Assembly (NCBI RefSeq): GCF_006715305.1
Contig: NZ_VFMY01000002.1
Coordinates: forward strand, 261,901-325,900
Length of the DNA: 64,000 nucleotides
From: Arthrobacter sp. SLBN-100
GTDB lineage: Bacteria; Actinomycetota; Actinomycetes; Actinomycetales; Micrococcaceae
Direction: 5' to 3'
Part shown: positions 1-64,000 of the stretch, one piece after another
Layout: every line of letters starts with the position of its first letter
Numbering within the stretch: the first letter of the stretch is position 1
Notes under the pieces: generated by a model
Database searches by the model: none
Told to the model about the DNA's origin: nothing
Seen by the model: the letters and a program-made list of their open reading frames with translations, nothing else
Translations under genes and position numbers: made by a program

Positions 1-721
1 AGAACACTTTGATCTCAACCTGCCGCTGTGAGAACTGCTGCTCCAGTTCCCGCCGGGCATTCTCCACGGTCCTGGGGAGGTCAGGCGTGGGCGTTTCGGC
101 GGCCTGGCCACCGGCGTGGGGCAGGTGCCCGGTCCGTGTCGTGGACTCCCTGGCCAAAAGCCCGTCTCCGTCCTCCCAGCCATTTCCGCTGCTGGTGTGC
201 ATCCAAACTTCCCCGCCGGAGGTCTCAGTGTCGTAGCGGCGAAAAATGGGCACCCCGTCGTTGGCGCCGTAGGTTTCGATGAGCGCCTCCTGGCCGTCCT
301 CGCGATAGAACGCGCGCACCTTTCCGCGGTCGGCCGGGTGCCCGGACTCAATCTCCGGGATGGCGCTCTCAATGAGGCCCCTCAGGGCCAGGCTGCGCCG
401 TTCCCGCAGCGCTTCCCTGCGGGCCGTTGCCATGCTGAACTTTGGCTGCAGCCCAACAGGCTTGCCCTGCGGAATTTCGCCCGCGCCGAGCGGTGACCAG
501 GTATGACCGTCGTTATGCTCCTGCTCCAGGCCGGCAACTTTCTCGTCGACGGCGGCGTTGATGAATTCACTCAACGAGCTAAAGCCGGTGGCCTGCTGGG
601 TGTTAAGGAACGCCGCGCGCATGCGGTCCGCAGCGCCTTGCTCCTGATAAAAGCTGGTCTTGCGCCGGTACTGAAGCTGGCGCGCCCCGCCGGCCTCAAG
701 AGTATCTGCTTTCGACATCAT
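1..721 (-). CDS. parB: ParB-like plasmid centromere-binding protein, 3' end outside window
   Basis: Open frame of 240 codons read from ATG at 721 (a second ATG follows at 718) to the left edge without a stop. Residues about 15-75 look like the ribbon-helix-helix C-terminal domain of actinobacterial plasmid ParB proteins: a YRRKTSFYQ start, then a helix containing SLSEFINAAVDEKVAGLE, then an EHNDG turn followed by a proline/glycine-rich GEIPQGKPVG stretch. The remainder (about 110-240) is hydrophilic and of unknown fold. The domain binds centromere repeats and works with a ParA ATPase in plasmid segregation. No intact parA is visible; only a fragment lies at about 1580. A perfect palindrome sits immediately upstream. 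The family call is from memory of the motif and was not searched. Confidence 0.72.
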   Translation of the reverse strand, partial: MMSKADTLEAGGARQLQYRRKTSFYQEQGAADRMRAAFLNTQQATGFSSLSEFINAAVDEKVAGLEQEHNDGHTWSPLGAGEIPQGKPVGLQPKFSMATARREALRERRSLALRGLIESAIPEIESGHPADRGKVRAFYREDGQEALIETYGANDGVPIFRRYDTETSGGEVWMHTSSGNGWEDGDGLLARESTTRTGHLPHAGGQAAETPTPDLPRTVENARRELEQQFSQRQVEIKVF

Positions 722-723
722 TC

Positions 724-741
724 CCTAATAGTACTATTAGG
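724..741. promoter_or_regulatory. Perfect 18-bp palindrome upstream of parB (candidate operator or parS site)
   Basis: The sequence CCTAATAGTACTATTAGG is identical to its reverse complement and ends 3 bp upstream of the parB start codon at 721. Plasmid ParB proteins with ribbon-helix-helix domains commonly autoregulate by binding short palindromes close to their start, so an operator or part of a centromere is the natural reading. No second copy was noticed in the window. Confidence 0.55.
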
Positions 742-1078
742 ACTGCCGCTGCCGAGGGTTCTGATGCGGCGTGTTTCTTCCGGACGTGAAATAGCCCTCC
801 GTGCTGATGCCGGTATAGCTGGGCATAATGCTCCTCGAGCTCGGTCAACCCCATGCGCACGAGGCTCCTCGCGAATTTGTCCCCGGGCTTCTCAACGGCA
901 TCTGGAAGGCAATCGCATCGATTGATACCGAGGCCTTGATTTTTGCTCCAAGGGGCCCCTTCTCCCTCCAGCCTTACATAATATCCACTATCGGCTCTTC
1001 AAAATGGGCGGGGGAGTACCCGCAAAAGGGGCTGATTCCTGCTGTCGCTCGGAGCATTTTTCCCCGAAGTCCGGTAAG
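742..1078. other. Region without a recognisable intact gene
   Basis: No convincing gene. A short minus-strand frame overlaps the parB start and could be the tail of a lost upstream gene, but it has no recognisable motif and a stop close upstream. Confidence 0.4.
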
Positions 1079-1602
1079 TCAGAACAGCTTAGCCAGCGTG
1101 CGGTTCACGTCGGCGATGTCTAGGAACGCAGGGTCAAAAGGCTCATCGGAGCCTGTCATATCGGCCACCCAGGTAGAGTGTTCGGTGTGGTCAGGATGGC
1201 CCGGGTCGTCCAGGGCGTCCATGATCTCCTCGTAACCGGGCAATCCTCCAGAATCTTCGAGCGGACCGCGTCGGGCGCCGTCGATCAACCGGGCCGGCGA
1301 CGCGCCTTCCTCCACGGACCGTCGGGACACCAGTTCGAGCCGGTGAAGCCAGCTGTCACCGAAGTCATATTCGTAGAACGCTTCGCCGTGGCCCAGCGCG
1401 AGTAGCTGATCCAGGGAGCAATCCTCGTCAGCTTGTCGCCTGGTTCTTCACACCCCTGCTGTGGAACCCACTGCGGGACTTCCGGAATTTCGCCGTCGAC
1501 GGGCCGCAGCGGCGCGAACGGGTCGCTGGTTATAAACCTATGGAGGTGCGCGTCCTCCCAGCCAAATGCTGCCTGTGGGACCTGATGTACCCGAACTTGC
1601 AC
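1079..1602 (-). pseudogene. pRiA4b ORF-3-like plasmid protein, frameshifted and 5'-truncated
   Basis: Two overlapping minus-strand frames make one protein. The upstream frame carries QAAFGWEDAHLHRF (near 1565-1525), the hallmark of the plasmid pRiA4b ORF-3 family. The downstream frame carries GEAFYEYDFGDSWLHRLEL (near 1390-1335) and a typical acidic C-terminus. They are joined by a frameshift near 1425. The N-terminal strand of the domain is missing because at about 1580 the sequence changes to a ParA fragment on the other strand. These proteins are common plasmid or phage passengers of unknown biochemical function. The gene is almost certainly inactive. Confidence 0.65.
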
Positions 1603-1698
1603 AAGCAGCTCCTGGGTATCGCGACAGGCAAGTACGACGCTGTAGTCATCGACACGCCACCGATGAAGGAACAGCGAAGCATCGTGCTCTCGTGCTCA
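1580..1698 (+). pseudogene. ParA ATPase internal fragment
   Basis: A plus-strand frame carries KYDAVVIDTPP, matching the Walker B region (hhhhDxPP) of ParA/MinD-type partition ATPases, preceded by LHKQLLGIATG and followed by a helix typical of the family. Only about 40 codons remain: no Walker A motif is present and similarity stops at about 1698. This is most likely the leftover of the parA partner that should accompany a plasmid parB, broken by recombination. Inactive. Confidence 0.55.
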
Positions 1699-1708
1699 GG
1701 AATCGCCC

Positions 1709-1852
1709 ATGGTCAAGGACGGGTGGCGGACCACACCCCGGGGTGCGCTGGCGTACCTGGAATTCCTCGAGGGACTGGGGCATCAGCTGACCCCGATCGA
1801 GGAAGTCATGGTCAGAGGGCGAATCGCCGATCAGGTCTTCGACCTCGATTGA
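1709..1852 (+). pseudogene. Small ORF, probable C-terminal remnant of a plasmid protein
   Basis: A 47-codon frame starts at ATG 1709 and ends at TGA 1850-1852. It contains GWRTTPRGALAYLEFL and ends in a short acidic tail. The compact helical pattern looks like the end of a larger replication or partition protein, but I cannot name the family. It directly follows the ParA fragment in another frame, so it is probably mosaic debris. No ribosome binding site is obvious. Confidence 0.35.
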
Positions 1853-2100
1853 CCGACACCCCACGGTCCGGGACGGACACCACCGCCCCGGACCGTGGGA
1901 CCGATCAGAAATCACCGCGAAAACGCGGTGTCGGCCGCACCCCGCGCCGAACAATCCAACCGACATCGCCACCTGCACCCAGCGGCGCGGGGCGCGGCCG
2001 AAAAGGAATTACGTGACGGCTACCCCTGGGGAATTACGCGACGGTCGACATTTGGCCACTTCATGATGCGTGACCGAAGACTCCGTGGCGTGTTTCTTGC
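1853..2100. other. Intergenic stretch, nothing identified
   Basis: Between the plasmid-maintenance debris and the end of the SDR gene. No gene, hairpin or repeat that I can support. Confidence 0.4.
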
Positions 2101-2940
2101 TCACCTGACAAGGAATCCGCCATCCACTGGCAGAGGTACGCCGGTTATGTACCGAGACTCGTCCGAGGCCAAAAACAGCAACGTATTGCTGATATCGATC
2201 GGCTCCAGCCAAGGAATGGGGATTGCATTAACCGCCCGGTAGGGCGAGTCGGGAGCTGTTCGCTCCTCCAAGGAGGGGTTCACCGCGTCCGGCATGAAGA
2301 GCTTGATCATAGGCTCGCTATTCATCATGTCGGTGTGGACCTGCCCGGGGCAGATCGCATTGACGCGGATGTACTGGGGGCCGAGTTCTAGGGCGAGGGT
2401 TTTCATCAGGCCGATAACGCCGTGTTTGGCCGCAACGTAATGACCGATGTTCTCGTATCCCACCAGACCGGCTCCAGACGAGGTCAATATGATCGAGCCT
2501 CCACGCCCGCCAGCGACGATGTGCGGAACGCTGGCCTGGACGGTGTTGAACACGCCCGTCAGGTTCACATCGATCATGTCGCGCCACTGATCTCCGGTCA
2601 GGTCGAGGACTCGTCCGAGGGAGCAGATGCCAGCGTTGGCCGAGACGATGTCCAGCCGCCCAAGCTGTTTGACGCCGTCATCGATGATCGTACGTAGCGC
2701 TTCGATGTCGCGGACGTCTCCAATGCCGCTGACAATGCGCCGGCCGGCACTCTCCACGAGGCGTACGGTCTCCTTGAGATCCTGCTGGGTGGCCATCGTG
2801 TGTGCAGCGGTGTCAATGTGATCACAAATATCGATGGCGATGATGTCGGACCCTTCCTCGGCCAGGCGGAGGGCGTGGCTGCGGCCCTGTCCACGCGCTG
2901 CTCCGGTAACCAGTGCAACTTTTCCGGCAACTCTTCACAT
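2101..2940 (-). pseudogene. Mycofactocin-type short-chain dehydrogenase with TGA at codon 2
   Basis: The frame encodes a complete classical SDR: Rossmann start GKVALVTGAARGQG (2923-2880), the insert after the second strand (AIDICDHID through MATQQDLKETV) that marks mycofactocin-coupled SDRs, NAG motif, catalytic Ser (ILTSSGAG), YxxxK (YVAAK) and a GVPLPVDGG end. Upstream, AAGGAG is correctly spaced from ATG at 2940-2938, but the next codon is TGA (2937-2935). The only later in-frame ATG (2796) would lose the nucleotide-binding fold. Either a nonsense lesion or a sequence error has silenced it. The family oxidises alcohols using a tightly bound nicotinamide recycled by mycofactocin; mftF and mftG remnants lie just downstream. 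Confidence 0.72.
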
Positions 2941-3210
2941 TGTGCATCTCCTTCGTTGTGTTGTTGTTTTTGTCTGCGACCCGCTCTGGGGACTCTTCAC
3001 CGGTCTTCGGCCTCAAGTAGAGCGGATTTTCGAGAGCCCCTGGTCTTCGTCGATCGCCGATATCTGCCAGCAGCCCACAAATCTTCGCCTATGCATTTTC
3101 GCATTCAACGCATGCATAGAACGGCCATTGCAGCATTCTGCAGATTGAATCTACCCACTCAATAGATGCTCGCTGCTCGCTTGCGGTCGCAGGTTCACCC
3201 TGTGAGCTCC
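2941..3210. other. Leader region upstream of the SDR gene
   Basis: Holds the AAGGAG ribosome binding site of the minus-strand SDR (about 2950) and AT-richer DNA that could carry its promoter. No defined operator was recognised. Confidence 0.4.
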
Positions 3211-4170
3211 TCAAGATTTAGTGGGCGCCGGGGCGTCCTCTGGCACCACGAACCCGAAGGAGGCATGGGCTGCCGTGCCCATATACATCAGCTCGACGTT
3301 GAATGTGCCCTCAGCCTCGCTGACGTAGTTGACCTCGACGTCAGGACTCAGGATCAGCTCGCGGTGCAGGGTGTGACCACCCTCGGCCACGCGAGCACGT
3401 GTCTGAAGGTAGGGCTCTTTCTCAGTGCTGCCGAGCGCGATGTTGAGTATCCCCTCGTCGCAGATTCGGTAGTCGTCGGGTCGGGGGCGAGTGTGCGGAT
3501 AAAGCACCAGTTCGATGACGCTTCGACCATCGGTCAGCGCCATGACCTCCGGTGCGCTGTCAGCAAGCCCCCAAAGGGCTTCGTGCTCCGAGGCATTCAG
3601 CGGATCTGTCGGGCGCAGGCCGATCGCATCGACGAAGAAGCGGCGCGCCTGCTCGACGTCCGGCACGGTCACCCGCACGCCTCGCACCGCTGCGTTGGTG
3701 TCCGGCCGCACCGGAACGCCCGAACTCACCGCCGGATCGTCCTCCATAATCTCCACCAGCGTGCCGTTGGGGTCAGCGACGCACGCGCGCCTGCGTCCGG
3801 GCGAGCCGATGGGGTCTATCTTCGGGTGTGTGCCGAGGGCGGCGAGCCTGGTCAGCGTGCCATCGAAGTCCAGTACGTGAACCATTAGCACGTTGTAGCC
3901 AACGACGTCGGGGGCCCAGTCCGCCGCACGGGGCCGCGGAGTCGGCTGCGTATACGAGAACAGCTCCAACTGCATGAAGTCGTTCCGGTCGATGGCCCAG
4001 CGCATATCCAGCGCAACCGTCGGCAGGTCGATCCCTTGCAACTGGGCGATCTCCGGTCCGGCGAAGGATGTTCCACCCGCATCGACGAAACCGAGTCCTT
4101 CAACGTACCAACGTGATACATCCGCCAGGCTGGCACGGCCACTTAAAGCGATTTGGTTGATCAGCATCAT
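3211..4170 (-). CDS. VOC-superfamily protein with two tandem domains
   Basis: A protein of 319 aa that starts with ATG-ATG preceded by GAGGAG. It has two vicinal-oxygen-chelate modules, about 1-150 and 160-300; the second begins VRGVRVTVPDVEQARRFF. Length and layout resemble extradiol dioxygenases, but the usual metal-ligand histidines (as in DHIALG or FHHAAF of the gene at 45495) are not evident at the matching positions. It may therefore be a non-catalytic, isomerase-like or atypical relative. Upstream are remnants of an FAD dehydrogenase and a SnoaL-like gene, the same neighbourhood as at 59 kb, where a 17-codon remnant of this gene's 5' end survives (59671). Substrate unknown. Confidence 0.65.
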   Translation of the reverse strand: MMLINQIALSGRASLADVSRWYVEGLGFVDAGGTSFAGPEIAQLQGIDLPTVALDMRWAIDRNDFMQLELFSYTQPTPRPRAADWAPDVVGYNVLMVHVLDFDGTLTRLAALGTHPKIDPIGSPGRRRACVADPNGTLVEIMEDDPAVSSGVPVRPDTNAAVRGVRVTVPDVEQARRFFVDAIGLRPTDPLNASEHEALWGLADSAPEVMALTDGRSVIELVLYPHTRPRPDDYRICDEGILNIALGSTEKEPYLQTRARVAEGGHTLHRELILSPDVEVNYVSEAEGTFNVELMYMGTAAHASFGFVVPEDAPAPTKS

Positions 4171-4194
4171 TACTCCTCGTTACGAGTGAGTCTG

Positions 4195-4250
4195 CCGACG
4201 CCACTGCCGGCGATGACGACGTCGTAGACTTCATTCCAGTTGTCGGACAT
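4195..4250 (-). pseudogene. N-terminal remnant of FAD-dependent dehydrogenase (copy 1)
   Basis: ATG at 4250 begins MSDNWNEVYDVVIAGSGVG, the N-terminus and start of the GxGxxG dinucleotide motif of the same flavoprotein family as the intact gene at 35084-36736. Similarity stops after about 19 codons and the frame closes next to the VOC start. Inactive fragment. Confidence 0.65.
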
Positions 4251-4329
4251 TTGTAACTTCCTCTCGAACAGAGCTTTGGGGACCGGGCGCACCACCGGTT
4301 GACGATCGCGCCATTCACCAGACGGCAGA

Positions 4330-4400
4330 AACTGGGTTGAGGGAGCGGATGTGCCGGTATCGACGTACACCCGCCATGAGGCCATCGCTCCGCCCGATGT
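4330..4400 (-). pseudogene. C-terminal remnant of SnoaL-like protein (copy 1)
   Basis: A minus-strand stretch encodes MASWRVYVDTGTSAPS, nearly the same as the end of the intact SnoaL-like protein at 58994-59386 (MVSWRVYVDTSKSSPAA). Only the last strand of the fold remains. Its position just upstream of an FAD dehydrogenase remnant repeats the order seen at 36.8 kb and 59 kb. Confidence 0.6.
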
Positions 4401-4652
4401 GTCGCATGGAGCCGTCACAGCGTATTCAGCGGATCCTGCGCAGCACGTGCCCTGCGTTCGCCCATCCCAGAGCCCGTAACCGCAGCTCATCCAACGTGTC
4501 GGAAATGCTGTGAGTTACAACACTACCGTGGTGCCAGCATGTCGGACGCGGATCATCCTGTCAAGCCCCTTGACGAATATCGCTACCTCTGTCGTGAGGG
4601 CTGAGGAATCGCTCCGACGTCTCAACCTTGTTGAACCACTCATCGATGATCA
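4401..4652. other. Junction region, nothing identified
   Basis: Between the SnoaL remnant and the broken 5' end of mftF. No gene or recognisable insertion-sequence end. A recombination junction probably lies close to 4653. Confidence 0.4.
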
Positions 4653-5627
4653 GTGCGGTTTCGAGGCAACGAAGGCATCAAACACGTAACGACACCATAC
4701 GTAGCCTTCGCCGATTCCGACATAGTGCTCCATCCAGATACGATTCCGCTCCTTTTGAAGCACTTTAACGACCGGAGCGTGGCTCTGGCGGGACCCCGCG
4801 TCCTTGGCTGGGACCACGGAAAAGGCATGAACTGGATCGAACGGTACGAAGAGGCAAGATCCTCCCTGGATCTGGGGATTTTCCCTGCAACGGTCAGGCC
4901 TCGATCCCCTGTGTCGGGGCTGCCAGGTGCATTTCTGCTTGCCAGAACCGAAGCGCTGGGTGACGGATTCGCCGCTGGCAGCCGGGTCGGAGAGGACGTG
5001 GACCTCGTTTGGCGCATGGTTGAACAGGGATGGCGGGTACGCTTCGAACCGCAGGCAAAAGTTTGGCACGAACATCGGCAAAGCATCAGAGAATGGCTGT
5101 CCCGGAAGGCGTTCTATGGAACGTCGGCCCACGCCCTTTCTCTTAGGCACCCGGAGGCAATCGCGCCAGCGGTCTTCGCACCCTGGTCCGTCGCCGTCGT
5201 CGCCGTCCTCCTGTGCCAGCGCAAATGGTCGCTACCGGCAGCAGGAGCGATAGCTGCCTGTGCCGCATGGGGGATCTCCAAGAAACTCGGCAGAAGCACG
5301 CATCCAGTCCAAATTGCTGCCAGTCTGACTGCGCGCGGAGCACTCGCAGCACAAACGCAAACCATGGCCCTCCTTGTCCGCCACTGGTGGCCTCTGGCGA
5401 TTACCGGGAGCCTCTTCTCCCGGAGACTGCGACGCGCCCTTGCAATGGCTTGTGTAGTGGACGCGGTGTGGGAATACCACCGCACGCGTCCTCAACTCGG
5501 CTCTTTTCGGTTTGCCATTGCCCGTCGTCTCGACGATCTCGCGTACGGAACTGGAGTCTGGTCCAGCGCTCTGAGAGGCCGATCCCTCCGGTGCCTGCTG
5601 CCCGACGTCCGGAAGAACCCGAACTGA
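4653..5627 (+). pseudogene. mftF: Mycofactocin glycosyltransferase MftF, 5'-truncated
   Basis: The 324-codon frame matches the C-terminal two thirds of MftF, a family 2 glycosyltransferase that oligoglycosylates the mycofactocin redox cofactor. Visible are the DxD-type motif (FADSDI, about residues 20-25), GLPGAFLLARTEAL, the GEDVDLVWRMVEQGW acceptor-site motif and two or three C-terminal membrane segments (about 170-270). The family is usually about 470 aa. The nucleotide-binding N-terminus is missing and an in-frame TGA lies six bases before the GTG at 4653. Catalysis is unlikely. mftG follows 145 bp downstream, which is the usual mft gene order. Confidence 0.8.
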
Positions 5628-5772
5628 CAACCGCGATCTACATCGCTGGCCGATCACGTATGCGGCATAACGGAGATTCCGGCTGAGCTCAAATAGGACG
5701 GCCAAAAACGCCCAGGGAGATGACCGCCAGAGTCAAAAGGATGAGCGAGGAGATCTTGGAGCACAAGGACAT

Positions 5773-7368
5773 ATGAGATACGACTGCATCGTCGTGGGCG
5801 CCGGCGCCTCAGGGGCCCCCCTGGCGGCCCGACTAAGCGAAGACCCGCGACGAATCGTACTGCTGCTTGAAGCCGGTCCAGTCCCATCGAGCACGGAGGC
5901 CTACCCGTCAGAGTTGCTCAACTCAGGCACCGTGCAAGGCGCCATTCCAGGCCACCCTCACAACTGGTCACTCATGGGTCACCTCACCCCGGACCTGCCT
6001 TACACCATAGCCCGAGGCCGCATTCTGGGCGGGTCAACCGCGATCAGCGGGACATACTTTATCCGAGCGCCGAAGCAAGACTTTGACCGCTGGTCCGCTG
6101 AAGGCAATGTGGAGTGGACGTGGGACAAAGTCCTGCCCTTTTACAAAAAACTGGAGAATGACCTGCACTACGGTGAGAGCGGCGGCCATGGAAGGACTGG
6201 ACCAATGACAGTTTCCCTCCCGCCGCAAGACCATCCCGTAACAAAAGCCTTCGCCCAGGCCGCCAAAGAACTCGGCTTCCCAATGGAACCGGACAAGAAC
6301 AGCGAAGAAGATGAGCCCGGCTACGGACCAATGCCCTCGAACAGCATCGGGGGATTAAGAATCAACACCGGCATGGCTTACATAAATCCTGTTCGAGACC
6401 GCCCCAACCTGACAGTAGAGGGAAGCTCCTATGTACGCCGGGTATTGTTCGAAGGCACTCGGGCAGTAGCCGTAGAAGTTCTCCGGGACGGTCAAATTAT
6501 AACCATCGAAGCAAACGAAATTGTTCTCTGCGCCGGCGCCGTGAAGACGCCCCACATCCTCCTTCTGTCCGGCCTGGGCCCGGAGACCGAGCTGGACAGA
6601 TTCCTCATTCCGGTGATCAAACACCTTCCTGGCGTCGGAAAGAACTTCAGCGACCATCCCAACCGCGCCATTGGTTGGAGAACCAAAGTTCCGCTGATCG
6701 ACTATGGCACGACACAATCCATGGCAACCGTTCTCAATTTCACCGGCAGCGGTTCGCCCCGGTCAGGCGATCTGGAGATACTCCCACTTCTCAAACCAAT
6801 GGACTACCTGTTGACAGGAAGCCACCCAGGTGTACGGAATGGATCCCAAAATCCTTCAAAGGCCCTTCACCACGGTGACCTTGCCTTCCTCGTATCATTA
6901 CAAGCAGCAACATCGCGCGGTCAAATAACGCTGGAATCCGCAGACCCGGCAGTTCAGCCCCGAATCGACTTCAACTATTTCGCCACCGAGTCCGACCTCA
7001 AAGGGATGCGCGAAGGGGTTCGCACCGGCGTCCGTATGCTGCGGTCCAATGCCTTCAGTCCGATTTTCCAAGAGCTTACAGAGTTAACAGAGCCGATCCT
7101 TCAGAACGACAGGCTGCTCAATCATTGGATGCGCTCCCGTTTAGGAACGGCCATCCATCTTTGCGGCAGCGCGAAGTTCGGATCCCCGAACGACGCTGAA
7201 TCAGTAGTTGATCAACACGGCCGGGTCCACGGCGTGAAGGGCCTCCGCGTGGCGGACACGTCCATTCTGCCGACAGCACCCACCCCTGGCCCCGCGGCCA
7301 CAGCAGTACTCATTGGAGAGCGGATGGCCGAATTCATCCGAGGCCAGGGCGACGCGGGCGGCCATTAG
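5773..7368 (+). CDS. mftG: Mycofactocin-associated GMC oxidoreductase MftG
   Basis: A full-length protein of 531 aa with glucose-methanol-choline oxidoreductase features: N-terminal FAD motif VVGAGASGAPLAARL (about 7-21), GRILGGSTAISGTYF, a middle FAD strand, and the C-terminal signature DTSILPTAPTPGPAATAVLIGERMAEFI. The presumed catalytic His lies in the MRSRLGTAIHLCGSAKFG segment (about 455-475). MftG is thought to pass electrons from reduced mycofactocin to the respiratory chain. Being intact after a broken mftF and near a disabled mycofactocin SDR, it can only work if the rest of the pathway is elsewhere in the cell. It may be transcribed from a promoter in 5628-5772. Confidence 0.85.
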   Translation: MRYDCIVVGAGASGAPLAARLSEDPRRIVLLLEAGPVPSSTEAYPSELLNSGTVQGAIPGHPHNWSLMGHLTPDLPYTIARGRILGGSTAISGTYFIRAPKQDFDRWSAEGNVEWTWDKVLPFYKKLENDLHYGESGGHGRTGPMTVSLPPQDHPVTKAFAQAAKELGFPMEPDKNSEEDEPGYGPMPSNSIGGLRINTGMAYINPVRDRPNLTVEGSSYVRRVLFEGTRAVAVEVLRDGQIITIEANEIVLCAGAVKTPHILLLSGLGPETELDRFLIPVIKHLPGVGKNFSDHPNRAIGWRTKVPLIDYGTTQSMATVLNFTGSGSPRSGDLEILPLLKPMDYLLTGSHPGVRNGSQNPSKALHHGDLAFLVSLQAATSRGQITLESADPAVQPRIDFNYFATESDLKGMREGVRTGVRMLRSNAFSPIFQELTELTEPILQNDRLLNHWMRSRLGTAIHLCGSAKFGSPNDAESVVDQHGRVHGVKGLRVADTSILPTAPTPGPAATAVLIGERMAEFIRGQGDAGGH

Positions 7369-7399
7369 CTCCTCGTCATTTGGGAGACGAGGCAGCGCT

Positions 7400-8060
7400 G
7401 CAGTCAGCCTTCTCCAACCACCCGCGACATGCGAGCCATTTCTGCGTTTGGGCCCTCGCGCCCGCCCGTAGCGGGCATTGATCGACTCATTCGCGTTCGT
7501 CGGGCAGATCACCCGCCTGATCTCCTCCACGTCGTACCTCCAGGAACGGCACGAACTCAGCGCAGGAGGACTCCCAGAGCCGCGCGATCGCCGGATATAG
7601 CTGGCCCCATTCGGCCGTGAACTCGGCGAACCGGTCCTTCGCCGCTTGCTCGCACGGGGCCGTGAAGACCGACTTAAGGGCCTTGACGATACCGTCACGG
7701 TGCTGGCGTCCGGCGTAACGGAAGCGTTACGAATCAGATGCACGATGCACTGCTGCCGACCGTTCGCTCCCACGTGGTCGTGATCGCCTCCGGCAGACCC
7801 TTGAGCCCATCGCAGACAGCGATGAACGTCCTCCACGTCGCGGTTCTTTAACTCCGAGAACACTTGGAGCCACAAACGGGCACCCTCGGCGCCGTCGCCG
7901 GCCCAGATACCCAGGATCTCTCGCTCCCCACTTGTGGTGACCCCCATGACGACATAGAACGAGGTTTTGCGCAACCTGCGGGTCACAGACCTTGACCAGG
8001 ACCGTGTCAACGAACAGCACCGGATAGATCGGGTCCAAGGCCGGGCCACCATTCGGCCAG
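7400..8060 (-). mobile_element. IS256-family transposase remnant with several frameshifts
   Basis: Minus-strand frames piece together an IS256-type mutator transposase: YPVLFVDTVLVKV (near 8030), VMGVTTSGEREILGIWAGDGAEGARLWLQVFSELKNR (near 7950-7840), IHLIRN (near 7740), and the C-terminal IRRVICPTNANESINARYGRA (near 7540-7480). The pieces lie in different frames and the N-terminal third is absent, replaced by acetyl-CoA synthetase debris. No terminal inverted repeats could be assigned. Non-functional. Confidence 0.75.
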
Positions 8061-8069
8061 TTCCCCGTG

Positions 8070-9240
8070 GCGAAAAGGCCCAGGAGCCAGATGTCGCCGT
8101 CTTCGTCTTTCTCGGTGCGATTCGGAGTCTCCCCAGATGCCGCGGAGCATCGCGGGCGGGGCCGAGGTTCTGGGATCACCAGCAAACCGCCGTGACCGTT
8201 GGGCACATACTGGCCCATCTCGTCCACGACGTCCATGGCGATGCCGGGCAGCCGGACCTATGCGGAGCCGAGCTTGGTGGACGTGGCGGCAGACAGCGGA
8301 GCGATCATCTGGCGCCGGTTTCGGTCTGCCACTAGGTGTCAATGATGGGCGCCGGGTGGTCTTTCCTTTCGCCGTTCTTGCCGGCGTTGGCGGGATGACG
8401 TACCGGTACCACATCCACGCCTCGGGGTTGACGGGTTCGCCCCACCCAACCAAGCCCCCGCAGGGAGGAGAGGTCGTACTTCGCAGGGAACTCCGCGCCC
8501 CATTTCATGAAGGTGCGGAGGCGGTAGGGGCGGTGTAGACACCTTGCACTTCTCTCCACCATCTCCCACCAGCGGCCCTTGTGCGGGGAGTCGGGGTGCC
8601 TTCGTGCATGACCTGGGTGGCGCCGTGATGAGCGGGGCGTAGGCGACGTAGGAGTGGCCGGTGACCCACCCGACGTCGGCCGTGCAACAGCACACCTCGG
8701 TCTCGGGGTGCAGGTCGAACACGACGTTGTGCGTGTATTTGCTTGGATGAGGCAGTCGCCGGTGGTGTGCAGGATGCCCCTGCGTTTTCCGGTTGTCCCA
8801 GAGGTGTAGAGGATAAAGAGCGGGTGCTCGGAGTCATGCCCGACGGCGGTGTGCTCGGTGGGGCGACCTCGACGGTGTCGGCCCACCAGTGATCGCGGCC
8901 TTCGTGCCAGTCCACGTCCAGGCAGTTGCGCTTGACCACTACAACGTTCTGGACGGTGTGCTCACCCTCGTGCGATAGGGCCTCGTCCACTACGAATGTT
9001 CAGGGCGCTGGTCTTTGCCGCGCCGGTAGGTACCGTCGGTGGTGATCACGAGTTTGGCTTCGGCCTCGTCGATATGGGAGCGGAGGGCGTCGGAGGAGTG
9101 CCCGCCGAACAACACCGAGTGCACGGCGAGATGGCGCGAAGGCTAGCAGGGTGATTACGGCTTCCTGGATCATCGGCAGGTAGACGGCGACACGGTCACC
9201 CTGGCCACGCTAGGGGACTCGAAGGCGTTGGCGGCCTTTT
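8070..9240 (-). pseudogene. acs: Acetyl-CoA synthetase remnant
   Basis: Broken minus-strand frames resemble acyl/acetyl-CoA synthetase. Pieces include VAVYLPMIQEAV (near 9190), [14 protein letters not shown] (the P-loop-like [11 protein letters not shown] motif, near 8800), [20 protein letters not shown] (near 8690), [20 protein letters not shown] (near 8480), WWQTETG (near 8320) and AMLRGIWGD (near 8130). At least five frameshifts separate them. The gene once activated acetate or propionate to its CoA ester, which would fit the neighbouring methylcitrate genes. It is now inactive and abuts the IS256 remnant. Confidence 0.75.
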
Positions 9241-9252
9241 TCACTTCTTCAG

Positions 9253-9525
9253 TGAGCTGGGCGTATGCTCTCCGTCATGGGTTTCTTCGCCGAATTTGAA
9301 CGCTCCCTCATGAGAGAACGCCAAAAGGAAGGCATTGTCCTGGCCAAACGGCGCGGCGTCTACAAAGGACGCAATAAGACCCTCGCGCCGGAGAGGGCAA
9401 CCAAACTGGTCCAGCGCCGGCAGCGGTGCCCCGAAAGCCTTACTTGCCCGTGACTACGGAATCAGCAGGCAAACCGCGTTAAGAAGCACGGGAGGAGAAG
9501 TAGTTGCGAGGACTCCCGTTGCATG
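9253..9525 (+). mobile_element. Serine resolvase/invertase C-terminal remnant
   Basis: The frame from 9265 reads MGFFAEFERSLMRERQKEGIVLAKRRGVYKGRNK, the end of the catalytic domain and linker of TnpR-type serine recombinases. After a frameshift near 9425 another frame continues with ALLARDYGISRQTAL, the start of its helix-turn-helix. The N-terminal catalytic serine region is missing. It is a relic of a Tn3-type transposon or invertible element. Confidence 0.7.
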
Positions 9526-9732
9526 ACTCTTAAGTGGACGCAGGTCAGCGATGTGTTCAGGATGCTGTGGTTCGGCCCGCGTGCGGTATTTGGGTCCTAG
9601 GAGTCCCCGCTTGCCGTTAGTCCCCGGGTGGTCTTTCAATTTCTGTCCACGCCGGGACGTGCCAGGCACGGATCCGGGCGGACCCGGGAGTCGTTCCGGC
9701 GTGTTCGACTTGCCTGAGAACGGCCGGTGGGG
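9526..9732. other. Intergenic stretch downstream of panB, nothing identified
   Basis: No gene supported. A tail of non-coding DNA between the resolvase relic and the 3' end of panB. Confidence 0.4.
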
Positions 9733-10580
9733 TCAGAAAGAGTGTTCTGGGCCCGGGAATTGGCCGGAGCGGACATCGTGCCCGTAAGCCTTGGCAGCAT
9801 CAAATAGCGTGCTGCGAAGGTCTGCGTACTGTTTGACGAATTTCGCCATTCGTCCGCCGCGCAGGCCGGTCATGTCCTGCCACACGAGCACCTGGCCGGT
9901 GGTTTCCTTTCCCGCGCCGATGCCCACGGTGGGAACACTGAGCACGCAGAAGGCCCCTGCGTCGGCGAGGGCAACTGCATCATCGATCAGGCGCTGCGCG
10001 TCGTCGCCGCGGCCCTGCACCCGGTAACCCCCAGCGCATGCTCGCTCTGGGGGGTGAACCCGACGTGGGCCATGACCGGGATTCCGGCTTGCACCATGGC
10101 GCGGACAGTGGGCGCATAGTGTTGCCCGCCCTCGATCTTGACGGCGTGGGCCAGGCCTTCTTTGAGGAACCGGACGCCGGCGGAGACGGCCTGTTCCGGG
10201 GAAACCTCGTAGCTACCGAAAGGCAGGTCCGCCACGATCAGGGCGCGCTTGGCTGTCCTGGCGACAGCACGGCACAGCGGCAGCAACTCATCTACCGTCA
10301 CAGGAAGGCTGGTCTCGTTGCCGAACACGTTGTTCGATGCCGAGTCGCCCACGAGAAGCACCTCGATGCCGGCCGCGTCGAAAATTTCGGCCGTGTACTG
10401 TTCGTAGGCGGTAAGCATCGCAAACTTTTTGCCGTCCTTCTTAGCGGCTTGCAGGTGGTGAAGGCGCACCCTTTCCCGTTTGGGTCCTGAACCGGGGTCG
10501 GCAGACTGCCCAGGCCCGCTGCCGTATGGGTCACGGACGTCGGCGGACATCCTTGAATCAGCGCTGTTGCTTGAGGTCAT
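9733..10580 (-). pseudogene. panB: Ketopantoate hydroxymethyltransferase, frameshifted and missing active-site segment
   Basis: PanB makes ketopantoate for coenzyme A synthesis. The N-terminal part (10580 to about 10030) is well preserved: [53 protein letters not shown]. At a C-run (10028-10032) the frame shifts; six Cs rather than five would restore [14 protein letters not shown]. Further on, AGAFCVL joins directly to [10 protein letters not shown] (near 9945), so the roughly 15-residue segment that carries the catalytic glutamate in the family (ECVP in E. coli) is deleted. Two independent lesions make it a pseudogene. panD survives 5 kb away, beyond the prp operon. Confidence 0.85.
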
Positions 10581-10970
10581 GGTGTTCTCCTTGGGCAGGT
10601 TTGGTCCGCGGCTGAATACCGTGGTGATATACGACTGGGGCTGGCAAGTGAGTGGAAAGCTTCATCCAAGCAGTCTGGGGTGGCCCTACTCGAGCGCCCC
10701 GCTTGGGTGACGGCGCAGGAACGAGAATCAGTGGGCGGCCACTCTTCAGGAGTATCAGTCCTGGAGATGCTGCACCAACAGATCGTTCCTGTAGCGGAGC
10801 AAAACTCGTGGTGGTAGAGGATACCAATTCGAATGCGGAAGGTCGTCGATGTTCATGGCTTGTCGAGGTCTCTGGTTCGAAGTCTCCGCTGTCAGCATTT
10901 ACGCGGCCAGTCCGACTGAGTATCGAGGCGACTGCTCATGGCAACAATTCTAAGGTCCGGAAGCTGGCTA
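10581..10970. other. Intergenic region between panB and the GntR gene
   Basis: About 390 bp with no supported gene. An upstream extension of the GntR frame into this region has no start context or domain similarity. It probably carries the divergent promoters. Confidence 0.45.
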
Positions 10971-11030
10971 TGTATACAAATCCGCCCATATATTCGGCTC
11001 CGTTGCGTTTTTGGGTACATTTTGTATACA
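10971..11030. promoter_or_regulatory. Two identical TGTATACA palindromes, candidate GntR operators
   Basis: Perfect 8-bp palindromes TGTATACA lie at 10971-10978 and 11023-11030, 52 bp apart start to start (about five helical turns). The second ends 8 bp before the regulator's start codon. GntR/FadR-type repressors bind short palindromes containing GT-N-AC type half-sites, so autoregulation with possible looping is likely. Confidence 0.65.
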
Positions 11031-11038
11031 CTGCACTC

Positions 11039-11680
11039 ATGCGTGCTAGTGAACGGGCTTACAAAACCCTGCGTGAAGACATCGTCGAGTGGCGTCTTTT
11101 GCCGGGGACTGTTCTGGCCGAGGTCGAACAATCCGAACGGCTTGGCCTCTCCCGGACACCCCTCCGGGAAGCCCTTGGCAGGCTAAGCGCTGAAGGTCTC
11201 ACGCAAACTGCCCCCGGGCGCGGTGTCGTCGTCAGCGATATCTCTTTGGAGGACGTTGACGAGCTCTTCGAGTTGCGCGAAATCCTAGAGTGCAGGGCAG
11301 CAGCTCTGGCTGCGCAACGGGGAGAGGTTAGCGTCTTCGCCGCGCTCTACACGGAACTAAGTGACGCTCCATTCCTCCTAGGCGCGGCTGACCCTGCCCG
11401 ACACAGCTATTACGCGCTGGTGGGCCGGTTGGATGAGGCCATCGACGCCGCTATAGCCAACTCCTACCTTGCTCAGGCCATGCGCAGCCTACGGGTTCAC
11501 CTTGTCCGGGTCCGGCGGCTGGCAGCCAACGACGATGGCAGGCTCACAGCCGCCGCCGCGGAACACGCTGCCATTGCCGAGGCCATTGCCGAGGGTAACC
11601 CCCGGCTGGCCGAGGCTGCCACCACTGTTCATTTGCATCGCAGTCTTTCCCACATCAAAGCCACCCACCAGCCCCACTGA
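11039..11680 (+). CDS. GntR-family (FadR subgroup) regulator of the methylcitrate operon
   Basis: A protein of 213 aa starting at ATG 11039, chosen because the winged-helix domain begins at once: ASERAYKTLREDIVEWRLLPGTVL, then ERLGLSRTPLREALGRLSAEGL, then a wing (about 5-72). An all-helical FCD-type effector domain follows (about 80-205; ELFELREILECRAAAL, and EHAAIAEAIAEGN near the end). Such regulators usually sense acyl or organic acid metabolites. It sits 15 bp upstream of prpD in the same direction, so it probably controls prpDBC and itself through the TGTATACA pair at 10971-11030. Effector inferred to be a methylcitrate-cycle intermediate or propionyl derivative. Confidence 0.8.
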   Translation: MRASERAYKTLREDIVEWRLLPGTVLAEVEQSERLGLSRTPLREALGRLSAEGLTQTAPGRGVVVSDISLEDVDELFELREILECRAAALAAQRGEVSVFAALYTELSDAPFLLGAADPARHSYYALVGRLDEAIDAAIANSYLAQAMRSLRVHLVRVRRLAANDDGRLTAAAAEHAAIAEAIAEGNPRLAEAATTVHLHRSLSHIKATHQPH

Positions 11681-11695
11681 AGGAGCACCAGCACC

Positions 11696-13216
11696 ATGGT
11701 TAAGCTCAACCCCGTCCGTGTCTACAAGAGCGAAGAGAACCTCGCCCGTGAAGACCAGCTGGCCCACAAGATTGCAGTCGTCGCCGCCGACGCTGTCGAA
11801 GTATCCCCGGATGTCACCGAGATGGTCATCAACCGGGTCATCGACAATGCCTCGGTTGCCATCGCTTCCCTGAACCGCGGGCCCATCGTCGCCGCCCGCG
11901 CCCAGGCCCTGACCCACGCACCCACCACTAACGGCAAAGGCGCCGGCGTCTTTGGCATCACGGATCGAGTCTCCCCCGAGTGGGCAGCTTGGGCGAACGG
12001 CGTAGCGGTCCGCGAGCTCGACTACCACGACACTTTCCTGGCTGCGGAGTATTCCCACCCTGGGGATAACATCCCGCCAATCCTAGCCGTCGCGCAGCAC
12101 GTCGGAGCCAGCGGCAGCGACCTGATCCGCGGCATCGCTACCGGTTACGAAATCCAGGTCAACCTGGTCAAGGCCATCTGCCTGCACAAACACAAGATCG
12201 ACCACGTGGCCCACCTCGGCCCCTCCGCCGCTGCCGGCATTGGCACGCTGCTGGGCCTTGATGTCGAAACGATCTTCCAATCCGTCGGCCAGGCACTGCA
12301 CACCACCACCGCAACCCGCCAGTCCCGCAAGGGCGAGATCTCCACATGGAAGGCCCATGCTCCGGCGTTCGCCGGGAAGATGGCCGTTGAAGCGGTAGAC
12401 CGGGCCATGCGCGGCCAGACCTCACCGGTTCCGATCTACGAGGGCGAGGACGGCATCATTGCGTGGATGCTGGATGGCCCGGAGGCCGCCTACGAGGTCC
12501 CGCTGCCCGAAGCCGGTGAGGCAAAGCGCGCCATCTTGGACACCTACACCAAGGAACACTCCGCCGAGTACCAGGCCCAGGCCTGGATCGACCTCGCTCG
12601 AAAGCTGCACAAGGAGCACCCGGAGGCCACCGACCCCGCCAACATGGAATCGGTCCTCATCCGGACCAGCCACCACACCCACTACGTCATCGGGTCCGGC
12701 GCCAAGGATCCACAGAAGTATGACCCGACCGCCTCACGGGAGACCCTGGACCACTCCATTCCTTACATATTCACCGTCGCGTTGCAGGACGGGGCATGGC
12801 ATCATGTGGATTCTTACTCCCCCGAACGCGCCGCCCGGCCCGACACCGTGGAGCTGTGGAACAAGGTGACCACGGAGGAAGACCCGGACTGGACCCGCCG
12901 ATACCACTCCCTGGACATCGGCGAAAAAGCATTCGGCGGATCAGTTGAAATCACCTTGAGAAACGGCACTGTCATCACAGATGAGATCGCTGTGGCTGAT
13001 GCCCACCCGCTGGGCGCCCGGCCGTTCGCCCGCCAGCAGTACGTCAACAAGTTTCGCACCCTCGCCGCCGGACTTGTGGAGGAGGCCGAAATCGAGCGTT
13101 TCCTCGCTGCCGCCGAAGCTCTTCCGGACCTTGGCCCTGGCGAGCTGGACCAGCTGAACATCACAGCCGCCCCCGGCGTGATCAACCTTAGCGACGCGCC
13201 CGCCGGCCTTTTCTAA
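11696..13216 (+). CDS. prpD: 2-methylcitrate dehydratase (MmgE/PrpD family)
   Basis: A protein of 506 aa, the normal family length, with the MmgE/PrpD signature stretches [30 protein letters not shown] and GKISTWK-like [22 protein letters not shown], and a C-terminal [24 protein letters not shown] segment. It dehydrates 2-methylcitrate to 2-methylaconitate (or directly toward methylisocitrate) in the cytoplasm. Preceded by GGAGCACC and followed 28 bp later by prpB; the order regulator-prpD-prpB-prpC is a standard actinobacterial methylcitrate operon. No defects seen. Confidence 0.9.
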
Positions 13217-13244
13217 GCTCTTTCCACTTTTCGATAGGGAGACC

Positions 13245-14150
13245 ATGCTGTACTCAAAGACAACCCCGGAGCAGAAGCGCGTCGCACTGCGTGAGATGCT
13301 CGCCTCCGGAACCATCCAGCAGTTCCCGGGCGCGTTCAACCCGCTCTCCGCACGCCTGATCGAGGAGAAGGGCTTCGCCGGCGTGTATATCTCCGGCGCC
13401 GTGCTGGCCAACGACCTCGGCCTGCCGGACGTTGGCCTGACTACCCTCACCGAGGTGGTCACCCGTGCCGGCCAGATAGCCCGGATGACCGATCTGCCCT
13501 CCCTGGTGGACGCCGACACCGGGTTCGGTGAACCCATGAACGTCGCTCGGACCGTTCAGGAGATCGAGAACGCCGGTCTGGCAGGCCTCCACATCGAGGA
13601 CCAGTTCAACCCAAAGCGCTGCGGGCACCTGGACGGCAAAAACGTTGTGGATCTGGAGACAGCGACCAAACGCATCCGGGCGGCCGCCGACGCTCGACGG
13701 GACCCGAACTTCCTCATCATGGCCCGCACCGACATCCGGGCAGTGGACGGGCTCCAGGCCGCGAAGGACCGGGCGAAGGCGCTGGTGGATGCCGGCGCCG
13801 ACGCGATCTTCCCGGAGGCTATGCGGGACCTGCACGAGTTCCGTGCCATCCGTGATGCCGTGGACGTACCGATCCTGGCCAACATGACTGAGTTCGGGAA
13901 GAGCGACCTCTTCACCGTGAAGCAGCTTCAGGCAGTCGGAGTGAACATGGTTATCTACCCCGTCACCCTGCTCCGTAGTGCGATGGGCGCAGCCGAACGG
14001 GTGCTGGACACGCTCAAGAGTCTGGGCAGCCAGGAAGTACGCGTGCCTGAAATGTTCACCCGGGCCCGCCTCTACGACCTCGTGGACTACGAAGCCTACA
14101 ACAAATTCGATTCCGGCATTTTCAACTTCCAAATCCCCGACACCCACTGA
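13245..14150 (+). CDS. prpB: 2-methylisocitrate lyase
   Basis: A protein of 301 aa in the PEP mutase/isocitrate lyase superfamily. Visible are the metal-binding DADTGFGEPMNVART region and the KRCGH active-site signature (NPKRCGHLDGK). It splits 2-methylisocitrate into pyruvate and succinate, the last step of propionyl-CoA oxidation. A GGGAGACC ribosome binding site precedes ATG 13245. Spacing to prpC is 28 bp. Intact. Confidence 0.92.
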   Translation: MLYSKTTPEQKRVALREMLASGTIQQFPGAFNPLSARLIEEKGFAGVYISGAVLANDLGLPDVGLTTLTEVVTRAGQIARMTDLPSLVDADTGFGEPMNVARTVQEIENAGLAGLHIEDQFNPKRCGHLDGKNVVDLETATKRIRAAADARRDPNFLIMARTDIRAVDGLQAAKDRAKALVDAGADAIFPEAMRDLHEFRAIRDAVDVPILANMTEFGKSDLFTVKQLQAVGVNMVIYPVTLLRSAMGAAERVLDTLKSLGSQEVRVPEMFTRARLYDLVDYEAYNKFDSGIFNFQIPDTH

Positions 14151-14178
14151 TACAAGGACTGCAACGAAGGAGTTCAGC

Positions 14179-15315
14179 ATGGCTGATACAGAGATCAAAA
14201 AGGGACTAGCCGGCGTCGTGGTGGACTACACCGCCGTCTCAAAGGTCAACGCGGAAACCAACTCGCTGCTTTACCGGGGGTACCCGGTTCAGGAACTCGC
14301 CGCCACATGCAATTTCGAAGAGGTTGCCTACCTGCTCTGGAACTGCGAACTGCCCAGTCAGGATCAACTTGCCGAGTTCAGCTCCCGCGAACGGGCAGGC
14401 CGGGCGCTCGACCCTGCACTGAAGACCATTATTGATGCCCTGCCCGTCCAGGCCCACCCGATGGACGTCTGCCGCACGGCAGCCTCAGTACTCGGTGCCC
14501 GGCACCCGCTAGCCGAGGACTCTTCTCCGGAAGCCAACATGACGAAGGCCATCGACCTGTGGGCTGCAATGCCGGCAGTCGTGGCCTACGACCAGCGCCG
14601 CCGCCGGGGCCAGGACATCGTGGAACCCCGCGAGGACCTGGGCTATTCGGCGAACTTCCTATGGATGACCTTCGGCGAAGATCCCGTCGACGAGGTTGTC
14701 CAGGCTTTCGACGTCTCGATGATCCTGTACGCGGAGCACTCTTTCAACGCCTCAACCTTCACCGCCCGGGTGGTGACCTCCACCCTCTCGGACCTCCACT
14801 CCGCCGTGACTGCTGCCATCGGTGCCCTGAAAGGTCCCCTGCACGGGGGTGCCAACGAAGCTGTGATGCACACCTTCAATGAGATCGGGATCCGCAGCGA
14901 AGAGTCCATGGAGGAAGCTGCGGCGCGGGCCAGGACCTGGATGGAAGACGCTCTGAGGCAGAAGAAAAAGGTGATGGGCTTTGGCCACCGTGTCTACAAG
15001 AACGGTGATTCCCGGGTACCCACGATGAAGGAAGCCCTGGACAAGATGATCGCGCACTACAGACGGCCCGAACTCCAGGGCCTGTACAACGGCCTTGAGC
15101 AGGCCATGGACCAGGCCAAGGATATCAAACCAAACCTCGACTACCCTGCCGGACCGACCTACCACCTCATGGGCTTTGACACCCCGACTTTCACACCCAT
15201 CTTTGTCGCGAGCCGCATCACGGGCTGGACGGCACACATCATCGAACAGGCGGCCGCAAACTCCCTGATCCGCCCGCTCAGTGCATACAACGGCCACGAG
15301 CAGCGTTCCCTATAG
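14179..15315 (+). CDS. prpC: 2-methylcitrate synthase
   Basis: A protein of 378 aa starting at ATG 14179 (GAAGGAG upstream); an in-frame upstream extension overlaps prpB and is ignored. Citrate synthase fold with the substrate-binding His in AEHSFNASTFTARV, the catalytic GPLHGGANEAVM His, GFGHRVYKNGDSR, and the catalytic Asp near MGFDTPTFTPIF. The length and IKKGLAGVVVDYT start are typical of PrpC/bifunctional methylcitrate synthases. It condenses propionyl-CoA with oxaloacetate, so the plasmid carries the whole core cycle. Confidence 0.9.
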   Translation: MADTEIKKGLAGVVVDYTAVSKVNAETNSLLYRGYPVQELAATCNFEEVAYLLWNCELPSQDQLAEFSSRERAGRALDPALKTIIDALPVQAHPMDVCRTAASVLGARHPLAEDSSPEANMTKAIDLWAAMPAVVAYDQRRRRGQDIVEPREDLGYSANFLWMTFGEDPVDEVVQAFDVSMILYAEHSFNASTFTARVVTSTLSDLHSAVTAAIGALKGPLHGGANEAVMHTFNEIGIRSEESMEEAAARARTWMEDALRQKKKVMGFGHRVYKNGDSRVPTMKEALDKMIAHYRRPELQGLYNGLEQAMDQAKDIKPNLDYPAGPTYHLMGFDTPTFTPIFVASRITGWTAHIIEQAAANSLIRPLSAYNGHEQRSL

Positions 15316-15464
15316 CTGGCAGTCCCAGCCCCAATTCCTGCGGTGGGGCGTCGGATGATCACCCGGATCATCAACTTTTCGCAACGGCTACGACGCCTCA
15401 CCGCCGGCTCACCGAAACAGCTCGGCAGAGCTGCAACATCAACTCGCGCCATTGAGGAACAAGA

Positions 15465-15686
15465 ATGGACCTTCACCTGCAACCAGATTGGCAACGCGCT
15501 CTAGGGCAGTGGGTCGAAATCTGGAAAGACGGGAAATTTGTCCGTAAAGGAACGGTCGAGGCCGTCATGCCCGACGAATCAGTGCTCTGGATTTCGGCGG
15601 AAGGCGCCTCTTCACGACAAATGCTTCTCAGATGCGACAAATACCAGGTTTTTGCGCACTTCGTGCCTGAACGTCCATCAGCATGA
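15465..15686 (+). CDS. Small conserved-looking hypothetical protein
   Basis: A 73-aa frame with GAGGAACAAG upstream of ATG 15465. It contains WVEIWKDGKFVRKGTVEAVMPDESVLWIS, which looks like a small beta-barrel, and ends HFVPERPSA. No family recognised. It follows prpC by 150 bp in the same direction and precedes panD. Coding character is good (no stops, acceptable third-position GC), but the function is unknown. Confidence 0.55.
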   Translation: MDLHLQPDWQRALGQWVEIWKDGKFVRKGTVEAVMPDESVLWISAEGASSRQMLLRCDKYQVFAHFVPERPSA

Positions 15687-15821
15687 GGGCCTAAATCCTT
15701 CGCGGGATGCACACCTGGAATCCACATAGCCCGCCCCACCGCTCCGGCACGAGATAGCGTCTCAGGCCAGCTCGGATGAGGAGCGGCGGTGTGGCACGAA
15801 AGCCCACTACTGGAGCCTCCT

Positions 15822-16247
15822 TTGAATCGAACAATCTTCAAATCAAAGATCCACCGCGCGACCGTCACGCACGCTGATCTGCACTACGTCGGCTCCGTCA
15901 CAGTTGACCTGGACCTGCTCGATGCTGCGGACATCCTTCCCGGCGAGTTGGTGGCCATCGTGGACGTAACCAACGGCGCCCGGCTGGAAACGTACACCAT
16001 CGCCGGGGAACGCGGTTCCGGAGTCATTGGCATCAACGGCCCAGCGGCCCATCTGGTGCAGGAAAACGACGTTGTCATCGTGATTACCTACGCCCAAATG
16101 ACCATCGAGGAAGCCAGGGTATACGAGCCCAAGGTGGTCCACGTTGATGAAAACAACAAGATAGTCCAGCTCGGCAATGATCCAGCCGAAGGCCTCACAC
16201 CAGGACTCCTCCGTCCGCCATACGCCCTGAACAACGCCACACTCTGA
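15822..16247 (+). CDS. panD: Aspartate 1-decarboxylase proenzyme
   Basis: Starts with TTG at 15822 (GGAG six bases upstream) giving [31 protein letters not shown]. The G-S bond in HYVGSVT is the self-cleavage site that creates the pyruvoyl cofactor. The rest ([14 protein letters not shown] [21 protein letters not shown] and AQMTIEEA) matches the small double-psi barrel; 141 aa is normal. It makes beta-alanine for pantothenate. It has been separated from panB, which is a pseudogene, by the prp operon. An upstream GTG at 15789 is possible but less typical. Confidence 0.9.
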
Positions 16248-16639
16248 ACCGGACCGCAAGGGCCAAACCCGGCGCACGCGTACTCCCTCCCCCGCCACCA
16301 CCGCTCCGGCGGCCCGTCGCACACCTTGGCGGTGCCCACGCTCGCCAAACCCTTCATACGCGTCCCAGATCGGGACAACGTCACTCTTGCCGGCTGAGTC
16401 ATCATGAGTGAAAGGATCAGCCGGATTTGGCGTCCCGGAAGCAAGGAGGTTTTGTGAGTCGCTACGCATGCGATTGGCGTCGGGCTGTTGCCACACGTTG
16501 TTACCTCAAAAGCTCATTTGCTGTCTGGTGAAAACCCTTCATGTCCTGCGGCGTTCCCAGACCCCAGTTCGCTCACCTCGGAGGAGATGGTAGTCGGATC
16601 ATGGTGCAAACAGTGGCTGGATTCCGCGAAGCCAGGACC
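16248..16639. other. Intergenic region, nothing identified
   Basis: About 390 bp between panD and the pntB remnant. Short frames exist but none resembles a protein. Confidence 0.4.
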
Positions 16640-17280
16640 ATGTACGACCCGCTTCCATGGTCTCCGGCGATGACAACCCCCGGACACCTGGTGGCCTCGA
16701 TCGGCGGCGGCGACATGCCCTTGGTCGTCTCCATGCTCAACAGCTACTCTGGTTGGGCCGCCGCCGCGGCGGGCTTCCTGCTGAACAACGACCTGCTCAT
16801 CATCACCGGCGCCCTGGTCGGTTCTTCGGGTGCGTACCTGTCCTACATCATGTGCAAAGCCATGAACCGGTCCTTCATCTCCGTAATCGCCGGCGGCTTC
16901 GGTATCTCAGCCCCCACTACCGGGGGAGACGCTGACCGGGGCGAGCACCCGTCGCCGCCCGACTGCCCGGGCACATGAACGTGCTCCTCGCCGAAGCTAA
17001 AGTCCCGTACGACATCGTTCTGGAAATGGACGAAATCAACGACGACCTCGACGGGACCTCCGTGGTCCTAGAGATCGGGGCGAACGACACCGTCAACCCC
17101 GCCGCCGCCGAGGACCCCTCCAGCCCCATCGCCGGTATGCCGGTCCTCAAAGTCTGGGAAGCAGACAACGTCATCGTCTTCAAACGGTCCATGGCCGCAG
17201 GCTACGCCGGTGTCCAAAACCCCCTCTTCTACCGCGAGAACTCACACATGCTCTTCGGCGACGCCAAAGCCCGCGTCTAA
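16640..17280 (+). pseudogene. pntB: NAD(P) transhydrogenase beta subunit, truncated with internal deletion
   Basis: Two frames. 16660-16930 gives [28 protein letters not shown] plus following membrane helices. After a deletion and frameshift near 16930-16975 comes [27 protein letters not shown], then [29 protein letters not shown] and [26 protein letters not shown]. These are the last membrane helices and the NADP-binding domain of PntB. The 5' half and the linker with the NADP-domain GYGMAVAQAQ motif are missing, so no proton-pumping transhydrogenase can form. Confidence 0.85.
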
Positions 17281-17755
17281 GACATACTCCAGGCCTTTTG
17301 AACTCGACAAAACCACCAGGTAGGAAGTGATTACGCTCAGAGGCGAACTACCTCCCCCAGGACAGGCCGAAAACACGAAAAACAATCAGTCATACCGGAT
17401 GTAAACAGCTGCGCAGGGGAAGCACCACCTCACCCTCAGCCGTTCGACATCGACGGATTTGCGGCAGCCGCCTGGATCGGGCTCCACTACAGGCACGAGT
17501 TCCTGCTCCACCACCGGCACGAGCTGCTGGAGCACCCGCCCTCGTGACCGGGGCGGCAAACCATGCCGCCCAAGCAGTACCGCTGACGCGCAGCACTGCC
17601 ACTCAAGCTGTTTGGGCGGCCCGGGCGACCACCGGGGTCGCCGTACTTCGCAACGCCAAGCCGCCCCACCGCCCCCTTCTCCATCCCGCCATCCGTGGGA
17701 GGAACGGCAGGAGAAGCAGACCACAGTCCATCGACCCAGCCCGTAGACACAGGCT
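17281..17755. other. Region upstream of the etf operon, no gene supported
   Basis: About 475 bp. Contains an imperfect direct repeat near 17480-17535 (CACGAG-TTCCTGCT and CACGAG-CTGCTGG) but no convincing protein. Probably decayed sequence plus the etf promoter. Confidence 0.4.
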
Positions 17756-17795
17756 TTACTAGGAACACCTAGTAATTACTTGGACGTCCTAGTAA
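17756..17795. promoter_or_regulatory. Two abutting 20-bp palindromic operators upstream of etfB
   Basis: 17756-17775 is an inverted repeat with perfect arms TTACTAGG and CCTAGTAA around a 4-bp spacer. 17776-17795 directly follows with arms TTACTTGG and CCTAGTAA around ACGT. The 14-bp core of the second copy recurs exactly at 28827-28840 next to a marR gene, and a related pair lies at 20604-20643. MarR-type repressor sites, about 47 bp before the etfB start. Confidence 0.75.
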
Positions 17796-17841
17796 GATTG
17801 TTTTTGTTGTTGATCGATGAAGTTGGAGCAAAAGGAAACCC

Positions 17842-18615
17842 ATGAAAATCATCGTTCTTATCAAGCAGGTGCCCGACACCGCAGAGGAACGCCATCTCAA
17901 TCCTGCGACTGGCCGGCTTGATCGCGAGGCCAATGAAAGTGTGGCCGATGAAATCACCGAGCGCGGCCTTGAGGTCGCACTTCGCCACAAAGACGCGAAC
18001 AAAGGGTCCGAGGTAATAGTACTGACCGCGGGGCCCAGCTCGGCGACGCAGGCGCTGCGCAAGGCACTGTCGATGGGTGCCGATTCTGCGGTGCATGTCG
18101 TCGACGACCGTTTGGCGGGTGCTGACATTGCCATGACCGCTGCCGTCCTGGCTGCCGCCGCGAAACGTGCCGGTTTTGATCTACTCATCGCAGGGAACGA
18201 ATCGACCGATGGCCGCGGCGGAATTGTGCCGGCCATGGTCGCCGAGCATCTTAAATTGCCGTTGCTGCCTTCACTTACCACCGTGGAGCTGGCCGCGGAC
18301 CGCGTTTCCGGCGAGGTGGTACTGGAATCCGAGCGTATTAGCGTCAGTGCGGCCCTGCCGGCGGTAGTCTCCGTGACTGAATGGGTTGCCGAAGCCAGGT
18401 TCCCGAACTTCAAGGGCATTATGACTGCCAAGCGCAAGCCGCTAACGACGCTGTCCCTTGCCGAGCTCGAAATGGAGCCCGACATGGTCGGTGGCGGGTC
18501 GGTCGTACTTGGCGTTTCCGAGCGGCCCGCCAGGGCGGCGGGCAAGAAGGTTATCGATGACGGGACTGCGGCCCGCGAACTTGCAGACTTCCTGGCCGCC
18601 GAGCGCCTGATCTGA
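17842..18615 (+). CDS. etfB: Electron transfer flavoprotein beta subunit
   Basis: A protein of 257 aa beginning MKIIVLIKQVPDT, the standard EtfB start, with the AMP-binding/adenine nucleotide alpha-hydrolase-like fold and the FDLLIAGNESTDGRGGIVPAMVAEHL signature, followed by the C-terminal recognition region VTEWVAEARFPNFKGIMTAKRKP. With EtfA it accepts electrons from acyl-CoA dehydrogenases. A strong AAAGGAAACCC lies before ATG 17842. First gene of a three-gene unit behind the tandem operators at 17756-17795. Confidence 0.92.
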   Translation: MKIIVLIKQVPDTAEERHLNPATGRLDREANESVADEITERGLEVALRHKDANKGSEVIVLTAGPSSATQALRKALSMGADSAVHVVDDRLAGADIAMTAAVLAAAAKRAGFDLLIAGNESTDGRGGIVPAMVAEHLKLPLLPSLTTVELAADRVSGEVVLESERISVSAALPAVVSVTEWVAEARFPNFKGIMTAKRKPLTTLSLAELEMEPDMVGGGSVVLGVSERPARAAGKKVIDDGTAARELADFLAAERLI

Positions 18616-18628
18616 CTACGGAGCTGAA

Positions 18629-19606
18629 ATGAAGAATGTATTGGCACTGATTGAAACCACGCACGCCGGCGAGATCGCCGCCAGCGCGCAGGGGGTGATT
18701 GCTGCAGCCGCCAAGCTCGGCACTCCCGTGGCGGTTGTGGCAACGCGGCCCCAGGAGGGCGCGGCCCTGATTGCGCAGCTTGGGACCTTCGGAGCGCAGC
18801 ATGTCTATCTCGCCGAGAGCTCCCAAGTGGGGAGCGTGCTTGCGTCCGCCCAGGTGGAGGCGTTGATGTCTGCTGCCTGGGCCCTTGATCCGTCCGCTGT
18901 CGTCGCGGCCAACTCCGTCGCAAGCCGACAGATCGCGGCTCGGTTTGCGGTCCGCTCAGGTGGCGGGCTCCTGGTCGATGTCGTGGACGTCCGACCCTCA
19001 GATGACGGGTCGGCCATCGGTATTCACTCTGTTTTCGGTGGGGCCTACACAGTTGAAGCAACCGTGCAGTCAGGCCCTGCCGTCATCACTGTGCGACGGG
19101 GCGCGCTGGACGAAGAGCGTGCTGCCGCTGCAAACCCCGTGGTCACGACCGTGCAGCTGGATGGCCAGGCTGAAAGCTTCACCAGCATCGACACGGTGCA
19201 CGCTATAAGCTCCGATTCCAGCAGGCCCTCGCTGGGCAGTGCGGCCACGGTGGTATCAGGCGGAAGAGGCCTGGGGTCCAAAGAGAACTTTGAGCTGGTT
19301 GAGCGGCTTGCGGACATTCTTGGCGGCGCCATCGGCGCATCCCGCGCGGCCGTGGACGCCGGTTACGTCGACCAGGGGTTGCAAGTGGGCCAGACCGGCG
19401 TCACCGTGTCACCCCAGCTGTACGTAGCACTCGGGATTTCCGGTGCCATCCAGCACCGCGCCGGCATGCAGACCGCCAAGACCATCGTGGCCATCAACAA
19501 GGACGAGGATGCCCCCATCTTCGACGTGGCCGACTTCGGTATCGTCGGCGACGTCTTCACTGTGGTGCCGCAGCTGATAGAAGCCATTCAGGACCGCGCC
19601 AACTAA
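18629..19606 (+). CDS. etfA: Electron transfer flavoprotein alpha subunit
   Basis: A protein of 325 aa with the C-terminal FAD-binding half well conserved: [63 protein letters not shown] and [20 protein letters not shown]. Starts 13 bp after etfB, so the two are translated together. It carries the FAD that shuttles electrons from the dehydrogenase at 20679 to the membrane. Confidence 0.92.
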
Positions 19607-19639
19607 CACCCGCTGGCCGGCAGGAAAGGACCCCGAGCC

Positions 19640-20575
19640 ATGGCAACGACCACCAACAAAACCCCAACGAAGCCCGGCAACAGGTGGGCCAAACTGGCCA
19701 TGGCGATAACCCTAGCCGTAGCAGCCCTTGCTGCCATTGTGCTCATAGCACAGTGGATGCGGACACTCCCTCCCGTCCAGAACTTCCTGACGACATATCC
19801 CGGAACAGTGGACCTGCCCGAGGGTGCACCCCTTGGCTTGCCGCCCTGGCTGGGCTGGCAGCACTACCTAAACGCGTTTTTCCTGGTGCTCATCATCCGG
19901 TCCGGCTGGCTGGTGCGCACTACCGCCAGGCCCAAGGAACACTGGACCCGGAACAATTCAGGACCGATCAGGACGAGAGGAAAGCCGGCCAAGATCAGCC
20001 TGAACCTGTGGTTCCATCTGACTCTGGACGCCTTGTGGGTAACCAACGGAGTTGTCTTCATCATCCTTCTGGTGGTCACCGGTCAGTGGATGCGGATCGT
20101 TCCGACCAGCTGGGATGTATTCCCCAACGCCCTGTCAACGGCCATCCAGTACGCCTCATTGAACTGGCCAACAGAAAACGGATGGGTGAACTACAACTCG
20201 CTACAGGTGCTGGCCTATTTCTCGATCGTCTTCATCACCGCCCCGCTTGCACTCGTGACGGGACTGCGGATGAGCGGTGCTTGGCCGAAGAACGCCCACG
20301 TCCTGAACAAGATGTACCCGATCGAGGTGGCGCGGGCAATCCACTTCCCGGTCATGCTGTACTTCGTCGGGTTCGTAGTAGTTCACGTCGCGCTCGTCTT
20401 TGCCACTGGCGTCCTGCACAACCTCAATCACATGTACGCCTCCAACGATGGCGCCGGGTGGACCGGGTTTTGGATATTCGCCGCCTCCGTGGCCGTGATA
20501 GTCGCGGCGTGGTTCCTCGCCAGACCCCTGTTCCTGCGTCCGGTGGCTTCCATATTCGGCAAAGTCACCAGATAA
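19640..20575 (+). CDS. Multi-spanning cytochrome b-like membrane protein, candidate ETF partner
   Basis: A protein of 311 aa with about five or six hydrophobic segments (near 20-42, 72-88, 122-150, 190-210, 230-255, 275-295). Histidines occur at membrane borders in WQHYLNAFF, LWFHLTLDALW, ARAIHFPVMLYF and VVVHVALVFATGVLHNLNH, as expected for a di-heme cytochrome b (b561/b6-like) domain. It starts 33 bp after etfA with GGAAAGGA upstream. No ETF-quinone oxidoreductase gene is present nearby, so I infer that it helps move electrons from ETF to quinone; this is not established. Other possibility: cytochrome b subunit of an unrelated redox enzyme. Confidence 0.7.
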   Translation: MATTTNKTPTKPGNRWAKLAMAITLAVAALAAIVLIAQWMRTLPPVQNFLTTYPGTVDLPEGAPLGLPPWLGWQHYLNAFFLVLIIRSGWLVRTTARPKEHWTRNNSGPIRTRGKPAKISLNLWFHLTLDALWVTNGVVFIILLVVTGQWMRIVPTSWDVFPNALSTAIQYASLNWPTENGWVNYNSLQVLAYFSIVFITAPLALVTGLRMSGAWPKNAHVLNKMYPIEVARAIHFPVMLYFVGFVVVHVALVFATGVLHNLNHMYASNDGAGWTGFWIFAASVAVIVAAWFLARPLFLRPVASIFGKVTR

Positions 20576-20603
20576 ACGGGAAAACCATTGCGCTCCACCA
20601 CAA

Positions 20604-20643
20604 CTACTAGGAAGTCCTAGTAAATACTTTGGCTTCCTACTAT
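20604..20643. promoter_or_regulatory. Operator pair upstream of the acyl-CoA dehydrogenase operon
   Basis: 20605-20622 is an inverted repeat with arms TACTAGG and CCTAGTA around AAGT, matching the sites before etfB. A more degenerate second copy follows at 20624-20643 with the same 20-bp register. It suggests one MarR-type repressor controls both transcription units. Confidence 0.7.
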
Positions 20644-20678
20644 ATTTGATTGAACTCTACTTTTTGATGGGACCTGGC

Positions 20679-21815
20679 ATGTTTGAACTCAACGAAGACC
20701 AGCAGGCGCTGGTTGAAATGGTCCGGGACTTCGCCGCCGAAGTCCTCGCCCCGAACGCCGCAAAATGGGATGAGGCAAAGCATTTCCCGGTGGACGAGTT
20801 GCGCGAGGCCGGCGCCTTGGGCATGGGCGGCATCTATGTTCAGGAGGAGTTCGGCGGCTCCGGGCTGACACGCAGCGACGCAGTCCTGATTTTCGAGGAA
20901 CTGGCGAAGGCCGATCCCACGATCGCGGCCTACATCTCCATCCACAACATGGTGGTCTGGATGATCGACTCATTCGGGAATGACGAACAACGCGCAGCGT
21001 GGGTCCCTGAGCTGGCATCCATGCAGGCACTCGGAAGTTACTGTCTCACCGAACCCGGAGCAGGATCCGACGCTGCTGCGCTAAGCACCAAAGCGGTGCG
21101 TGACGGCGACGACTACGTGCTGAACGGCGTCAAGCAGTTCATCTCCGGCGCAGGAGCGTCAAGCTACTACATCGTCATGGCACGTACGGCTGACACAGGA
21201 AACCGGGGCATCACCGCGATTGTCGTACCAGCGGACACACCCGGCCTGTCCTATGGTGCGAACGAGAAAAAGATGGGATGGAACGCCCAGCCGACGCGGC
21301 AGGTAATCCTGGACAATGTCAGGGTTCCCGTGGCCAACCGGCTGGGCGAGGAAGGCGGCGGCTTCGGGATAGCGATGAAGGGACTCAACGGAGGCCGAAT
21401 CAATATGGGGGCATGCTCCCTTGGCGGCGGTCAGACTGCCCTCAATAAATCAGTGGCATATCTGAAGGAACGCCAGGCGTTCGGAGGTCCGCTGATAAAC
21501 CAGCAGTCGCTGCTGTTCCAGCTGGCTGACATGGAAACGCAGCTCGTCTCCGCCCGCACCCTGCTTTGGCGGGCAGCGGACGCACTGGACCGTGGGGCGC
21601 CGGACGCAGTCAAACTCTGCGCCATGGCCAAGCAGGTGGCAACCGACGCTGGCTTCAGCGTCGCCGACCGGGCTATCCAGCTCCACGGCGGATACGGTTA
21701 CCTGTCCGAATACGGCCTGGAAAAAATCGCCCGGGACCTGCGAGTGCACCAGATCCTCGAAGGAAGCAACGAGATCATGCGCCTGGTCGTTGGGCGAATC
21801 GTGGCCGGGGCCTAG
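20679..21815 (+). CDS. Acyl-CoA dehydrogenase, isobutyryl-CoA dehydrogenase-like
   Basis: A protein of 378 aa when started at ATG 20679 (MFELNEDQQALVEMVRDFA); ATG 20667 is also possible. All family signatures are present: GSYCLTEPGAGSDAAAL (FAD and substrate loop), the KERQAFGGPL helix, ADRAIQLHGGYGYLSEYGLEKIARDLRV and the QILEGSNEIMRLVVGR end, with the catalytic Glu in LEG. It oxidises a short branched acyl-CoA, most likely isobutyryl-CoA to methacrylyl-CoA judging by the hydrolase and mmsB downstream, and gives electrons to EtfAB. The next gene starts 2 bp after the stop. Confidence 0.85.
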   Translation: MFELNEDQQALVEMVRDFAAEVLAPNAAKWDEAKHFPVDELREAGALGMGGIYVQEEFGGSGLTRSDAVLIFEELAKADPTIAAYISIHNMVVWMIDSFGNDEQRAAWVPELASMQALGSYCLTEPGAGSDAAALSTKAVRDGDDYVLNGVKQFISGAGASSYYIVMARTADTGNRGITAIVVPADTPGLSYGANEKKMGWNAQPTRQVILDNVRVPVANRLGEEGGGFGIAMKGLNGGRINMGACSLGGGQTALNKSVAYLKERQAFGGPLINQQSLLFQLADMETQLVSARTLLWRAADALDRGAPDAVKLCAMAKQVATDAGFSVADRAIQLHGGYGYLSEYGLEKIARDLRVHQILEGSNEIMRLVVGRIVAGA

Positions 21816-21817
21816 AG

Positions 21818-22879
21818 ATGGAAAACGACGAAGTCCTGTTCCGCCACGACGGCCACCTGGGACACATCATTCTGAACCGACCTCAAGCGATCAACGCCTT
21901 AACCCACGCAATGGTCACCCGGATCGCCGCTGCCCTGGACGACTGGGAAAACGACGACTCAGTGGCCACGGTGTTGCTGAGTGGCGAGGGAGAACGGGGC
22001 CTGTGCGCGGGCGGTGACCTTCTAGCGATCCATCGGGACGCTGTGAACAAGGGCACTGGCACCGAGCGGTTCTGGGCTGACGAGTACCGCCTCAACGCCC
22101 GCATCGCCACCTATCCCAAGCCCTATGTCGCGATCATGGACGGGCTTGTACTCGGCGGCGGCGTAGGGGTTTCGGCCCACGGTTCTCTGCGCGTGGTGAC
22201 CGAGCGCACCAAGGTAGGTATGCCGGAGACCGGCATAGGGTTCGTCCCCGATGTCGGCGGAACCCACCTGCTCTCGAGGGCCCCCGGTGAACTCGGAACA
22301 CATGTTGCAATGACTGCAGCGAACATGTCCGGTGCGGACGCAATCGCACTTGGCTTTGCCGATCACCTCGTGAACAGTGAGGCGCTGCCTGCTCTGTTCA
22401 GGAAGCTCGCCGTAGCCACCGCGGAGGAAGCTGTGCTTTCCCTCGCTCTCACGTCCTTGCCGCCTGCGGGACTGGTTGCTGAACGCACGTGGATTGACGC
22501 CTGTTACGCCTTCGATTCCGTAGAGGAGATCCTTCAGGCACTGCGCGCCTCCCCCGTATCCGCAGCGCACGCCGCTGCTGACAAGATCCTGAAGAAGTCC
22601 CCCACGGCATTGAAGCTGACACTGGAATCACTGCGCAGAGCGCGTGCCTCCGGAAACCTTGAGGAAACCCTTGAAAGGGAATATCGGGTATCACTTCGCT
22701 GCCTTGCAGGTCGCGATCTCCCCGAAGGCATCAGGGCCCAAGTGATCGGCAAGGACCGCCGGCCACAGTGGTCACCCGCTGAGTTGGAGGCAGTCTCGGA
22801 GGCCGATGTGTCAGCTCATTTCGCTCCTTTGGGCGCCCGAGAGCTGGGCCTTACCAATGCTTCACACGCGACTGCCTGA
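21818..22879 (+). CDS. 3-hydroxyisobutyryl-CoA hydrolase (crotonase fold)
   Basis: A protein of 353 aa from ATG 21818, two bases after the dehydrogenase stop. It has crotonase motifs with HIBCH character: GERGLCAGGDLLAIH (oxyanion hole), GLVLGGGVGVSAHGSLRVVTE, and MPETGIGFVPDVGGTHLLSR with the Glu and Asp used by the hydrolase. Its long C-terminal part (about 250-353) is typical of HIBCH and absent from plain hydratases. It releases 3-hydroxyisobutyrate from its CoA ester in valine/isobutyrate breakdown. Confidence 0.85.
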   Translation: MENDEVLFRHDGHLGHIILNRPQAINALTHAMVTRIAAALDDWENDDSVATVLLSGEGERGLCAGGDLLAIHRDAVNKGTGTERFWADEYRLNARIATYPKPYVAIMDGLVLGGGVGVSAHGSLRVVTERTKVGMPETGIGFVPDVGGTHLLSRAPGELGTHVAMTAANMSGADAIALGFADHLVNSEALPALFRKLAVATAEEAVLSLALTSLPPAGLVAERTWIDACYAFDSVEEILQALRASPVSAAHAAADKILKKSPTALKLTLESLRRARASGNLEETLEREYRVSLRCLAGRDLPEGIRAQVIGKDRRPQWSPAELEAVSEADVSAHFAPLGARELGLTNASHATA

Positions 22880-22930
22880 GTATTACGACCGACAACTGCG
22901 CGGGAAGAGCGCAAAAGAAAAGGAAATTCG

Positions 22931-23842
22931 ATGAGTAAGAAGATCGCCTTCATTGGGCTGGGCCACATGGGTGGCCCTATGGCCGCCAACCTGGTCAAAG
23001 CTGGTTACCAGGTGTCCGGCTTTGACCTCTCAGCGCAGGCACTGGAGGAAGCGCGGGCACTGGGTGTAGCCGTGTCAGAATCTGCCCGCGGTGCCGCCGT
23101 GAATGCCGATGTAGTCATCACCATGCTCCCCGCCGGCCGCCACGTGATTAGCGCCTACCAAGGCGAGGACGGGCTTCTGGCCGCGGCCAGACCCGGAACC
23201 CTGTTTTTGGAATGCTCGACGATTGCAGTTGAAGACGCACAGTCCGCGCACAATCTGGCCGCTGCAGCCGGGCATCGGAACATGGACGCCCCGGTCTCGG
23301 GGGGCGTCGGAGGGGCAACCAACGGTACCTTGACCTTCATGGTCGGGGGCAACACCGAAGACTTCGCAGATGCCGAGCCAATTCTGCAGGCGATGGGCCA
23401 GAGGGTTGTGCTTTGTGGCGGATCCGGCGCCGGGCAGGCCGCGAAAATCTGCAACAACATGATCCTGGGGGTGTCAATGATCGCCGTGTCCGAGGCCTTC
23501 GTCCTGGGCGAGAAGCTGGGCCTGTCCCACGAGGCATTGTTCGACGTCGCCTCTAATGCTTCCGGCCAGTGCTGGGCCCTGACCACCAACTGCCCCGTCC
23601 CAGGACCGGTACCGGCCAGCCCCGCGAACCGGGACTATCGGCCCGGCTTCGCCGGGGCGCTGATGGCCAAGGACCTCGGCCTTGCCGTCCAGGCCCTTCA
23701 ATCGACCGGGGTCCAGGCCCGGCTCGGTTCGCTGGCCGAGGAGATCTACCGGGACTTCGCCGCCGGCGAGGGGGCGGGCCGGGACTTCTCCGGCATCATC
23801 AACCAGATCCGGTCCACCTCCAAGACAAAGGAAACAGTATGA
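22931..23842 (+). CDS. mmsB: 3-hydroxyisobutyrate dehydrogenase
   Basis: A protein of 303 aa of the beta-hydroxyacid dehydrogenase family. N-terminal Rossmann [20 protein letters not shown] (about 6-25), substrate-binding [23 protein letters not shown] (about 118-140), catalytic Lys in [21 protein letters not shown] (about 171). It oxidises 3-hydroxyisobutyrate to methylmalonate semialdehyde with NAD. The last codons overlap the next gene through ATGA, which points to translational coupling. Confidence 0.9.
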
Positions 23843-24615
23843 GCGAGTACCAGACCATCCTCATCAAGCAGGACGGACGGGTCGGGACCATCACGCTGAA
23901 CCGGCCCGAGGCGCTGAACGCCCTGAACCAGGAGCTCGCGACCGAGGTCCTGGCTGCCGCACAGGCCTTCGACCGCGATCCCGGCATCGGAGCCATTATC
24001 ATCACCGGCTCGGACCGGGCCTTCGCCGCCGGGGCGGACATCAAGGAAATGGCGCCGCGGTCCTACATCGACATGTATACCCAGAACTGGTTCGCCGCCT
24101 GGGACGAGCTGGCGAGGGTCCGGACCCCGCTGATCGCCGCCGTCGCCGGGCATGCCCTCGGCGGAGGCTGCGAGCTGGCGATGATCTGCGACTTCATCAT
24201 CGCCGCGGACAACGCCAAGTTCGGACAGCCCGAGATCAGGCTCGGGGTGATCCCGGGCATGGGCGGATCCCAGCGGTTGACCCGGGCGATCGGTAAGGCC
24301 AAAGCCATGGAAATGGTGCTCACGGGCCGGACCATGAGTGCCGAGGAGGCCGAACGCGCCGGCCTCGTCGCCCGGGTTGTGCCCGCCGCGGGGCTGATAG
24401 AGGACGCGCTGGCCACGGCCGCGACGATCGCCTCCATGTCCAAACCGATCGCGCTGCTGGCCAAGGAAGCCGTCAACGCCGCGCACGAGATGTCACTGGC
24501 CGACGGCGTGCATTTCGAGCGCCGCCTGAACCATTCCTGCTGGGCCACCGACGACCAGAAGGAAGGCATGGGTGCCTTCATCGACAAGCGCGCCCCGGAA
24601 TTCACCCACCGCTGA
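23839..24615 (+). CDS. Enoyl-CoA hydratase
   Basis: A protein of 258 aa whose ATG (23839-23841) overlaps the mmsB stop. Motifs: [29 protein letters not shown] and [19 protein letters not shown] with both hydratase glutamates in place. Length and motifs match short-chain enoyl-CoA hydratases. In this operon it would hydrate methacrylyl-CoA to 3-hydroxyisobutyryl-CoA, ahead of the hydrolase. Higher GC than the genes to its left, perhaps a separate origin. Confidence 0.88.
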
Positions 24616-24688
24616 CACCCGCCGCTGAGACAGGCGCCGGCAGCAGCCGCCCCGGCCCGTGGCCCCACTATTTTGAAGACGAGGAACC

Positions 24689-26188
24689 ATGACCGAAGTA
24701 AGTGTTGACCCCCGAACAGGCTCCATCCTGGAGTTTACCGACCATCTCATGTGGATCGACGGCGAACGGACCGAGGCCACGACCGGTCAGTGGCGCGAGG
24801 TGAAGAACCCCGCCGTCCGCGGTCAGGTGATCGCCCGGGTGCCCTCCGCCGGGGTCGAGGACGTCGAGCGCGCGGTCACCGCCGCACGCCGGGCGTTTCC
24901 GGGATGGCGTTCGGTGCACTTCACCGAACGTGCCCGGGTGCTGGCGAGGATCGCCGACGACATCGAAGCTCGGGCAGAGGAGTTTGCTCGGCTGACCGCA
25001 CTGGACACCGGCAACGCCCTGCGCACCCAGGCCCGCCCCGAGGTTGCCACGCTGGTGGCGCTCTTCCGCTACTTCGCCGGCGTGGCCGGGGAGGTCAAGG
25101 GCACCACGCTGCCGGCCGGGGACAAGCAGCTGCAGTACACCAGGCTGGAACCCCTCGGCGTCGTCGCTGCCATCCTGCCTTGGAATTCTCCGCTGATGAT
25201 CGCCGGGTTCAAGATCCCCGCGGCACTTGCCGCCGGCAACACCGTCATCCTGAAGGCCGCCGACGACGCACCCCTAACGATCCTGCTGCTGGCCGAAATC
25301 TGCAACCGGCACCTGCCCGCAGGCGTTGTCAACGCATTGACCGGCCGCGGCGGAGTGATCGGCGAGGCACTGTCAACCCATCCCGGAGTTGACAAAGTTT
25401 CCTTCACTGGATCCACGGAAGTCGGCCGCGGCGTCGCCCGCCAGGCAGGTGGACGGCTCGCCCACGTGTCTCTGGAATTGGGCGGCAAAAATCCCTCCAT
25501 CGTGTTCCCCGACGCCGTCGATGACGAGCTGATCGACGGACTGCTATCAGCCTCCCGGTTCACACGCCAAGGCCAAAGTTGCACCGCCGGATCCCGGCTG
25601 TTCCTGCACGAGGACATCTACGACGAGGTGCTAGAACGCCTTGTGGCCAAGCTCGGCGCGCTCAAGGTGGGAAATCCCCTAGATGAAGCAACTGACATGG
25701 GCGCCGTCATCAACAACAACCAGTTCAACCAGATCAGCAGCTATTTGGAAGAGGGCAGGAACCACAAGGACCTTACGGTCGCACTCGGCGGCAACGTGCC
25801 CACCGAGGGTCCACTGACCGAGGGCTACTACCACCTGCCGACCGTCTTTTCAGGGGTCCGGAATGACTTCCGCCTCGCGCAGGAAGAGATTTTCGGCCCG
25901 GTCTTGGCCGCGATCCGCTGGAAGGACATCGATGAGGTGGTGGCCATGGCGAACGACTCGCACTTCGGTCTTGCCGCCTACGTGTGGAGCCATAACCTGG
26001 ACAATGCCCTGAACACCGCGCACCGGGTCCAAGCCGGCTGGGTGCAGGTCAACCAGGGCGGCGGGCAGCTGGTGGGCCAGTCCTACGGCGGCTACAAGCA
26101 GTCCGGCATCGGCCGCGAGGTTTCCCTGGAGGGCATGCTGGCCGGGTTCACCCAGACCAAGCAGATCAACGTCAAGCTCAGGGGCTGA
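24689..26188 (+). CDS. NAD(P)-dependent aldehyde dehydrogenase
   Basis: A protein of 499 aa with ILPWNSPLMIAGFKIPAALAAGNTVILKA (cofactor site), FTGSTEVGRGVARQ, the general-base Glu in LELGGKNPSIVF and the catalytic Cys in GQSCTAGSRLF. The Glu argues against the CoA-acylating methylmalonate semialdehyde dehydrogenase (MmsA) type, which lacks it, so an ordinary aldehyde-to-acid enzyme is more likely, for example isobutyraldehyde to isobutyrate. Only 2 bp separate it from the CoA-transferase gene. Confidence 0.85.
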   Translation: MTEVSVDPRTGSILEFTDHLMWIDGERTEATTGQWREVKNPAVRGQVIARVPSAGVEDVERAVTAARRAFPGWRSVHFTERARVLARIADDIEARAEEFARLTALDTGNALRTQARPEVATLVALFRYFAGVAGEVKGTTLPAGDKQLQYTRLEPLGVVAAILPWNSPLMIAGFKIPAALAAGNTVILKAADDAPLTILLLAEICNRHLPAGVVNALTGRGGVIGEALSTHPGVDKVSFTGSTEVGRGVARQAGGRLAHVSLELGGKNPSIVFPDAVDDELIDGLLSASRFTRQGQSCTAGSRLFLHEDIYDEVLERLVAKLGALKVGNPLDEATDMGAVINNNQFNQISSYLEEGRNHKDLTVALGGNVPTEGPLTEGYYHLPTVFSGVRNDFRLAQEEIFGPVLAAIRWKDIDEVVAMANDSHFGLAAYVWSHNLDNALNTAHRVQAGWVQVNQGGGQLVGQSYGGYKQSGIGREVSLEGMLAGFTQTKQINVKLRG

Positions 26189-26190
26189 CC

Positions 26191-27438
26191 ATGGAAACCA
26201 CGACGACCGCAACAGTGGAAACAGCCGGGCCACTGGACGGAATCACCGTGCTGGACCTCAGCCGCGCCCTCGCCGGTCCCTATGCCACCGCGCTGCTCGC
26301 GGACATGGGCGCAAGCGTTATCAAGGTCGAGTCGATCAAAGGCGGAGACTCGTCCCGCTCATGGCCCCCGTTTGAAAACGAGCACAGCCTCTACTTCGAC
26401 TCGGTCAATCGCGGAAAATCCTCCGTTGCCATCGATTTCTACAGCCCGGAGGGTAAGGACCTGCTTCGAAAGCTGGCACTGGAGGCGGACGTGCTGATCG
26501 AAAACTTTCGGCCCGGGGTCCTGACGACCATGGGCCTGGATCCCGAGGCGCTACGGGCAATTAAACCAGGACTGATAATCGCCTCTGTCACCGGATTCGG
26601 CACCACCGGACCTCTCGCCCGGACCGCGGGCCTGGACCAGGTCGCCCAAGGAATGTCCGGACTCATGTCCGTGACCGGCGGCGACGCAGGGAACATGTAC
26701 CGGTTCGGCGTGCCTATCGTTGACATGTGCGCCGGGATCTTCACCGCCTACGGCATCGCCTCCGCCCTCACCGGTCGTGCCCGAACCGGGGAGGGGCTGG
26801 ACATCTCCACATCGCTGCTGGAAACGGCCCTGGCACTGTCGGCGTTCCAGGGGCAGCGCTACCTCAGCAACGGCGAGGTTCCCGTGCCGCAGGGCAACGA
26901 CCACCCGGTGCTTGCCCCCTACGGGGTCTTCAAAACCGCCGACATCCCTGTCATTATTTCTGTCGGCAACGACAAGCAATGGCTCCAACTCTGCGCCCTC
27001 GTCGGCGATCCGGCCCTGGCCCAGGACCCGAGCTACATGACCGGACGGGACCGGTCAATTAACCGCCAGGCGCTGGCGGGGCGGCTCGAGGACCTCCTCA
27101 AAAAGCGCCCGGGGCTGGAATGGCTGGAAGCCTTCCGCGCCGCGAAAATCCCTTGCGGCCCGATCTACAACTACGCCGAGGTCTTTGCCGACCCGCAGGT
27201 GCAGGCGGTTGACATGGTCCGCACGGTTAGCCGCTACGACGGTACCGAACTGCCTCTGCTGCGCGGCCCGCTCTCCGTCAATGGCGAGCCCACCCCGGTA
27301 ACCAAGGCCCCGCCGGCACTGGGCGAGGATACCCGCCGAGTCCTTCAGGATCTTGCTTTGACACCCGGGCAGATTGAGAAGCTCGTAGCGTCCGGCATTG
27401 TCCGTGAAACGACAGCTCTGGGCACGGTGCATGCATGA
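26191..27438 (+). CDS. CaiB/BaiF family CoA-transferase
   Basis: A protein of 415 aa in class III of CoA transferases. Key parts: LSRALAGPYATALLADMGASVIKVES at the N-terminus, NRGKSSVAIDF, and the catalytic Asp in VPIVDMCAGIFTAYGI (about 178). It would move CoA onto an acid, plausibly the product of the preceding aldehyde dehydrogenase, to feed the acyl-CoA dehydrogenase. Coupled to the following gene by overlap of its stop with an ATGATG. Confidence 0.85.
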   Translation: METTTTATVETAGPLDGITVLDLSRALAGPYATALLADMGASVIKVESIKGGDSSRSWPPFENEHSLYFDSVNRGKSSVAIDFYSPEGKDLLRKLALEADVLIENFRPGVLTTMGLDPEALRAIKPGLIIASVTGFGTTGPLARTAGLDQVAQGMSGLMSVTGGDAGNMYRFGVPIVDMCAGIFTAYGIASALTGRARTGEGLDISTSLLETALALSAFQGQRYLSNGEVPVPQGNDHPVLAPYGVFKTADIPVIISVGNDKQWLQLCALVGDPALAQDPSYMTGRDRSINRQALAGRLEDLLKKRPGLEWLEAFRAAKIPCGPIYNYAEVFADPQVQAVDMVRTVSRYDGTELPLLRGPLSVNGEPTPVTKAPPALGEDTRRVLQDLALTPGQIEKLVASGIVRETTALGTVHA

Positions 27439-27458
27439 TGGTGGCAACGGAGGAAAAA

Positions 27459-28244
27459 ATGACGGCTTCCCTGCGCGTCGAACGCTTAGGCGCCGTAGCG
27501 ACAATTGTGATTGACAACCCCAGACGCCGCAACGCACTGAACCAAGACATGTGGCAGCAGTTCAAACCAATACTGGATCAGTTGGATGGGGATCCCACTG
27601 TCAAGGTTGTGGTGGTCCGCGGCGCCGGAAGCAACTTTTCCGCCGGAGCCGACATCAGCGACCTCTTGGCCATCCTGCACGACCCGGAAAGCGGTGCGCA
27701 CGACGGTGGTCATGTGTCAGCGGGCGAGAACGCTCTGGCCAACTTTCCCAAACCCACTATCGCCGCAATTGATGGCTATTGTATCGGGGGTGCCTGGCAA
27801 ATTGCCGGCGCATGCGACATCCGTCTGGCATCCGAGAGTGCAACCTTTGGCATCACTCCCGCCAAAGTCGGCATCATCTACCCGCTCTCGGGCATAGAAC
27901 GCCTCGTTCGCCTCGCTGGGCCAGCGGTCGCAAAGTACTTGTTGTTTACCGGCGATTTTATCTCAGCTCCTGAAGCGCTGAATTTCGGACTAGTTTCCCG
28001 CTTAATCCCGCAGGCCGGGTTCTGGGACGAGATCCAGAAGTTTACTGACGAACTTGCCAAGCGTTCGCAGCTGTCCATCCAGGCCACAAAGCAGATTGTC
28101 GAAGCCATCGCAGTGAATGATCCCGGAGTCCCTGAAATAAGCGACTATTGGCAAGATCAGATGGCCATAAGCGGGGAAGCTGAAATCGGCATCCGTGCCT
28201 TCCTCGACAAGGAGACGCCGGCGTTCAATTGGATCAAACCATAA
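27459..28244 (+). CDS. Enoyl-CoA hydratase/isomerase family protein with atypical active site
   Basis: Start placed at ATG 27459 because GGAGG lies five bases upstream; an ATG at 27435 also overlaps the CaiB stop. 261 aa, crotonase fold: FSAGADISDLL, AIDGYCIGGAWQIAGACDIRLA, then FGITPAKVGIIYPLSGIERLVR. The usual catalytic glutamates (in GGGxE and PE..LG) are replaced here by alanine/tryptophan and T-P-A-K, so it may be an isomerase, decarboxylase or hydrolase rather than a hydratase. Last gene of the operon, stopping directly against the convergent marR gene. Confidence 0.8.
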   Translation: MTASLRVERLGAVATIVIDNPRRRNALNQDMWQQFKPILDQLDGDPTVKVVVVRGAGSNFSAGADISDLLAILHDPESGAHDGGHVSAGENALANFPKPTIAAIDGYCIGGAWQIAGACDIRLASESATFGITPAKVGIIYPLSGIERLVRLAGPAVAKYLLFTGDFISAPEALNFGLVSRLIPQAGFWDEIQKFTDELAKRSQLSIQATKQIVEAIAVNDPGVPEISDYWQDQMAISGEAEIGIRAFLDKETPAFNWIKP

Positions 28245-28817
28245 CTAGATGGGGAAGCCCGTCTCCACGAAATCGCCCGCATCATGACGGAAGCGGCCCA
28301 GGACCTGGTTCAAGCCGTCTATTTCAAGCGCGTTGAATCCGGGCTTTGTAAACACCTCAGCATTCAAATCAAGGGTTGCCCCCTTCACTGCCTCCCGTCC
28401 TTCCGGGGTGATTTCAACTAGCTTGGTACGGCCGTCTGCGGGGTGCGCCGCGCGTCGGACAAGGCCGGCGCGTTCCAATCGGTCAACCGTATTGGTGACG
28501 CTTGTAGGATGCACTTGCAAGCGCGCGCTGGCCTTCGCCATCGGCAAAGAACCGTCTTTGGTGAAACTAAGCAGTGCCAACAACTCAAAGCGGGCGAACG
28601 TAAGGCCGTGGGCCTTCAGGACCGCGTCAATCCGCGCCAACAGAATTTGCTGCGTCCTCATGATCGAGGTAACAGCTGCCATTCCGTCGGCCGCCTCGGA
28701 CCAGCCGTGTTCCTGCCAATGACGCCTCGCTTCGGCGATTGGGTCCATTCGGAGGGGAACAGAATCCGTCACGTTTCGCTCCTCAATGTCTCGACTGACC
28801 GAACATCCAATTTTCAC
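28245..28817 (-). CDS. MarR-family repressor, likely regulator of the etf/isobutyrate regulon
   Basis: A protein of 190 aa, with winged helix at about 75-145: LTFARFELLALLSFTKDGSLPMAKASARLQVHPTSVTNTVDRLERAGLVRRAAHPADGRTKLVEITPEG. Flanking helices form the dimer domain. It lies tail-to-tail with the catabolic operon. A 14-bp operator core 10 bp upstream of its start is identical to one before etfB, so autoregulation plus control of the two plus-strand operons is the simplest model. By analogy with phenylacetyl- and coumaroyl-CoA MarR proteins, the ligand may be an acyl-CoA. Confidence 0.85.
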   Translation of the reverse strand: MKIGCSVSRDIEERNVTDSVPLRMDPIAEARRHWQEHGWSEAADGMAAVTSIMRTQQILLARIDAVLKAHGLTFARFELLALLSFTKDGSLPMAKASARLQVHPTSVTNTVDRLERAGLVRRAAHPADGRTKLVEITPEGREAVKGATLDLNAEVFTKPGFNALEIDGLNQVLGRFRHDAGDFVETGFPI

Positions 28818-28826
28818 ACGAAAAGG

Positions 28827-28840
28827 TTGGACGTCCTAGT
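28827..28840. promoter_or_regulatory. MarR operator core upstream of marR
   Basis: TTGGACGTCCTAGT is identical to 17780-17793 in the second etfB operator. It sits just upstream of the start codon at 28817, where bound repressor would block its own transcription. Confidence 0.65.
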
Positions 28841-29209
28841 GGAGTCGACCGGGTCTCGCTACTTGGTTTTTCAAAGAGCCGTTCTACTCGCTTTTGCCGG
28901 AGTCCCAGCCGGAGGCAGACCGAAAGTCTAAGTCCATGTCGGAGCGCCTACAGGTTCAGGGGCCTGACGTGTTCCCAGGCCAGCATGAGCGTCGGCGTAC
29001 AGGGCGTTCCTCTATTGCTCACATGTCTGCTGGCTTCACCGGCGCATCAAAGGCCTGACTGGACTAGGGTGCGTGGAGATAGTTAAGTGGGCATGTTCTG
29101 GTTCATGCTTCTGGACCTTCTTTACAGTACTGGCCATGATCACGGCACTGGGCCGCGGATGTGTCGGCCATTGCCGTGTGCCGGGAAGTCCGGGGATGTA
29201 ACAGGCTCT
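28841..29209. other. Intergenic region, nothing identified
   Basis: About 370 bp between two marR genes on the same strand. No gene or strong hairpin that I can support. Confidence 0.4.
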
Positions 29210-29716
29210 CTAGGGCAGGTGGTCCATGGCTTCGCAGGGGCTGGACCCGGGCTGTGATCGGTGGACGTTCATGGCCAGGCGGGCGATCAATGCGACCAAG
29301 GTCTCTGCTTCAGAGTCCTTGAGTCCGGACAGCAGCCCGGATTCGGCCGTTGCCACCCGCTCCTCATATTGAGCCAGGATTTCAAGGCCCATCTCGGTGG
29401 CCACGATTTTGCGTGCTCTGCGGTCCGAAGGGGCCGGGACGCGGTCGACCATTCCGGCGTCCACGAGGGAGTCCAGCAGGTAGGTCAGGACCGTACGATC
29501 GATGGCTAGATGGGAGCCGAGGGATTGCTGGTTGGGTGGGTCACGGTGAATGACAGTGGAGAGTATCTGGTAACCGCGGATTCCTGCCGGCATGCCCTCT
29601 ACTGCCTCTTCGAAGCGGGACTGGTAGCCGCGCAGCACCATGCCCAAATGCCAGCCCAGGTCACCGGGCGCTGCGGCGACGGGGCTCTTCCGAATGGCTT
29701 GCGTGCTCTCAGTCAT
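29210..29716 (-). CDS. MarR-family regulator, divergent from a luciferase-like monooxygenase
   Basis: A protein of 168 aa with the winged helix around residues 50-115: QILSTVIHRDPPNQQSLGSHLAIDRTVLTYLLDSLVDAGMVDRVPAPSDRRARKIVATEMG. A palindrome (29725-29740) lies just upstream of its ATG in the gap it shares with plus-strand redox genes. It likely represses itself and the LLM-type gene at 30155. MarR proteins in this context often sense the small molecule that the neighbouring enzyme transforms. Intact. Confidence 0.8.
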   Translation of the reverse strand: MTESTQAIRKSPVAAAPGDLGWHLGMVLRGYQSRFEEAVEGMPAGIRGYQILSTVIHRDPPNQQSLGSHLAIDRTVLTYLLDSLVDAGMVDRVPAPSDRRARKIVATEMGLEILAQYEERVATAESGLLSGLKDSEAETLVALIARLAMNVHRSQPGSSPCEAMDHLP

Positions 29717-29724
29717 GCCCTCAT

Positions 29725-29740
29725 CCTACCGGAATGTAGG
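29725..29740. promoter_or_regulatory. Palindrome in the marR/oxidoreductase divergent gap
   Basis: CCTAC-CGGAAT-GTAGG is an inverted repeat (5-bp arms) 9 bp upstream of the MarR start at 29716, in the position expected of an autoregulatory operator. Confidence 0.45.
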
Positions 29741-29859
29741 CGCTTGCAAAGATGTTCTGTTATGCATATAGTCTGTAAAGCAACATAGTCCGCGATTTTG
29801 AGTAACCATGGGAACCAAAGCAGCTTGGCCGCCGAACCCACCCGCGAAGGAATCGCAGC

Positions 29860-30101
29860 ATGAGCACGCAGGCACAGAGCATCAAAACTGTGGGAATTCT
29901 TGGCGCCGGCCGCGTCGGTACTGCCGTCGCCCGCCAGGCCCTCAAAGCCGGCTATGAGGTGAGATCGCTACCGCCAAGCCCGCACCGCACTTCCTGCAAA
30001 TGGACATCGGCGGTTTGCCCCATGAACTCTTCATCGAATCCCTTACCCTGCTGGCGACCGAGGCCAAACCCCGCGTCGAACGCTTCCTTGCCGCCAAATG
30101 A
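29860..30101 (+). pseudogene. Chimeric remnant: F420-reductase-like N-terminus joined to luciferase-like C-terminus
   Basis: ATG 29860 starts MSTQAQSIKTVGILGAGRVGTAVARQALKAGYEV, the Rossmann start of an NADPH:F420 reductase-like or related NADP-binding protein. Near 29960 it jumps, in another frame, to HFLQMDIGGLPHELFIESLTLLATEAKP ending at TGA 30099-30101, the C-terminus of a luciferase-like flavin oxidoreductase. A deletion has fused two adjacent genes and removed both active centres. It implies a former F420 or FMN redox pair at this site. Confidence 0.6.
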
Positions 30102-30154
30102 ACCCCAACCCGCTACGACTACACACCACGACGAAGAACGATTAAGGAAATCCC

Positions 30155-31195
30155 ATGGAACTCGGCATCTATACCTTCGGGGAAATCAACCAGCACCCGG
30201 ACGGTAACGCAACCACAGACGTGACCAAGCGCCTGGACCAGTTGGTGGAGCTGGCCCGCAACGCTGACCAAGGCGGGCTGGACGTGATCGCCCTAGGCGA
30301 GCATCACCGCCCCGACTTCGCGCTTTCGGCCCCCGAAGTTGTCCTGGCTGCCATGGCCGCGGTGACTAAACGGATCCGGCTGACCAGCGGCGTCACCGTC
30401 CTGTCCAGCCAGGACCCGGTGCGCGTGTACCAGCAATACGCTACCCTTGACCACCTCTCCCACGGCCGGGCCGAAATCATTGCCGGACGGGGTGCCTTCA
30501 CCGAATCATTTCCCCTCTTCGGCTACGATCTGGCCGACTACGACGAACTCTTCGACGAAAAGCTCAGAATGCTCCTGCAAATCCGCGAGCAGGAAACCCT
30601 CACCTGGCACGGGCGGCACCGCCCCAGACTCGACCACGCACACATCGCCCCGCGCGCCCTACAGAACCCCCTGCCGGTGTGGGTGGGAATCGGCGGCACT
30701 CCGTCCTCGGCCATGCGCGCCGGTGCCTTGGGCTTACCGATGGTGATGGGCTTCTTCACCGGCACCGAAGAATTCATCCCTCGTGTGGAGCTGTACCTAC
30801 GCGCCGCTGAACAAGCCGGGCACGACGCCGCGGGGCTGCGCCTGGGCGCCAGCGGCCACATGTTCATTGGCAAGACTTCCCAGGGCGCCCGAGACGCCTT
30901 CTACCCCTACTACGCCGAGTACCTCCGCCAGATGGGCATAACCGTTTGCGGTACGTTCCCCCGCCAGGCTTACGAGCAGTGGATCCAGCGAGGACTACCC
31001 GTAGGCAGCCCGCAACAAGTCACCGAAGAGATCCTCAAACGCGTCGAACTGCTCGGCATCGACCGGTTCCTCGGCCAGATCGACGTGGGAAACCTGCCCC
31101 CGGCCATGATCAACGAATCCCTCGAACTGTTCATAACCGAGGTGCTCCCCGTCCTCAAACGGGAGACCGCCACCGCTACACCCGCCCCGCGTTAA
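30155..31195 (+). CDS. LLM-class flavin-dependent oxidoreductase (luciferase-like monooxygenase)
   Basis: A protein of 346 aa with the bacterial-luciferase TIM-barrel pattern: MELGIYTFGEINQ, GLDVIALGEHHRPDFALSAPEVVLAAMAAVTKRIRLTSGVTVLSSQDPVRVYQQYATLDHLSHGRAEIIAGRGAFTES, then PLPVWVGIGGTPSSAMRAGALGLPMVMGF. EHH and GRGAF line the flavin site. Members use reduced FMN or F420; which one cannot be told here. GGAAATCCC lies before ATG 30155. Probably controlled by the divergent MarR. Substrate unknown. Confidence 0.82.
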   Translation: MELGIYTFGEINQHPDGNATTDVTKRLDQLVELARNADQGGLDVIALGEHHRPDFALSAPEVVLAAMAAVTKRIRLTSGVTVLSSQDPVRVYQQYATLDHLSHGRAEIIAGRGAFTESFPLFGYDLADYDELFDEKLRMLLQIREQETLTWHGRHRPRLDHAHIAPRALQNPLPVWVGIGGTPSSAMRAGALGLPMVMGFFTGTEEFIPRVELYLRAAEQAGHDAAGLRLGASGHMFIGKTSQGARDAFYPYYAEYLRQMGITVCGTFPRQAYEQWIQRGLPVGSPQQVTEEILKRVELLGIDRFLGQIDVGNLPPAMINESLELFITEVLPVLKRETATATPAPR

Positions 31196-32129
31196 ACCAC
31201 TTAGTGCCCAGCGCACTAAGCGCCGGGTAACGGCTGCAACTTGCTGACCACCTTGTGGATGAGGGCTGGGTGGAGAACCGACCCGAGCAGCAGTTCTCGC
31301 ACAACTCCCTCGCTGTACCCCACAAGCTTCATCCATGATGATTCCCGTCACGGCGATTCACCCGTACCTGTGGGCCATCTTCGAACGACCAAGCGACAGA
31401 GTGGTCCGTCAAAACCTTCGACACTGCAGGCCTAAGGAACTCCACCACGGCAGTGACGCCATCAAATACACCTTCCCGGTGCTCGGCCTGAGTTGGAAAA
31501 ACGACTGGGCGGCTTCCCTGCTCTTTCCGGCCTAACCTGACGAAAGGCTGGTATTGCCTGCCTGAATTGGCAGGGCGCGAGGTATAAGTATCGGGCATCG
31601 AGAATTATGTGCCCTTCGGCTGTCAAGCCCCTGTTCGCAATTTGACCTCCGTGGCCGCCGACGGTCTGCTCACGGTCCGGTCAGGCCCGCGGCTTGCGCT
31701 GGCTTGAACGACTATTGCGCCAGGGTAGGCCTCACCAGCGATCCGGGGACGCAATGTGACCAGTCAAGGGTGGAGAAGGGCTATTTTCTCTTGTCCATCA
31801 ACAGGTTGGTGACGCGCATGGTGCACAGCCGCTAACCTACGTCGTTCGCGATGAGCACCTCCTGGGCGGTGAGTGTCCCGTCCAGATGGATAGGGGTGCA
31901 GCTATGGTGATCTGCCCTTGGCGGACGGAACGGTGGTGCGGGGCCGAGGCGTCTATCCCTACGGTGGGCTTGCCCAAGCTGCTGACGTATATCACTGGGT
32001 GTTCAGTCGCTGTCAACGTTTACGTGATCATATCGCCGTCCTGAAACTGCGCGTCGAGAAGCCCGTCCTGCCGGACTTCTCGACGCCTGTCCACAACGAA
32101 TCCGGTTGTTTCAGGGATCGAGAAGGTCT
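31196..32129. other. Long region without a supported gene
   Basis: More than 900 bp of short, unrelated frames after the LLM gene. Nothing matched a family I recognise. It is probably decayed sequence between the two catabolic blocks. Confidence 0.45.
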
Positions 32130-32205
32130 CCGACAGAAAGTTCGCAGTGCTTGATTCAGGATGGCAGCTGACTCCCATGCTACGAAGTGGCCGGCATCTT
32201 GAATG
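32130..32205 (-). pseudogene. C-terminal remnant of epoxide-hydrolase-like alpha/beta hydrolase
   Basis: A minus-strand frame reads DAGHFVAWESAAILNQALRTFC, almost the end of the intact hydrolase at 53581-54543 (GAGHFVPWETAEVFNHALRAFC). Only the segment around the catalytic His remains. It stops at 32205 where a truncated ADH begins on the other strand. Confidence 0.65.
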
Positions 32206-32833
32206 ATCGAGCCTTTCTCGGTAGCGAACCACGGCGTGAACACCGCCCAGCCTAAGCCGGGGGAGCGTGCCCTGATCTACGGTGCCGGTGCCATCGGTCT
32301 TGGCGTGCTGGCGAACCTCCGGGCAAAAGGCATTGAGGAGATCGTGGTTATCGACATCGTCCAGAACCGCCTGGACGTGGTCGCGGAGATGGGCGGCATC
32401 CCGGTCCCTGGCAAGGACGGACGCGATCCAGTTTGTGCTCGACCGCTTCGGCTCCGTCGAGGACATGATGGGCAACCTGAAGCCGGACGTCGATATATTC
32501 TTCGACGCGGCCGGCGCTCCGAACGCGCTCCAGGACTACATCCGCAGCGGCAAGCCGGGCTCGCGCATGGTGGTCATCGCAGTGTCCGCCAACACCAATA
32601 CGGTAGAGATCCCGCAATCGGCGTTCGTGCTCTCCGAGCTGAGCATCCTTGGCTCGATGGCGTTTAATGCAGAGGACAACAAGCAGGTCATCGAGTACAT
32701 CGCGGAGGGGCGGTACGACCCGACGCCGGTCGTCACGCACCACTTCGCGCAGGAGGACGCGGCAAAGGCGTTCGAGACCGCGGTGGAGCACAAAGACGAG
32801 GCCATCAAGGTCGTCATCGACGTCCACCCGTGA
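32206..32833 (+). pseudogene. Zinc-type alcohol dehydrogenase, 5'-truncated and frameshifted copy
   Basis: The frame begins IEPFSVANHGVNTAQPKPGERALIYGAGAIGLGVLANLRAKGIEE and, after a frameshift near 32410, continues FVLDRFGSVEDMMGNLKPDVDIFFDAAGAPNALQDYI to DVHP. It aligns over its whole length with residues of the intact enzyme at 54617-55666, starting at the same IVEP point inside the protein. The catalytic zinc domain is gone. A duplicated, inactivated paralog. Confidence 0.85.
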
Positions 32834-33308
32834 TGCCGGTGGACAAGGAGGTGTACCAGCTTCACTTAGCACCCAGCACACCGGGGGCGTAGGCGGCGCG
32901 GACGCTCCCGGACTTAGCGGCCAGCAGGTTAATGGCGGCCCCCGCGCGGACGGCAGCACCACGGCAGGGCGTTTCGGGTAGCGGCGCAGCTGGGCTGACT
33001 GGGACAGTTCCCCGGCGGAGGTACGCGGGCGGCCTGCGCCCAGCCGGCATGGTCGCCATGACCAGTAATCAAGGGGATGCTTTGCGCCGTGCTCATTGAA
33101 ACGACTGCGTCGTTCCGTTTCGGCCCCCGTCCTCCCGCTCCAAGACAACGGTCACAAAAGTGCGGGCAACCGGAAGGTCACCAGCCCGCGGCGTGACTCC
33201 GTCGTGACGGGTCGCGTGACAGCTCCGGACAGTCGTCGACCACGCTGACCGGGCCGTGTGCCTGCAACTGCCCCGCGCTCCGCGCTCCGCATCGAATAGA
33301 GTGCTGGA
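32834..33308. other. Region upstream of marR, no gene supported
   Basis: About 475 bp of GC-rich DNA. A near-repeat of GTGAC elements lies at 33190-33213 but does not form a clear palindrome. Confidence 0.35.
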
Positions 33309-33824
33309 ATGGACTCCGCTGAGACAGCTGCTCCCGATGACGTTACCTCCGAACTGGACCGCCCTCCCCTAGGCACCCTCGCGGGAGTTCTGCACCGTGC
33401 ACTTACCCATCACGTCGCCCAGCGAATCGAGGATATCGGGGGATCGGTCACCCGTCCCGCGCACCTCTATGTGCTGCGGGCGCTGAGCCCCGACAGTGCC
33501 AGTGTGACCGAGCTCGCGGAGCGGTGCGATGCCTCGAAGCAAGCGATCAGCCAGGTTCTCGACGTGCTCGATCGCCTGAACCTGACCCGGCGCGTGCGAG
33601 ACCCCCAAGACGGCCGGGGCAAGCTGGTGGAGCTGACACCGGAGGGGCGGGAGGCGCTGGCGGTGGCCGTGCGGGCGTGGGGTGACGTCGAGCGCGAGTG
33701 GGCCGACCTGATCGGCGGCCAGTCCGAGATGCAACGTGTGCGGGAGGCAATGCTGTCGTTCGTGGAACGTCACGGCGACTACCGGCGCGGCGACCGACAC
33801 CCCCGGATCCGCCCCATCTGGTAG
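33309..33824 (+). CDS. MarR-family regulator (paralog of the one at 50141)
   Basis: A protein of 171 aa. Winged helix: RPAHLYVLRALSPDSASVTELAERCDASKQAISQVLDVLDRLNLTRRVRDPQDGRGKLVELTPEGREAL. It shares RPPLGTLAGVL, KQAISQVLD and the REAML/REAMF...RYGDY-RP-W tail with the MarR at 50141-50686, so the two are recent paralogs. It lies beside ADH and SDR remnants and may have regulated the FAD-dehydrogenase operon ending at 35084. It could bind the GTGACG-NN-CGTCAC motif at 36982 or 53485. Confidence 0.82.
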   Translation: MDSAETAAPDDVTSELDRPPLGTLAGVLHRALTHHVAQRIEDIGGSVTRPAHLYVLRALSPDSASVTELAERCDASKQAISQVLDVLDRLNLTRRVRDPQDGRGKLVELTPEGREALAVAVRAWGDVEREWADLIGGQSEMQRVREAMLSFVERHGDYRRGDRHPRIRPIW

Positions 33825-33893
33825 CCGCGTTCCAGCCGGCCCCGGGCCGGAGGAAGTCGATGGTGTCGTTCAGATACATCTACCCGATCCGCG

Positions 33894-34015
33894 TCAGAAA
33901 ACCGTGGTCGCGGTTCCCCCGCCGTCAACGTTCAGTGTCTGGCCGGTGATGTACCGTGCGTCGGTGGAGACCAGATAGGCGATGGTCCGCAGGCAGATCT
34001 CCCTGTTGTGCCCGT
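33894..34015 (-). pseudogene. C-terminal remnant of a short-chain dehydrogenase
   Basis: A minus-strand frame ends AYLVSTDARYITGQTLNVDGGGTATTVF, matching the end of the intact SDR at 46797 (AYLVSADASYLTGQTLYIDGGGPDASIF). Upstream sequence is out of context. It may be the detached end of the SDR fragment at 34640-34970. Confidence 0.65.
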
Positions 34016-34172
34016 CCTTCACCGCGTTAGATACACGGCAGGAGATTGAGATGCATAAGGCACGCCGTGAGTCCACCGTCTAAGGGAACCCTGTTCCGGT
34101 TAGCCTTGGGCCACCCTTTAGCCAGCTAGGGAATGATTCGACCTAGGAAAAGAGGACCCAGGCAGATGCCAC

Positions 34173-34385
34173 ATGAAGGGATCGTGCGACGTTCCTACCA
34201 CGCTTCAAGTGGCGGCCGCCGAGGAGTTGAAGGCTGTAGCGAACGCGACCGGCGAAGACCGGGGTGGCCTCATTGGACGCGCTGTCCATAACTACCTGCA
34301 AACCATGACCTTGACACAATCACTGGTCGAGAGGTTTGGGAATGCCTATCGCCGAGGCCCGTTAAAGACTGAAGGCCCGCACTAG
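34173..34385 (+). CDS. Small hypothetical protein, possible DNA-binding antitoxin-like
   Basis: A 70-aa frame, mostly helical: PTTLQVAAAEELKAVANATGEDRGGLIGRAVHNYLQTM. This resembles the amphipathic layout of small ribbon-helix-helix or plasmid accessory proteins, but no firm family match. No toxin partner is seen. It is followed by a strong hairpin overlapping its stop codon, which supports a genuine transcription unit. It lies between two pieces of a broken SDR, so it probably arrived by insertion. Confidence 0.45.
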   Translation: MKGSCDVPTTLQVAAAEELKAVANATGEDRGGLIGRAVHNYLQTMTLTQSLVERFGNAYRRGPLKTEGPH

Positions 34386-34395
34386 GCGGGCCTTC
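34371..34395 (+). terminator. Hairpin with 10-bp perfect stem after the small gene
   Basis: Arms GAAGGCCCGC (34371-34380) and GCGGGCCTTC (34386-34395) with a 5-nt loop. There is no long U tract, so termination efficiency is uncertain. Confidence 0.6.
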
Positions 34396-34639
34396 AAGGA
34401 GTATGCGGTTCAGACCCAGTTCTCGGCAGGACAGATCTAAACCTTATATAACACCCACCCGGGGATGGTTCTTTCGCCCCCCCCAAAGGAAGCGGACTGC
34501 CTCTATCGTACCGAAGGGGTCAACGCCTGCTCTCCAGGGTTTCTGTTGTCACGTCACACCGGAACAGGCAGACGTGGTGGTCACAAGATGCTATTCACTC
34601 CCCCGGGCAAGGCATATGACGTGCTGCGCCGCCGCAACG

Positions 34640-34970
34640 CCCGGGAGGCCTGGCCCTACTACAGACCTCCCGCCTTCGCCATGGTGTAACGGCCGCGCCT
34701 AGGGGTGTGGTGTCCACCGTGTTGCTCGAGATGATCACGGTGTCGCCTACGCACGGTGTTGACCATAGTGGCGACGGCCCCAGATCGTCGATCGAGGCCT
34801 GGTACGCGGACGTGGTGCCGCCGCTCGCCGAATCTCCTTGACGACTTGATCGGCGGCGTCGCGATCGCGGCAGTAATGACCGCGACCGCGGCGCCGTCAG
34901 CAGCCAACCGCAACGAGACGGCAAGGCCGACGCCGCGGATCCCCCGGTGACAGGGCGACGCGGCCCTTCA
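34640..34970 (-). pseudogene. N-terminal and middle remnants of a short-chain dehydrogenase
   Basis: Minus-strand pieces in different frames resemble the SDR at 46797-47573: the region after the Rossmann start (LRLAADGAAVAVI near 34910), SAYQASIDDLGP (near 34810-34780), an NTVDTTP piece near 34730 that parallels its SSNTAAS stretch, and YTMAKA (near 34690-34670). Frameshifts and deletions separate them. Inactive copy; its C-terminus may be the piece at 33894. Confidence 0.6.
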
Positions 34971-35083
34971 GGATTTGTTCTCGTTTTGGCTCCACTCGGT
35001 GGGGTTCAATGATCGAGCTATTCTTCGCCGTAAAGCGGCTCGGGAAGCCGGCGCGAGTAGCGCGTCAGCTCCGTCGACCAGGG

Positions 35084-36736
35084 TTAGCGGCCGGCAACAG
35101 CTGGCGCTTCGACCATCGCCGACTCGTCGTCCTTGCCGCCGGACGCGTGGAGGGCAGCGCGGTAGGCCGAGACCAGCGCATAGGCGACGTTGTGCCCCCC
35201 CGACCAGGCCGCCTCGCCCCACGGGCCGGCCACGCAGGTGCCGACGCCGTACAGTCCTTTGACCACGGTTCCGTCAGCACGCACCACACGGCCATGCGGA
35301 TCGGTGATCGCGCCACCGACTGTTTCGAACAGGCCCGGGCCGAGAATCGCGGCGTGATAAGGGCCCTCGGCCGACAAGGCGCGCATCGTCGGATTCACGC
35401 CGGAGCCCTGCGCGAAGAAGCCACCGAGGGCGAGCTGGGCTGGCGTCGAGCCACGACCGAAGTCCTCGTCGATCCCGGACGCGGCGAATCCGGCGTAACG
35501 AGTCAGGGTGGTCTGCAGTGAGGCGCCGAAGTCGCTGTCAAGCTCGCTACCGCCCAGTGCCCGCGGCAGCGCCACGAGTCGCTTCGCGATCTCGGTCTCG
35601 AGGTCCTCCAGCGTGTCGGCAGTGATCACCCAGTATGGGTCTGCTCCGGCAGCCGGGACCGGGTTGCCCAGCGCATCGGCGCCGTATCGGTTGTGGACAT
35701 CCTCGTCCCAGATGGCGATCAGCGGGAGGTTGGGGTATGTGGACTTGCTTTCGCTCCCCTCGAAGAACGCCCGGCCGAGGTCGTGATACGAGGCGGTCTC
35801 GCTGCACACCCTGTTGCCGTACCGGTTGACCACAATCAGGGCATCTCCCGGAAGAACGAAGCTTCCGCGGAAGTCGTCGCCTTCGCGTTCAATGCGCTCG
35901 ACCAGAATGGGGGTCTGCATCGCTAGGTTCATACTGGCGAAGTCCGCGCCGACGCTGCGGGTGAGGTCCAGGAAATCACCGGTGTTGGTCGGAGCAGCGC
36001 ACGTCCCGATGTAGGGGCGGTCGAGGTAACGTTGGCGAAGCTCGGCGTTCTGCGCGAAGCTGCCGGTCGCTCCGATGACACCACGCCTGGCCTGCACTCG
36101 GAGTCCGTCATGATGTCCGCCGAGAACGGCGCCTACCACCGAGCCCTCATCATCGGTCACGAGATCTGCGAGCTTGGTGTCGAAGCGGATCTCGATGTTC
36201 GCTCGCTGTGTGGCCTCGTGGAGTTCCTGGACCAGAACCAGGCCGCCGATCGGACTGAGATTACCGTTGGTGGGGAACAGCGTCCGCCCGACCGGGGATT
36301 CGTCTTCCTCGAGATGTCCGTAGAAGTCGGGGAACTCCGCCGCGTGCGATACGTCGATCGCTCCGAGCGAGACCAGGGTGCTGACCGCGTCCGCAGCATT
36401 GTCGTAATGGGCCGCGAGTCCGTCAAACTCCCATTGCGGCAGGCCCAATGTTTCATGCGTCGGATCGTAGAGAGACGGCCTGCTGAGCCGAGCCATGTAG
36501 CGCAGGGCAGCGTCGCGGGGATCAGCGATGCCTAGCTCCTGCATGAAGTGGTTGTTCGGCACCCACATGAAGCCGAACGACTTCTTTGTGGTGCCGCCGA
36601 CCTGGGGGGCCTTCTCGACGATCAGGACCTTCGCGCCGCGCGACGCTGCGATCACCGCTGCCGCAAGGCCACCGGCTCCGGTGCCCGCGACGACTACGTC
36701 GTAGATTTCGTCCCACTTTTCGGGTACTGACTGCAT
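35084..36736 (-). CDS. FAD-dependent dehydrogenase, fumarate reductase/3-ketosteroid dehydrogenase-like
   Basis: A protein of 550 aa. N-terminal FAD motif YDVVVAGTGAGGLAAAVIAASRGAKVLIVEKAPQVGGTTKKSFGFMWVPNN (about 11-60) and C-terminal FAD closure GLYGVGTCVAGPWGEAAWSGGHNVAYALVSAYRAAL (about 495-530) define the FAD_binding_2 family that includes 3-ketosteroid-delta1-dehydrogenases and fumarate reductases. It would introduce or remove a ring or chain double bond. AGGAGACAG precedes ATG 36736. A SnoaL-like remnant sits just upstream, as at 4.3 kb and 59 kb. Likely controlled through the palindrome at 36982-36997. Confidence 0.82.
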   Translation of the reverse strand: MQSVPEKWDEIYDVVVAGTGAGGLAAAVIAASRGAKVLIVEKAPQVGGTTKKSFGFMWVPNNHFMQELGIADPRDAALRYMARLSRPSLYDPTHETLGLPQWEFDGLAAHYDNAADAVSTLVSLGAIDVSHAAEFPDFYGHLEEDESPVGRTLFPTNGNLSPIGGLVLVQELHEATQRANIEIRFDTKLADLVTDDEGSVVGAVLGGHHDGLRVQARRGVIGATGSFAQNAELRQRYLDRPYIGTCAAPTNTGDFLDLTRSVGADFASMNLAMQTPILVERIEREGDDFRGSFVLPGDALIVVNRYGNRVCSETASYHDLGRAFFEGSESKSTYPNLPLIAIWDEDVHNRYGADALGNPVPAAGADPYWVITADTLEDLETEIAKRLVALPRALGGSELDSDFGASLQTTLTRYAGFAASGIDEDFGRGSTPAQLALGGFFAQGSGVNPTMRALSAEGPYHAAILGPGLFETVGGAITDPHGRVVRADGTVVKGLYGVGTCVAGPWGEAAWSGGHNVAYALVSAYRAALHASGGKDDESAMVEAPAVAGR

Positions 36737-36823
36737 AACCTGTCTCCTCTTTGATGACGGGTGTCATGTCGTTTGTCTGTTGGTACTTACTGGGTGTGGT
36801 CCAATGTGCGGACCGGTGGTGGT

Positions 36824-36945
36824 TCAGCTCGATGGGTTCGAACGGCTCGTGTCGACGTACACCCGCCAGCCGGTCATCAGCCCTTCGCCGTCATAGGCGG
36901 AGATGGAGCAGCCCCGCACTGCGACAGGGGTCCCGCCTTGCTGGT
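36824..36945 (-). pseudogene. C-terminal remnant of SnoaL-like protein (copy 2)
   Basis: The minus-strand frame ends with VRGCSISAYDGEGLMTGWRVYVDTSRSNPSS and a stop at 36824-36826, closely matching the end of the intact protein at 58994 (KGCSISEYANDGLMVSWRVYVDTSKS). The N-terminal two thirds are missing. It precedes the intact FAD dehydrogenase by about 90 bp. Confidence 0.7.
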
Positions 36946-36981
36946 ATCGCGGCAAGTCACGATTCTGTCTGCTGCGCTCGT

Positions 36982-36997
36982 CGTGACGGACGTCACG
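36982..36997. promoter_or_regulatory. Near-perfect palindrome CGTGACG-GA-CGTCACG
   Basis: Seven-bp arms CGTGACG/CGTCACG around GA. Its core arms GTGACG/CGTCAC recur at 53485-53498 between the VOC protein and hydrolase genes. Position upstream of the SnoaL/FAD-dehydrogenase unit suggests a shared operator. Confidence 0.6.
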
Positions 36998-37527
36998 CCG
37001 CCAGTAGCGATACTGTCCTATGAATGGGAAGAAGTCAACAGGCTTGACGTTTTTCCTGATGCACGGTCTGATGAAATCGAGGCCGATGCCGTGAATCTCC
37101 CACTACCTCCGGCCATTCCCGCCGCTCGGTGACCCCGATAGGCGGTGGCCCAGGAGCCTTGGAGCTTGGGGGCGTTTGATCGCCCTAAGGATAGGCTGTC
37201 AACGGGCTAAACGAAAGAGCATGCATCAGTGCGCCCGACTGGAATGGATCGTCCGTGCCGCGGAACTGCCTCGTGCCGGCAATGCGAGGCTGTCCCTGGT
37301 ACCAGGGGAGAAATCTCAGACCGGTATAGGCTCCATCGTCTTGTGTACAGAGAACGCGACGCGGCCATCAACAAAGCCGGTTCCATCTGGAGACGACACA
37401 TCTTCCTGCGGCCGCAACTGACGATATTCAGACGGTTCTGGCTTTCTCGCACTCCTTACGCATCACCGCACGGTTAGACCGCGTCGATTACTCGCTGGGT
37501 CAAGAAAAGTGAGCAACCTGGAGTAAC
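36998..37527. other. Region without a supported gene
   Basis: About 530 bp. Short frames on both strands show no family resemblance. Confidence 0.35.
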
Positions 37528-37971
37528 TCATGGCAAGTTCGGCGCTGCATGCTCTCGAACCATCCTCTGGAGAATTCCACTGAGCGCCTCCTGCCCCGTC
37601 GGCCCGGGAGGAACCATCGTCAGGCGAGGGAAGTCCGCCACCAGCACTGGCAAAGCCCAGCGCCGCCCTTCCGCGACAACCACCACTTCGACTTCCACCG
37701 AAGGCTCCAACTCCATCAACTGCCCCAGCATGACCGTAAGGGACCAGATTTCCTCCGGGTTGTAATCCACGACGGCAACGAGCGCCCGCAATGCTGGGGG
37801 TGCCGGCACGTCGACGTACTCCAACCGCGCCTCTTGTGTCACTGCCCGGAGCCATTCGCGAGCGGCAAAAGTGTCGCGGTGGTTGATACGTTCAAACGCC
37901 GATGCCGTAGACCCTGCCCGGATTGCCCCATGCCAGAGATCGACGTTTTTCCCCACGTTCATCCAGACCAT
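37528..37971 (-). CDS. Hypothetical protein, possibly a fragment
   Basis: A 147-codon frame from ATG 37971; the reading frame is open further upstream but there overlaps the broken FAH gene. It contains REWLRAVTQEARLEYVDVPAPPALRALVAVVDYNPEEIWSLTVMLGQLMELEPSVEVEVVVVAEG, alternating strands and helices with no family I recognise. Codon use looks coding (GC-rich third positions). It may be the C-terminal piece of a larger gene joined to the FAH remnant at about 38025. Confidence 0.4.
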   Translation of the reverse strand: MVWMNVGKNVDLWHGAIRAGSTASAFERINHRDTFAAREWLRAVTQEARLEYVDVPAPPALRALVAVVDYNPEEIWSLTVMLGQLMELEPSVEVEVVVVAEGRRWALPVLVADFPRLTMVPPGPTGQEALSGILQRMVREHAAPNLP

Positions 37972-38029
37972 TGTGGGCGCTGGCGTATGAACTGGACATT
38001 TTTGCGGAATCACTCTGCGACGCTCCATG

Positions 38030-38752
38030 GGCGCCCGGCCCAAAAACGGAAGCCGGCGGTCGCGATAACGTTGCTGGATTCGAGTGTCAACATGTCGGTG
38101 ATGTGGTTGACGATCTTCTCGACACTGTGGCTGAGGCCGCTGGTGTTGCCCCTTCTGCATGGGTGTGCCGTTGCCAAGCGTCGTTACCTGTAGGTTGGCC
38201 GGGATGTCGCCGAGTGTCGGCGGTGGTGATTGCAAAATTGGGGCTGTTCTTGTCCGAGTTCTTGCCCCAGGTGACCTGTGATGTTCCTAGTTGTTTTCGG
38301 CGGGCGCTGAGGTCGTTAGCTGCGTAGCCGAGCACGCCATCGATTGCGGTTTTTTCGGTCCCAGCCCAGACGCGTTCTCCGACGACGGCGGCGAGTTCGA
38401 CTTCCCCATCGAAACCGCGGTCATTCGGCGGCGCCGGCACCGTAACAGCTTCCGTGATCAGTGATTGCTGCCAGCGCCCGAAAATCAGCGGGTTCGGAAC
38501 GTCGAGTCGGCTGTGCTCCTTCCCTTCGCCGGCGTGGCTGTGGTAATTGATTCCTACGAAGAAGACTCGGGCGGAGTCCGAAACGGCCGGCACCGCTTCG
38601 ATCTTGTCGAGTCGGAAGGTGTCACCGCACCTGCGCATGGTGGCATGCCAATCGGCGTAAAAGTCGGTTGCATAGCCTAGATCGCGGACGACCTCGACTT
38701 CGACGGCCCCGATGTGTCGGTGCCCGTTGTCAACAGATCCGATCAGTTGCAT
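38030..38752 (-). pseudogene. Fumarylacetoacetate hydrolase-family gene, frameshifted and truncated
   Basis: ATG 38752 starts MQLIGSVDNGHRHIGAVEVEVV. The first frame has VFFVGINYHSHAGEGKE and FDGEVELAAVVGERVW (metal Glu residues) and GVLGYAANDLSARRKQ. A shift near 38215 moves to GDIPANLQVTTLGNGTPMQKG, and a second near 38155 to NTSGLSHSVEKIVNHITDMLTLESSNVIAT. It stops where the conserved GTPxG loop should be. The family cleaves C-C bonds in diketo acids or hydrates dienoates after extradiol ring opening, which fits the dioxygenases upstream. Last gene of the operon; inactive as written. Confidence 0.75.
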
Positions 38753-38828
38753 CTAATTGTTCTCTCTCGGTTAGGACCCTATATCAACGGCGTGCGGCGC
38801 TGTTCCTGCGGATAGGTATGTGGGCAGT

Positions 38829-39638
38829 TCACCCGAACGCTGTTAGCACATCATCAGTCAACGCGGGCCACGCGGAGATCGCCCACGACCCGAAGGGCCG
38901 GTCGGTCAGACATGCGCAGGCCAGTCCAGCATCAGGATCGACCCATAAGAACGAGCCTGACTGGCCGAAATGACCGAAGGTGCGCGGCGAGTTCTGTTTA
39001 CCAGTCCAATGCGGCGTCTTGCTTCCCCGAATTTCGAAACCCAGCCCCCATTCGTTGTGCTCCTGCAATCCGAAGCCCGGAAGCACTCCGCTGATTCCCG
39101 GGAACGCGACATCGGTGACTTGAGCCACCAGATGAGGAGCCAGGCTCCCCTGCGTCAGCAGGTGACGGCCGAGCAGTGCCAGGTCATGGATCGTGCCACT
39201 GGCGGCGTGGGCGGGCGACCCGTGCAACCGTGTGTCGTGCATCGCGAGCGGTTCGGTGATTCGGTCGGAGAGGACCTGCTGGAACGGGGTGTTCATACGG
39301 GACGCGACGAGGTCGGCGGCTACCTCGATGCCTCGGTTGGAGTAATTGCGGCGGCTGCCCGGTGCGCTGATCACATCGTCGGAATCGGGGGCCAGTCCGG
39401 AGGCGTGCGCTAGAAGGTGCCGGACCGTGGATCCGGTCGGTCCTGCGGGTTCATCGAGATCGATGAACCCGCTGTGGGCAGCGTCGACCACCGCCAGACT
39501 GGTGATCAGTTTGGTGACCGAGGACCAGGGGAATGGGCGGTTGGGTCCGATATGGCCGCGCAGCCCGTCGGCTCCCACGACGGCGACAGCGACATCGGAA
39601 GCGGGCCAGTCGAGGACCTGGCCAAGGGGATTCGTCAC
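38829..39638 (-). CDS. Serine beta-lactamase-fold hydrolase
   Basis: A protein of 269 aa with GTG start at 39638 (VTNPLGQVLDWP); longer frames overlap the E3 gene. Class C-type motifs: SxxK in WSSVTKLITSLAVVD (about 60-75), YxN in RNYSNRGIEVAADLVASRM, and HxG in FGHFGQSGSFLWVDPDAGLACACLTDRPFG. Such proteins are usually esterases or peptidases rather than antibiotic-resistance enzymes. Being in an operon with dioxygenases and a 2-oxo acid dehydrogenase, it may hydrolyse an ester or lactone intermediate. No signal peptide seen, so cytoplasmic. Confidence 0.75.
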   Translation of the reverse strand: MTNPLGQVLDWPASDVAVAVVGADGLRGHIGPNRPFPWSSVTKLITSLAVVDAAHSGFIDLDEPAGPTGSTVRHLLAHASGLAPDSDDVISAPGSRRNYSNRGIEVAADLVASRMNTPFQQVLSDRITEPLAMHDTRLHGSPAHAASGTIHDLALLGRHLLTQGSLAPHLVAQVTDVAFPGISGVLPGFGLQEHNEWGLGFEIRGSKTPHWTGKQNSPRTFGHFGQSGSFLWVDPDAGLACACLTDRPFGSWAISAWPALTDDVLTAFG

Positions 39639-39672
39639 GTCAGGGGCCCTGCCGTGACGACGTTTCCGCTGC

Positions 39673-41055
39673 TCATCGCGTAGCGTGCACGTAGCGGCTG
39701 GCCGCCTCGAACATGCCCTCGGCCAAGGTCGGATGCGCGTGGACGGTGGCGGCCAGGTCGGACGGGGACGCCGCCATCTCGATAGCGAGAACACCCTCGG
39801 CGATGAGCTCGGAGACGTGCGGACCTGCCATGTGGACCCCGACGACAGCGTCGGCCTCGGTGTCGACGACCAGCTGGGTGAACCCGTTCCGGGCACCCAT
39901 CGTCGCTGCCCGCCCGAGGGCGCTTAGCGGAATGGTCACGGCCCGGACGTTGAGTCCGGCCTCGCGGGCACCATCCTCGGTATACCCGGCGCTGGCGACC
40001 TCGGGGTCGGAGAAGACGACCAGGGGGATCGCCGCGGGGTCGAAAGCGACCTTCCTGCCGCAGAGCGCCTCCGCCGCAACGACGGCCTCCGCTGTCGCTT
40101 TGTGCGCAAGCATCGGGCCCTCGGTCACGTCGCCTATCGCGGCGATCCCTGTTCCCGGGATCACTCGGTCAGGCCCAACGGCAATACGACCGCCGCTGTC
40201 TGTTTTGATCCAGGCAGCCTCGAGTCCGAGGTCGTCGGTGTTTGGCCTCCGGCCTACCGCGATAAGAACCACGTCGGCGGGCAGGGCCAGCCGCGTGCCG
40301 GCGCGTTCGCAGACCGCGCCCTCGGCGTCGACGCCGGTCAGCAGTGCCGAAGTGTGGACGGTGACTCCGAGTTCAGTGAGCCGCGTCGCCACCGGGCGGG
40401 CGAACTGCAGCGGCATTTCCGGGAGGACGCGGTCCTGGAGTTCGACGATGGTGACCTCGGAGCCTAGTTTGGCGTAGGCCGTGGCCAGTTCGATGCCGAT
40501 GTAACCTGCCCCCACCACCACGAGGCGTTTGGGCATGGTCTCGAGCGACAGAGCACCGGTAGAGTCGACGACCCGGGTCCCGTTGAGCGGGGCTACAGGT
40601 ATCGCGACGGGCCTTGACCCGGTGGCGATGATCGCCTGCTTGAACTCGAGGAAGGTCGTCACGTCGTTAGTCTGCTGGACCGCTACCCTGCTGCGACTGG
40701 TGAACCTCGCAGCCCCGGAGAGCACTCGAACGCCGGCTTTCTTTAGGAGACCTGCGACCCCGTTTGCCAGCCCCTGCACAACCTCGGCCTTGTGATCTTG
40801 CCATACAGCGAGGTCAGGAAGCTCATCCGTCGCATGAGGTAAGAGGCGCTGGACTGTCCTGTGCGCGTCTGCGGTCTCAATCAGGGTCTTCGACGGAATA
40901 CATCCGACGTTGAGGCAGACCCCTCCAATAAATTCCTTTTCGACGAGTACAACCTCGCGGCCGAGTTCGGCGGCGCGGAGCGCTGCCGTGTACCCCCCGG
41001 GACCGCCGCCGATAACCAGGAGGTCGACAGGTTCGGCAGATTCACCCATGACCAT
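39673..41055 (-). CDS. lpdA: Dihydrolipoyl dehydrogenase (E3)
   Basis: A protein of 460 aa. FAD motif LLVIGGGPGGYTAALRAAELG, redox-active CLNVGCIPSK disulfide (about 48-57), NAD-binding RLVVVGAGYIGIELATAYAKLGSEVTIVE, and C-terminal catalytic His-Glu in VHAHPTLAEGMFEA. It reoxidises the lipoyl groups of the E2 core encoded just upstream; ATG 41055 lies inside the E2 3' end (14-bp overlap), indicating coupling. Fourth gene of the dedicated E1alpha-E1beta-E2-E3 set. Confidence 0.92.
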   Translation of the reverse strand: MVMGESAEPVDLLVIGGGPGGYTAALRAAELGREVVLVEKEFIGGVCLNVGCIPSKTLIETADAHRTVQRLLPHATDELPDLAVWQDHKAEVVQGLANGVAGLLKKAGVRVLSGAARFTSRSRVAVQQTNDVTTFLEFKQAIIATGSRPVAIPVAPLNGTRVVDSTGALSLETMPKRLVVVGAGYIGIELATAYAKLGSEVTIVELQDRVLPEMPLQFARPVATRLTELGVTVHTSALLTGVDAEGAVCERAGTRLALPADVVLIAVGRRPNTDDLGLEAAWIKTDSGGRIAVGPDRVIPGTGIAAIGDVTEGPMLAHKATAEAVVAAEALCGRKVAFDPAAIPLVVFSDPEVASAGYTEDGAREAGLNVRAVTIPLSALGRAATMGARNGFTQLVVDTEADAVVGVHMAGPHVSELIAEGVLAIEMAASPSDLAATVHAHPTLAEGMFEAASRYVHATR

Positions 41056-42394
41056 GAATGGCTCCTAGCATTAGAAGTTGTGGCTGTTCGAGGCGGCGGC
41101 GGATCGCGGCGCCAAACTGAGCGTTGACCGCCCCATCGATCAACCGGTGGTCCACCGTGTGCGAAAGGGCAACCATGGTCCGCACGGCGAGTGCTCCGTC
41201 GACGACGGCGGGGCGGGGTGCGACGCTGCCGAAACCGACGATGCCGATCTCGGGCACATTGACCATGGGCGTCCCATGCCAACCCCCAACCGCGCCGTAG
41301 TTAGTGATTGTGAAAGTGCTTCCGGCAAGCTCAGACGGAGTTGCGCTGCGGTCCCTCGCGGCCGCACTGACCCGTCCGATCTCGGAAGCCAGCTCCAGCA
41401 GAGACATCTGGTCGGCATTGCGCACAACAGGCACCAAAAGGCCGTGTTCGGTCGCGGTGGCGACGCCGAGATGCACCCGGTCATGCAACACGATCTCTTC
41501 GTGTTCAGAATCGAGAGATGCATTCAGGTCAGGGAACTGTCTCAGAGCCTGAATCGTCGCCAGTGCAAAGAAGGCGGTCCAGGTAAGTCGGACCCCTTCG
41601 GCTTCCGCTGCAGGCCGGAGCTCGCGGAGAACGTCCTGCAGATCAGTTACATCGATTTCGATGAGTCCGGTGACATGCGGGACTGTATGCAGAGTCTCGG
41701 TCATCCTCCTAGCGATCGCCCGACGCAAACCGCGCAGCGGAATGCGCCGAGTACCACCACCCGGGGTGGGCTCGGAGGCGGCGGGCACCGAGCCTTCTGC
41801 CTCGCCGCGTACGTCGATAGCATGCGGCGTGGTGCTCACCGGCCCACTGCTGCCGTTAGCCAAGATGGTCTCACCTTGCGCAGGTTCGACGCCTCCTGTG
41901 AAGGACTCCACGTCCCCTCGCAGAATCCTTCCACCCGGCCCGCTACCACTGACCTGGGTCAAGTCGACGTCCAGTTCCCGTGCGAGTTTTCGAACGACCG
42001 GTGCGGCAAGGGGGCGCCGTCCCATGCCAGCCTCTGTTGTTGCTGCCTCCCTTGCTTGCGGGGTCTGCGTCTCACCAATGGTGGGTGGGGCAGCCGCATC
42101 GGCAGATGCAGGCTCTGGAGGTGGTGCGATCTGCACCGAGGAGGTGTCGGCACTATCCAATACGAAGGTCGCGAGGACTTCGTCGAGTGTGATGATCTGA
42201 CCGACGGGGGTGCCGTGCTTTTTGAGAATTCCTGTGACAGGGGCCGTGAGTTCGATGATCGCTTTGTCTGTCTGGACCTCGACGAGGCCTTGGTGCTCGG
42301 AGACCTGCTCGCCTTCGCCTACGAGCCAGGTCATGATCTCTGCCTCGGCGATGCCATCACCTAGTTCGGGAAGTTTGAACTCGAAGATACTCAT
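41042..42394 (-). CDS. bkdC: 2-oxo acid dehydrogenase E2, lipoyl acyltransferase
   Basis: A protein of 450 aa: one lipoyl domain (about 1-77, lipoylated Lys in VQTDKAIIE), a proline/alanine linker, a peripheral subunit-binding domain (about 124-160, PLAAPVVRKLARELDVDLTQVSGSGPGGRI) and the catalytic acyltransferase core ending in SHTVDHRLIDGAVNAQFGAAI, where HxxxDG holds the catalytic His and Asp. One lipoyl domain and the E1alpha/E1beta arrangement point to a branched-chain type complex. Overlaps E1beta by 4 bp at its start and E3 at its end. Confidence 0.9.
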   Translation of the reverse strand: MSIFEFKLPELGDGIAEAEIMTWLVGEGEQVSEHQGLVEVQTDKAIIELTAPVTGILKKHGTPVGQIITLDEVLATFVLDSADTSSVQIAPPPEPASADAAAPPTIGETQTPQAREAATTEAGMGRRPLAAPVVRKLARELDVDLTQVSGSGPGGRILRGDVESFTGGVEPAQGETILANGSSGPVSTTPHAIDVRGEAEGSVPAASEPTPGGGTRRIPLRGLRRAIARRMTETLHTVPHVTGLIEIDVTDLQDVLRELRPAAEAEGVRLTWTAFFALATIQALRQFPDLNASLDSEHEEIVLHDRVHLGVATATEHGLLVPVVRNADQMSLLELASEIGRVSAAARDRSATPSELAGSTFTITNYGAVGGWHGTPMVNVPEIGIVGFGSVAPRPAVVDGALAVRTMVALSHTVDHRLIDGAVNAQFGAAIRRRLEQPQLLMLGAIHGHG

Positions 42395-43371
42395 GCGGAC
42401 AACGCCTTTCGTGCGGCACCAAGTATGCGCGACTGTCCCGGAAGATAGAAGTCCTCGAGAGCCGCGGCGAATGGATACGGGGTGTCCGGGCCCGCTACCC
42501 GTTGGACCGGCGCTTCAAGCGAATAGAACACTTCCTCAGCAATGGTCGTGGCGACCTCGGCGGCAAAACCTGAGCTGAGTGGACCTTCCTGGATGATCAC
42601 TGCCCGTCCGGTCTTGGCCACGGAAGTGGCAAGAGTATCCACATCGAGTGGTGTGATCGAACGAAGGTCGATGACCTCGGCGCTAATTCCTTCTGAGGCG
42701 AGCGTGTCAGCGGCACGTTCAGCTTGTGGGACCATGCCCGACCACGCAATTAAGGTGATGTCGTTGCCCTCGCGGGCAATTCGTGCCTTACCGAGTTCGA
42801 CCGTGTAGTCCCCGTCGGGGACTTCGTCCTTGATCAGGCGATATCCGCGGAGGGGTTCTAGGAACAACACCGGGTCCTCGTCGCGGATGGATGCAAGCAG
42901 CATGCCTTTGGCGTCGTGTGCGGTGGCGGGCGCGACGACTTTGAGTCCGGGGACGTTCGCATACATGGATTCGTAAGCGTCGCTGTGGATCTCCAATGCA
43001 CGTACCCCACCCCCGAAGGGGGCTCGGATGGTCACCGGAGCCGTCAGCTTGCCGCGGGATCGGTACCGGAGTCGGGCGAGTTGGTGGGCAACTTGGTGAA
43101 AGGCGAGGTGGCCGAATCCGAGAAACTGCAATTCAGCGACTGGAATGACTCCCGAGGCTGCCAGGCCGACCGACGCCCCGATGATCGAGGCCTCGGCGAT
43201 CGGGGTATCGAAGACTCGATCCGGTCCGAACCGTTCGATGAGCCCTTCGGTCGCACGGTAGACCCCGCCCAACTTTCCGACGTCCTCGCCGAGCACCATG
43301 ACACGGTCGTCGCGTTCCATCTCGGTCATCAATGCGGACCGTACCGCCTCGACCATCGTCAGCGTTGTCAC
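42391..43371 (-). CDS. bkdB: 2-oxo acid dehydrogenase E1 beta subunit
   Basis: A protein of 326 aa, the normal E1beta length. Typical stretches: [106 protein letters not shown] and FLEPLRGYRL. It pairs with E1alpha to decarboxylate a 2-oxo acid with thiamine diphosphate. Overlaps E1alpha by 4 bp (ATGA-type). A truncated paralog lies at 58133-58548. Confidence 0.92.
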   Translation of the reverse strand: MTTLTMVEAVRSALMTEMERDDRVMVLGEDVGKLGGVYRATEGLIERFGPDRVFDTPIAEASIIGASVGLAASGVIPVAELQFLGFGHLAFHQVAHQLARLRYRSRGKLTAPVTIRAPFGGGVRALEIHSDAYESMYANVPGLKVVAPATAHDAKGMLLASIRDEDPVLFLEPLRGYRLIKDEVPDGDYTVELGKARIAREGNDITLIAWSGMVPQAERAADTLASEGISAEVIDLRSITPLDVDTLATSVAKTGRAVIIQEGPLSSGFAAEVATTIAEEVFYSLEAPVQRVAGPDTPYPFAAALEDFYLPGQSRILGAARKALSA

Positions 43372-44489
43372 TGGTCGAACTCCTTCTCGATCGTCTCTCG
43401 CTGGCGAATGGTCCGTGCCGGAGGATCGGCGTAGACGTGGTCGAACAGCATGGAGGGCGTGCGCACCTTTGCCCTCTCGTGGGCGACCTTGAACGCCTCG
43501 TCAATTTCGATGTAGGTGCTCTCGGTCAGTGCGGCATCGCGGTCGGCATCCCACAGCCCGAGGCTGGTCGCGTAAGTGCGCAGGCGCACCAAAGGATCCG
43601 TCCGCGCTATGGCGTCCGCTCCATCCTCGGTGCGGTAGCGACTCGGCGCGTCGGAAGTATTGTGTGCACCGACACGATAGGTCTGTGCCTCGATGAGGGT
43701 GGCGCCTTCTCCGTTGCGGGCCCGGGCAACGGCCTCGCGCATCACCGAATAGACGGCGAAGACATCGTTACCGTCAACGATGTAGCTCGGCATACCCCAC
43801 CCGGCAGCCTTGGCTGCGATGCTGCTGGCGGCGGTCTGCCGCTCCCGAGGAGTGGAAATCGCCCAGCCGTTGTTCTGAACAAAGAAAACAACCGGAGCTT
43901 TGGTGACGCCGGCCAGGTTTCCGGCTTCGTAGAAGTCGCCCTCCGACGTCGCGCCGTCACCAATGTAGCCGACTACCACACCGGGACGCTGCTGCCTCTT
44001 GAATCCCCACGCCATCCCGACCGCGTGGGGCATTTGAGCGCCCAGCTCGATCTGCAGCGGCCACACGTTGACACCCTCGGGAAAGCCCCACCCGTCGGGG
44101 TGCCCGATGAACAAGGTCCAGTACTGCTCGAGCGGCATCCCTTGGCGCAGCAGCACGGGCAGTTCGCGGTAACTTTGTACAACCCAGTCGGTTTCGGCGT
44201 TCAGGGCCATCGCGGACCCGGCCGAGGCGCCCTCCTGCCCGCGGTTCTCGGAGAACGTGCCGATCCGGCCTTGCCGTTGGTAACTGACGCCGCGCTCGTC
44301 GATGAGGCGGGAGCGGATCATCAGAGACAGCACCTCTTGGACCTGGTCGTCGTCCATGGGGCATTCAGCTCCGGCAGCCAGAGTGCCGTCGGCCTGCAGG
44401 ATCGGCGCGACGATGTTCTCGCCGTGACCACCAAACCGCTGCTTATCGGCCAGCGTGTCTGGCGGAGATTCGGTTTTAATTGTTTCCAC
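43368..44489 (-). CDS. bkdA: 2-oxo acid dehydrogenase E1 alpha subunit
   Basis: A protein of 373 aa with the thiamine diphosphate motif GYIGDGATSEGDFYEAGNLAGVTKAPVVFFVQNNGWAIS (GDG to NN, about 180-215), the phosphorylation-loop-like YRVGAHNTSDAPSRYRTEDG and a C-terminal SMLFDHVYADPP. Branched-chain alpha-keto acid dehydrogenase type rather than the single-chain pyruvate enzyme. Lies 36 bp downstream of a VOC dioxygenase, so the complex is built into a ring-cleavage operon instead of a housekeeping locus. Confidence 0.92.
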   Translation of the reverse strand: METIKTESPPDTLADKQRFGGHGENIVAPILQADGTLAAGAECPMDDDQVQEVLSLMIRSRLIDERGVSYQRQGRIGTFSENRGQEGASAGSAMALNAETDWVVQSYRELPVLLRQGMPLEQYWTLFIGHPDGWGFPEGVNVWPLQIELGAQMPHAVGMAWGFKRQQRPGVVVGYIGDGATSEGDFYEAGNLAGVTKAPVVFFVQNNGWAISTPRERQTAASSIAAKAAGWGMPSYIVDGNDVFAVYSVMREAVARARNGEGATLIEAQTYRVGAHNTSDAPSRYRTEDGADAIARTDPLVRLRTYATSLGLWDADRDAALTESTYIEIDEAFKVAHERAKVRTPSMLFDHVYADPPARTIRQRETIEKEFDQ

Positions 44490-44525
44490 GATTTCTCTAA
44501 GCTTTCTATCAGGTCCGGGGATGTG

Positions 44526-45482
44526 TCAGAGGCAGGGCTTGAGGAAATCCGGGTTGTCGATGCTGTCGTAGAACGAAAGCGCTTTGTCGAGGTTTGATTC
44601 CGTCCAACGCACAGGCTGGAACGCCGGGTGCAGTTCGCTGAAGCGACCGCCGGCGAACAGCTCATACCGAATACCGCACGGGTCTTTGAAGTGCACGGAC
44701 ATCGTGCGCCCGTACGACTGCCGTGTCGGGCCCCAGAGATCGATTTCGGCTCCCGCCTCGCGCATCCAGGTCACATCGCGCAGGATCGTGGCGTCGTCGT
44801 ACTGCAGGAACGCGACATGGTGCAGTCGCGGCTCGCTGCCGGGGAATATTGCGAGGTCCTGACCGTAGTTGCTGCGGAAGAGCAGCGCTGACAATGTTTG
44901 CTCGCCGTCGTCGGTGGTGATGAGCTCGCTGACACCGAAATCGAGGACGACGGTGAGGAAGTTGACGACAGCCTCCGTGTCCGGGGTGGTGAATCCGACG
45001 TGGCCGAGGTTCATCGGCGCCGAGGTGGCGCGCAGTTGCTTGGGGACATTCCAATGTGGGGAGTTATAGCCCACGACGGGCCCTGTGACCAGGGCCTCGG
45101 AGTACAACCGGAGCTGCGGACCAGCCGGCACGGTGAAGGAAATGGACGCGCCCAGGTCGAGGAGCACTTTGTCTTGTCCCGCCCAGTCCACGGTGACGCC
45201 AGTCTGCTCAACCCTATCTGCCGCTTCATGGAGATCATCTTGCTCACGAACCTGGAGCCCGATTTCCACGAGGCCGGGAGTGCCACGCTCGAGCACATAG
45301 CTGAACGCGTACCCCTCGCGCCAGGTGCGCAGATAGCTCCGTTCGACACCATCGGGATCGATGCCTGTCCTGTGCTCGACGAGTCCGAGGTCGTCACGCG
45401 CGAAAGCGCGCGCTGCGTCGAGATCGTCGACGGCCAATCGGACGTATCCCAGTCGTAGGATTCCGCGATGCTTGAGTGTCAT
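44526..45482 (-). CDS. Extradiol-type VOC dioxygenase
   Basis: A protein of 318 aa, two tandem VOC modules as in catechol 2,3-dioxygenases. The metal triad is visible in the second module: His in MNLGHVGFTTPD (about 160), His in RLHHVAFLQYDD (about 223) and Glu in CGIRYELFAGGRF (about 275). Predicted to open an ortho-dihydroxylated ring next to the hydroxyls with Fe(II) and O2. GAAGGACGC precedes ATG 45482. It and the next gene upstream (45495) are distant paralogs, suggesting two ring cleavages or two substrates. Confidence 0.82.
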   Translation of the reverse strand: MTLKHRGILRLGYVRLAVDDLDAARAFARDDLGLVEHRTGIDPDGVERSYLRTWREGYAFSYVLERGTPGLVEIGLQVREQDDLHEAADRVEQTGVTVDWAGQDKVLLDLGASISFTVPAGPQLRLYSEALVTGPVVGYNSPHWNVPKQLRATSAPMNLGHVGFTTPDTEAVVNFLTVVLDFGVSELITTDDGEQTLSALLFRSNYGQDLAIFPGSEPRLHHVAFLQYDDATILRDVTWMREAGAEIDLWGPTRQSYGRTMSVHFKDPCGIRYELFAGGRFSELHPAFQPVRWTESNLDKALSFYDSIDNPDFLKPCL

Positions 45483-45494
45483 GTCAGCGTCCTT

Positions 45495-46421
45495 CTAGGT
45501 TGTCTCGCCCATGAAGGCCATGTCGAGTTCGTTTTCGAAATAGAAGGCACCGCGGGTGAATGTCTCCATGTTCCATGAGACTTCGGGTACCTTGCCTGGC
45601 GCACCGATGGCGACGTACGGGTCGGCGAAGAGCTCGTTGCGGTGCCCCGATGGGTCGTGGAAGTACACGGTGTTGACGCCGCCGATGCCGTGCCGGGTCA
45701 GTCCGTAGTCGACGGTGGGCACCTGGCGGTGCCGGAGCAGGTCGACACCGTCTATGAGCGAGCCCTGGCTCGTCGCGGCGAACGCGGCGTGGTGAAACGC
45801 CCCCGGCGCTCCGGGGGTGATGGCGATGTCGTGGAGCGTGCCGCCGCAGGTCATCCAGGCGCCCAGGGGTTTGTCGTCAGGCCCGTAGAGGATTTCGGAG
45901 GACTGGAAGTCGAGTACTTCGGTCAGGAACTTGTGCACGTCCGCGGTATCCGGGGCGCCGAGCGCGATGTGGTCCAGGCGCATTGCCCGCATTGACCCGA
46001 TGGTGAGGTCGGAGGCGACCGGGTCGGGATTCACCATTCCTTCGAGCCACCCGATGTGCTCGGCTTCGTGATACGCACGAATCGTGTGGCCCGAGGGCAG
46101 CCCGAATTCCACTGCCTGTCCGATTCCGATCTGTTCACCGGTCGCTACGCGTCGAATCGTCGCGCCGGCGTGCGCAGCAGCATTCTCAAGCTCGGCTAGA
46201 TCGTCGATTGCACTCATCTTGAGCCCGATGGTCTCGAGGCCTGCCGAATTGGACTGCTGCAGCGAAAGACAGTAACTGTCCTGATCGCCGGGGGCCCGCA
46301 GATAAGCCGATGTCTTGTCTCGTCTGGTTAATACGAGTCCGATCACCTGTGTGTAGTGGCGGACCGATTCTTCCAGGTCTGTAACGGTTAGGACTACGTG
46401 CCCGATTTTGATGGCAGCCAT
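45495..46421 (-). CDS. Extradiol-type VOC dioxygenase
   Basis: A protein of 308 aa from ATG 46421, chosen because AAAGGAGG lies 8 bases upstream; a TTG further out would sit inside that site. Two VOC modules with the full metal triad in the second: His in MRLDHIALGAPD, His in GAFHHAAFAA and Glu in SGHRNELFADPY. Closer to biphenyl- and catechol-cleaving enzymes than the VOC protein at 3211. 12 bp from the downstream dioxygenase gene and 14 bp from the ferredoxin gene, so the operon is compact. Confidence 0.85.
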   Translation of the reverse strand: MAAIKIGHVVLTVTDLEESVRHYTQVIGLVLTRRDKTSAYLRAPGDQDSYCLSLQQSNSAGLETIGLKMSAIDDLAELENAAAHAGATIRRVATGEQIGIGQAVEFGLPSGHTIRAYHEAEHIGWLEGMVNPDPVASDLTIGSMRAMRLDHIALGAPDTADVHKFLTEVLDFQSSEILYGPDDKPLGAWMTCGGTLHDIAITPGAPGAFHHAAFAATSQGSLIDGVDLLRHRQVPTVDYGLTRHGIGGVNTVYFHDPSGHRNELFADPYVAIGAPGKVPEVSWNMETFTRGAFYFENELDMAFMGETT

Positions 46422-46435
46422 GTGACTGCCTCCTT

Positions 46436-46813
46436 TCAATCTGTTTTGGTTTGGCTAGCAGGAGTTTTGAGCGCCTCACTCATCCGATTGACCGGTCGTC
46501 GCATCCAGCGGTGAACGGGACGGAGCACGACATCCTCCAGCGGATGAGCGCGGCACATGAGGACGAATCCTGGGTGCCCAGGTTCCGGCGCTTCCAGTTT
46601 GGCCTGCGATACGCCGCCCTGATGCTCGACACTGCCCTCGACGACAACTGCTCGACAGGCACCACAGCCGCCTCCGCCGCACACCACCCGCGGGCGGCAC
46701 CCGACTCCTGTGGCAGCCGTAGGAATATCTTGGCCAGGCTCGCAGGGGAAGCTAACCGATTCTCCGTCGGCGCACTCCAGCGTCACAGTCACGGGTTCAG
46801 AAGATCGACGCAT
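46436..46813 (-). CDS. 2Fe-2S ferredoxin, plant/XylT type
   Basis: A protein of 125 aa from ATG 46813, which overlaps the SDR 3' end. Cluster ligands CxxxxxCxxxxCxxC are seen in GVGCRPRVVCGGGGCGACRAVVVEG, with the last Cys in FVLMCRAHP. XylT-type ferredoxins reactivate extradiol dioxygenases by reducing oxidised iron, and the next two genes are such enzymes, so that is the likely job; supplying an oxygenase is the alternative. No reductase gene in the operon. A frameshifted ferredoxin of another type lies at 60382. Confidence 0.82.
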   Translation of the reverse strand: MRRSSEPVTVTLECADGESVSFPCEPGQDIPTAATGVGCRPRVVCGGGGCGACRAVVVEGSVEHQGGVSQAKLEAPEPGHPGFVLMCRAHPLEDVVLRPVHRWMRRPVNRMSEALKTPASQTKTD

Positions 46814-47573
46814 CGGGACCCCCTCCATCGATGTATAACGTCTGCCCGGTCAGGTAACTCGCGTCAGCAGACACCAGATAGGCCACTGCACCTGCAACAT
46901 CCTCCGGGCGGCAGACCCGCCCGAACGGTGCGCTTGCATCTAGATCGTCGATGGAGTTGTCCGTGGACGCCTTGACCAAGCGGCGGCCCATGTCAGTGGC
47001 GACAAGTCCTGGAGCCACGATGTTCGCGTGGACACCGTTGGCCCGTTCCTCGCGGGCAATAGTGCGCACGCACGTTTCCATCGCAGCCTTTGCCATCGTG
47101 TAGGGGGCGGCGTTGGCAGGCGCGGATGCCGCGGTGTTGCTCGAGACCATGACAATGTCACCGCGCGAACCCGCTCTGAGGTCCGGAAGCACGGCGCGAA
47201 TGAGGCCGATCGGACCGAAGGCGTGCACCTGCATCTGTGAGGCGTACTCAGCAGGATCGGTATCCGCCACGGTGGATCCTCTGCTGGCAGTCCCCGCGTT
47301 GCTTACTACGATCGACACCGGGCCGAGATCCGAGCGAACGGCGTCGACCATAGCTTCCACCGCAGCGAGATCGCCAATCGATGCCTGGTAAGCCACCGCC
47401 GAGCCGCCGGCCGCGTGGATCTCCTTCACAACTTGCTGAGCCGCGGATTCGTCCTTGCGATAATTGACTGCAACTGCAGCACCCTGGGCCGCCAGGCGCA
47501 AGGCGATCGCCCGACCGACGCCCCGGGAACTTCCCGTGACAAGCGCGGTGCGGCCCTCCAATGTACTGCTCAT
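46797..47573 (-). CDS. Short-chain dehydrogenase/reductase
   Basis: A protein of 258 aa from ATG 47573 (AAGGAG six bases upstream). Classical SDR: GRTALVTGSSRGVGRAIALRLAAQG (cofactor), VSNAG, catalytic Ser in VMVSSNTAAS, YTMAK (YxxxK) and TGQTLYIDGGGPDASIF end. In ring-degradation operons such SDRs form the catechol from a dihydrodiol or oxidise alcohols. First gene of the SDR-ferredoxin-VOC-VOC-E1alpha-E1beta-E2-E3-hydrolase-FAH operon. Two fragments of a close paralog lie at 33894 and 34640. Confidence 0.85.
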   Translation of the reverse strand: MSSTLEGRTALVTGSSRGVGRAIALRLAAQGAAVAVNYRKDESAAQQVVKEIHAAGGSAVAYQASIGDLAAVEAMVDAVRSDLGPVSIVVSNAGTASRGSTVADTDPAEYASQMQVHAFGPIGLIRAVLPDLRAGSRGDIVMVSSNTAASAPANAAPYTMAKAAMETCVRTIAREERANGVHANIVAPGLVATDMGRRLVKASTDNSIDDLDASAPFGRVCRPEDVAGAVAYLVSADASYLTGQTLYIDGGGPDASIF

Positions 47574-47962
47574 ACCGACTCCTTCGTCGTTGGTTCTCGT
47601 CACAATGAAGTGGCGCCCGATGTCCTCGGCCTCCGGCGAGGACGTACCGCGCCGGGGCCCTCAGGCCGAGATCGTCAAGCAACAGAACCATCCTCTGACA
47701 TTGTGAGGGCCATCACCATAGGCCTGCAGCCAAGATTGACAGCGCGGATAGGGCTGCGACCCAAAACCGACGCCGACCCATGATTCATCAAGGCGCGCGG
47801 ATGACATTTTGGCCTCAGGTCCGGCAGTGACGCCGCCCACAAGCACCCCTTCTGGGCTTCGGCTGCCCGGCAGAGGGCGACTGCATTGATCAGAATTCCA
47901 CTGCTACTCCGGATGCCGGACACTTACGAATGAATCGACCGTACCGGGACAGAATTTCATAA
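47574..47962. other. Promoter region of the dioxygenase operon, no gene supported
   Basis: About 390 bp between the operon start and plus-strand remnants. No protein supported. The promoter of the minus-strand operon must lie here, but I found no clear operator. Confidence 0.4.
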
Positions 47963-48025
47963 ATGGCACTCTTGACCGACGAACAGATAAACGGCGCTGC
48001 CGCAATGGAATCGCCTCCAACGTGA
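47963..48025 (+). pseudogene. N-terminal remnant of a VOC-protein gene
   Basis: ATG 47963 gives MALLTDEQINGAAAMESPPT and stops. The first 11 residues match the start of the VOC protein at 52850-53383 (MALLTPEQVNG) at 9 positions. A leftover of a second copy of that gene's 5' end. Confidence 0.55.
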
Positions 48026-48114
48026 AGCATGGAATATTCGCGCTTTCGGTTCCATTTGTCGTTTGTTTGAGCCGGTGGGCAGGCCGGGCGGTCGCGGCAC
48101 TCAGGGAATGTCCC

Positions 48115-48860
48115 GGAAGAGCATCACGGCCGTGCTGGAAGCTGCCGACGCGGCCGGTGTGGCGTGGGGTGATATCGCCGACAGCACGGACCGCGAGGCT
48201 GAAGCTGTTGCATGGCGAGTACGCCGATTCATGTGCCGCTGCCGGGGAGCCGATGATGGTTATGACCGGTTCTGCAGGAGGCGGCGCTGCCCCGGACGTG
48301 TCCGAGCGCGCAAGGATTAGGCCAGCGTGGAAAACACGGTCGCCCACGTGGCTACCTGGATCATTGCCGGGCTTCGCCAACGTGAATTCACCTCGTTGCC
48401 GGAGCTCCGGGCCGCCAACATCGAGCGGGTGGCGGCGTATAATATGGAGCCGTTCCAGAAGCGTGCCGGGGTCCAGGGCCAGCGTGGTCGCGGCCCAGGA
48501 GCAGCTGTTGCTGACGGGGTTTGCCGGTGGCGGCCTACGGGATCAGCAAGTGGCATACGGGCGCCGAGTGGGCCGGAACGGGCACCTGGTCTGGGAGAGG
48601 AACTACTAGTGGGTGCCCTTTGCCAATGTCGGCACCACCGTGGATCTGCGGATCACCGATCGGGAGATGCAGGCCTACCGGGGCACCGAAAGGATCACCA
48701 GCCACCTGCTGCTGCTCGAAGGCGCGGCCAACGAGTACCGCACCAACGACGCCGACCTGCCTGCCGGCGGGAATGCCGGCAATGGGACCCGACTTCGACG
48801 GCCACGGACATCGGGAAGCGGCCGGGCTTTAGGAATTCGATTGCGTCTACACGAAACCGG
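48115..48860 (+). mobile_element. IS21-family transposase (istA) remnant
   Basis: Plus-strand pieces in changing frames: AVLEAADAAGVAWGDIADSTDREAEAVA (near 48130-48215), LKLLHGEYADSCAAAGEPMM (near 48200-48257), ATWIIAGLRQREFTSLPELRAANIERVAAYNMEPFQKR (near 48350-48465), YGISKWHTG and VPFANVGTTVDLRITDREMQAYRGTERITSHLLLLEGAANEYRTNDADLPAG (near 48610-48770). This is IstA with the DDE core largely deleted. No istB. Non-functional. Confidence 0.75.
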
Positions 48861-48874
48861 ACGCCATCGTGGCT

Positions 48875-50137
48875 CTATTGATCTGCCAACCAGTCGGCGA
48901 TGACGAGGGCGGCTTCGAGTCGGATCACTGAACCTTCAGGTTCGACGTTGGCAAGCCGGAAGGCTTGTTGAACTCGGTACGTCACGGTATTGCGCGAGAT
49001 GTGCTGTTCTTTGGCCACCTGGATGACACTTCTTTGATGCTTGAGGTAGCTACGCAGTGTGTCGCGCAGGACTGATGTCCGCTGGTCCTCTGCCGCCAAT
49101 TCGCCCAGATGCAGCTGAGCGAAGGCGCGGGCGCGATCGATGTCCGACATCAGCAAGATCGCCAAATCGACATCTGCGTGTGTCGTAATTACTTGCTTAG
49201 GCGCCGGTCCGTTTCGCAATAGTTCTTCGACTGCTCGCGCTTGGCGGTGGCTTACTCGAAAGCCTTCGCGTCCCTCGCTCACTCTGCCCACCGCTATGTA
49301 ATGCCCCGCTGCAATCTTGGGTGTCGCGGCATTGGTGGTTTTGCTCGGCAACGCTTTCCAACCCCAAGCGGCGTAAGCTCCAGTGGGGACGATCAACGTA
49401 TCACCAGTCGCGCCGATCTCGGCAAAGTAGTCTTCGATCACCAAACGCAACGAATGCGAGCCCCACTCGGTGGGATTCTCCACCCAAGCGATCACCGCCA
49501 GATGCGCGGGAGCATCAATGCGGTATCCCAACCTGTGCCCGAGTTTCTCATCTATTCTGTCTGTGCCAGAGCAGACTTCACTGATCAGATCCACTCGGGC
49601 GGCGGACTCGGCTGTCACCTTGTCGTCTCGCTCCTGCATGTACTGTGCCGAGGCCATGCCCATGAACTGATCGATCTGCTGGAACAGCACCAGGGAAATC
49701 CGCTTGACTTCTTGGCGGTCATCGGGCTCGACCAATTCGTCGGCAGCATCGAGGATAAGTGCCGCCATGCGCGCGTACCCGATACGAATACCGTGCAACA
49801 GGTCGTCGTACGTAATGCTTCGTCGGGCAAAGTCGCGTGCGACCTCTGTGATCGTATTGCCCACCAGATCGATGGTCGGCTCGCTGCCCGAGACCAACAG
49901 CAATGTGCGCAGCACGCTGGACGTGGTCGCGCGCCGGAGCGTATAGAAGTGTGCCCCTTCCCCATGCGCGGGAAGTACTCTTGTGACCTCAAGTGCTACA
50001 TCGTGACCCGCCTCCACCGCCCAGGACAACGGGCCTTCGCCCAAGGCATGACGGACGCGGTCACCATCGCTCCCCACCCACTCAAGCTCGGGTCCGTGGT
50101 CCCGCTGGCCGTGAAGCAGGCGCACCCAGCTAGCCAC
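48875..50137 (-). CDS. PucR-family transcriptional activator
   Basis: A protein of 420 aa from GTG 50137, three bases after the MarR stop, so the two form one operon. The C-terminal helix-turn-helix is clear: LRDTLRSYLKHQRSVIQVAKEQHISRNTVTYRVQQAFRL (about 365-405). A GGDEF-like middle domain precedes it and an N-terminal all-helical domain (about 60-170) probably binds the inducer. PucR/CdaR proteins commonly activate aromatic or purine catabolic operons. It most likely controls the dioxygenase operon starting at 47573. A broken second copy of the HTH region lies at 59840. Confidence 0.85.
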   Translation of the reverse strand: MASWVRLLHGQRDHGPELEWVGSDGDRVRHALGEGPLSWAVEAGHDVALEVTRVLPAHGEGAHFYTLRRATTSSVLRTLLLVSGSEPTIDLVGNTITEVARDFARRSITYDDLLHGIRIGYARMAALILDAADELVEPDDRQEVKRISLVLFQQIDQFMGMASAQYMQERDDKVTAESAARVDLISEVCSGTDRIDEKLGHRLGYRIDAPAHLAVIAWVENPTEWGSHSLRLVIEDYFAEIGATGDTLIVPTGAYAAWGWKALPSKTTNAATPKIAAGHYIAVGRVSEGREGFRVSHRQARAVEELLRNGPAPKQVITTHADVDLAILLMSDIDRARAFAQLHLGELAAEDQRTSVLRDTLRSYLKHQRSVIQVAKEQHISRNTVTYRVQQAFRLANVEPEGSVIRLEAALVIADWLADQ

Positions 50138-50140
50138 TCG

Positions 50141-50686
50141 TCACCACACGGGCCTCATGCGTGGTTGCTGGTCGCCGAGGTGGTAGTCGCCATATCTTGC
50201 CGCGAACGCGAACATCGCCTCGCGGACTCGATGCATTTCTTCTTGACCCCCCAATAGGTCGGCCCATTCTCGTTCGACCTCGCTCCAGGCCAGAACCGCC
50301 TCAGCGAGGGCGCGTTCGCCGCGCTTGGTCAGGACAACGATCTTGCTTCGGCCGTCTCGAGGATCAGGCTTGCGACTTACAAGCCGATCGCTCTCGAACG
50401 CATCCAAGACCTGACTGATGGCTTGCTTGGTAACTTCGCAGAGGTCGGCCAGCCTGGTGACAGACGCTTCTCCCGCGCCCAGCGCCCTGAGAACGTACAG
50501 GTGGGAGGGTCGAGACACCTCGCCGCCGGCCTCATCAATTTTTTGACTGACGCGATCGACCAGCGCTCGATTCAGAACGCCTGCCAAAGTGCCCAGCGGC
50601 GGGCGCTCCATGTCCGTTCGCCAATCACCAGTAGGCAGCTGGGCAAGCAAGCGAAACGACCCGCGCGACGGATTCTGTGTAATCAT
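50141..50686 (-). CDS. MarR-family regulator (paralog of the one at 33309)
   Basis: A protein of 181 aa from ATG 50686; an ATG at 50722 is possible. Winged helix: RPSHLYVLRALGAGEASVTRLADLCEVTKQAISQVLDAFESDRLVSRKPDPRDGRSKIVVLTKRGERAL. It shares the RPPLGTLAGVL lead and the C-terminal tail with the regulator at 33309. Coupled to the PucR gene. Its operator may be the GTGACG-NN-CGTCAC motif or sequences at 50715-50735 just upstream (GTCAAGTAACCTGAC). Confidence 0.82.
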   Translation of the reverse strand: MITQNPSRGSFRLLAQLPTGDWRTDMERPPLGTLAGVLNRALVDRVSQKIDEAGGEVSRPSHLYVLRALGAGEASVTRLADLCEVTKQAISQVLDAFESDRLVSRKPDPRDGRSKIVVLTKRGERALAEAVLAWSEVEREWADLLGGQEEMHRVREAMFAFAARYGDYHLGDQQPRMRPVW

Positions 50687-50756
50687 TCCTGAGAGGATAC
50701 GCCCCGCCATGCAGACTGTCAAGTAACCTGACTATATCGAGTCTCACAGCACTCAC

Positions 50757-51005
50757 GACGTGGAGATCCGGCGGGTGATCTGCACGACGAACGCGATCGA
50801 GTCGATCAATGCCCGCTACCGAAGGGCCGTGAGGGCGCGCGGGCACTTTCCAAACGAGGCCGCTGCCCTGAAATGCCTGTATTTGGTCACCAGGTCTCTT
50901 GATCCGACCGGCGGCGGTCGGGCACGCTGGGTAATGAGGTGGAAGCCTGCGCTGAACGCGTTCGCGATTACCTTCGCCGGACGGTTCGAAAGAACCATTC
51001 ACTAA
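50757..51005 (+). mobile_element. IS256-family transposase C-terminal fragment
   Basis: One open frame reads VEIRRVICTTNAIESINARYRRAVRARGHFPNEAAALKCLYLVTRSLDPTGGG then KPALNAFAITFAGRF and a stop, the standard end of IS256 transposases. The catalytic N-terminal part is absent. A different copy from the remnant at 7400. Confidence 0.8.
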
Positions 51006-51058
51006 TGAAAACCGGCCGGACCCACACACCGTTTATCGGACAGTCCCCAATCGACTAG

Positions 51059-51826
51059 TCATCTGGGGGTGGGGGTGAGCGGTTCCGAAGCGTGTTTTAG
51101 CCATGGCGTGATCGACACCAACCCAGAGGGTGTGCTTTCTGCCCATTCGAGCAGATCGGGTGTCAAGTAGGGAACGAAGATATTGATCTGGATGTCTCCG
51201 GTAGGACCGAGGCTCTCACCAGCAGCGTAAAAGCTAAAGGGGGAGCCGGCGAGTTCGTTGTGGGTGCGGCTGACTTGAGGTTTGGTATATGCGCTTGGTC
51301 GGACCAGCAGGGAGTGCTTGAAGAGAGGTTCTAGGATTTCCTGTGCTCGTACGGGATTAGTTGCCAGAACGTACGTGCAGATCGTGGGTAAGTTCTCAGC
51401 AGTTCTGACAGGGATGTCGGTGCGCCTGAGGATGGTGCCGTCATCAAAGAGTTCTTGTACCTGAACTTCAACACGTTCGTCCTGAGTCTCCGTGGTGAGT
51501 AACCAGCCGTTGGATGGTTCGTTCGCGTGGATCAGGCCCCGCAAGGATGTGCTTCGTTCCGCTGGACGCTCTGCTGTATCGGCGTGCTTGACCTGGAGCG
51601 CGGTCTTCCCCCACAGTCCACGGACGCTCAAGATCTCTCCGTGAGTGAATGGCGCCAGCGCATCCCTCGGATCGTCCAGCACAATGCTGGGGTAGTTCCT
51701 GTTAATGTCCGCCTCATGGGGGACACTGTGCGGCGGTAGAGCGAAGAGCGTGCGTCGAGGATCGCTCAGGTCCAGGTGCCCTACAGCTGTCACGTTGTCG
51801 TCTAGGTGCAAAGGGCGTTGAGTCAT
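51059..51826 (-). CDS. Hypothetical protein of unknown family
   Basis: A protein of 255 aa from ATG 51826 (AAGG upstream); a longer frame to 51883 runs through a strong hairpin and is rejected. Contains RRTLFALPPHSVPHEADINRNYPSIVLDDPRDALAPFTHGEILSVRG and FSFYAAGESLGPTGDIQINIFVPYLTPDLLEWAESTPSGLVSITPWLKHAS, a mix of strands typical of a globular cytoplasmic protein. No signal peptide or membrane segment. I do not recognise it. It is flanked by an IS256 fragment and a secreted-protein pseudogene, so it may be a plasmid backbone cargo gene. Confidence 0.55.
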   Translation of the reverse strand: MTQRPLHLDDNVTAVGHLDLSDPRRTLFALPPHSVPHEADINRNYPSIVLDDPRDALAPFTHGEILSVRGLWGKTALQVKHADTAERPAERSTSLRGLIHANEPSNGWLLTTETQDERVEVQVQELFDDGTILRRTDIPVRTAENLPTICTYVLATNPVRAQEILEPLFKHSLLVRPSAYTKPQVSRTHNELAGSPFSFYAAGESLGPTGDIQINIFVPYLTPDLLEWAESTPSGLVSITPWLKHASEPLTPTPR

Positions 51827-51849
51827 GGTCATCCTTGGTGCAGTGGTGA

Positions 51850-51891
51850 TTGGCCGGGTGTCTGCAACAGTTGCTGCAAACACCCGGCCAA
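51850..51891. terminator. Inverted repeat with 12-bp perfect arms
   Basis: Arms TTGGCCGGGTGT (51850-51861) and ACACCCGGCCAA (51880-51891) around an 18-nt loop that itself holds GCAAC/GTTGC. It lies between the end of the secreted-protein gene and the start of the hypothetical gene, in position to end transcription of the former. Confidence 0.6.
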
Positions 51892-51898
51892 TGTTGGC

Positions 51899-52238
51899 CT
51901 AGCAGCCGTCGGGAGCCAGGGCCGCTGTTTCGCGAGCGTTTTCCGTCGTCGCCGTGGTACCTACCCGGCAGCCGAAATCGTCGATGAACTCAAGGAATAG
52001 AGTCCACTTACCCGCCTGGGTGCCACGCTGACACAACCAGTCATTTACATCGGGTTGGGACTGGACTAACGACTTGCCTCTTGCTGCGCATGTTTCGTAG
52101 CTGTAAAACCAGTTGACTTCATAAGGCAGCCAACTGTTGGCATGCGCAGGAGCTGCCGCGACAAGGCCCCCAGTGAGTAAACAGACCGCTACACCAATGC
52201 TGGTCGCTATTTTTTCGTACAGACGTTTTCACGCTCAT
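51899..52238 (-). pseudogene. Small secreted protein with a one-base frameshift in an A6 run
   Basis: ATG 52238 (GGGGGA upstream) reads MSVKTSVRKN, then fails. Removing one base from the T-run 52210-52215 restores MSVKTSVRKIATSIGVAVCLLTGGLVAAAPAHA, a textbook signal peptide with AxA cleavage, followed by a 75-residue mature protein with four Cys and aromatic patches (NSWLPYEVNWFYSYETC, GTQAGKWTLFLEFIDDFGC, DGC) ending at 51899. The region spans 340 bases, exactly one too many. Secreted, probably disulfide-bonded, function unknown. Either slippage mutation or sequence error. Confidence 0.65.
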
Positions 52239-52399
52239 TTTTCCCCCTGGAAATGGTGTTCCGCTGACACGCCGAAGACTACGCAGTATTCGGCTAAACG
52301 CAAGTCAAGCGACTCGTGGGTCCGTAGGCGATTGTGTGTTCATGAAGCGGGCTGTATCGGCGGGAATACGGCCTCAATGTGCCGTCAAGCCTGTGTCCC
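52239..52399. other. Intergenic, nothing identified
   Basis: Short stretch upstream of the secreted-protein gene, presumably its promoter. Confidence 0.4.
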
Positions 52400-52815
52400 C
52401 TAACTGAGGAACTGGAACATCCTTGATGGGAACGACCGGATTGACATTCCCAGCCTCTGGCTGCTCGACTTGGGGCCAGCGTGACCGATCTGGATGCCAG
52501 GCAGCGTTCCGTGCCGGGCGAGGAAGTCCGCCAACTTGCGCAGACCCGGAACCTGGTCGTCGGACCACAGGCCGAGGTCTCCGTGCGTGATCCATCCCTC
52601 GCGCGTCACGACGGTTGCCTCGACGACGGCCATGCCAAAACCGCCGAGAGCAAAGCGCCCGAGCTGGACCAGGTGATAGTCCGTGGCCACTCCGTCATCG
52701 TCGGCCGAGTACTGGCACATCGGCGAAACTATGAGGCGATTGGGGATCTCGACTGAGCGCAACCTGAGGGTTGGAACAGCGGCGAGGTGCTGACGTCCGT
52801 GTCGTCGTTCGTCAC
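52400..52815 (-). pseudogene. Old Yellow Enzyme-type flavin oxidoreductase, truncated and frameshifted
   Basis: GTG 52815 gives VTNDDTDVSTSPLFQP, then a frameshift near 52769 (one C short) leads to LRLRSVEIPNRLIVSPMCQYSADDDGVATDYHLVQLGRFALGGFGMAVVEATVV and GLRKLADFLARHGTLPGIQIGHAGPKSSSQR, the N-terminal third of NADH:flavin oxidoreductases of the OYE family. It breaks off near 52430, before the catalytic barrel. It would have reduced an enone or similar double bond. Confidence 0.8.
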
Positions 52816-52849
52816 AGGTTCGACCTTCCGTCGTTGATCGTCGGCATGC

Positions 52850-53383
52850 TCAGAGGGGGCGGAACGGATTGGAGCCGTCCCAGCCGTCCGCCGCCTCGGC
52901 CACCTTGCGATAGACCTCTTCGACCGCCCCGGCACACGCGTAGTGCTCGATGATGAAGCCGGTGGTGCTACGCGCGTCGTGGAACCGCACGCGCGTCTCG
53001 CCGAAGTTCATGCTCGCCAGCAGTGGTGCGCCAGCGGCGACAAGTCGCTCCTCCTCAGCCTCGGAGTCGGTCGAGAAGTAGGCGATGTGGCCGAACCCTG
53101 GCTTTGTGAGCGCCTCCGATGCCGCGGCCGGTTCCACGCGGTCCTGCCGGTTGAGCTCGATCATCACCGGGCCCCACTGCCCGACGGCCAGACCCTGCTC
53201 GAACACACCCGGCTCACCGTCGGGCCCACGAACGTCGGTCAGGGGAACCTCGTCCAGGTAGAAGAAGGGGCCAGCGCCCACGGTCTCGGCCCAGTGCACC
53301 GCGGCCCGCTCCATGTCCTCGACGACAAAGGCGACTTGGACGATCTTTTGACCATTGACCTGTTCGGGCGTCAGCAATGCCAT
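52850..53383 (-). CDS. VOC-superfamily (glyoxalase-like) protein
   Basis: A protein of 177 aa from ATG 53383 (MALLTPEQVNGQKIVQVAFVVEDMERAAVHWAETVGAGPFFYLDEVP). Second half: TKPGFGHIAYFSTDSEAEEERLVAAG and TTGFIIEHYACAGAVEEVYRKVAEAADGWDGSNPF. Single-chain glyoxalase_4-type VOC fold with candidate metal ligands His in GFGHIAY and Glu in IIEHY. Divergent from the hydrolase/ADH operon across a gap that contains a perfect palindrome. Lyase, isomerase or epimerase activity are all possible. Confidence 0.75.
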   Translation of the reverse strand: MALLTPEQVNGQKIVQVAFVVEDMERAAVHWAETVGAGPFFYLDEVPLTDVRGPDGEPGVFEQGLAVGQWGPVMIELNRQDRVEPAAASEALTKPGFGHIAYFSTDSEAEEERLVAAGAPLLASMNFGETRVRFHDARSTTGFIIEHYACAGAVEEVYRKVAEAADGWDGSNPFRPL

Positions 53384-53484
53384 GTCCGATTCCGTTCTGT
53401 CGAATTGTGCTGTGTGTGGCGACATCCCCTCGAAGACCAGGACCTCGAATCGATCGCGAGCTGCGATCGAGTCAGACGGGATGG

Positions 53485-53498
53485 GTGACGTACGTCAC
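53485..53498. promoter_or_regulatory. Perfect 14-bp palindrome GTGACGTACGTCAC in a divergent promoter
   Basis: Lies between the VOC gene (start 53383, minus) and the hydrolase gene (start 53581, plus). The same arms occur at 36982-36997. Likely operator of one of the paralogous MarR proteins. Confidence 0.7.
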
Positions 53499-53580
53499 GC
53501 GCCTCGTCTCATACTGATCGAGAACCGCCGCCTTGTCAACCCCCTTGACGATCATGCATGACCGCAGTCACACTGACTCG

Positions 53581-54543
53581 ATGACGACAGACGAACTCAG
53601 CCCGACGCTCTTCGACACCCACCGCCTGGAGGTTCGCGACGGGGTCACCCTCGCCTTCGTGCGCGAAGGACTGGGCGGCGTGCCCTTGCTCCTGCTGCAC
53701 GGCTGGCCCGGCAGCAAGCGCTTGTTCTGGCACAACATCGCGCCTCTCGCCGAGATGGGGTTTGAGGTGATCGTGCCCGACCAGCGCGGGTTCGGCGACT
53801 CAGGTCCGGCCGAGGCAGGCAGGCTCGATCCGGTCGCCAGCTCGCGCGACATGGCAGCGCTCCTGCAGGGCCTCGGCCACGAGCAGGCGATCGTGTGCGC
53901 AGGCGATCAGGGCGGGGTCGTGGCGATGGACATGTCCTTGAGATTCCCTGAACTGGTCTCCCGCATGGTTCTCTACAACACGGCCGTGCCCGTCCTCCCC
54001 GACGTCTACGAGGCCGCGGGCCTGCCGGCCAACATGTTCGAGGAGATCGGCAAGGTCTCCGAGCACATGTCCCTGCACGGCCTCCAGGCCGACGAGCTGT
54101 GCGCCTCGCTGGACACCGAGGACGAGCGCCTAGATTACGTCGCGAGCTTTTTCACCGGTCACGTCTGGAAGGACGGGGACCCGGTGCGACAGCTCGCAGC
54201 GACGGACGGCTTCTCGCCGGAGCAGGCTGCGTTCCAGGCTGAGCCCTTCCGTGATCCCGCGGTCATGCGCGCCTCGCTCGGCATCTACGAGGCATTCCTC
54301 GGGGCCGGCGAGCCCTTCGAACCGCCGATGCTGGATCGACCGATCGAGGTCGAGACGATGATCCTCTACGGCATCGAGGACGAGATCATCGGCGACTACT
54401 GGCCCCAAGAGATGGCGCTTGCCTGTCGCCGGCCGGTCGGTCCGTTCCTCCTCCAGGGCGCTGGCCACTTCGTGCCGTGGGAGACCGCCGAGGTCTTCAA
54501 CCACGCACTACGCGCCTTCTGCCGGGACCTCCTGCAGTCCTGA
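53581..54543 (+). CDS. Alpha/beta hydrolase, epoxide-hydrolase-like
   Basis: A protein of 320 aa from ATG 53581; ATG 53554 is an alternative. LLLLHGWPGSKRLFWHNIAPLAEMGFEVIVPDQRGFGDSGP (oxyanion HGWPGS), nucleophile Asp in VCAGDQGGVVAMDMSLRFPEL and catalytic His in GAGHFVPWETAEVFNHALRAF. An Asp rather than Ser nucleophile places it with epoxide hydrolases and haloalkane dehalogenases. Followed 73 bp later by a zinc ADH, so an epoxide-to-diol-to-ketone route is conceivable. A remnant of its 3' end is at 32130. Confidence 0.82.
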   Translation: MTTDELSPTLFDTHRLEVRDGVTLAFVREGLGGVPLLLLHGWPGSKRLFWHNIAPLAEMGFEVIVPDQRGFGDSGPAEAGRLDPVASSRDMAALLQGLGHEQAIVCAGDQGGVVAMDMSLRFPELVSRMVLYNTAVPVLPDVYEAAGLPANMFEEIGKVSEHMSLHGLQADELCASLDTEDERLDYVASFFTGHVWKDGDPVRQLAATDGFSPEQAAFQAEPFRDPAVMRASLGIYEAFLGAGEPFEPPMLDRPIEVETMILYGIEDEIIGDYWPQEMALACRRPVGPFLLQGAGHFVPWETAEVFNHALRAFCRDLLQS

Positions 54544-54616
54544 CCGACGGTCGTCCATCACCCATCTTCCACACACCACTAGACGGTCCCGAACAGCGGA
54601 CCAAAGGAGCGTTTTC

Positions 54617-55666
54617 ATGCGTGCAGTCATCTACAAGGGCCCCCAAGACATCGTGCTCGAGGAGCGGCCGATGCCGACGATCGGCCCCAAGGACGTCCTC
54701 GTGAAGAACATGCGCACGGGCATCTGCGGCACCGACACCAGTGCCTACATGCGTGGCGGCGATGACCTCTCGATCTTCCCCGGCAATGAGATCGGGCACG
54801 AGTTCGTGTCCGAGGTCGTCGAGGTCGGCGCCGAGGTCGACGACGAACGGATCACACCCGGCCTGCGGGTCTGGGTGGAGCCACTGAAGTCGAAGCGTCT
54901 CGGCGAGGGCCGGCCCCGCCTTGAGATCTCCACCTCGGCCGGCGGGATGTCGCAGTACATCTCGATCCATGATGCTGCCATCGACTACAACCTCTTCCCG
55001 CTGCCCGATGCCGTCTCGTGGGACCAAGGCGTCATCGTCGAGCCGTTCTCCGTCGCCAACCACGGCGTCAACATCGCCCGGCCCAAGCCCGGGGAACGAG
55101 CCCTGATCTACGGCGCCGGTGCCATCGGACTCGGCGTTCTGGCCAACCTTCGCGCCAAGGGCATCGAGGACGTCGTCGTCTGCGACGTCGTCCAGAAGCG
55201 GTTGGACGTGGTCGCGAAGATGGGCGGGATCCCCGTCGACGCCAACGAGATCCAGCCGCTCGAGTTCGTGCTCGATCGTTTCGGCTCGGTCGAGGACATG
55301 CTCGCCAACCCCAAGCCGGACGTCGACATGTTCTTCGACGCCGCCGGCGCCCCGCACGCGCTGCAGGACTACATCCGTGGCGGCAAGCCGGACTCGCGCA
55401 TGGTGGTCATCGCAGTTTCCGCCGCCACGAACACCGTCGAGATCCCGCAGTCGGCGTTCGTGATGTCAGAGCTGAACATTCTCGGCTCAATGGCCTTCAC
55501 CCCGACCGACATCAAGGAGGTCATCGACTACATCGCCACGGGCACGTACGACCCGACCCCCGTCATCACGCACCACTTCGCCCAGGAAGACGCAGCCAAG
55601 GCACTCGAGACCGCCGCCAAGAACAAGGACCAGACCATCAAGGTCGTCGTCGACGTCCATCCGTGA
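54617..55666 (+). CDS. Zinc-type medium-chain alcohol dehydrogenase
   Basis: A protein of 349 aa, with AAAGGAG eight bases before ATG 54617. Catalytic-zinc Cys in MRTGICGTDTSAYMRG and His-Glu in GNEIGHEFVSEVVEVG; NAD motif ERALIYGAGAIGLGVLANLRAKG. The usual four-Cys structural zinc lobe is replaced by PLKSKRLGEGRPRLEISTSAGGM, which is unusual. Likely oxidises a secondary alcohol, perhaps the product of the upstream hydrolase. A long, strong hairpin ends the operon. A truncated, frameshifted paralog is at 32206. Confidence 0.88.
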   Translation: MRAVIYKGPQDIVLEERPMPTIGPKDVLVKNMRTGICGTDTSAYMRGGDDLSIFPGNEIGHEFVSEVVEVGAEVDDERITPGLRVWVEPLKSKRLGEGRPRLEISTSAGGMSQYISIHDAAIDYNLFPLPDAVSWDQGVIVEPFSVANHGVNIARPKPGERALIYGAGAIGLGVLANLRAKGIEDVVVCDVVQKRLDVVAKMGGIPVDANEIQPLEFVLDRFGSVEDMLANPKPDVDMFFDAAGAPHALQDYIRGGKPDSRMVVIAVSAATNTVEIPQSAFVMSELNILGSMAFTPTDIKEVIDYIATGTYDPTPVITHHFAQEDAAKALETAAKNKDQTIKVVVDVHP

Positions 55667-55725
55667 CTCTGGTCGTCTACCCAAGCCCAAGGTGACTGCC
55701 GCAGCAGACACAAGGATGTCTACAG

Positions 55726-55767
55726 ACGACATCACCGACGACCACAGAGGGTCGTCGGTGATGTCGT
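55726..55767 (+). terminator. Strong hairpin with 18-bp perfect stem after the ADH gene
   Basis: Arms 55726-55743 and 55750-55767 are fully complementary with a 6-nt loop. It lies 60 bp after the ADH stop and just before the convergent DUF1330 gene, so it can serve as a bidirectional terminator. No clear U tract. Confidence 0.75.
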
Positions 55768-55788
55768 GGACAGGACTCGGGCGCCAGG

Positions 55789-56094
55789 TCAGACCTCGAA
55801 CGAAGGCACACCGATCATGCTGCCGCCCGACGTGAGGGTGCCGCGACGAAGCTCCTTCAGCGACTAGTAGTCCGGGTCATCGCAGAAGCTCCTGAACGCC
55901 TCTTCCGACGGAAACGTGAGGATCACGGCCGCCGGGCCCGGGGGTGTCCCCTCGATGGCCGCGGCGTCGGCTGCCGCAGCGACCTCACCTCCGTGTCTGG
56001 CAATGACCTCCATGGCTCCGGGGATGTAGTCCTGGCCGTAGCGGGCGGGATCCTCAAGCATGTGATTGACGATGGCGTAGTAGCTCACCGGCAT
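55789..56094 (-). pseudogene. DUF1330-family protein with an in-frame amber stop
   Basis: ATG 56094 starts MPVSYYAIVNHMLEDPARYGQDYIPGAMEVIARHGGE and runs to AFRSFCDDPDY, then TAG at 55866-55864. The same frame continues SLKELRRGTLTSGGSMIGVPSFEV and TGA at 55791-55789, which is the normal end of a DUF1330 ferredoxin-like alpha/beta barrel protein (about 100 aa). The amber codon removes the last 24 residues, including the end of the fold. Family function unknown, often linked to small aromatic or lactone chemistry. Its start abuts an IS1182 fragment. Confidence 0.75.
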
Positions 56095-56103
56095 ACACCA
56101 GCA

Positions 56104-56296
56104 CCGAGCCGATCACCGGCGCCGGACCTGAAGGCCGGCCCCGCCGCGACGGGAAGAGGTCCTCCATCATCGAATCCGGAAATAATCGTCCCCGATGCCT
56201 GGCCAGAAAAGCGAAGACGCTGCCCGAAGCCAATAAATCCCCGGCCAGCGCCTCCACATCCAAATACCCGCGTTGCGCGTCCTCGCGTCCCTGCAT
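56104..56296 (-). mobile_element. IS1182/IS5-like transposase N-terminal fragment
   Basis: ATG 56296 reads MQGREDAQRGYLDVEALAGDLLASGSVFAFLARHRGRLFPDSMMEDLFPSRRGRPSGPAPVIGSVLV, the N-terminal helical domain of IS1182-type transposases, then breaks at about 56100 directly before the DUF1330 start. No catalytic core remains. Confidence 0.7.
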
Positions 56297-56475
56297 AAAT
56301 CCAGTCTTAACCACCAGCCGCACGAGTCCAGCCGACGCGCCCACCTGCGATTAATTCAGCAGTCTCCCAGTGAGGCTTCGCCTCTGACCGCCGAGGTGGG
56401 TGGTTGGCTGCCGCTGATGACGCCCCGTCCGGTGCGGTGCATTCTGAAGGTATCGGAGGCTTGTTGAGGGAATGC

Positions 56476-58092
56476 GTGATTGTGGTGCTTAATGTCAATG
56501 ACGTCCTCGAAGGCCACGTCGCCCTGGATGTTCAGTGCCTGGACCGGATCTATCTCAACGGCTACGTCCCGACCCTGCAGGTCGGCGGTCAGGTCGTTTC
56601 GTTCATGACCAGGCATCTGGGCTATCGGATCCCTTCCCCTGCGATCCTGGAAAAGATCGGAACCGCCTTTCGGCGTTCGGTGAATTCCTTCGCCGAGGCC
56701 AACCACATTCCGTTGATCCGCTTCGCCAAGGACGACCGTAAGATTGACGTGATGCGACGCTATATGCGGGTGCAGGAAAGGGTTGGCCGGTCCGGAGTCG
56801 TCGCGATCGGGGTAGCCCAGGAGTACCAGAATGTCTTCGCCTCCACCCAACGCCAGGGCACCAACGGAATCCCGTGCTTTGGCTTCCATAAGGCAGACCG
56901 GCGGGTGACGTGTTTCTACTTCTATCTCTGGGATACCGACTTCGGTCCTGCGTTCATCAAGATCTGCGCGTACTTCCCGTACCCGATCAAGGTCTGGATC
57001 AACGGCCACGAGTGGGCCAAGCGCCAGGCCACACACGCGGGAATCGCTTTCACCGAACTCTCCAACGGATTCGCGGCCTGCGAGGATCCCCGGTCGCTGC
57101 AGGAGATCTGTGACCGGCTCGGCCCGGGCACCATCGAGGTTTTCTTCCAACGCTGGCTCGCCGTGCTGCCCTTGCCGCTGACCGATCACGACGCGGACGC
57201 CGGTTACTGGTGGGAGCTGTCCATGCGCCAAGTCGAAATCTCCCGGACCTTGGTCTTTGACGCGCCCCGCCGCGCCCGCGGCTTCTTTGAGGCACTCGTG
57301 GCGGACAATCTCGATATCGGCCGGCCCGACAGCGTCGAACTGATCTTCACTGGCCATGCGCCCCACAGCCGTCCCGGCCGCCCGCCCGACCCCGGACTCT
57401 GCAAGACAAAAATTGTCACCCGGGATACCGATGTCACCGTCAACGCGTTCTACAAGCACTCCCGGATCAAGCAATACCTCAAGGACGGCCGTGCGTTGCG
57501 GATCGAAACCGTCGTGAACTCGCCCGATGACCTACGCTGCCACCGCCGCCTGGAACACCTCGGTGAATTGCAGACCAAAGCCCGTGACATCAACCGCAGA
57601 CTGCTCGATACTGAACGTGTCGGGCAGGGTTGTGTCCTTGCGAGCCCAGCCTTTGAGCGGGTCGCGCTCCCCACACTTACAGCGGACGGGAAGAGGGCTC
57701 CGGCCTTGCGGTTCGGTGACCCCCGGGTCATGGCCCTGCTCGGCGCCTTATGTGTCAGCCTTACCGCCCTCGGATTCACCCATCGGAGCCTGCGTGCCCG
57801 GGTGAACCATCTGCTGGGCATCGGATACAGCACCAATCAAATGAGCTACGACCTTGCGAGGCTGCGCCGCAACGGACTCATAGAACGACGCCCACACACC
57901 AACACATACACCCTCACCGCTGACGGACTACGTGTCGCACTGTTCTATACCAAGGTCCACAACCGGCTCCTGCGCCCCCTCCTCGCAGCCGACAAAGCCC
58001 CCGCACCAGCACCACTGCGCCAAGCCCTGGCAGCCATCGACCACCACGTCAACGGCTACATCGACAACGCCCGGATGAAAAACACTGCCTGA
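56476..58092 (+). CDS. Large conserved-looking protein of unknown function with C-terminal winged helix
   Basis: A protein of 538 aa from GTG 56476 (GAGGG five bases upstream). N-terminal part: VLNVNDVLEGHVALDVQCLDRIYLNGYVPTLQVGGQVVSFM, then EANHIPLIRFAKDDRKIDVMRRYM, CFYFYLWDTDFGPAFIKICAYFPYPIKVWINGHEWAKRQA, and TDVTVNAFYKHSRIKQYLKDGRALRIETVVN. The C-terminal 120 residues hold a winged-helix-like segment (STNQMSYDLARLRRNGLIERRPHTNTYTLTADGLRVA). I recall similar proteins scattered in actinobacterial accessory DNA, which suggests a mobile-element role, but I cannot name a catalytic motif. It separates an IS1182 fragment from an E1beta fragment. Intact frame. Confidence 0.65.
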   Translation: MIVVLNVNDVLEGHVALDVQCLDRIYLNGYVPTLQVGGQVVSFMTRHLGYRIPSPAILEKIGTAFRRSVNSFAEANHIPLIRFAKDDRKIDVMRRYMRVQERVGRSGVVAIGVAQEYQNVFASTQRQGTNGIPCFGFHKADRRVTCFYFYLWDTDFGPAFIKICAYFPYPIKVWINGHEWAKRQATHAGIAFTELSNGFAACEDPRSLQEICDRLGPGTIEVFFQRWLAVLPLPLTDHDADAGYWWELSMRQVEISRTLVFDAPRRARGFFEALVADNLDIGRPDSVELIFTGHAPHSRPGRPPDPGLCKTKIVTRDTDVTVNAFYKHSRIKQYLKDGRALRIETVVNSPDDLRCHRRLEHLGELQTKARDINRRLLDTERVGQGCVLASPAFERVALPTLTADGKRAPALRFGDPRVMALLGALCVSLTALGFTHRSLRARVNHLLGIGYSTNQMSYDLARLRRNGLIERRPHTNTYTLTADGLRVALFYTKVHNRLLRPLLAADKAPAPAPLRQALAAIDHHVNGYIDNARMKNTA

Positions 58093-58132
58093 AACTCAAG
58101 ACAAAGATCAAAGTTCTGACCACCAAGGAACG

Positions 58133-58548
58133 CTAGCCGCGTAGCGGCTCGAGGAAGAGCACGGGGTCCTCGTCCCGGATGGCAGCGAGAAGCATGCCCT
58201 TGGCGTCGTGCGCCGTAGCTGGAGCGACGACCTTGAGCCCGGGGACGTTTGCATACATCGACTCGTAGGCATCGCTGTGGATCTCCAGCGCACGCACGCC
58301 ACCCCGAACGGCGCACGTATCGTGACCGGTGCGGTGAGCCTGCCTTGGGACCGGAAGCGGAGGCGGGCCCGCTGGTGGGCCACTTGGTGGAAGGCGAGAT
58401 GGCCGAACCCGAGGAACTGCAGCTCGGCGACCGGCACCATTCCGGATGCGGCCAGACCCACAGAGGATCCAATGATCGAGGCCTCTGCGATCGGTGTATC
58501 ACCACCCGTTCGGCGCCGAATCGTTCGAGGAGACCTTCGGTGGCTCTG
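58133..58548 (-). pseudogene. E1 beta remnant of a second 2-oxo acid dehydrogenase
   Basis: Minus-strand pieces ATEGLLERFGAERVV, then [65 protein letters not shown] and, after another shift, [31 protein letters not shown] to FLEPLRG, parallel the E1beta at 42391-43371. Both ends are missing: a transposase fragment on one side, the 538-aa gene on the other. Two frameshifts. Inactive duplicate. Confidence 0.85.
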
Positions 58549-58559
58549 AGATGGTTTCT

Positions 58560-58728
58560 GCGGCAGCCACTCGTCCAGCGATGGCGGAACCAACATCACC
58601 GCGTCGGGTTCAAAGGCCTTGAACCGCTTGTTCAGCCCGGCGCCGGTCTCCACGATGCCGTCCTCAGGACGCTCCACACGCTCCACGAGTGCCTCATCAA
58701 ACAATCCATCCTGGAAATCCGCGTTCAT
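58560..58728 (-). mobile_element. Transposase N-terminal fragment (IS1182/IS5-like)
   Basis: ATG 58728 reads MNADFQDGLFDEALVERVERPEDGIVETGAGLNKRFKAFEPDAVMLVPPSLDEWLP. The FEPD...LVPPSLDEWLP stretch is the conserved start of IS1182/IS5-group transposases. It runs directly into the E1beta remnant. Confidence 0.55.
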
Positions 58729-58799
58729 CTCCCGATTCTTCCAGCCACCGGTCCCGCATCCCAGTCAATCGACCGGTGTTTTAAAAACCCGGGCCGACT

Positions 58800-58919
58800 A
58801 CTGACCGACGCTCCTAGCACTCGAGCCCCGCGGTTTGCACAGATCACCGCGGGGCTGAGGCCGCCTGCACCCGTGCCGGCGATGACGACGTCGAAGACCT
58901 CGTCCCACTTATCAGCCAT
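58800..58919 (-). pseudogene. N-terminal remnant of FAD-dependent dehydrogenase (copy 3)
   Basis: ATG 58919 gives MADKWDEVFDVVIAGTGAGGLSPAVICANRGARVL, the FAD motif of the same family as the intact gene at 35084-36736 (WDEIYDVVVAGTGAGGLAAAVIAASRGAKVL). It ends after about 36 codons in foreign sequence. Lies 75 bp downstream of the intact SnoaL-like gene, preserving the ancestral gene order. Confidence 0.8.
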
Positions 58920-58993
58920 TTCATTCGTCACTCGAAAACTTGCTTTTGGCCGGCACATTCGAATCCTGAACGAACTGACCCAGTTGGCAGTAA

Positions 58994-59386
58994 TTACGCT
59001 GCGGGTGAAGACTTGCTGGTGTCTACATAGACGCGCCAGGAGACCATGAGGCCGTCGTTTGCGTATTCGGAGATCGAGCATCCCTTCGTTTCCAGGCGAG
59101 TGCCGTCATGGAAGGTGTACACGACGGTGACCTCGCTGACGGTCGTCCGCTTGTCCCCATCGACAAGAATGTTGTCCAGTCGGTGCTCGACCGACCGGAA
59201 CCCGGACTTCCACCCTTTGACCATTTCGGCAATACCGGCGGGTGTAGAGACAGGAGGAAAGTCGTTGAACGCAAAAGACGCCGTCGACGCTAACATTCGA
59301 TCGAACACATCGTCGGCGCCCGCGTCGACGTCGCGGTAGAACGCACTGGTCAGCTCTTCGAAATTCGTTGTGGTAGAGAACATCAT
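58994..59386 (-). CDS. SnoaL/NTF2-like small protein
   Basis: A protein of 130 aa from ATG 59386 (AGGAG four bases upstream). FEELTSAFYRDVDAGADDVFDRMLASTASFAFNDFPPVSTPAGIAEMVKGWKSGFRSVEHRLDNILVDGDKRTTVSEVTVVYTFHDGTRLETKGCSISEYANDGLMVSWRVYVDTS, a cone-shaped alpha/beta barrel fold used by SnoaL cyclases, ketosteroid isomerases and limonene-epoxide hydrolases. Only intact copy of three; the others are C-terminal scraps at 4330 and 36824. Always placed ahead of the FAD dehydrogenase, so the two enzymes likely act in sequence, for example isomerisation then dehydrogenation. Confidence 0.78.
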   Translation of the reverse strand: MMFSTTTNFEELTSAFYRDVDAGADDVFDRMLASTASFAFNDFPPVSTPAGIAEMVKGWKSGFRSVEHRLDNILVDGDKRTTVSEVTVVYTFHDGTRLETKGCSISEYANDGLMVSWRVYVDTSKSSPAA

Positions 59387-59670
59387 TACTCCTGATTTGG
59401 GCTTTGATAGAACCAGAGGGCATGCGGCGCCAGACCGGGCGGGAGGACAATAGGCATGTCGCCGCTCACCTGTCGGATGGCCGCACCTTACGCGAAACAC
59501 ACTCCACCCACCCCGCTCCAGATGGAGTGTGAGCTACGCAACAGGCCGCAAATGAAGCATCGCCGGCTTCGTTATTAATGTCAACCGTCTTGACGGCACT
59601 CAAGGCGGTGCATCACGCTGAGCAAACTCTGCGGGCCGAATTTGAACCGCCGAAAACCACTGGGGACATT
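59387..59670. other. Divergent promoter region, no gene supported
   Basis: Between the SnoaL gene and a plus-strand remnant. No clear operator found. Confidence 0.35.
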
Positions 59671-59721
59671 ATGCTTCTCAATCAAGTGGCCCTATGTGGA
59701 CGGACTCTCCTCGGTCATCGA
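59671..59721 (+). pseudogene. N-terminal remnant of the two-domain VOC gene
   Basis: ATG 59671 gives MLLNQVALCGRTLLGHR, matching the start of the VOC protein at 3211-4170 (MLINQIALSGRASLADV). Similarity ends after about 17 codons. Confidence 0.55.
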
Positions 59722-59839
59722 AAGGTACTTTCGCAGCCGTGGGGGCGCTGATGAGTAGACGGCCCGTCGCACGCCCTGGAATAGCAGTACACGAAGACCT
59801 CCAATCTGGCAACCCTCTTGTTGGCTGATCAAATCTCCC

Positions 59840-60081
59840 CGCGGCTTTGCCCAGCGACACCTCGGAGAGTTCGCATCCGCCGAAGCGCGGATGGCGCTCC
59901 TGCGCGGCACTCTGCGTAGCTACCTCACCCATGAGCGCAGTGTGACCCAAGCGGCGGAGGAGCAATATTTCGCGGAATACGGAGACATACCGAGTCCAAC
60001 AGGCCTTTCGACTCGCTCGCGCAGAACGCGACAGCTCCCACGCTGCACATTCAGGCGGCACTCACGATCATCGACTGATCG
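59840..60081 (+). pseudogene. C-terminal remnant of PucR-family regulator
   Basis: The frame gives QRHLGEFASAEARMALLRGTLRSYLTHERSVTQAAEEQYF, then after a shift YRVQQAFRLARAERDSSHAAHIQAALTIID and a stop. It aligns with the HTH end of the intact PucR at 48875-50137 (QLHLGELAAEDQRTSVLRDTLRSYLKHQRSVIQVAKEQHIS...). N-terminal domains missing. A second, dead copy of the regulator. Confidence 0.8.
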
Positions 60082-60381
60082 GACCAGTAGAACCATTGGG
60101 GTGCCAGCCCTCATGGGCGGAGCTGGTACGTCAGCACAGTCCGCAGGGCAGGTATTAGGTCACAGCCCATAGCGATTGCCCTCTAATCGAGTCACGATAG
60201 ATCCAGCGGTTTCGCCGCACGATGAGCCCGAACTCGGAATTCGCCGAGTCCGGGCCTTCCCGGCCTAACCTACTGTGCAACAGCGGTTTTCGACCCTCCG
60301 AGCAACGACAGGGCGATGTGGCCCACGCCGTCGTGACATCAACATCTGGGTGCAGTCTGGCCACAGTAAGGATCAATACAC
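60082..60381. other. Intergenic, nothing identified
   Basis: About 300 bp without a supported gene between the PucR and ferredoxin remnants. Confidence 0.4.
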
Positions 60382-60716
60382 ATGTCTACCGATATCGAAG
60401 TACACAACGCGAAGAAATCGGACCTCGACCAGCAGAGTTTCGACGACGCTGTGCGGCTGGTCGGGCGACGACTCCTTCATCCGAGGCGGCGACACCGTCG
60501 CCGTTCCGGCCGACAAATCGATCCTCGCACTCTCCACGACGCGGGCCTCGCGCTCCTGTTCGCCTGCAATGAGGGCATCTGCGGAAGCTGTAAAACGCGG
60601 GCCCTCTCAGGTACCCCCCATGACAACGATTCCCTGACCCCGAAGAACAAGAGAGCGGCGACATCCTGATGATTTGCGTCGCGCACAGTTTCCGACCGCC
60701 TGGTCCTCGACTGCTA
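60382..60716 (+). pseudogene. 2Fe-2S ferredoxin, multiple frameshifts
   Basis: ATG 60382 starts MSTDIEVHNAKKSDLDQQ. Successive frames give FIRGGDTVAVPADKSILAL, then LHDAGLALLFACNEGICGSCKTRALSGTPHDNDS with the CxxxxCxxC cluster ligands, then ICVAHS and SDRLVLDC before a stop. This is the C-terminal ferredoxin domain typical of phthalate-dioxygenase-type reductases or a free ferredoxin. At least three shifts. A trace of a Rieske-type oxygenase electron chain that is no longer present. Confidence 0.7.
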
Positions 60717-60822
60717 AGTGCGTTAGTGCACCGAACCCAGCCCCACCGACGCTCCTGAATCAGACGGCTGCACCCGCGTTCGGCCCCGACTCCGGTGCCC
60801 ACGACATGAAGAAAGTCATACT

Positions 60823-62031
60823 ATGCCTCACGATGTCCTCATTTTCGACGCCTTGCGCACACCACGTGGTCGCGCCCGCAACGGCTCACTCCATTCGGTC
60901 AAGCCGGTAACACTGACCACTGGCCTGCTGGATGCGACATTGAGTCGGAACCCGCAACTCGACCCGACCCGCATCGACGATCTGATCCTGGGGTGCGTCA
61001 GCCCGCTGAGGGATCAAGGCGCCGACATCGCTCGAACTGCAGTACTGGCTGCAGGTCTGCCGGAGACGATTGCCGGGGTACAGATGAACCGCTTCTGCGC
61101 ATCAGGCCTCGAAGCTGTCAACACCGCGGCACAGAAAATCGCCTCAGGATGGGAGTCTCTGGTGCTGGCGGGCGGCGTAGAGAGCATGACCCGCGTCCCG
61201 ATGAGCTCGGACGGAGGCGCATGGGCCAACGATCCCGAGACCAATCTGGCCACCGGATTCGTCCCGCAGGGAATCGGCGCCGACCTCATCGCCACCCTCG
61301 CCGGATGGGGCAGGCATGATGTCGACGCATTCGCCGTCGAATCACAGACGAGAGCCGCCAAGGCGTGGGCCGACAGCGCGTTCAACAAGAGCATCGTCCC
61401 TGTGCGCGACCGCAACGGGGTCGTCATTCTCGACAAGGACGAGCACATGCGACCGGACACGACGATAGACGATCTCGCACGTCTCAAACCTGCCTTCGCC
61501 AATATGGGCGCGGCCGGATTCGATGCCGTGGCCCTTCAGAAGTACCACTGGCTCGAAAATATCGACCACATGCACACAGGCGGCAACTCGTCGGGCATCG
61601 TCGACGGTGCTGCACTCGTGGTATTGGGCAACGACTCCATCGCTCGAGAGCTAGGTTTGCGCCCGCGCGGCCGGATCGTCTCCACCGCCGTTACCGGGTC
61701 GGATCCCACGCTCATGCTAACCGGTCCCGCACCCGCCAGCCGCAAGGCCCTCGCCGCGGCAGCTCTTCGTCCGGAGGACATCGACCTGTGGGAGATCAAC
61801 GAGGCCTTTGCATCGGTTGCACTTAGGTTCATGCAAGACATGGATATCTCCCATGAGCAGGTCAACGTCAACGGGGGCGCTATCGCGCTCGGCCATCCAT
61901 TGGGCGCCACCGGGGCGATGCTCGTCGGGACAATCCTCGACGAACTCGAGCGTCGTGATCTGCACCGTGGTTTGGTAACCCTTTGTGTGGGCGGCGGTAT
62001 GGGCATCGCAACAATCATCGAACGGATTTGA
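60823..62031 (+). CDS. Acetyl-CoA acyltransferase (thiolase)
   Basis: A protein of 402 aa with the acylated Cys in [34 protein letters not shown] (about 88), [24 protein letters not shown], catalytic His in [17 protein letters not shown] (about 355) and the second Cys in [13 protein letters not shown] (about 387). Degradative thiolase of FadA/FadI type that cleaves 3-oxoacyl-CoA. A beta-oxidation multienzyme gene starts 7 bp later, the normal fadAB-like pair. A frameshifted ferredoxin precedes it. Confidence 0.9.
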
Positions 62032-62038
62032 GGACAGC

Positions 62039-64000
62039 ATGAGCGAAAACACCATCACGTGGTCTGAGGACGGCGGCATCGTCACCCTCTGCTTTAACGA
62101 TCCCACGCAGTCCGTCAACACGATGAGCGAGAACTACCTCGCGTCGATGAACGCGGTCCTCAATCGCCTGGAAACAGAGCGTGAACAGTTGGTCGGCGTA
62201 ATACTGACCTCCGCCAAGAAATCGTTCTTCGCGGGCGGCGATCTCCGGGAACTCTTCGCCGCGCGCATCGAAGAAGCGGAGGTGCTAACTGATTTCACGG
62301 CGCACGCCAAGTCACAGCTGCGTCGGCTGGAGACGCTCGGGATTCCCGTGGTCGCGGCAATCAACGGCAGTGCATTAGGCGGCGGGCTTGAACTTGCGTT
62401 AGCGGCACACCACCGCATTTGCCTCAACGATCCCCGCGTTCGATTGGGGCTCCCTGAGGTGACGCTTGGCCTTCTACCCGGTGGTGGCGGTGTCGTGCGC
62501 TCCGTCAGACTCCTCGGACTCGACACCGCACTCGATAAACTCCTGCTTACCGGCAAGACATATACGCCCGGGCAGGCACAAGAACTCGGGCTCGTGCATG
62601 AGCTGGTAAACACCCCCGAAGAGTTGGCCGTCCACGCCAAGACCTGGATCATCACTCACCCCGGCTCTCGACAGCCCTGGGATGACGGTTCCCCCATTCC
62701 CGGTGGTACCGCCTATGATCCGGCCGTCGAGGCAACCCTCGCCATACGCACAGCGGCTCTGCGGGCCCAGCACAAAGGTGCCCCCATGCCGGCGCCGGCG
62801 GCGATCCTTTCCGCGGCCGTGGAGGGGACCCAAGTCGATTTCGAGAGCGCTTCCGCGATCGAAACTCGGTATTTTGTCGAACTCGCCACCGGTCAAGTCT
62901 CAAAGAACATCATTCAGGGCACCTATTTCGACCGTCGCACAGTTGCAACCGGTGCAAGTCGACCCGCCGGTTACCCCACCCGCACGACCAGTTCAATCGC
63001 GGTAATCGGCGCAGGCCTGATGGGGGCCGGCATCGCACTGTCCGCCGCGCTGGCAGATATCGACGTCATACTCAAAGATGTCGACCTGGCATCGGCAATA
63101 CGTGGGAAAAATTACGCGGAACGCTACCTCGCCAAAGAAGTCGCCCGCGGCAAGCGGACCGAGGACCAAGCACAAGCCGTCCTCACGAGAATCCGAGTCA
63201 CCGAAAAAATCGATGATCTGGCTGCCGTCGATGTCCTGATCGAGGCGGTATTCGAGAACCCGGACCTGAAAAAGGCCGTATTCAGTGACGTGGCACGCGT
63301 GCTGACTGCAGACACGCTCGTCTGCACCAACACCTCGACTCTTCCGATCAGCGGCCTCGCTCACGCCGTCGACAGGCCCGAAGACTTCATCGGCCTGCAT
63401 TTCTTCTCTCCCGTGGAGCGCATGGAGCTCGTGGAAATCATCGTCGGCGAGCAGACCAGCGAGGCCAGCCTCGCGCGAGCCTTCGACCTCGTCCGGCAAT
63501 TCGGTAAGACACCCATCGTCGTCGGCGATGGACGGGGTTTCTTCACAAGCCGCGTGATCCTCAACCGACTGCTTGAGGCGGCGGCAATGGTCGGAGAGGG
63601 CATCTCCCCCGCATCCATCGAACAGGCTTCGGTGCAAGCAGGCTACCCACTGGGCACCCTTGCACTTCTAGACGAGCTGACGCTCACGCTGCCCTACGGC
63701 ATATACGAGCAGTTCCGTGAGGAAGCGCGATCGACGGGGAAGGGCATGCCCGTTCATCCAGGAGCGGCTGTTCTCGCCACCATGATTGAGGACAAGAACC
63801 GCCCAAGTCGCTCCGCTGGAAGCGGCTTTTATGAGTACCACGACGGTCGACGCCACGGACTCTGGGCAGGACTCGAAGATGCGTTCGGCCCCTCTGCTCC
63901 GCCAGAAGATCTGGGCGAGTTGCGCGAACGCCTGCTGTTCTCCGAGGCACTGGACACAGCGCGATGCCTCGAAAGCGGTCTCCTGCGCTCCACCGCGACG
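62039..64000 (+). CDS. Multifunctional beta-oxidation protein (enoyl-CoA hydratase/3-hydroxyacyl-CoA dehydrogenase), 3' end outside window
   Basis: An open frame of 654 codons from ATG 62039 (GAGGA upstream) to the right edge. Residues about 1-200: crotonase domain with FFAGGDLREL, AINGSALGGGLELALAAHH and GLPEVTLGLLPGGGGVVR, both glutamates present. About 320-500: dehydrogenase with the NAD motif IAVIGAGLMGAGIALSAAL, NTSTLPISGLAHAV and GLHFFSPVERMELVEII. About 505-650: C-terminal dehydrogenase repeats. FadB/FadJ-like proteins are about 700-730 aa, so about 60 residues are outside. With the thiolase it completes beta-oxidation for the acyl-CoA made by the 2-oxo acid dehydrogenase pathway. Confidence 0.88.
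   Translation, partial: MSENTITWSEDGGIVTLCFNDPTQSVNTMSENYLASMNAVLNRLETEREQLVGVILTSAKKSFFAGGDLRELFAARIEEAEVLTDFTAHAKSQLRRLETLGIPVVAAINGSALGGGLELALAAHHRICLNDPRVRLGLPEVTLGLLPGGGGVVRSVRLLGLDTALDKLLLTGKTYTPGQAQELGLVHELVNTPEELAVHAKTWIITHPGSRQPWDDGSPIPGGTAYDPAVEATLAIRTAALRAQHKGAPMPAPAAILSAAVEGTQVDFESASAIETRYFVELATGQVSKNIIQGTYFDRRTVATGASRPAGYPTRTTSSIAVIGAGLMGAGIALSAALADIDVILKDVDLASAIRGKNYAERYLAKEVARGKRTEDQAQAVLTRIRVTEKIDDLAAVDVLIEAVFENPDLKKAVFSDVARVLTADTLVCTNTSTLPISGLAHAVDRPEDFIGLHFFSPVERMELVEIIVGEQTSEASLARAFDLVRQFGKTPIVVGDGRGFFTSRVILNRLLEAAAMVGEGISPASIEQASVQAGYPLGTLALLDELTLTLPYGIYEQFREEARSTGKGMPVHPGAAVLATMIEDKNRPSRSAGSGFYEYHDGRRHGLWAGLEDAFGPSAPPEDLGELRERLLFSEALDTARCLESGLLRSTAT

Follow-up and report, generated by a model that had tools for sequence, protein, structure and literature searches.

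Branched-chain or acyl-CoA catabolism is under the local control of BkdR-type and CouR/HcaR-type regulators, and for CouR and its relatives, which are MarR proteins, acyl-CoA thioesters are the releasing ligands. These systems differ from the MarR regulator described here, as BkdR belongs to another family and CouR and HcaR serve other substrates. MmsR of Pseudomonas also controls valine breakdown of the mmsA type, but as a LysR-type activator from a protein family unrelated to MarR (PMC6441110, accessible portion). SCO3205 and other MarR regulators share with the present protein the MarR fold and a palindromic operator near their own gene and targets, although SCO3205 represents another subfamily with another operator (PMC3737563, accessible portion). 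The closest solved structure is that of SCO5413 from Streptomyces coelicolor (PDB 4b8x), presented in the title of its structure paper as 'of unknown function'; the available text of PMC4340878 places SCO5413 among the ChIP-seq targets of NdgR, which regulates the synthesis of branched-chain amino acids. A link of SCO5413 or its operator to valine or isobutyryl-CoA was not found in the accessible portions of the open-access literature (PMC3737563, PMC6767563, PMC10731712, PMC12838073, PMC9739823, PMC4340878, PMC4848846 and PMC4162614; subscription papers lay outside this scope). The recognition helix region of SCO5413 is conserved in the present protein, and genes near-identical to SCO5413 carry the same operator ahead of an acyl-CoA mutase gene, whereas the plasmid loci described below carry tandem operators and an oxidative pathway instead of a mutase.

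The window (the whole stretch of 64,000 nucleotides analysed) lies on a 325.9-kb replicon, a plasmid denoted C2, while the chromosome is denoted C1. The relevant features of the window are as follows (operators without strand unless given; bits for operators are matrix scores).

17756..17775: operator 1 before etfB, TTACTAGGAACACCTAGTAA (31.6 bits)
17776..17795: operator 2 before etfB, TTACTTGGACGTCCTAGTAA, abutting operator 1 with a 20-bp step and 46 bp from the etfB start (31.7 bits)
17842..18615, plus strand: etfB, beta subunit of the electron transfer flavoprotein (every NCBIfam ETF-beta model scored under its curated cut-off)
18629..19606, plus strand: electron transfer flavoprotein alpha subunit, etfA (models below cut-off)
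19640..20575, plus strand: membrane protein with a weak cytochrome b561 match (PF01292, 27.9 bits, cut-off 30.1; no NCBIfam match), possibly a quinone-side electron acceptor
20604..20623: operator 1 before the acyl-CoA dehydrogenase gene, CTACTAGGAAGTCCTAGTAA (30.7 bits)
20624..20643: weaker operator 2 before the same gene, ATACTTTGGCTTCCTACTAT, 35 bp from its start, at C2:282524 in replicon coordinates (22.0 bits)
20679..21815, plus strand: acyl-CoA dehydrogenase (best model AcrC, 370 bits, cut-off 640), by context probably an isobutyryl-CoA dehydrogenase
21818..22879, plus strand: 3-hydroxyisobutyryl-CoA hydrolase (NF004127, 436 bits, cut-off 274)
22931..23842, plus strand: 3-hydroxyisobutyrate dehydrogenase (TIGR01692, 401 bits, cut-off 292)
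23839..24615, plus strand: enoyl-CoA hydratase (NF004517, 429 bits, cut-off 396)
24689..26188, plus strand: aldehyde dehydrogenase, not of the CoA-acylating MMSDH type (TIGR01722, 250 bits, cut-off 448; PF00171)
26191..27438, plus strand: family III CoA-transferase, CaiB type (profile matches)
27435..28244, plus strand: crotonase-fold enzyme (all named models below cut-off)
28245..28772, minus strand: SCO5413-family MarR regulator of 175 aa, with the start revised (structure and profile matches, alignment)
28823..28842: degenerate operator before marR, CCACTAGGACGTCCAACCTT on the minus strand (6.7 bits)

Among the valine-pathway models, those for the hydrolase, the 3-hydroxyisobutyrate dehydrogenase and one hydratase were exceeded at their curated cut-offs; the acyl-CoA dehydrogenase and the aldehyde dehydrogenase fell below the specific ones. 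Assignment of the crotonase-fold enzyme as a methylmalonyl-CoA decarboxylase found no support (130.6 bits against a cut-off of 257). The regulator carries a MarR winged-helix domain above the curated scores (PF12802, 44.4 bits, cut-off 27; PF01047, 36.9 bits, cut-off 24.6), and its membership of the SCO5413 family is indicated by a match to 4b8x of 144.2 bits over residues 29-170, the next MarR chain reaching 43.5 bits. Its gene had been drawn as 28245-28817 in the first-pass annotation; the start is more probably 28772, since a GTG stands there behind GAGGAG and the paralogues agree.

This protein is likely to repress isobutyryl-CoA/valine metabolism, with isobutyryl-CoA or a closely related acyl-CoA as the releasing ligand. 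The gene product would form a dimeric repressor that binds the palindrome TTACTAGGNNNNCCTAGTAA upstream of etfB and of the acyl-CoA dehydrogenase gene; in this genome the palindrome mostly occurs as adjoining pairs with a 20-bp step. The bound protein would shut off the oxidation of isobutyryl-CoA (derived from valine or isobutyrate) to a product at the level of propionyl-CoA, and accumulation of isobutyryl-CoA, or of a close acyl-CoA of the pathway, would lead to its binding by MarR and release of the DNA. Isobutyryl-CoA is put forward as the ligand because it is the substrate common to the targets.

Both tandem pairs noticed in the first-pass annotation, the one before etfB and the related one before the acyl-CoA dehydrogenase gene, were found in place. 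A palindrome search of the window allowing up to three mismatches returned both units before etfB and the first unit before the acyl-CoA dehydrogenase gene, each on both strands, or six matches against 0.05 expected from shuffles. At the marR site, the 14-mer TTGGACGTCCTAGT does recur exactly, at 17780 and 28827, but the palindrome around the second position is degenerate. About 50 bp separate this site from the revised start codon downstream of it, and it occupies the position of better marR sites in the relatives L093, L095 and L096 (6.7 versus 18.3, 25.2 and 26.7 bits). Judged from sequence, the palindromes before etfB and the acyl-CoA dehydrogenase gene and the degenerate copy before marR are real operators. 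No sigma-70-like promoter turned up in promoter scans of the three window sites, nor did terminator scans give a match there.

The motif scan of the full replicon that the first-pass annotation had proposed was run, yielding 15 strong sites on C2 (one single site and seven pairs, each pair with a 20-bp step) and none comparable elsewhere on C2. Their matrix scores were 22-33 bits, with the next best match at only 10.4 bits; 14 of the 15 sites went into the matrix and therefore score high by construction, and the only site outside the training, C2:131413, scored 23.4 bits. Twenty column-permuted palindromes gave 0-5 matches each on C2 at 11 bits or more. Five tandem pairs and the single site lie beyond the 11-kb block (C2:6700, 131413, 136364, 155385, 158596 and 161499), and a weaker chromosomal site, C1:3568942, lies ahead of mmsA (the one place looked at further among four listed on C1 at two mismatches). 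Furthermore, C2 carries a paralogue of the whole cluster and a second MarR (C2:172325-172858), and a third MarR is encoded on the chromosome. The earlier picture of one regulator whose targets all lie in one 11-kb block was rejected in view of these other C2 sites, the second cluster copy and the three MarR paralogues. Two sites precede F420 genes or a thiolase, a poorer fit to the pathway.

With three paralogues present, the sites might be read by the second plasmid MarR or the chromosomal MarR, the window protein being minor or degenerate. The recognition helix region VHPTS(V/I)T is common to all three and occurs in 11 of 11 aligned family members, and little remains of the operator before the window marR; the reading frame of this gene is nevertheless intact and has been retained with the cluster in the relatives L093 and L094, which makes this reading unlikely. 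Instead, because of the common recognition helix region, the two plasmid MarRs probably share the operators at both plasmid clusters, and the plasmid thus holds two copies of a catabolic regulon, acquired separately, with probable cross-talk between their regulators. Visual inspection of the region preceding the second plasmid marR revealed no operator.

The 20-bp register described in the first-pass annotation is real: apart from the 7/7 pairs on C2, companion sites in named loci not selected for spacing stood at 20 bp in 15 cases and at 23 bp in one, and no other spacing between 13 and 80 bp occurred. (An earlier count of 67 at 20 bp and one at 23 bp was discarded, as 30 of its loci had been selected by the 20-bp tandem pattern.) Two dimers may bind cooperatively, as the first-pass annotation suggested, but a paired operator is not required, since most sites ahead of mmsA in the genus, and most of those near marR in loci of the Streptomyces type, stand alone. 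The sites lie 35-158 bp ahead of the starts, which, together with the missing sigma-70 promoters, would also suit an activator acting at tandem sites; however, single sites at IcmA-type loci end about 10-30 bp from the start codon or overlap it, a placement typical of repression, and activation is considered very improbable.

Conservation within the genus was assessed in 81 genomes, 66 with the MarR and 15 without, a site being defined by at most one mismatch. Sites occurred in 61/66 MarR-bearing versus 2/15 MarR-less genomes (Fisher p 2e-9), leaving five MarR-bearing genomes without a site at this threshold, while a reversed-pattern control did not track the MarR (48/66 and 11/15). Raw site counts do not stand out alone, each genome having 0-4 matches to the reversed pattern as well; what counts is where the sites lie and that they accompany the MarR. 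All 30 fetched sites, a part of all places listed, precede a pathway gene (mmsA in 24, etfB in three, an acyl-CoA dehydrogenase gene in two and a cytochrome b gene in one), so that the proposed tie of the sites to MarR and branched acyl-CoA breakdown is borne out. MarR and mmsA are gained or lost together nearly always, and the co-occurrence is thus partly cluster inheritance. The same co-inheritance could be invoked for an unrelated transcription factor that travels with the valine genes and binds the palindrome, the MarR link being positional. This is scarcely credible, as the sites track the MarR family across orders with differing neighbours (mutase; mmsA; IcmF far from marR), several precede marR itself, and G360, the sole genus genome with mmsA and no MarR, lacks a site.

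Across the class, an SCO5413-family MarR was present in 266 of the 394 genomes examined. In named relatives, 50 of 74 loci of at least 9 kb had a site of at least 14 bits, whereas 60 permuted motifs averaged 1.2 such loci (largest 8). An operator of the TTACTAGGACGTCCTAGTAA type (at least 17 bits) lay near marR in 14 of 20 hand-picked loci (mean 0.02, largest 2, for 100 permuted motifs); four of the six genomes lacking one there by this threshold have one elsewhere. Class-wide, the genes that follow the palindrome encode enzymes making or using isobutyryl-CoA: IcmA-sized acyl-CoA mutases, fused IcmF, the E1-alpha subunit of a 2-oxoacid dehydrogenase (probably bkd), the mmsA and etfB products, and acyl-CoA dehydrogenases. 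The link between family, operator and pathway is well supported by this conservation.

The identity of the inducer is less firmly placed. Isobutyryl-CoA mutase interconnects isobutyryl-CoA and n-butyryl-CoA, and some class sites stand ahead of 3-hydroxybutyryl-CoA dehydrogenase and thiolase-SDR genes; with the same regulator and operators, butyryl-CoA, methacrylyl-CoA, propionyl-CoA or a 2-oxo acid may tentatively be considered instead. Against this, most examined sites precede mutase, IcmF, the mmsA operon or E1-alpha, whose common metabolite is isobutyryl-CoA. With isobutyryl-CoA as the favoured ligand, we lean towards the SCO5413 family being a class-wide sensor of this compound in Actinomycetes, using one operator from Arthrobacter to Streptomyces and Nocardia. 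Such a sensor would govern flux at the valine-carbon branch point via supply (2-oxoacid dehydrogenase), oxidation (mmsA/acyl-CoA dehydrogenase/ETF) and isomerisation to butyryl-CoA (IcmA, IcmF), and hence the starter and extender units of branched fatty acids and polyketides. A widespread regulator with a solved structure would thereby gain a candidate operator, regulon and ligand. In Streptomyces-type genomes, the targets provide the precursors from which polyketide antibiotics and branched fatty acids are made, and the regulator would, if this holds, be a handle on that precursor supply.

A whole-genome scan of 19 class genomes found 22 sites in 14 of them (the reversed control in 1/19): ten near marR, four at 2-oxoacid dehydrogenase E1-alpha, four at IcmF, two at acyl-CoA dehydrogenase, one at 3-hydroxybutyryl-CoA dehydrogenase and one not classed. 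The gene behind the marR-adjacent site encoded the large subunit of an acyl-CoA mutase in 5/5 cases tested.

The palindromes that the first-pass annotation had placed before etfB and the acyl-CoA dehydrogenase gene, together with the 14-bp core before marR, were all found at the claimed positions, and at no more than 3 mismatches the 3 window sites gave 6 matches over the two strands versus 0.05 matches expected in shuffles. The accompanying claim that all targets lie within one 11-kb block was refuted by a motif scan of C2 (the plasmid replicon of 325.9 kb, with the window at its end; C1, the chromosome contig of the same genome, has 4.6 Mb). Further pairs and a single site occur across C2, and the regulon extends beyond the window block. 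Seven tandem pairs are present, with a 20-bp step in every one:

C2:6700/6720, tandem pair
C2:136364/136384, tandem pair
C2:155385/155405, tandem pair
C2:158596/158616, tandem pair
C2:161499/161519, tandem pair
C2:279656/279676, tandem pair
C2:282504/282524, tandem pair
C2:131413, single unpaired site, 23.4 bits

The paired sites score 22-33 bits, which is high by construction since the same 14 sites trained the matrix; the unpaired site was not among them. The next best position on the whole of C2 reaches 10.4 bits, and 20 permuted palindromes gave 0-5 positions each at 11 bits or more. On C1, no position matched TACTWGGNNNNCCTAGTA with fewer than 2 mismatches.

The proposed 20-bp register of paired sites holds for 7/7 pairs on C2 and for 15 of 16 companions in named loci, which were not selected for spacing. 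Around 61 sites of at least 18 bits in these loci, companions of at least 10 bits (a score reached at just 96 positions of 1.41 million) lay at 20 bp in 15 cases and at 23 bp in one (L161, Mycobacteroides), with none at any other distance from 13 to 80 bp; looser thresholds gave companion counts of 20 and 3, then 26 and 6. It may fairly be inferred that two dimers would occupy the same helix face, with cooperativity as a putative extension only.

A single MarR had been proposed; the genome instead encodes three paralogues (window, second plasmid and chromosomal). The second plasmid gene belongs to a cluster at C2:158686-172858 that is paralogous to the one in the window, with the following identities to the window proteins:

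etfB, 74 percent
etfA, 78 percent
cytochrome-like, 81 percent
acyl-CoA dehydrogenase, 93 percent
hydrolase, 79 percent
3-hydroxyisobutyrate dehydrogenase, 82 percent
hydratase, 90 percent
aldehyde dehydrogenase, 90 percent
CoA-transferase, 87 percent
crotonase, 78 percent
MarR, 71 percent

The chromosomal MarR gene (C1:3574152-3574652, 65 percent identity) follows mmsA and the genes for a hydrolase, a 3-hydroxyisobutyrate dehydrogenase and a hydratase; this mmsA is an MMSDH (647 bits versus a cut-off of 448). One site, of 20.5 bits, lies 48 bp ahead of mmsA, and another, of 12.5 bits, about 50 bp ahead of the MarR start. Phylogenetic analysis of 45 MarR proteins places the window protein with those of Arthrobacter sp. 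ISL-28 and MYb23 (support 100/99), the second plasmid protein with ISL-30, EPSL27 and genome G383 (100/99) and the chromosomal one with genus chromosomes (100/98); by these groupings, the plasmid clusters appear to have been inherited separately. Where marR would be expected, the second cluster also carries an 18-residue remnant of that gene (C2:169173-169226 = L022:9174-9227), followed at C2:171183-172252 (L022:11184-12253) by part of a CoA-transferase and an additional crotonase copy, then the present marR; these are traces of earlier rearrangement. Two more MarR genes, at window 29210-29716 and 33309-33824, are unrelated; the latter shares 60 percent identity with a copy at C2:312044-312526.

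The site before the window marR scores 6.7 bits, and better single sites occupy the same position in L093 (18.3 bits), L095 (25.2) and L096 (26.7), which suggests that putative autoregulation is probably an ancestral trait that has weakened here. L094, L097 and L100 show no such site, and none was visible by eye upstream of the second plasmid marR.

Among 81 genomes of the genus, MarR occurs in 66, mmsA in 67 and a site (at most 1 mismatch) in 63. MarR and mmsA co-occur in nearly every genome; the sole one with mmsA but no MarR (G360) lacks the site. Sites are present in 61/66 genomes with MarR versus 2/15 without (Fisher p 2e-9), and of the two exceptions G820 has a site unlike the others and G832 is incomplete. 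In raw numbers the reversed control matches as often as the real pattern, but its occurrence does not track MarR (48/66 with, 11/15 without). All of the 30 sites fetched from those listed lie ahead of a pathway gene (mmsA 24, etfB 3, acyl-CoA dehydrogenase 2, cytochrome b 1). Across the family, MarR occurs at E 1e-30 or better in 216/395 genomes and the tandem 38-bp pattern (at most 3 mismatches) in 37/395, with 0 matches for the reversed control.

From a set of 80 named loci, those of at least 9 kb (74) were scored, and 50 carry a site of at least 14 bits, whereas 60 permuted motifs averaged 1.2 (at most 8). Loci of Nocardia, Mycobacteroides, Cryobacterium and Arthrobacter are among them, and the site mostly precedes an mmsA-type gene or etfB/acyl-CoA dehydrogenase where the locus contains these. 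In the class, an SCO5413-type protein occurs in 266/394 genomes, the label "Streptomyces-type" denoting 86-96 percent identity to SCO5413 inside one genus label. Fourteen of 20 hand-picked class marR loci have a site of at least 17 bits, whereas permuted motifs averaged 0.02 (at most 2); none at that score was found in L212, L217, L218, L223, L224 and L225.

A scan of 19 class genomes at no more than 1 mismatch yielded 22 sites in 14 genomes (reversed control, 1/19), and the target breakdown covers 21 of them, leaving out G471 C1:819622. Ten lie near marR. In all five marR-near loci tested (one of them, L220, found by matrix only), the gene behind the site encodes the large subunit of an acyl-CoA mutase, which at 565-575 aa matches IcmA in size; SCO5415 we take to be icmA. 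Four precede fused IcmF (3/3 tested above the IcmF cut-off, the fourth assigned by BLAST and length), two precede acyl-CoA dehydrogenases and one a 3-hydroxybutyryl-CoA dehydrogenase. The other four lie about 190-230 bp before a 2-oxoacid dehydrogenase E1-alpha gene, then E2; both E1-alpha genes tested match TIGR03181 (NCBI name pyruvate dehydrogenase), and these genes are presumably bkd. In two of the four cases the region also lies upstream of a divergent response regulator gene, so the target is ambiguous there.

In the window cluster, three enzymes score above curated cut-offs: the hydrolase, the 3-hydroxyisobutyrate dehydrogenase and one enoyl-CoA hydratase. For ETF, the acyl-CoA dehydrogenase and the aldehyde dehydrogenase, the matches are to general models only. 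Directly upstream lies a methylcitrate cycle set (PrpB, 394 bits versus a cut-off of 354; methylcitrate synthase, 642 versus 479; PrpD, 856 versus 950), which fits propionyl-CoA as the putative pathway product. Window 24689-28244 encodes a non-MMSDH aldehyde dehydrogenase, a family III CoA-transferase and a crotonase, whereas the chromosome has CoA-acylating mmsA instead; the plasmid-cluster route possibly runs via free methylmalonate and methylmalonyl-CoA.

The genes behind the operators vary by order yet converge on isobutyryl-CoA. The closest solved structure to the window MarR is SCO5413 (PDB 4b8x, 144 bits), and the recognition helix region is common to 11/11 aligned family members. MarR is predicted to repress isobutyryl-CoA genes via the operators, and the economical reading is that isobutyryl-CoA or a near acyl-CoA would release it from them. 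An independent hint for the branched-chain/isobutyryl-CoA reading comes from PMC4340878, where the ChIP-seq targets listed for NdgR, which regulates branched-chain amino acid synthesis, include SCO5413.

The operator at C2:131413 and the pair at C2:136364-136403 (L020) precede a thiolase-cofE-cofD run and, at a distance of about 430 bp, npdG and fbiC; coenzyme F420 genes may belong to the regulon. Behind another operator pair, the thiolase copy at C2:155487-156657 (L021) looks interrupted, its C2:6805 homologue aligning in two overlapping pieces. Between the prp genes and etfB lie panD (window 15789-16247; 165 bits, cut-off 106) and, at 16541-17280, short frames resembling by eye pieces of a pntB-type transhydrogenase, of which longer frames occur on C2 near 8.9-11.9 kb and 178-181 kb.
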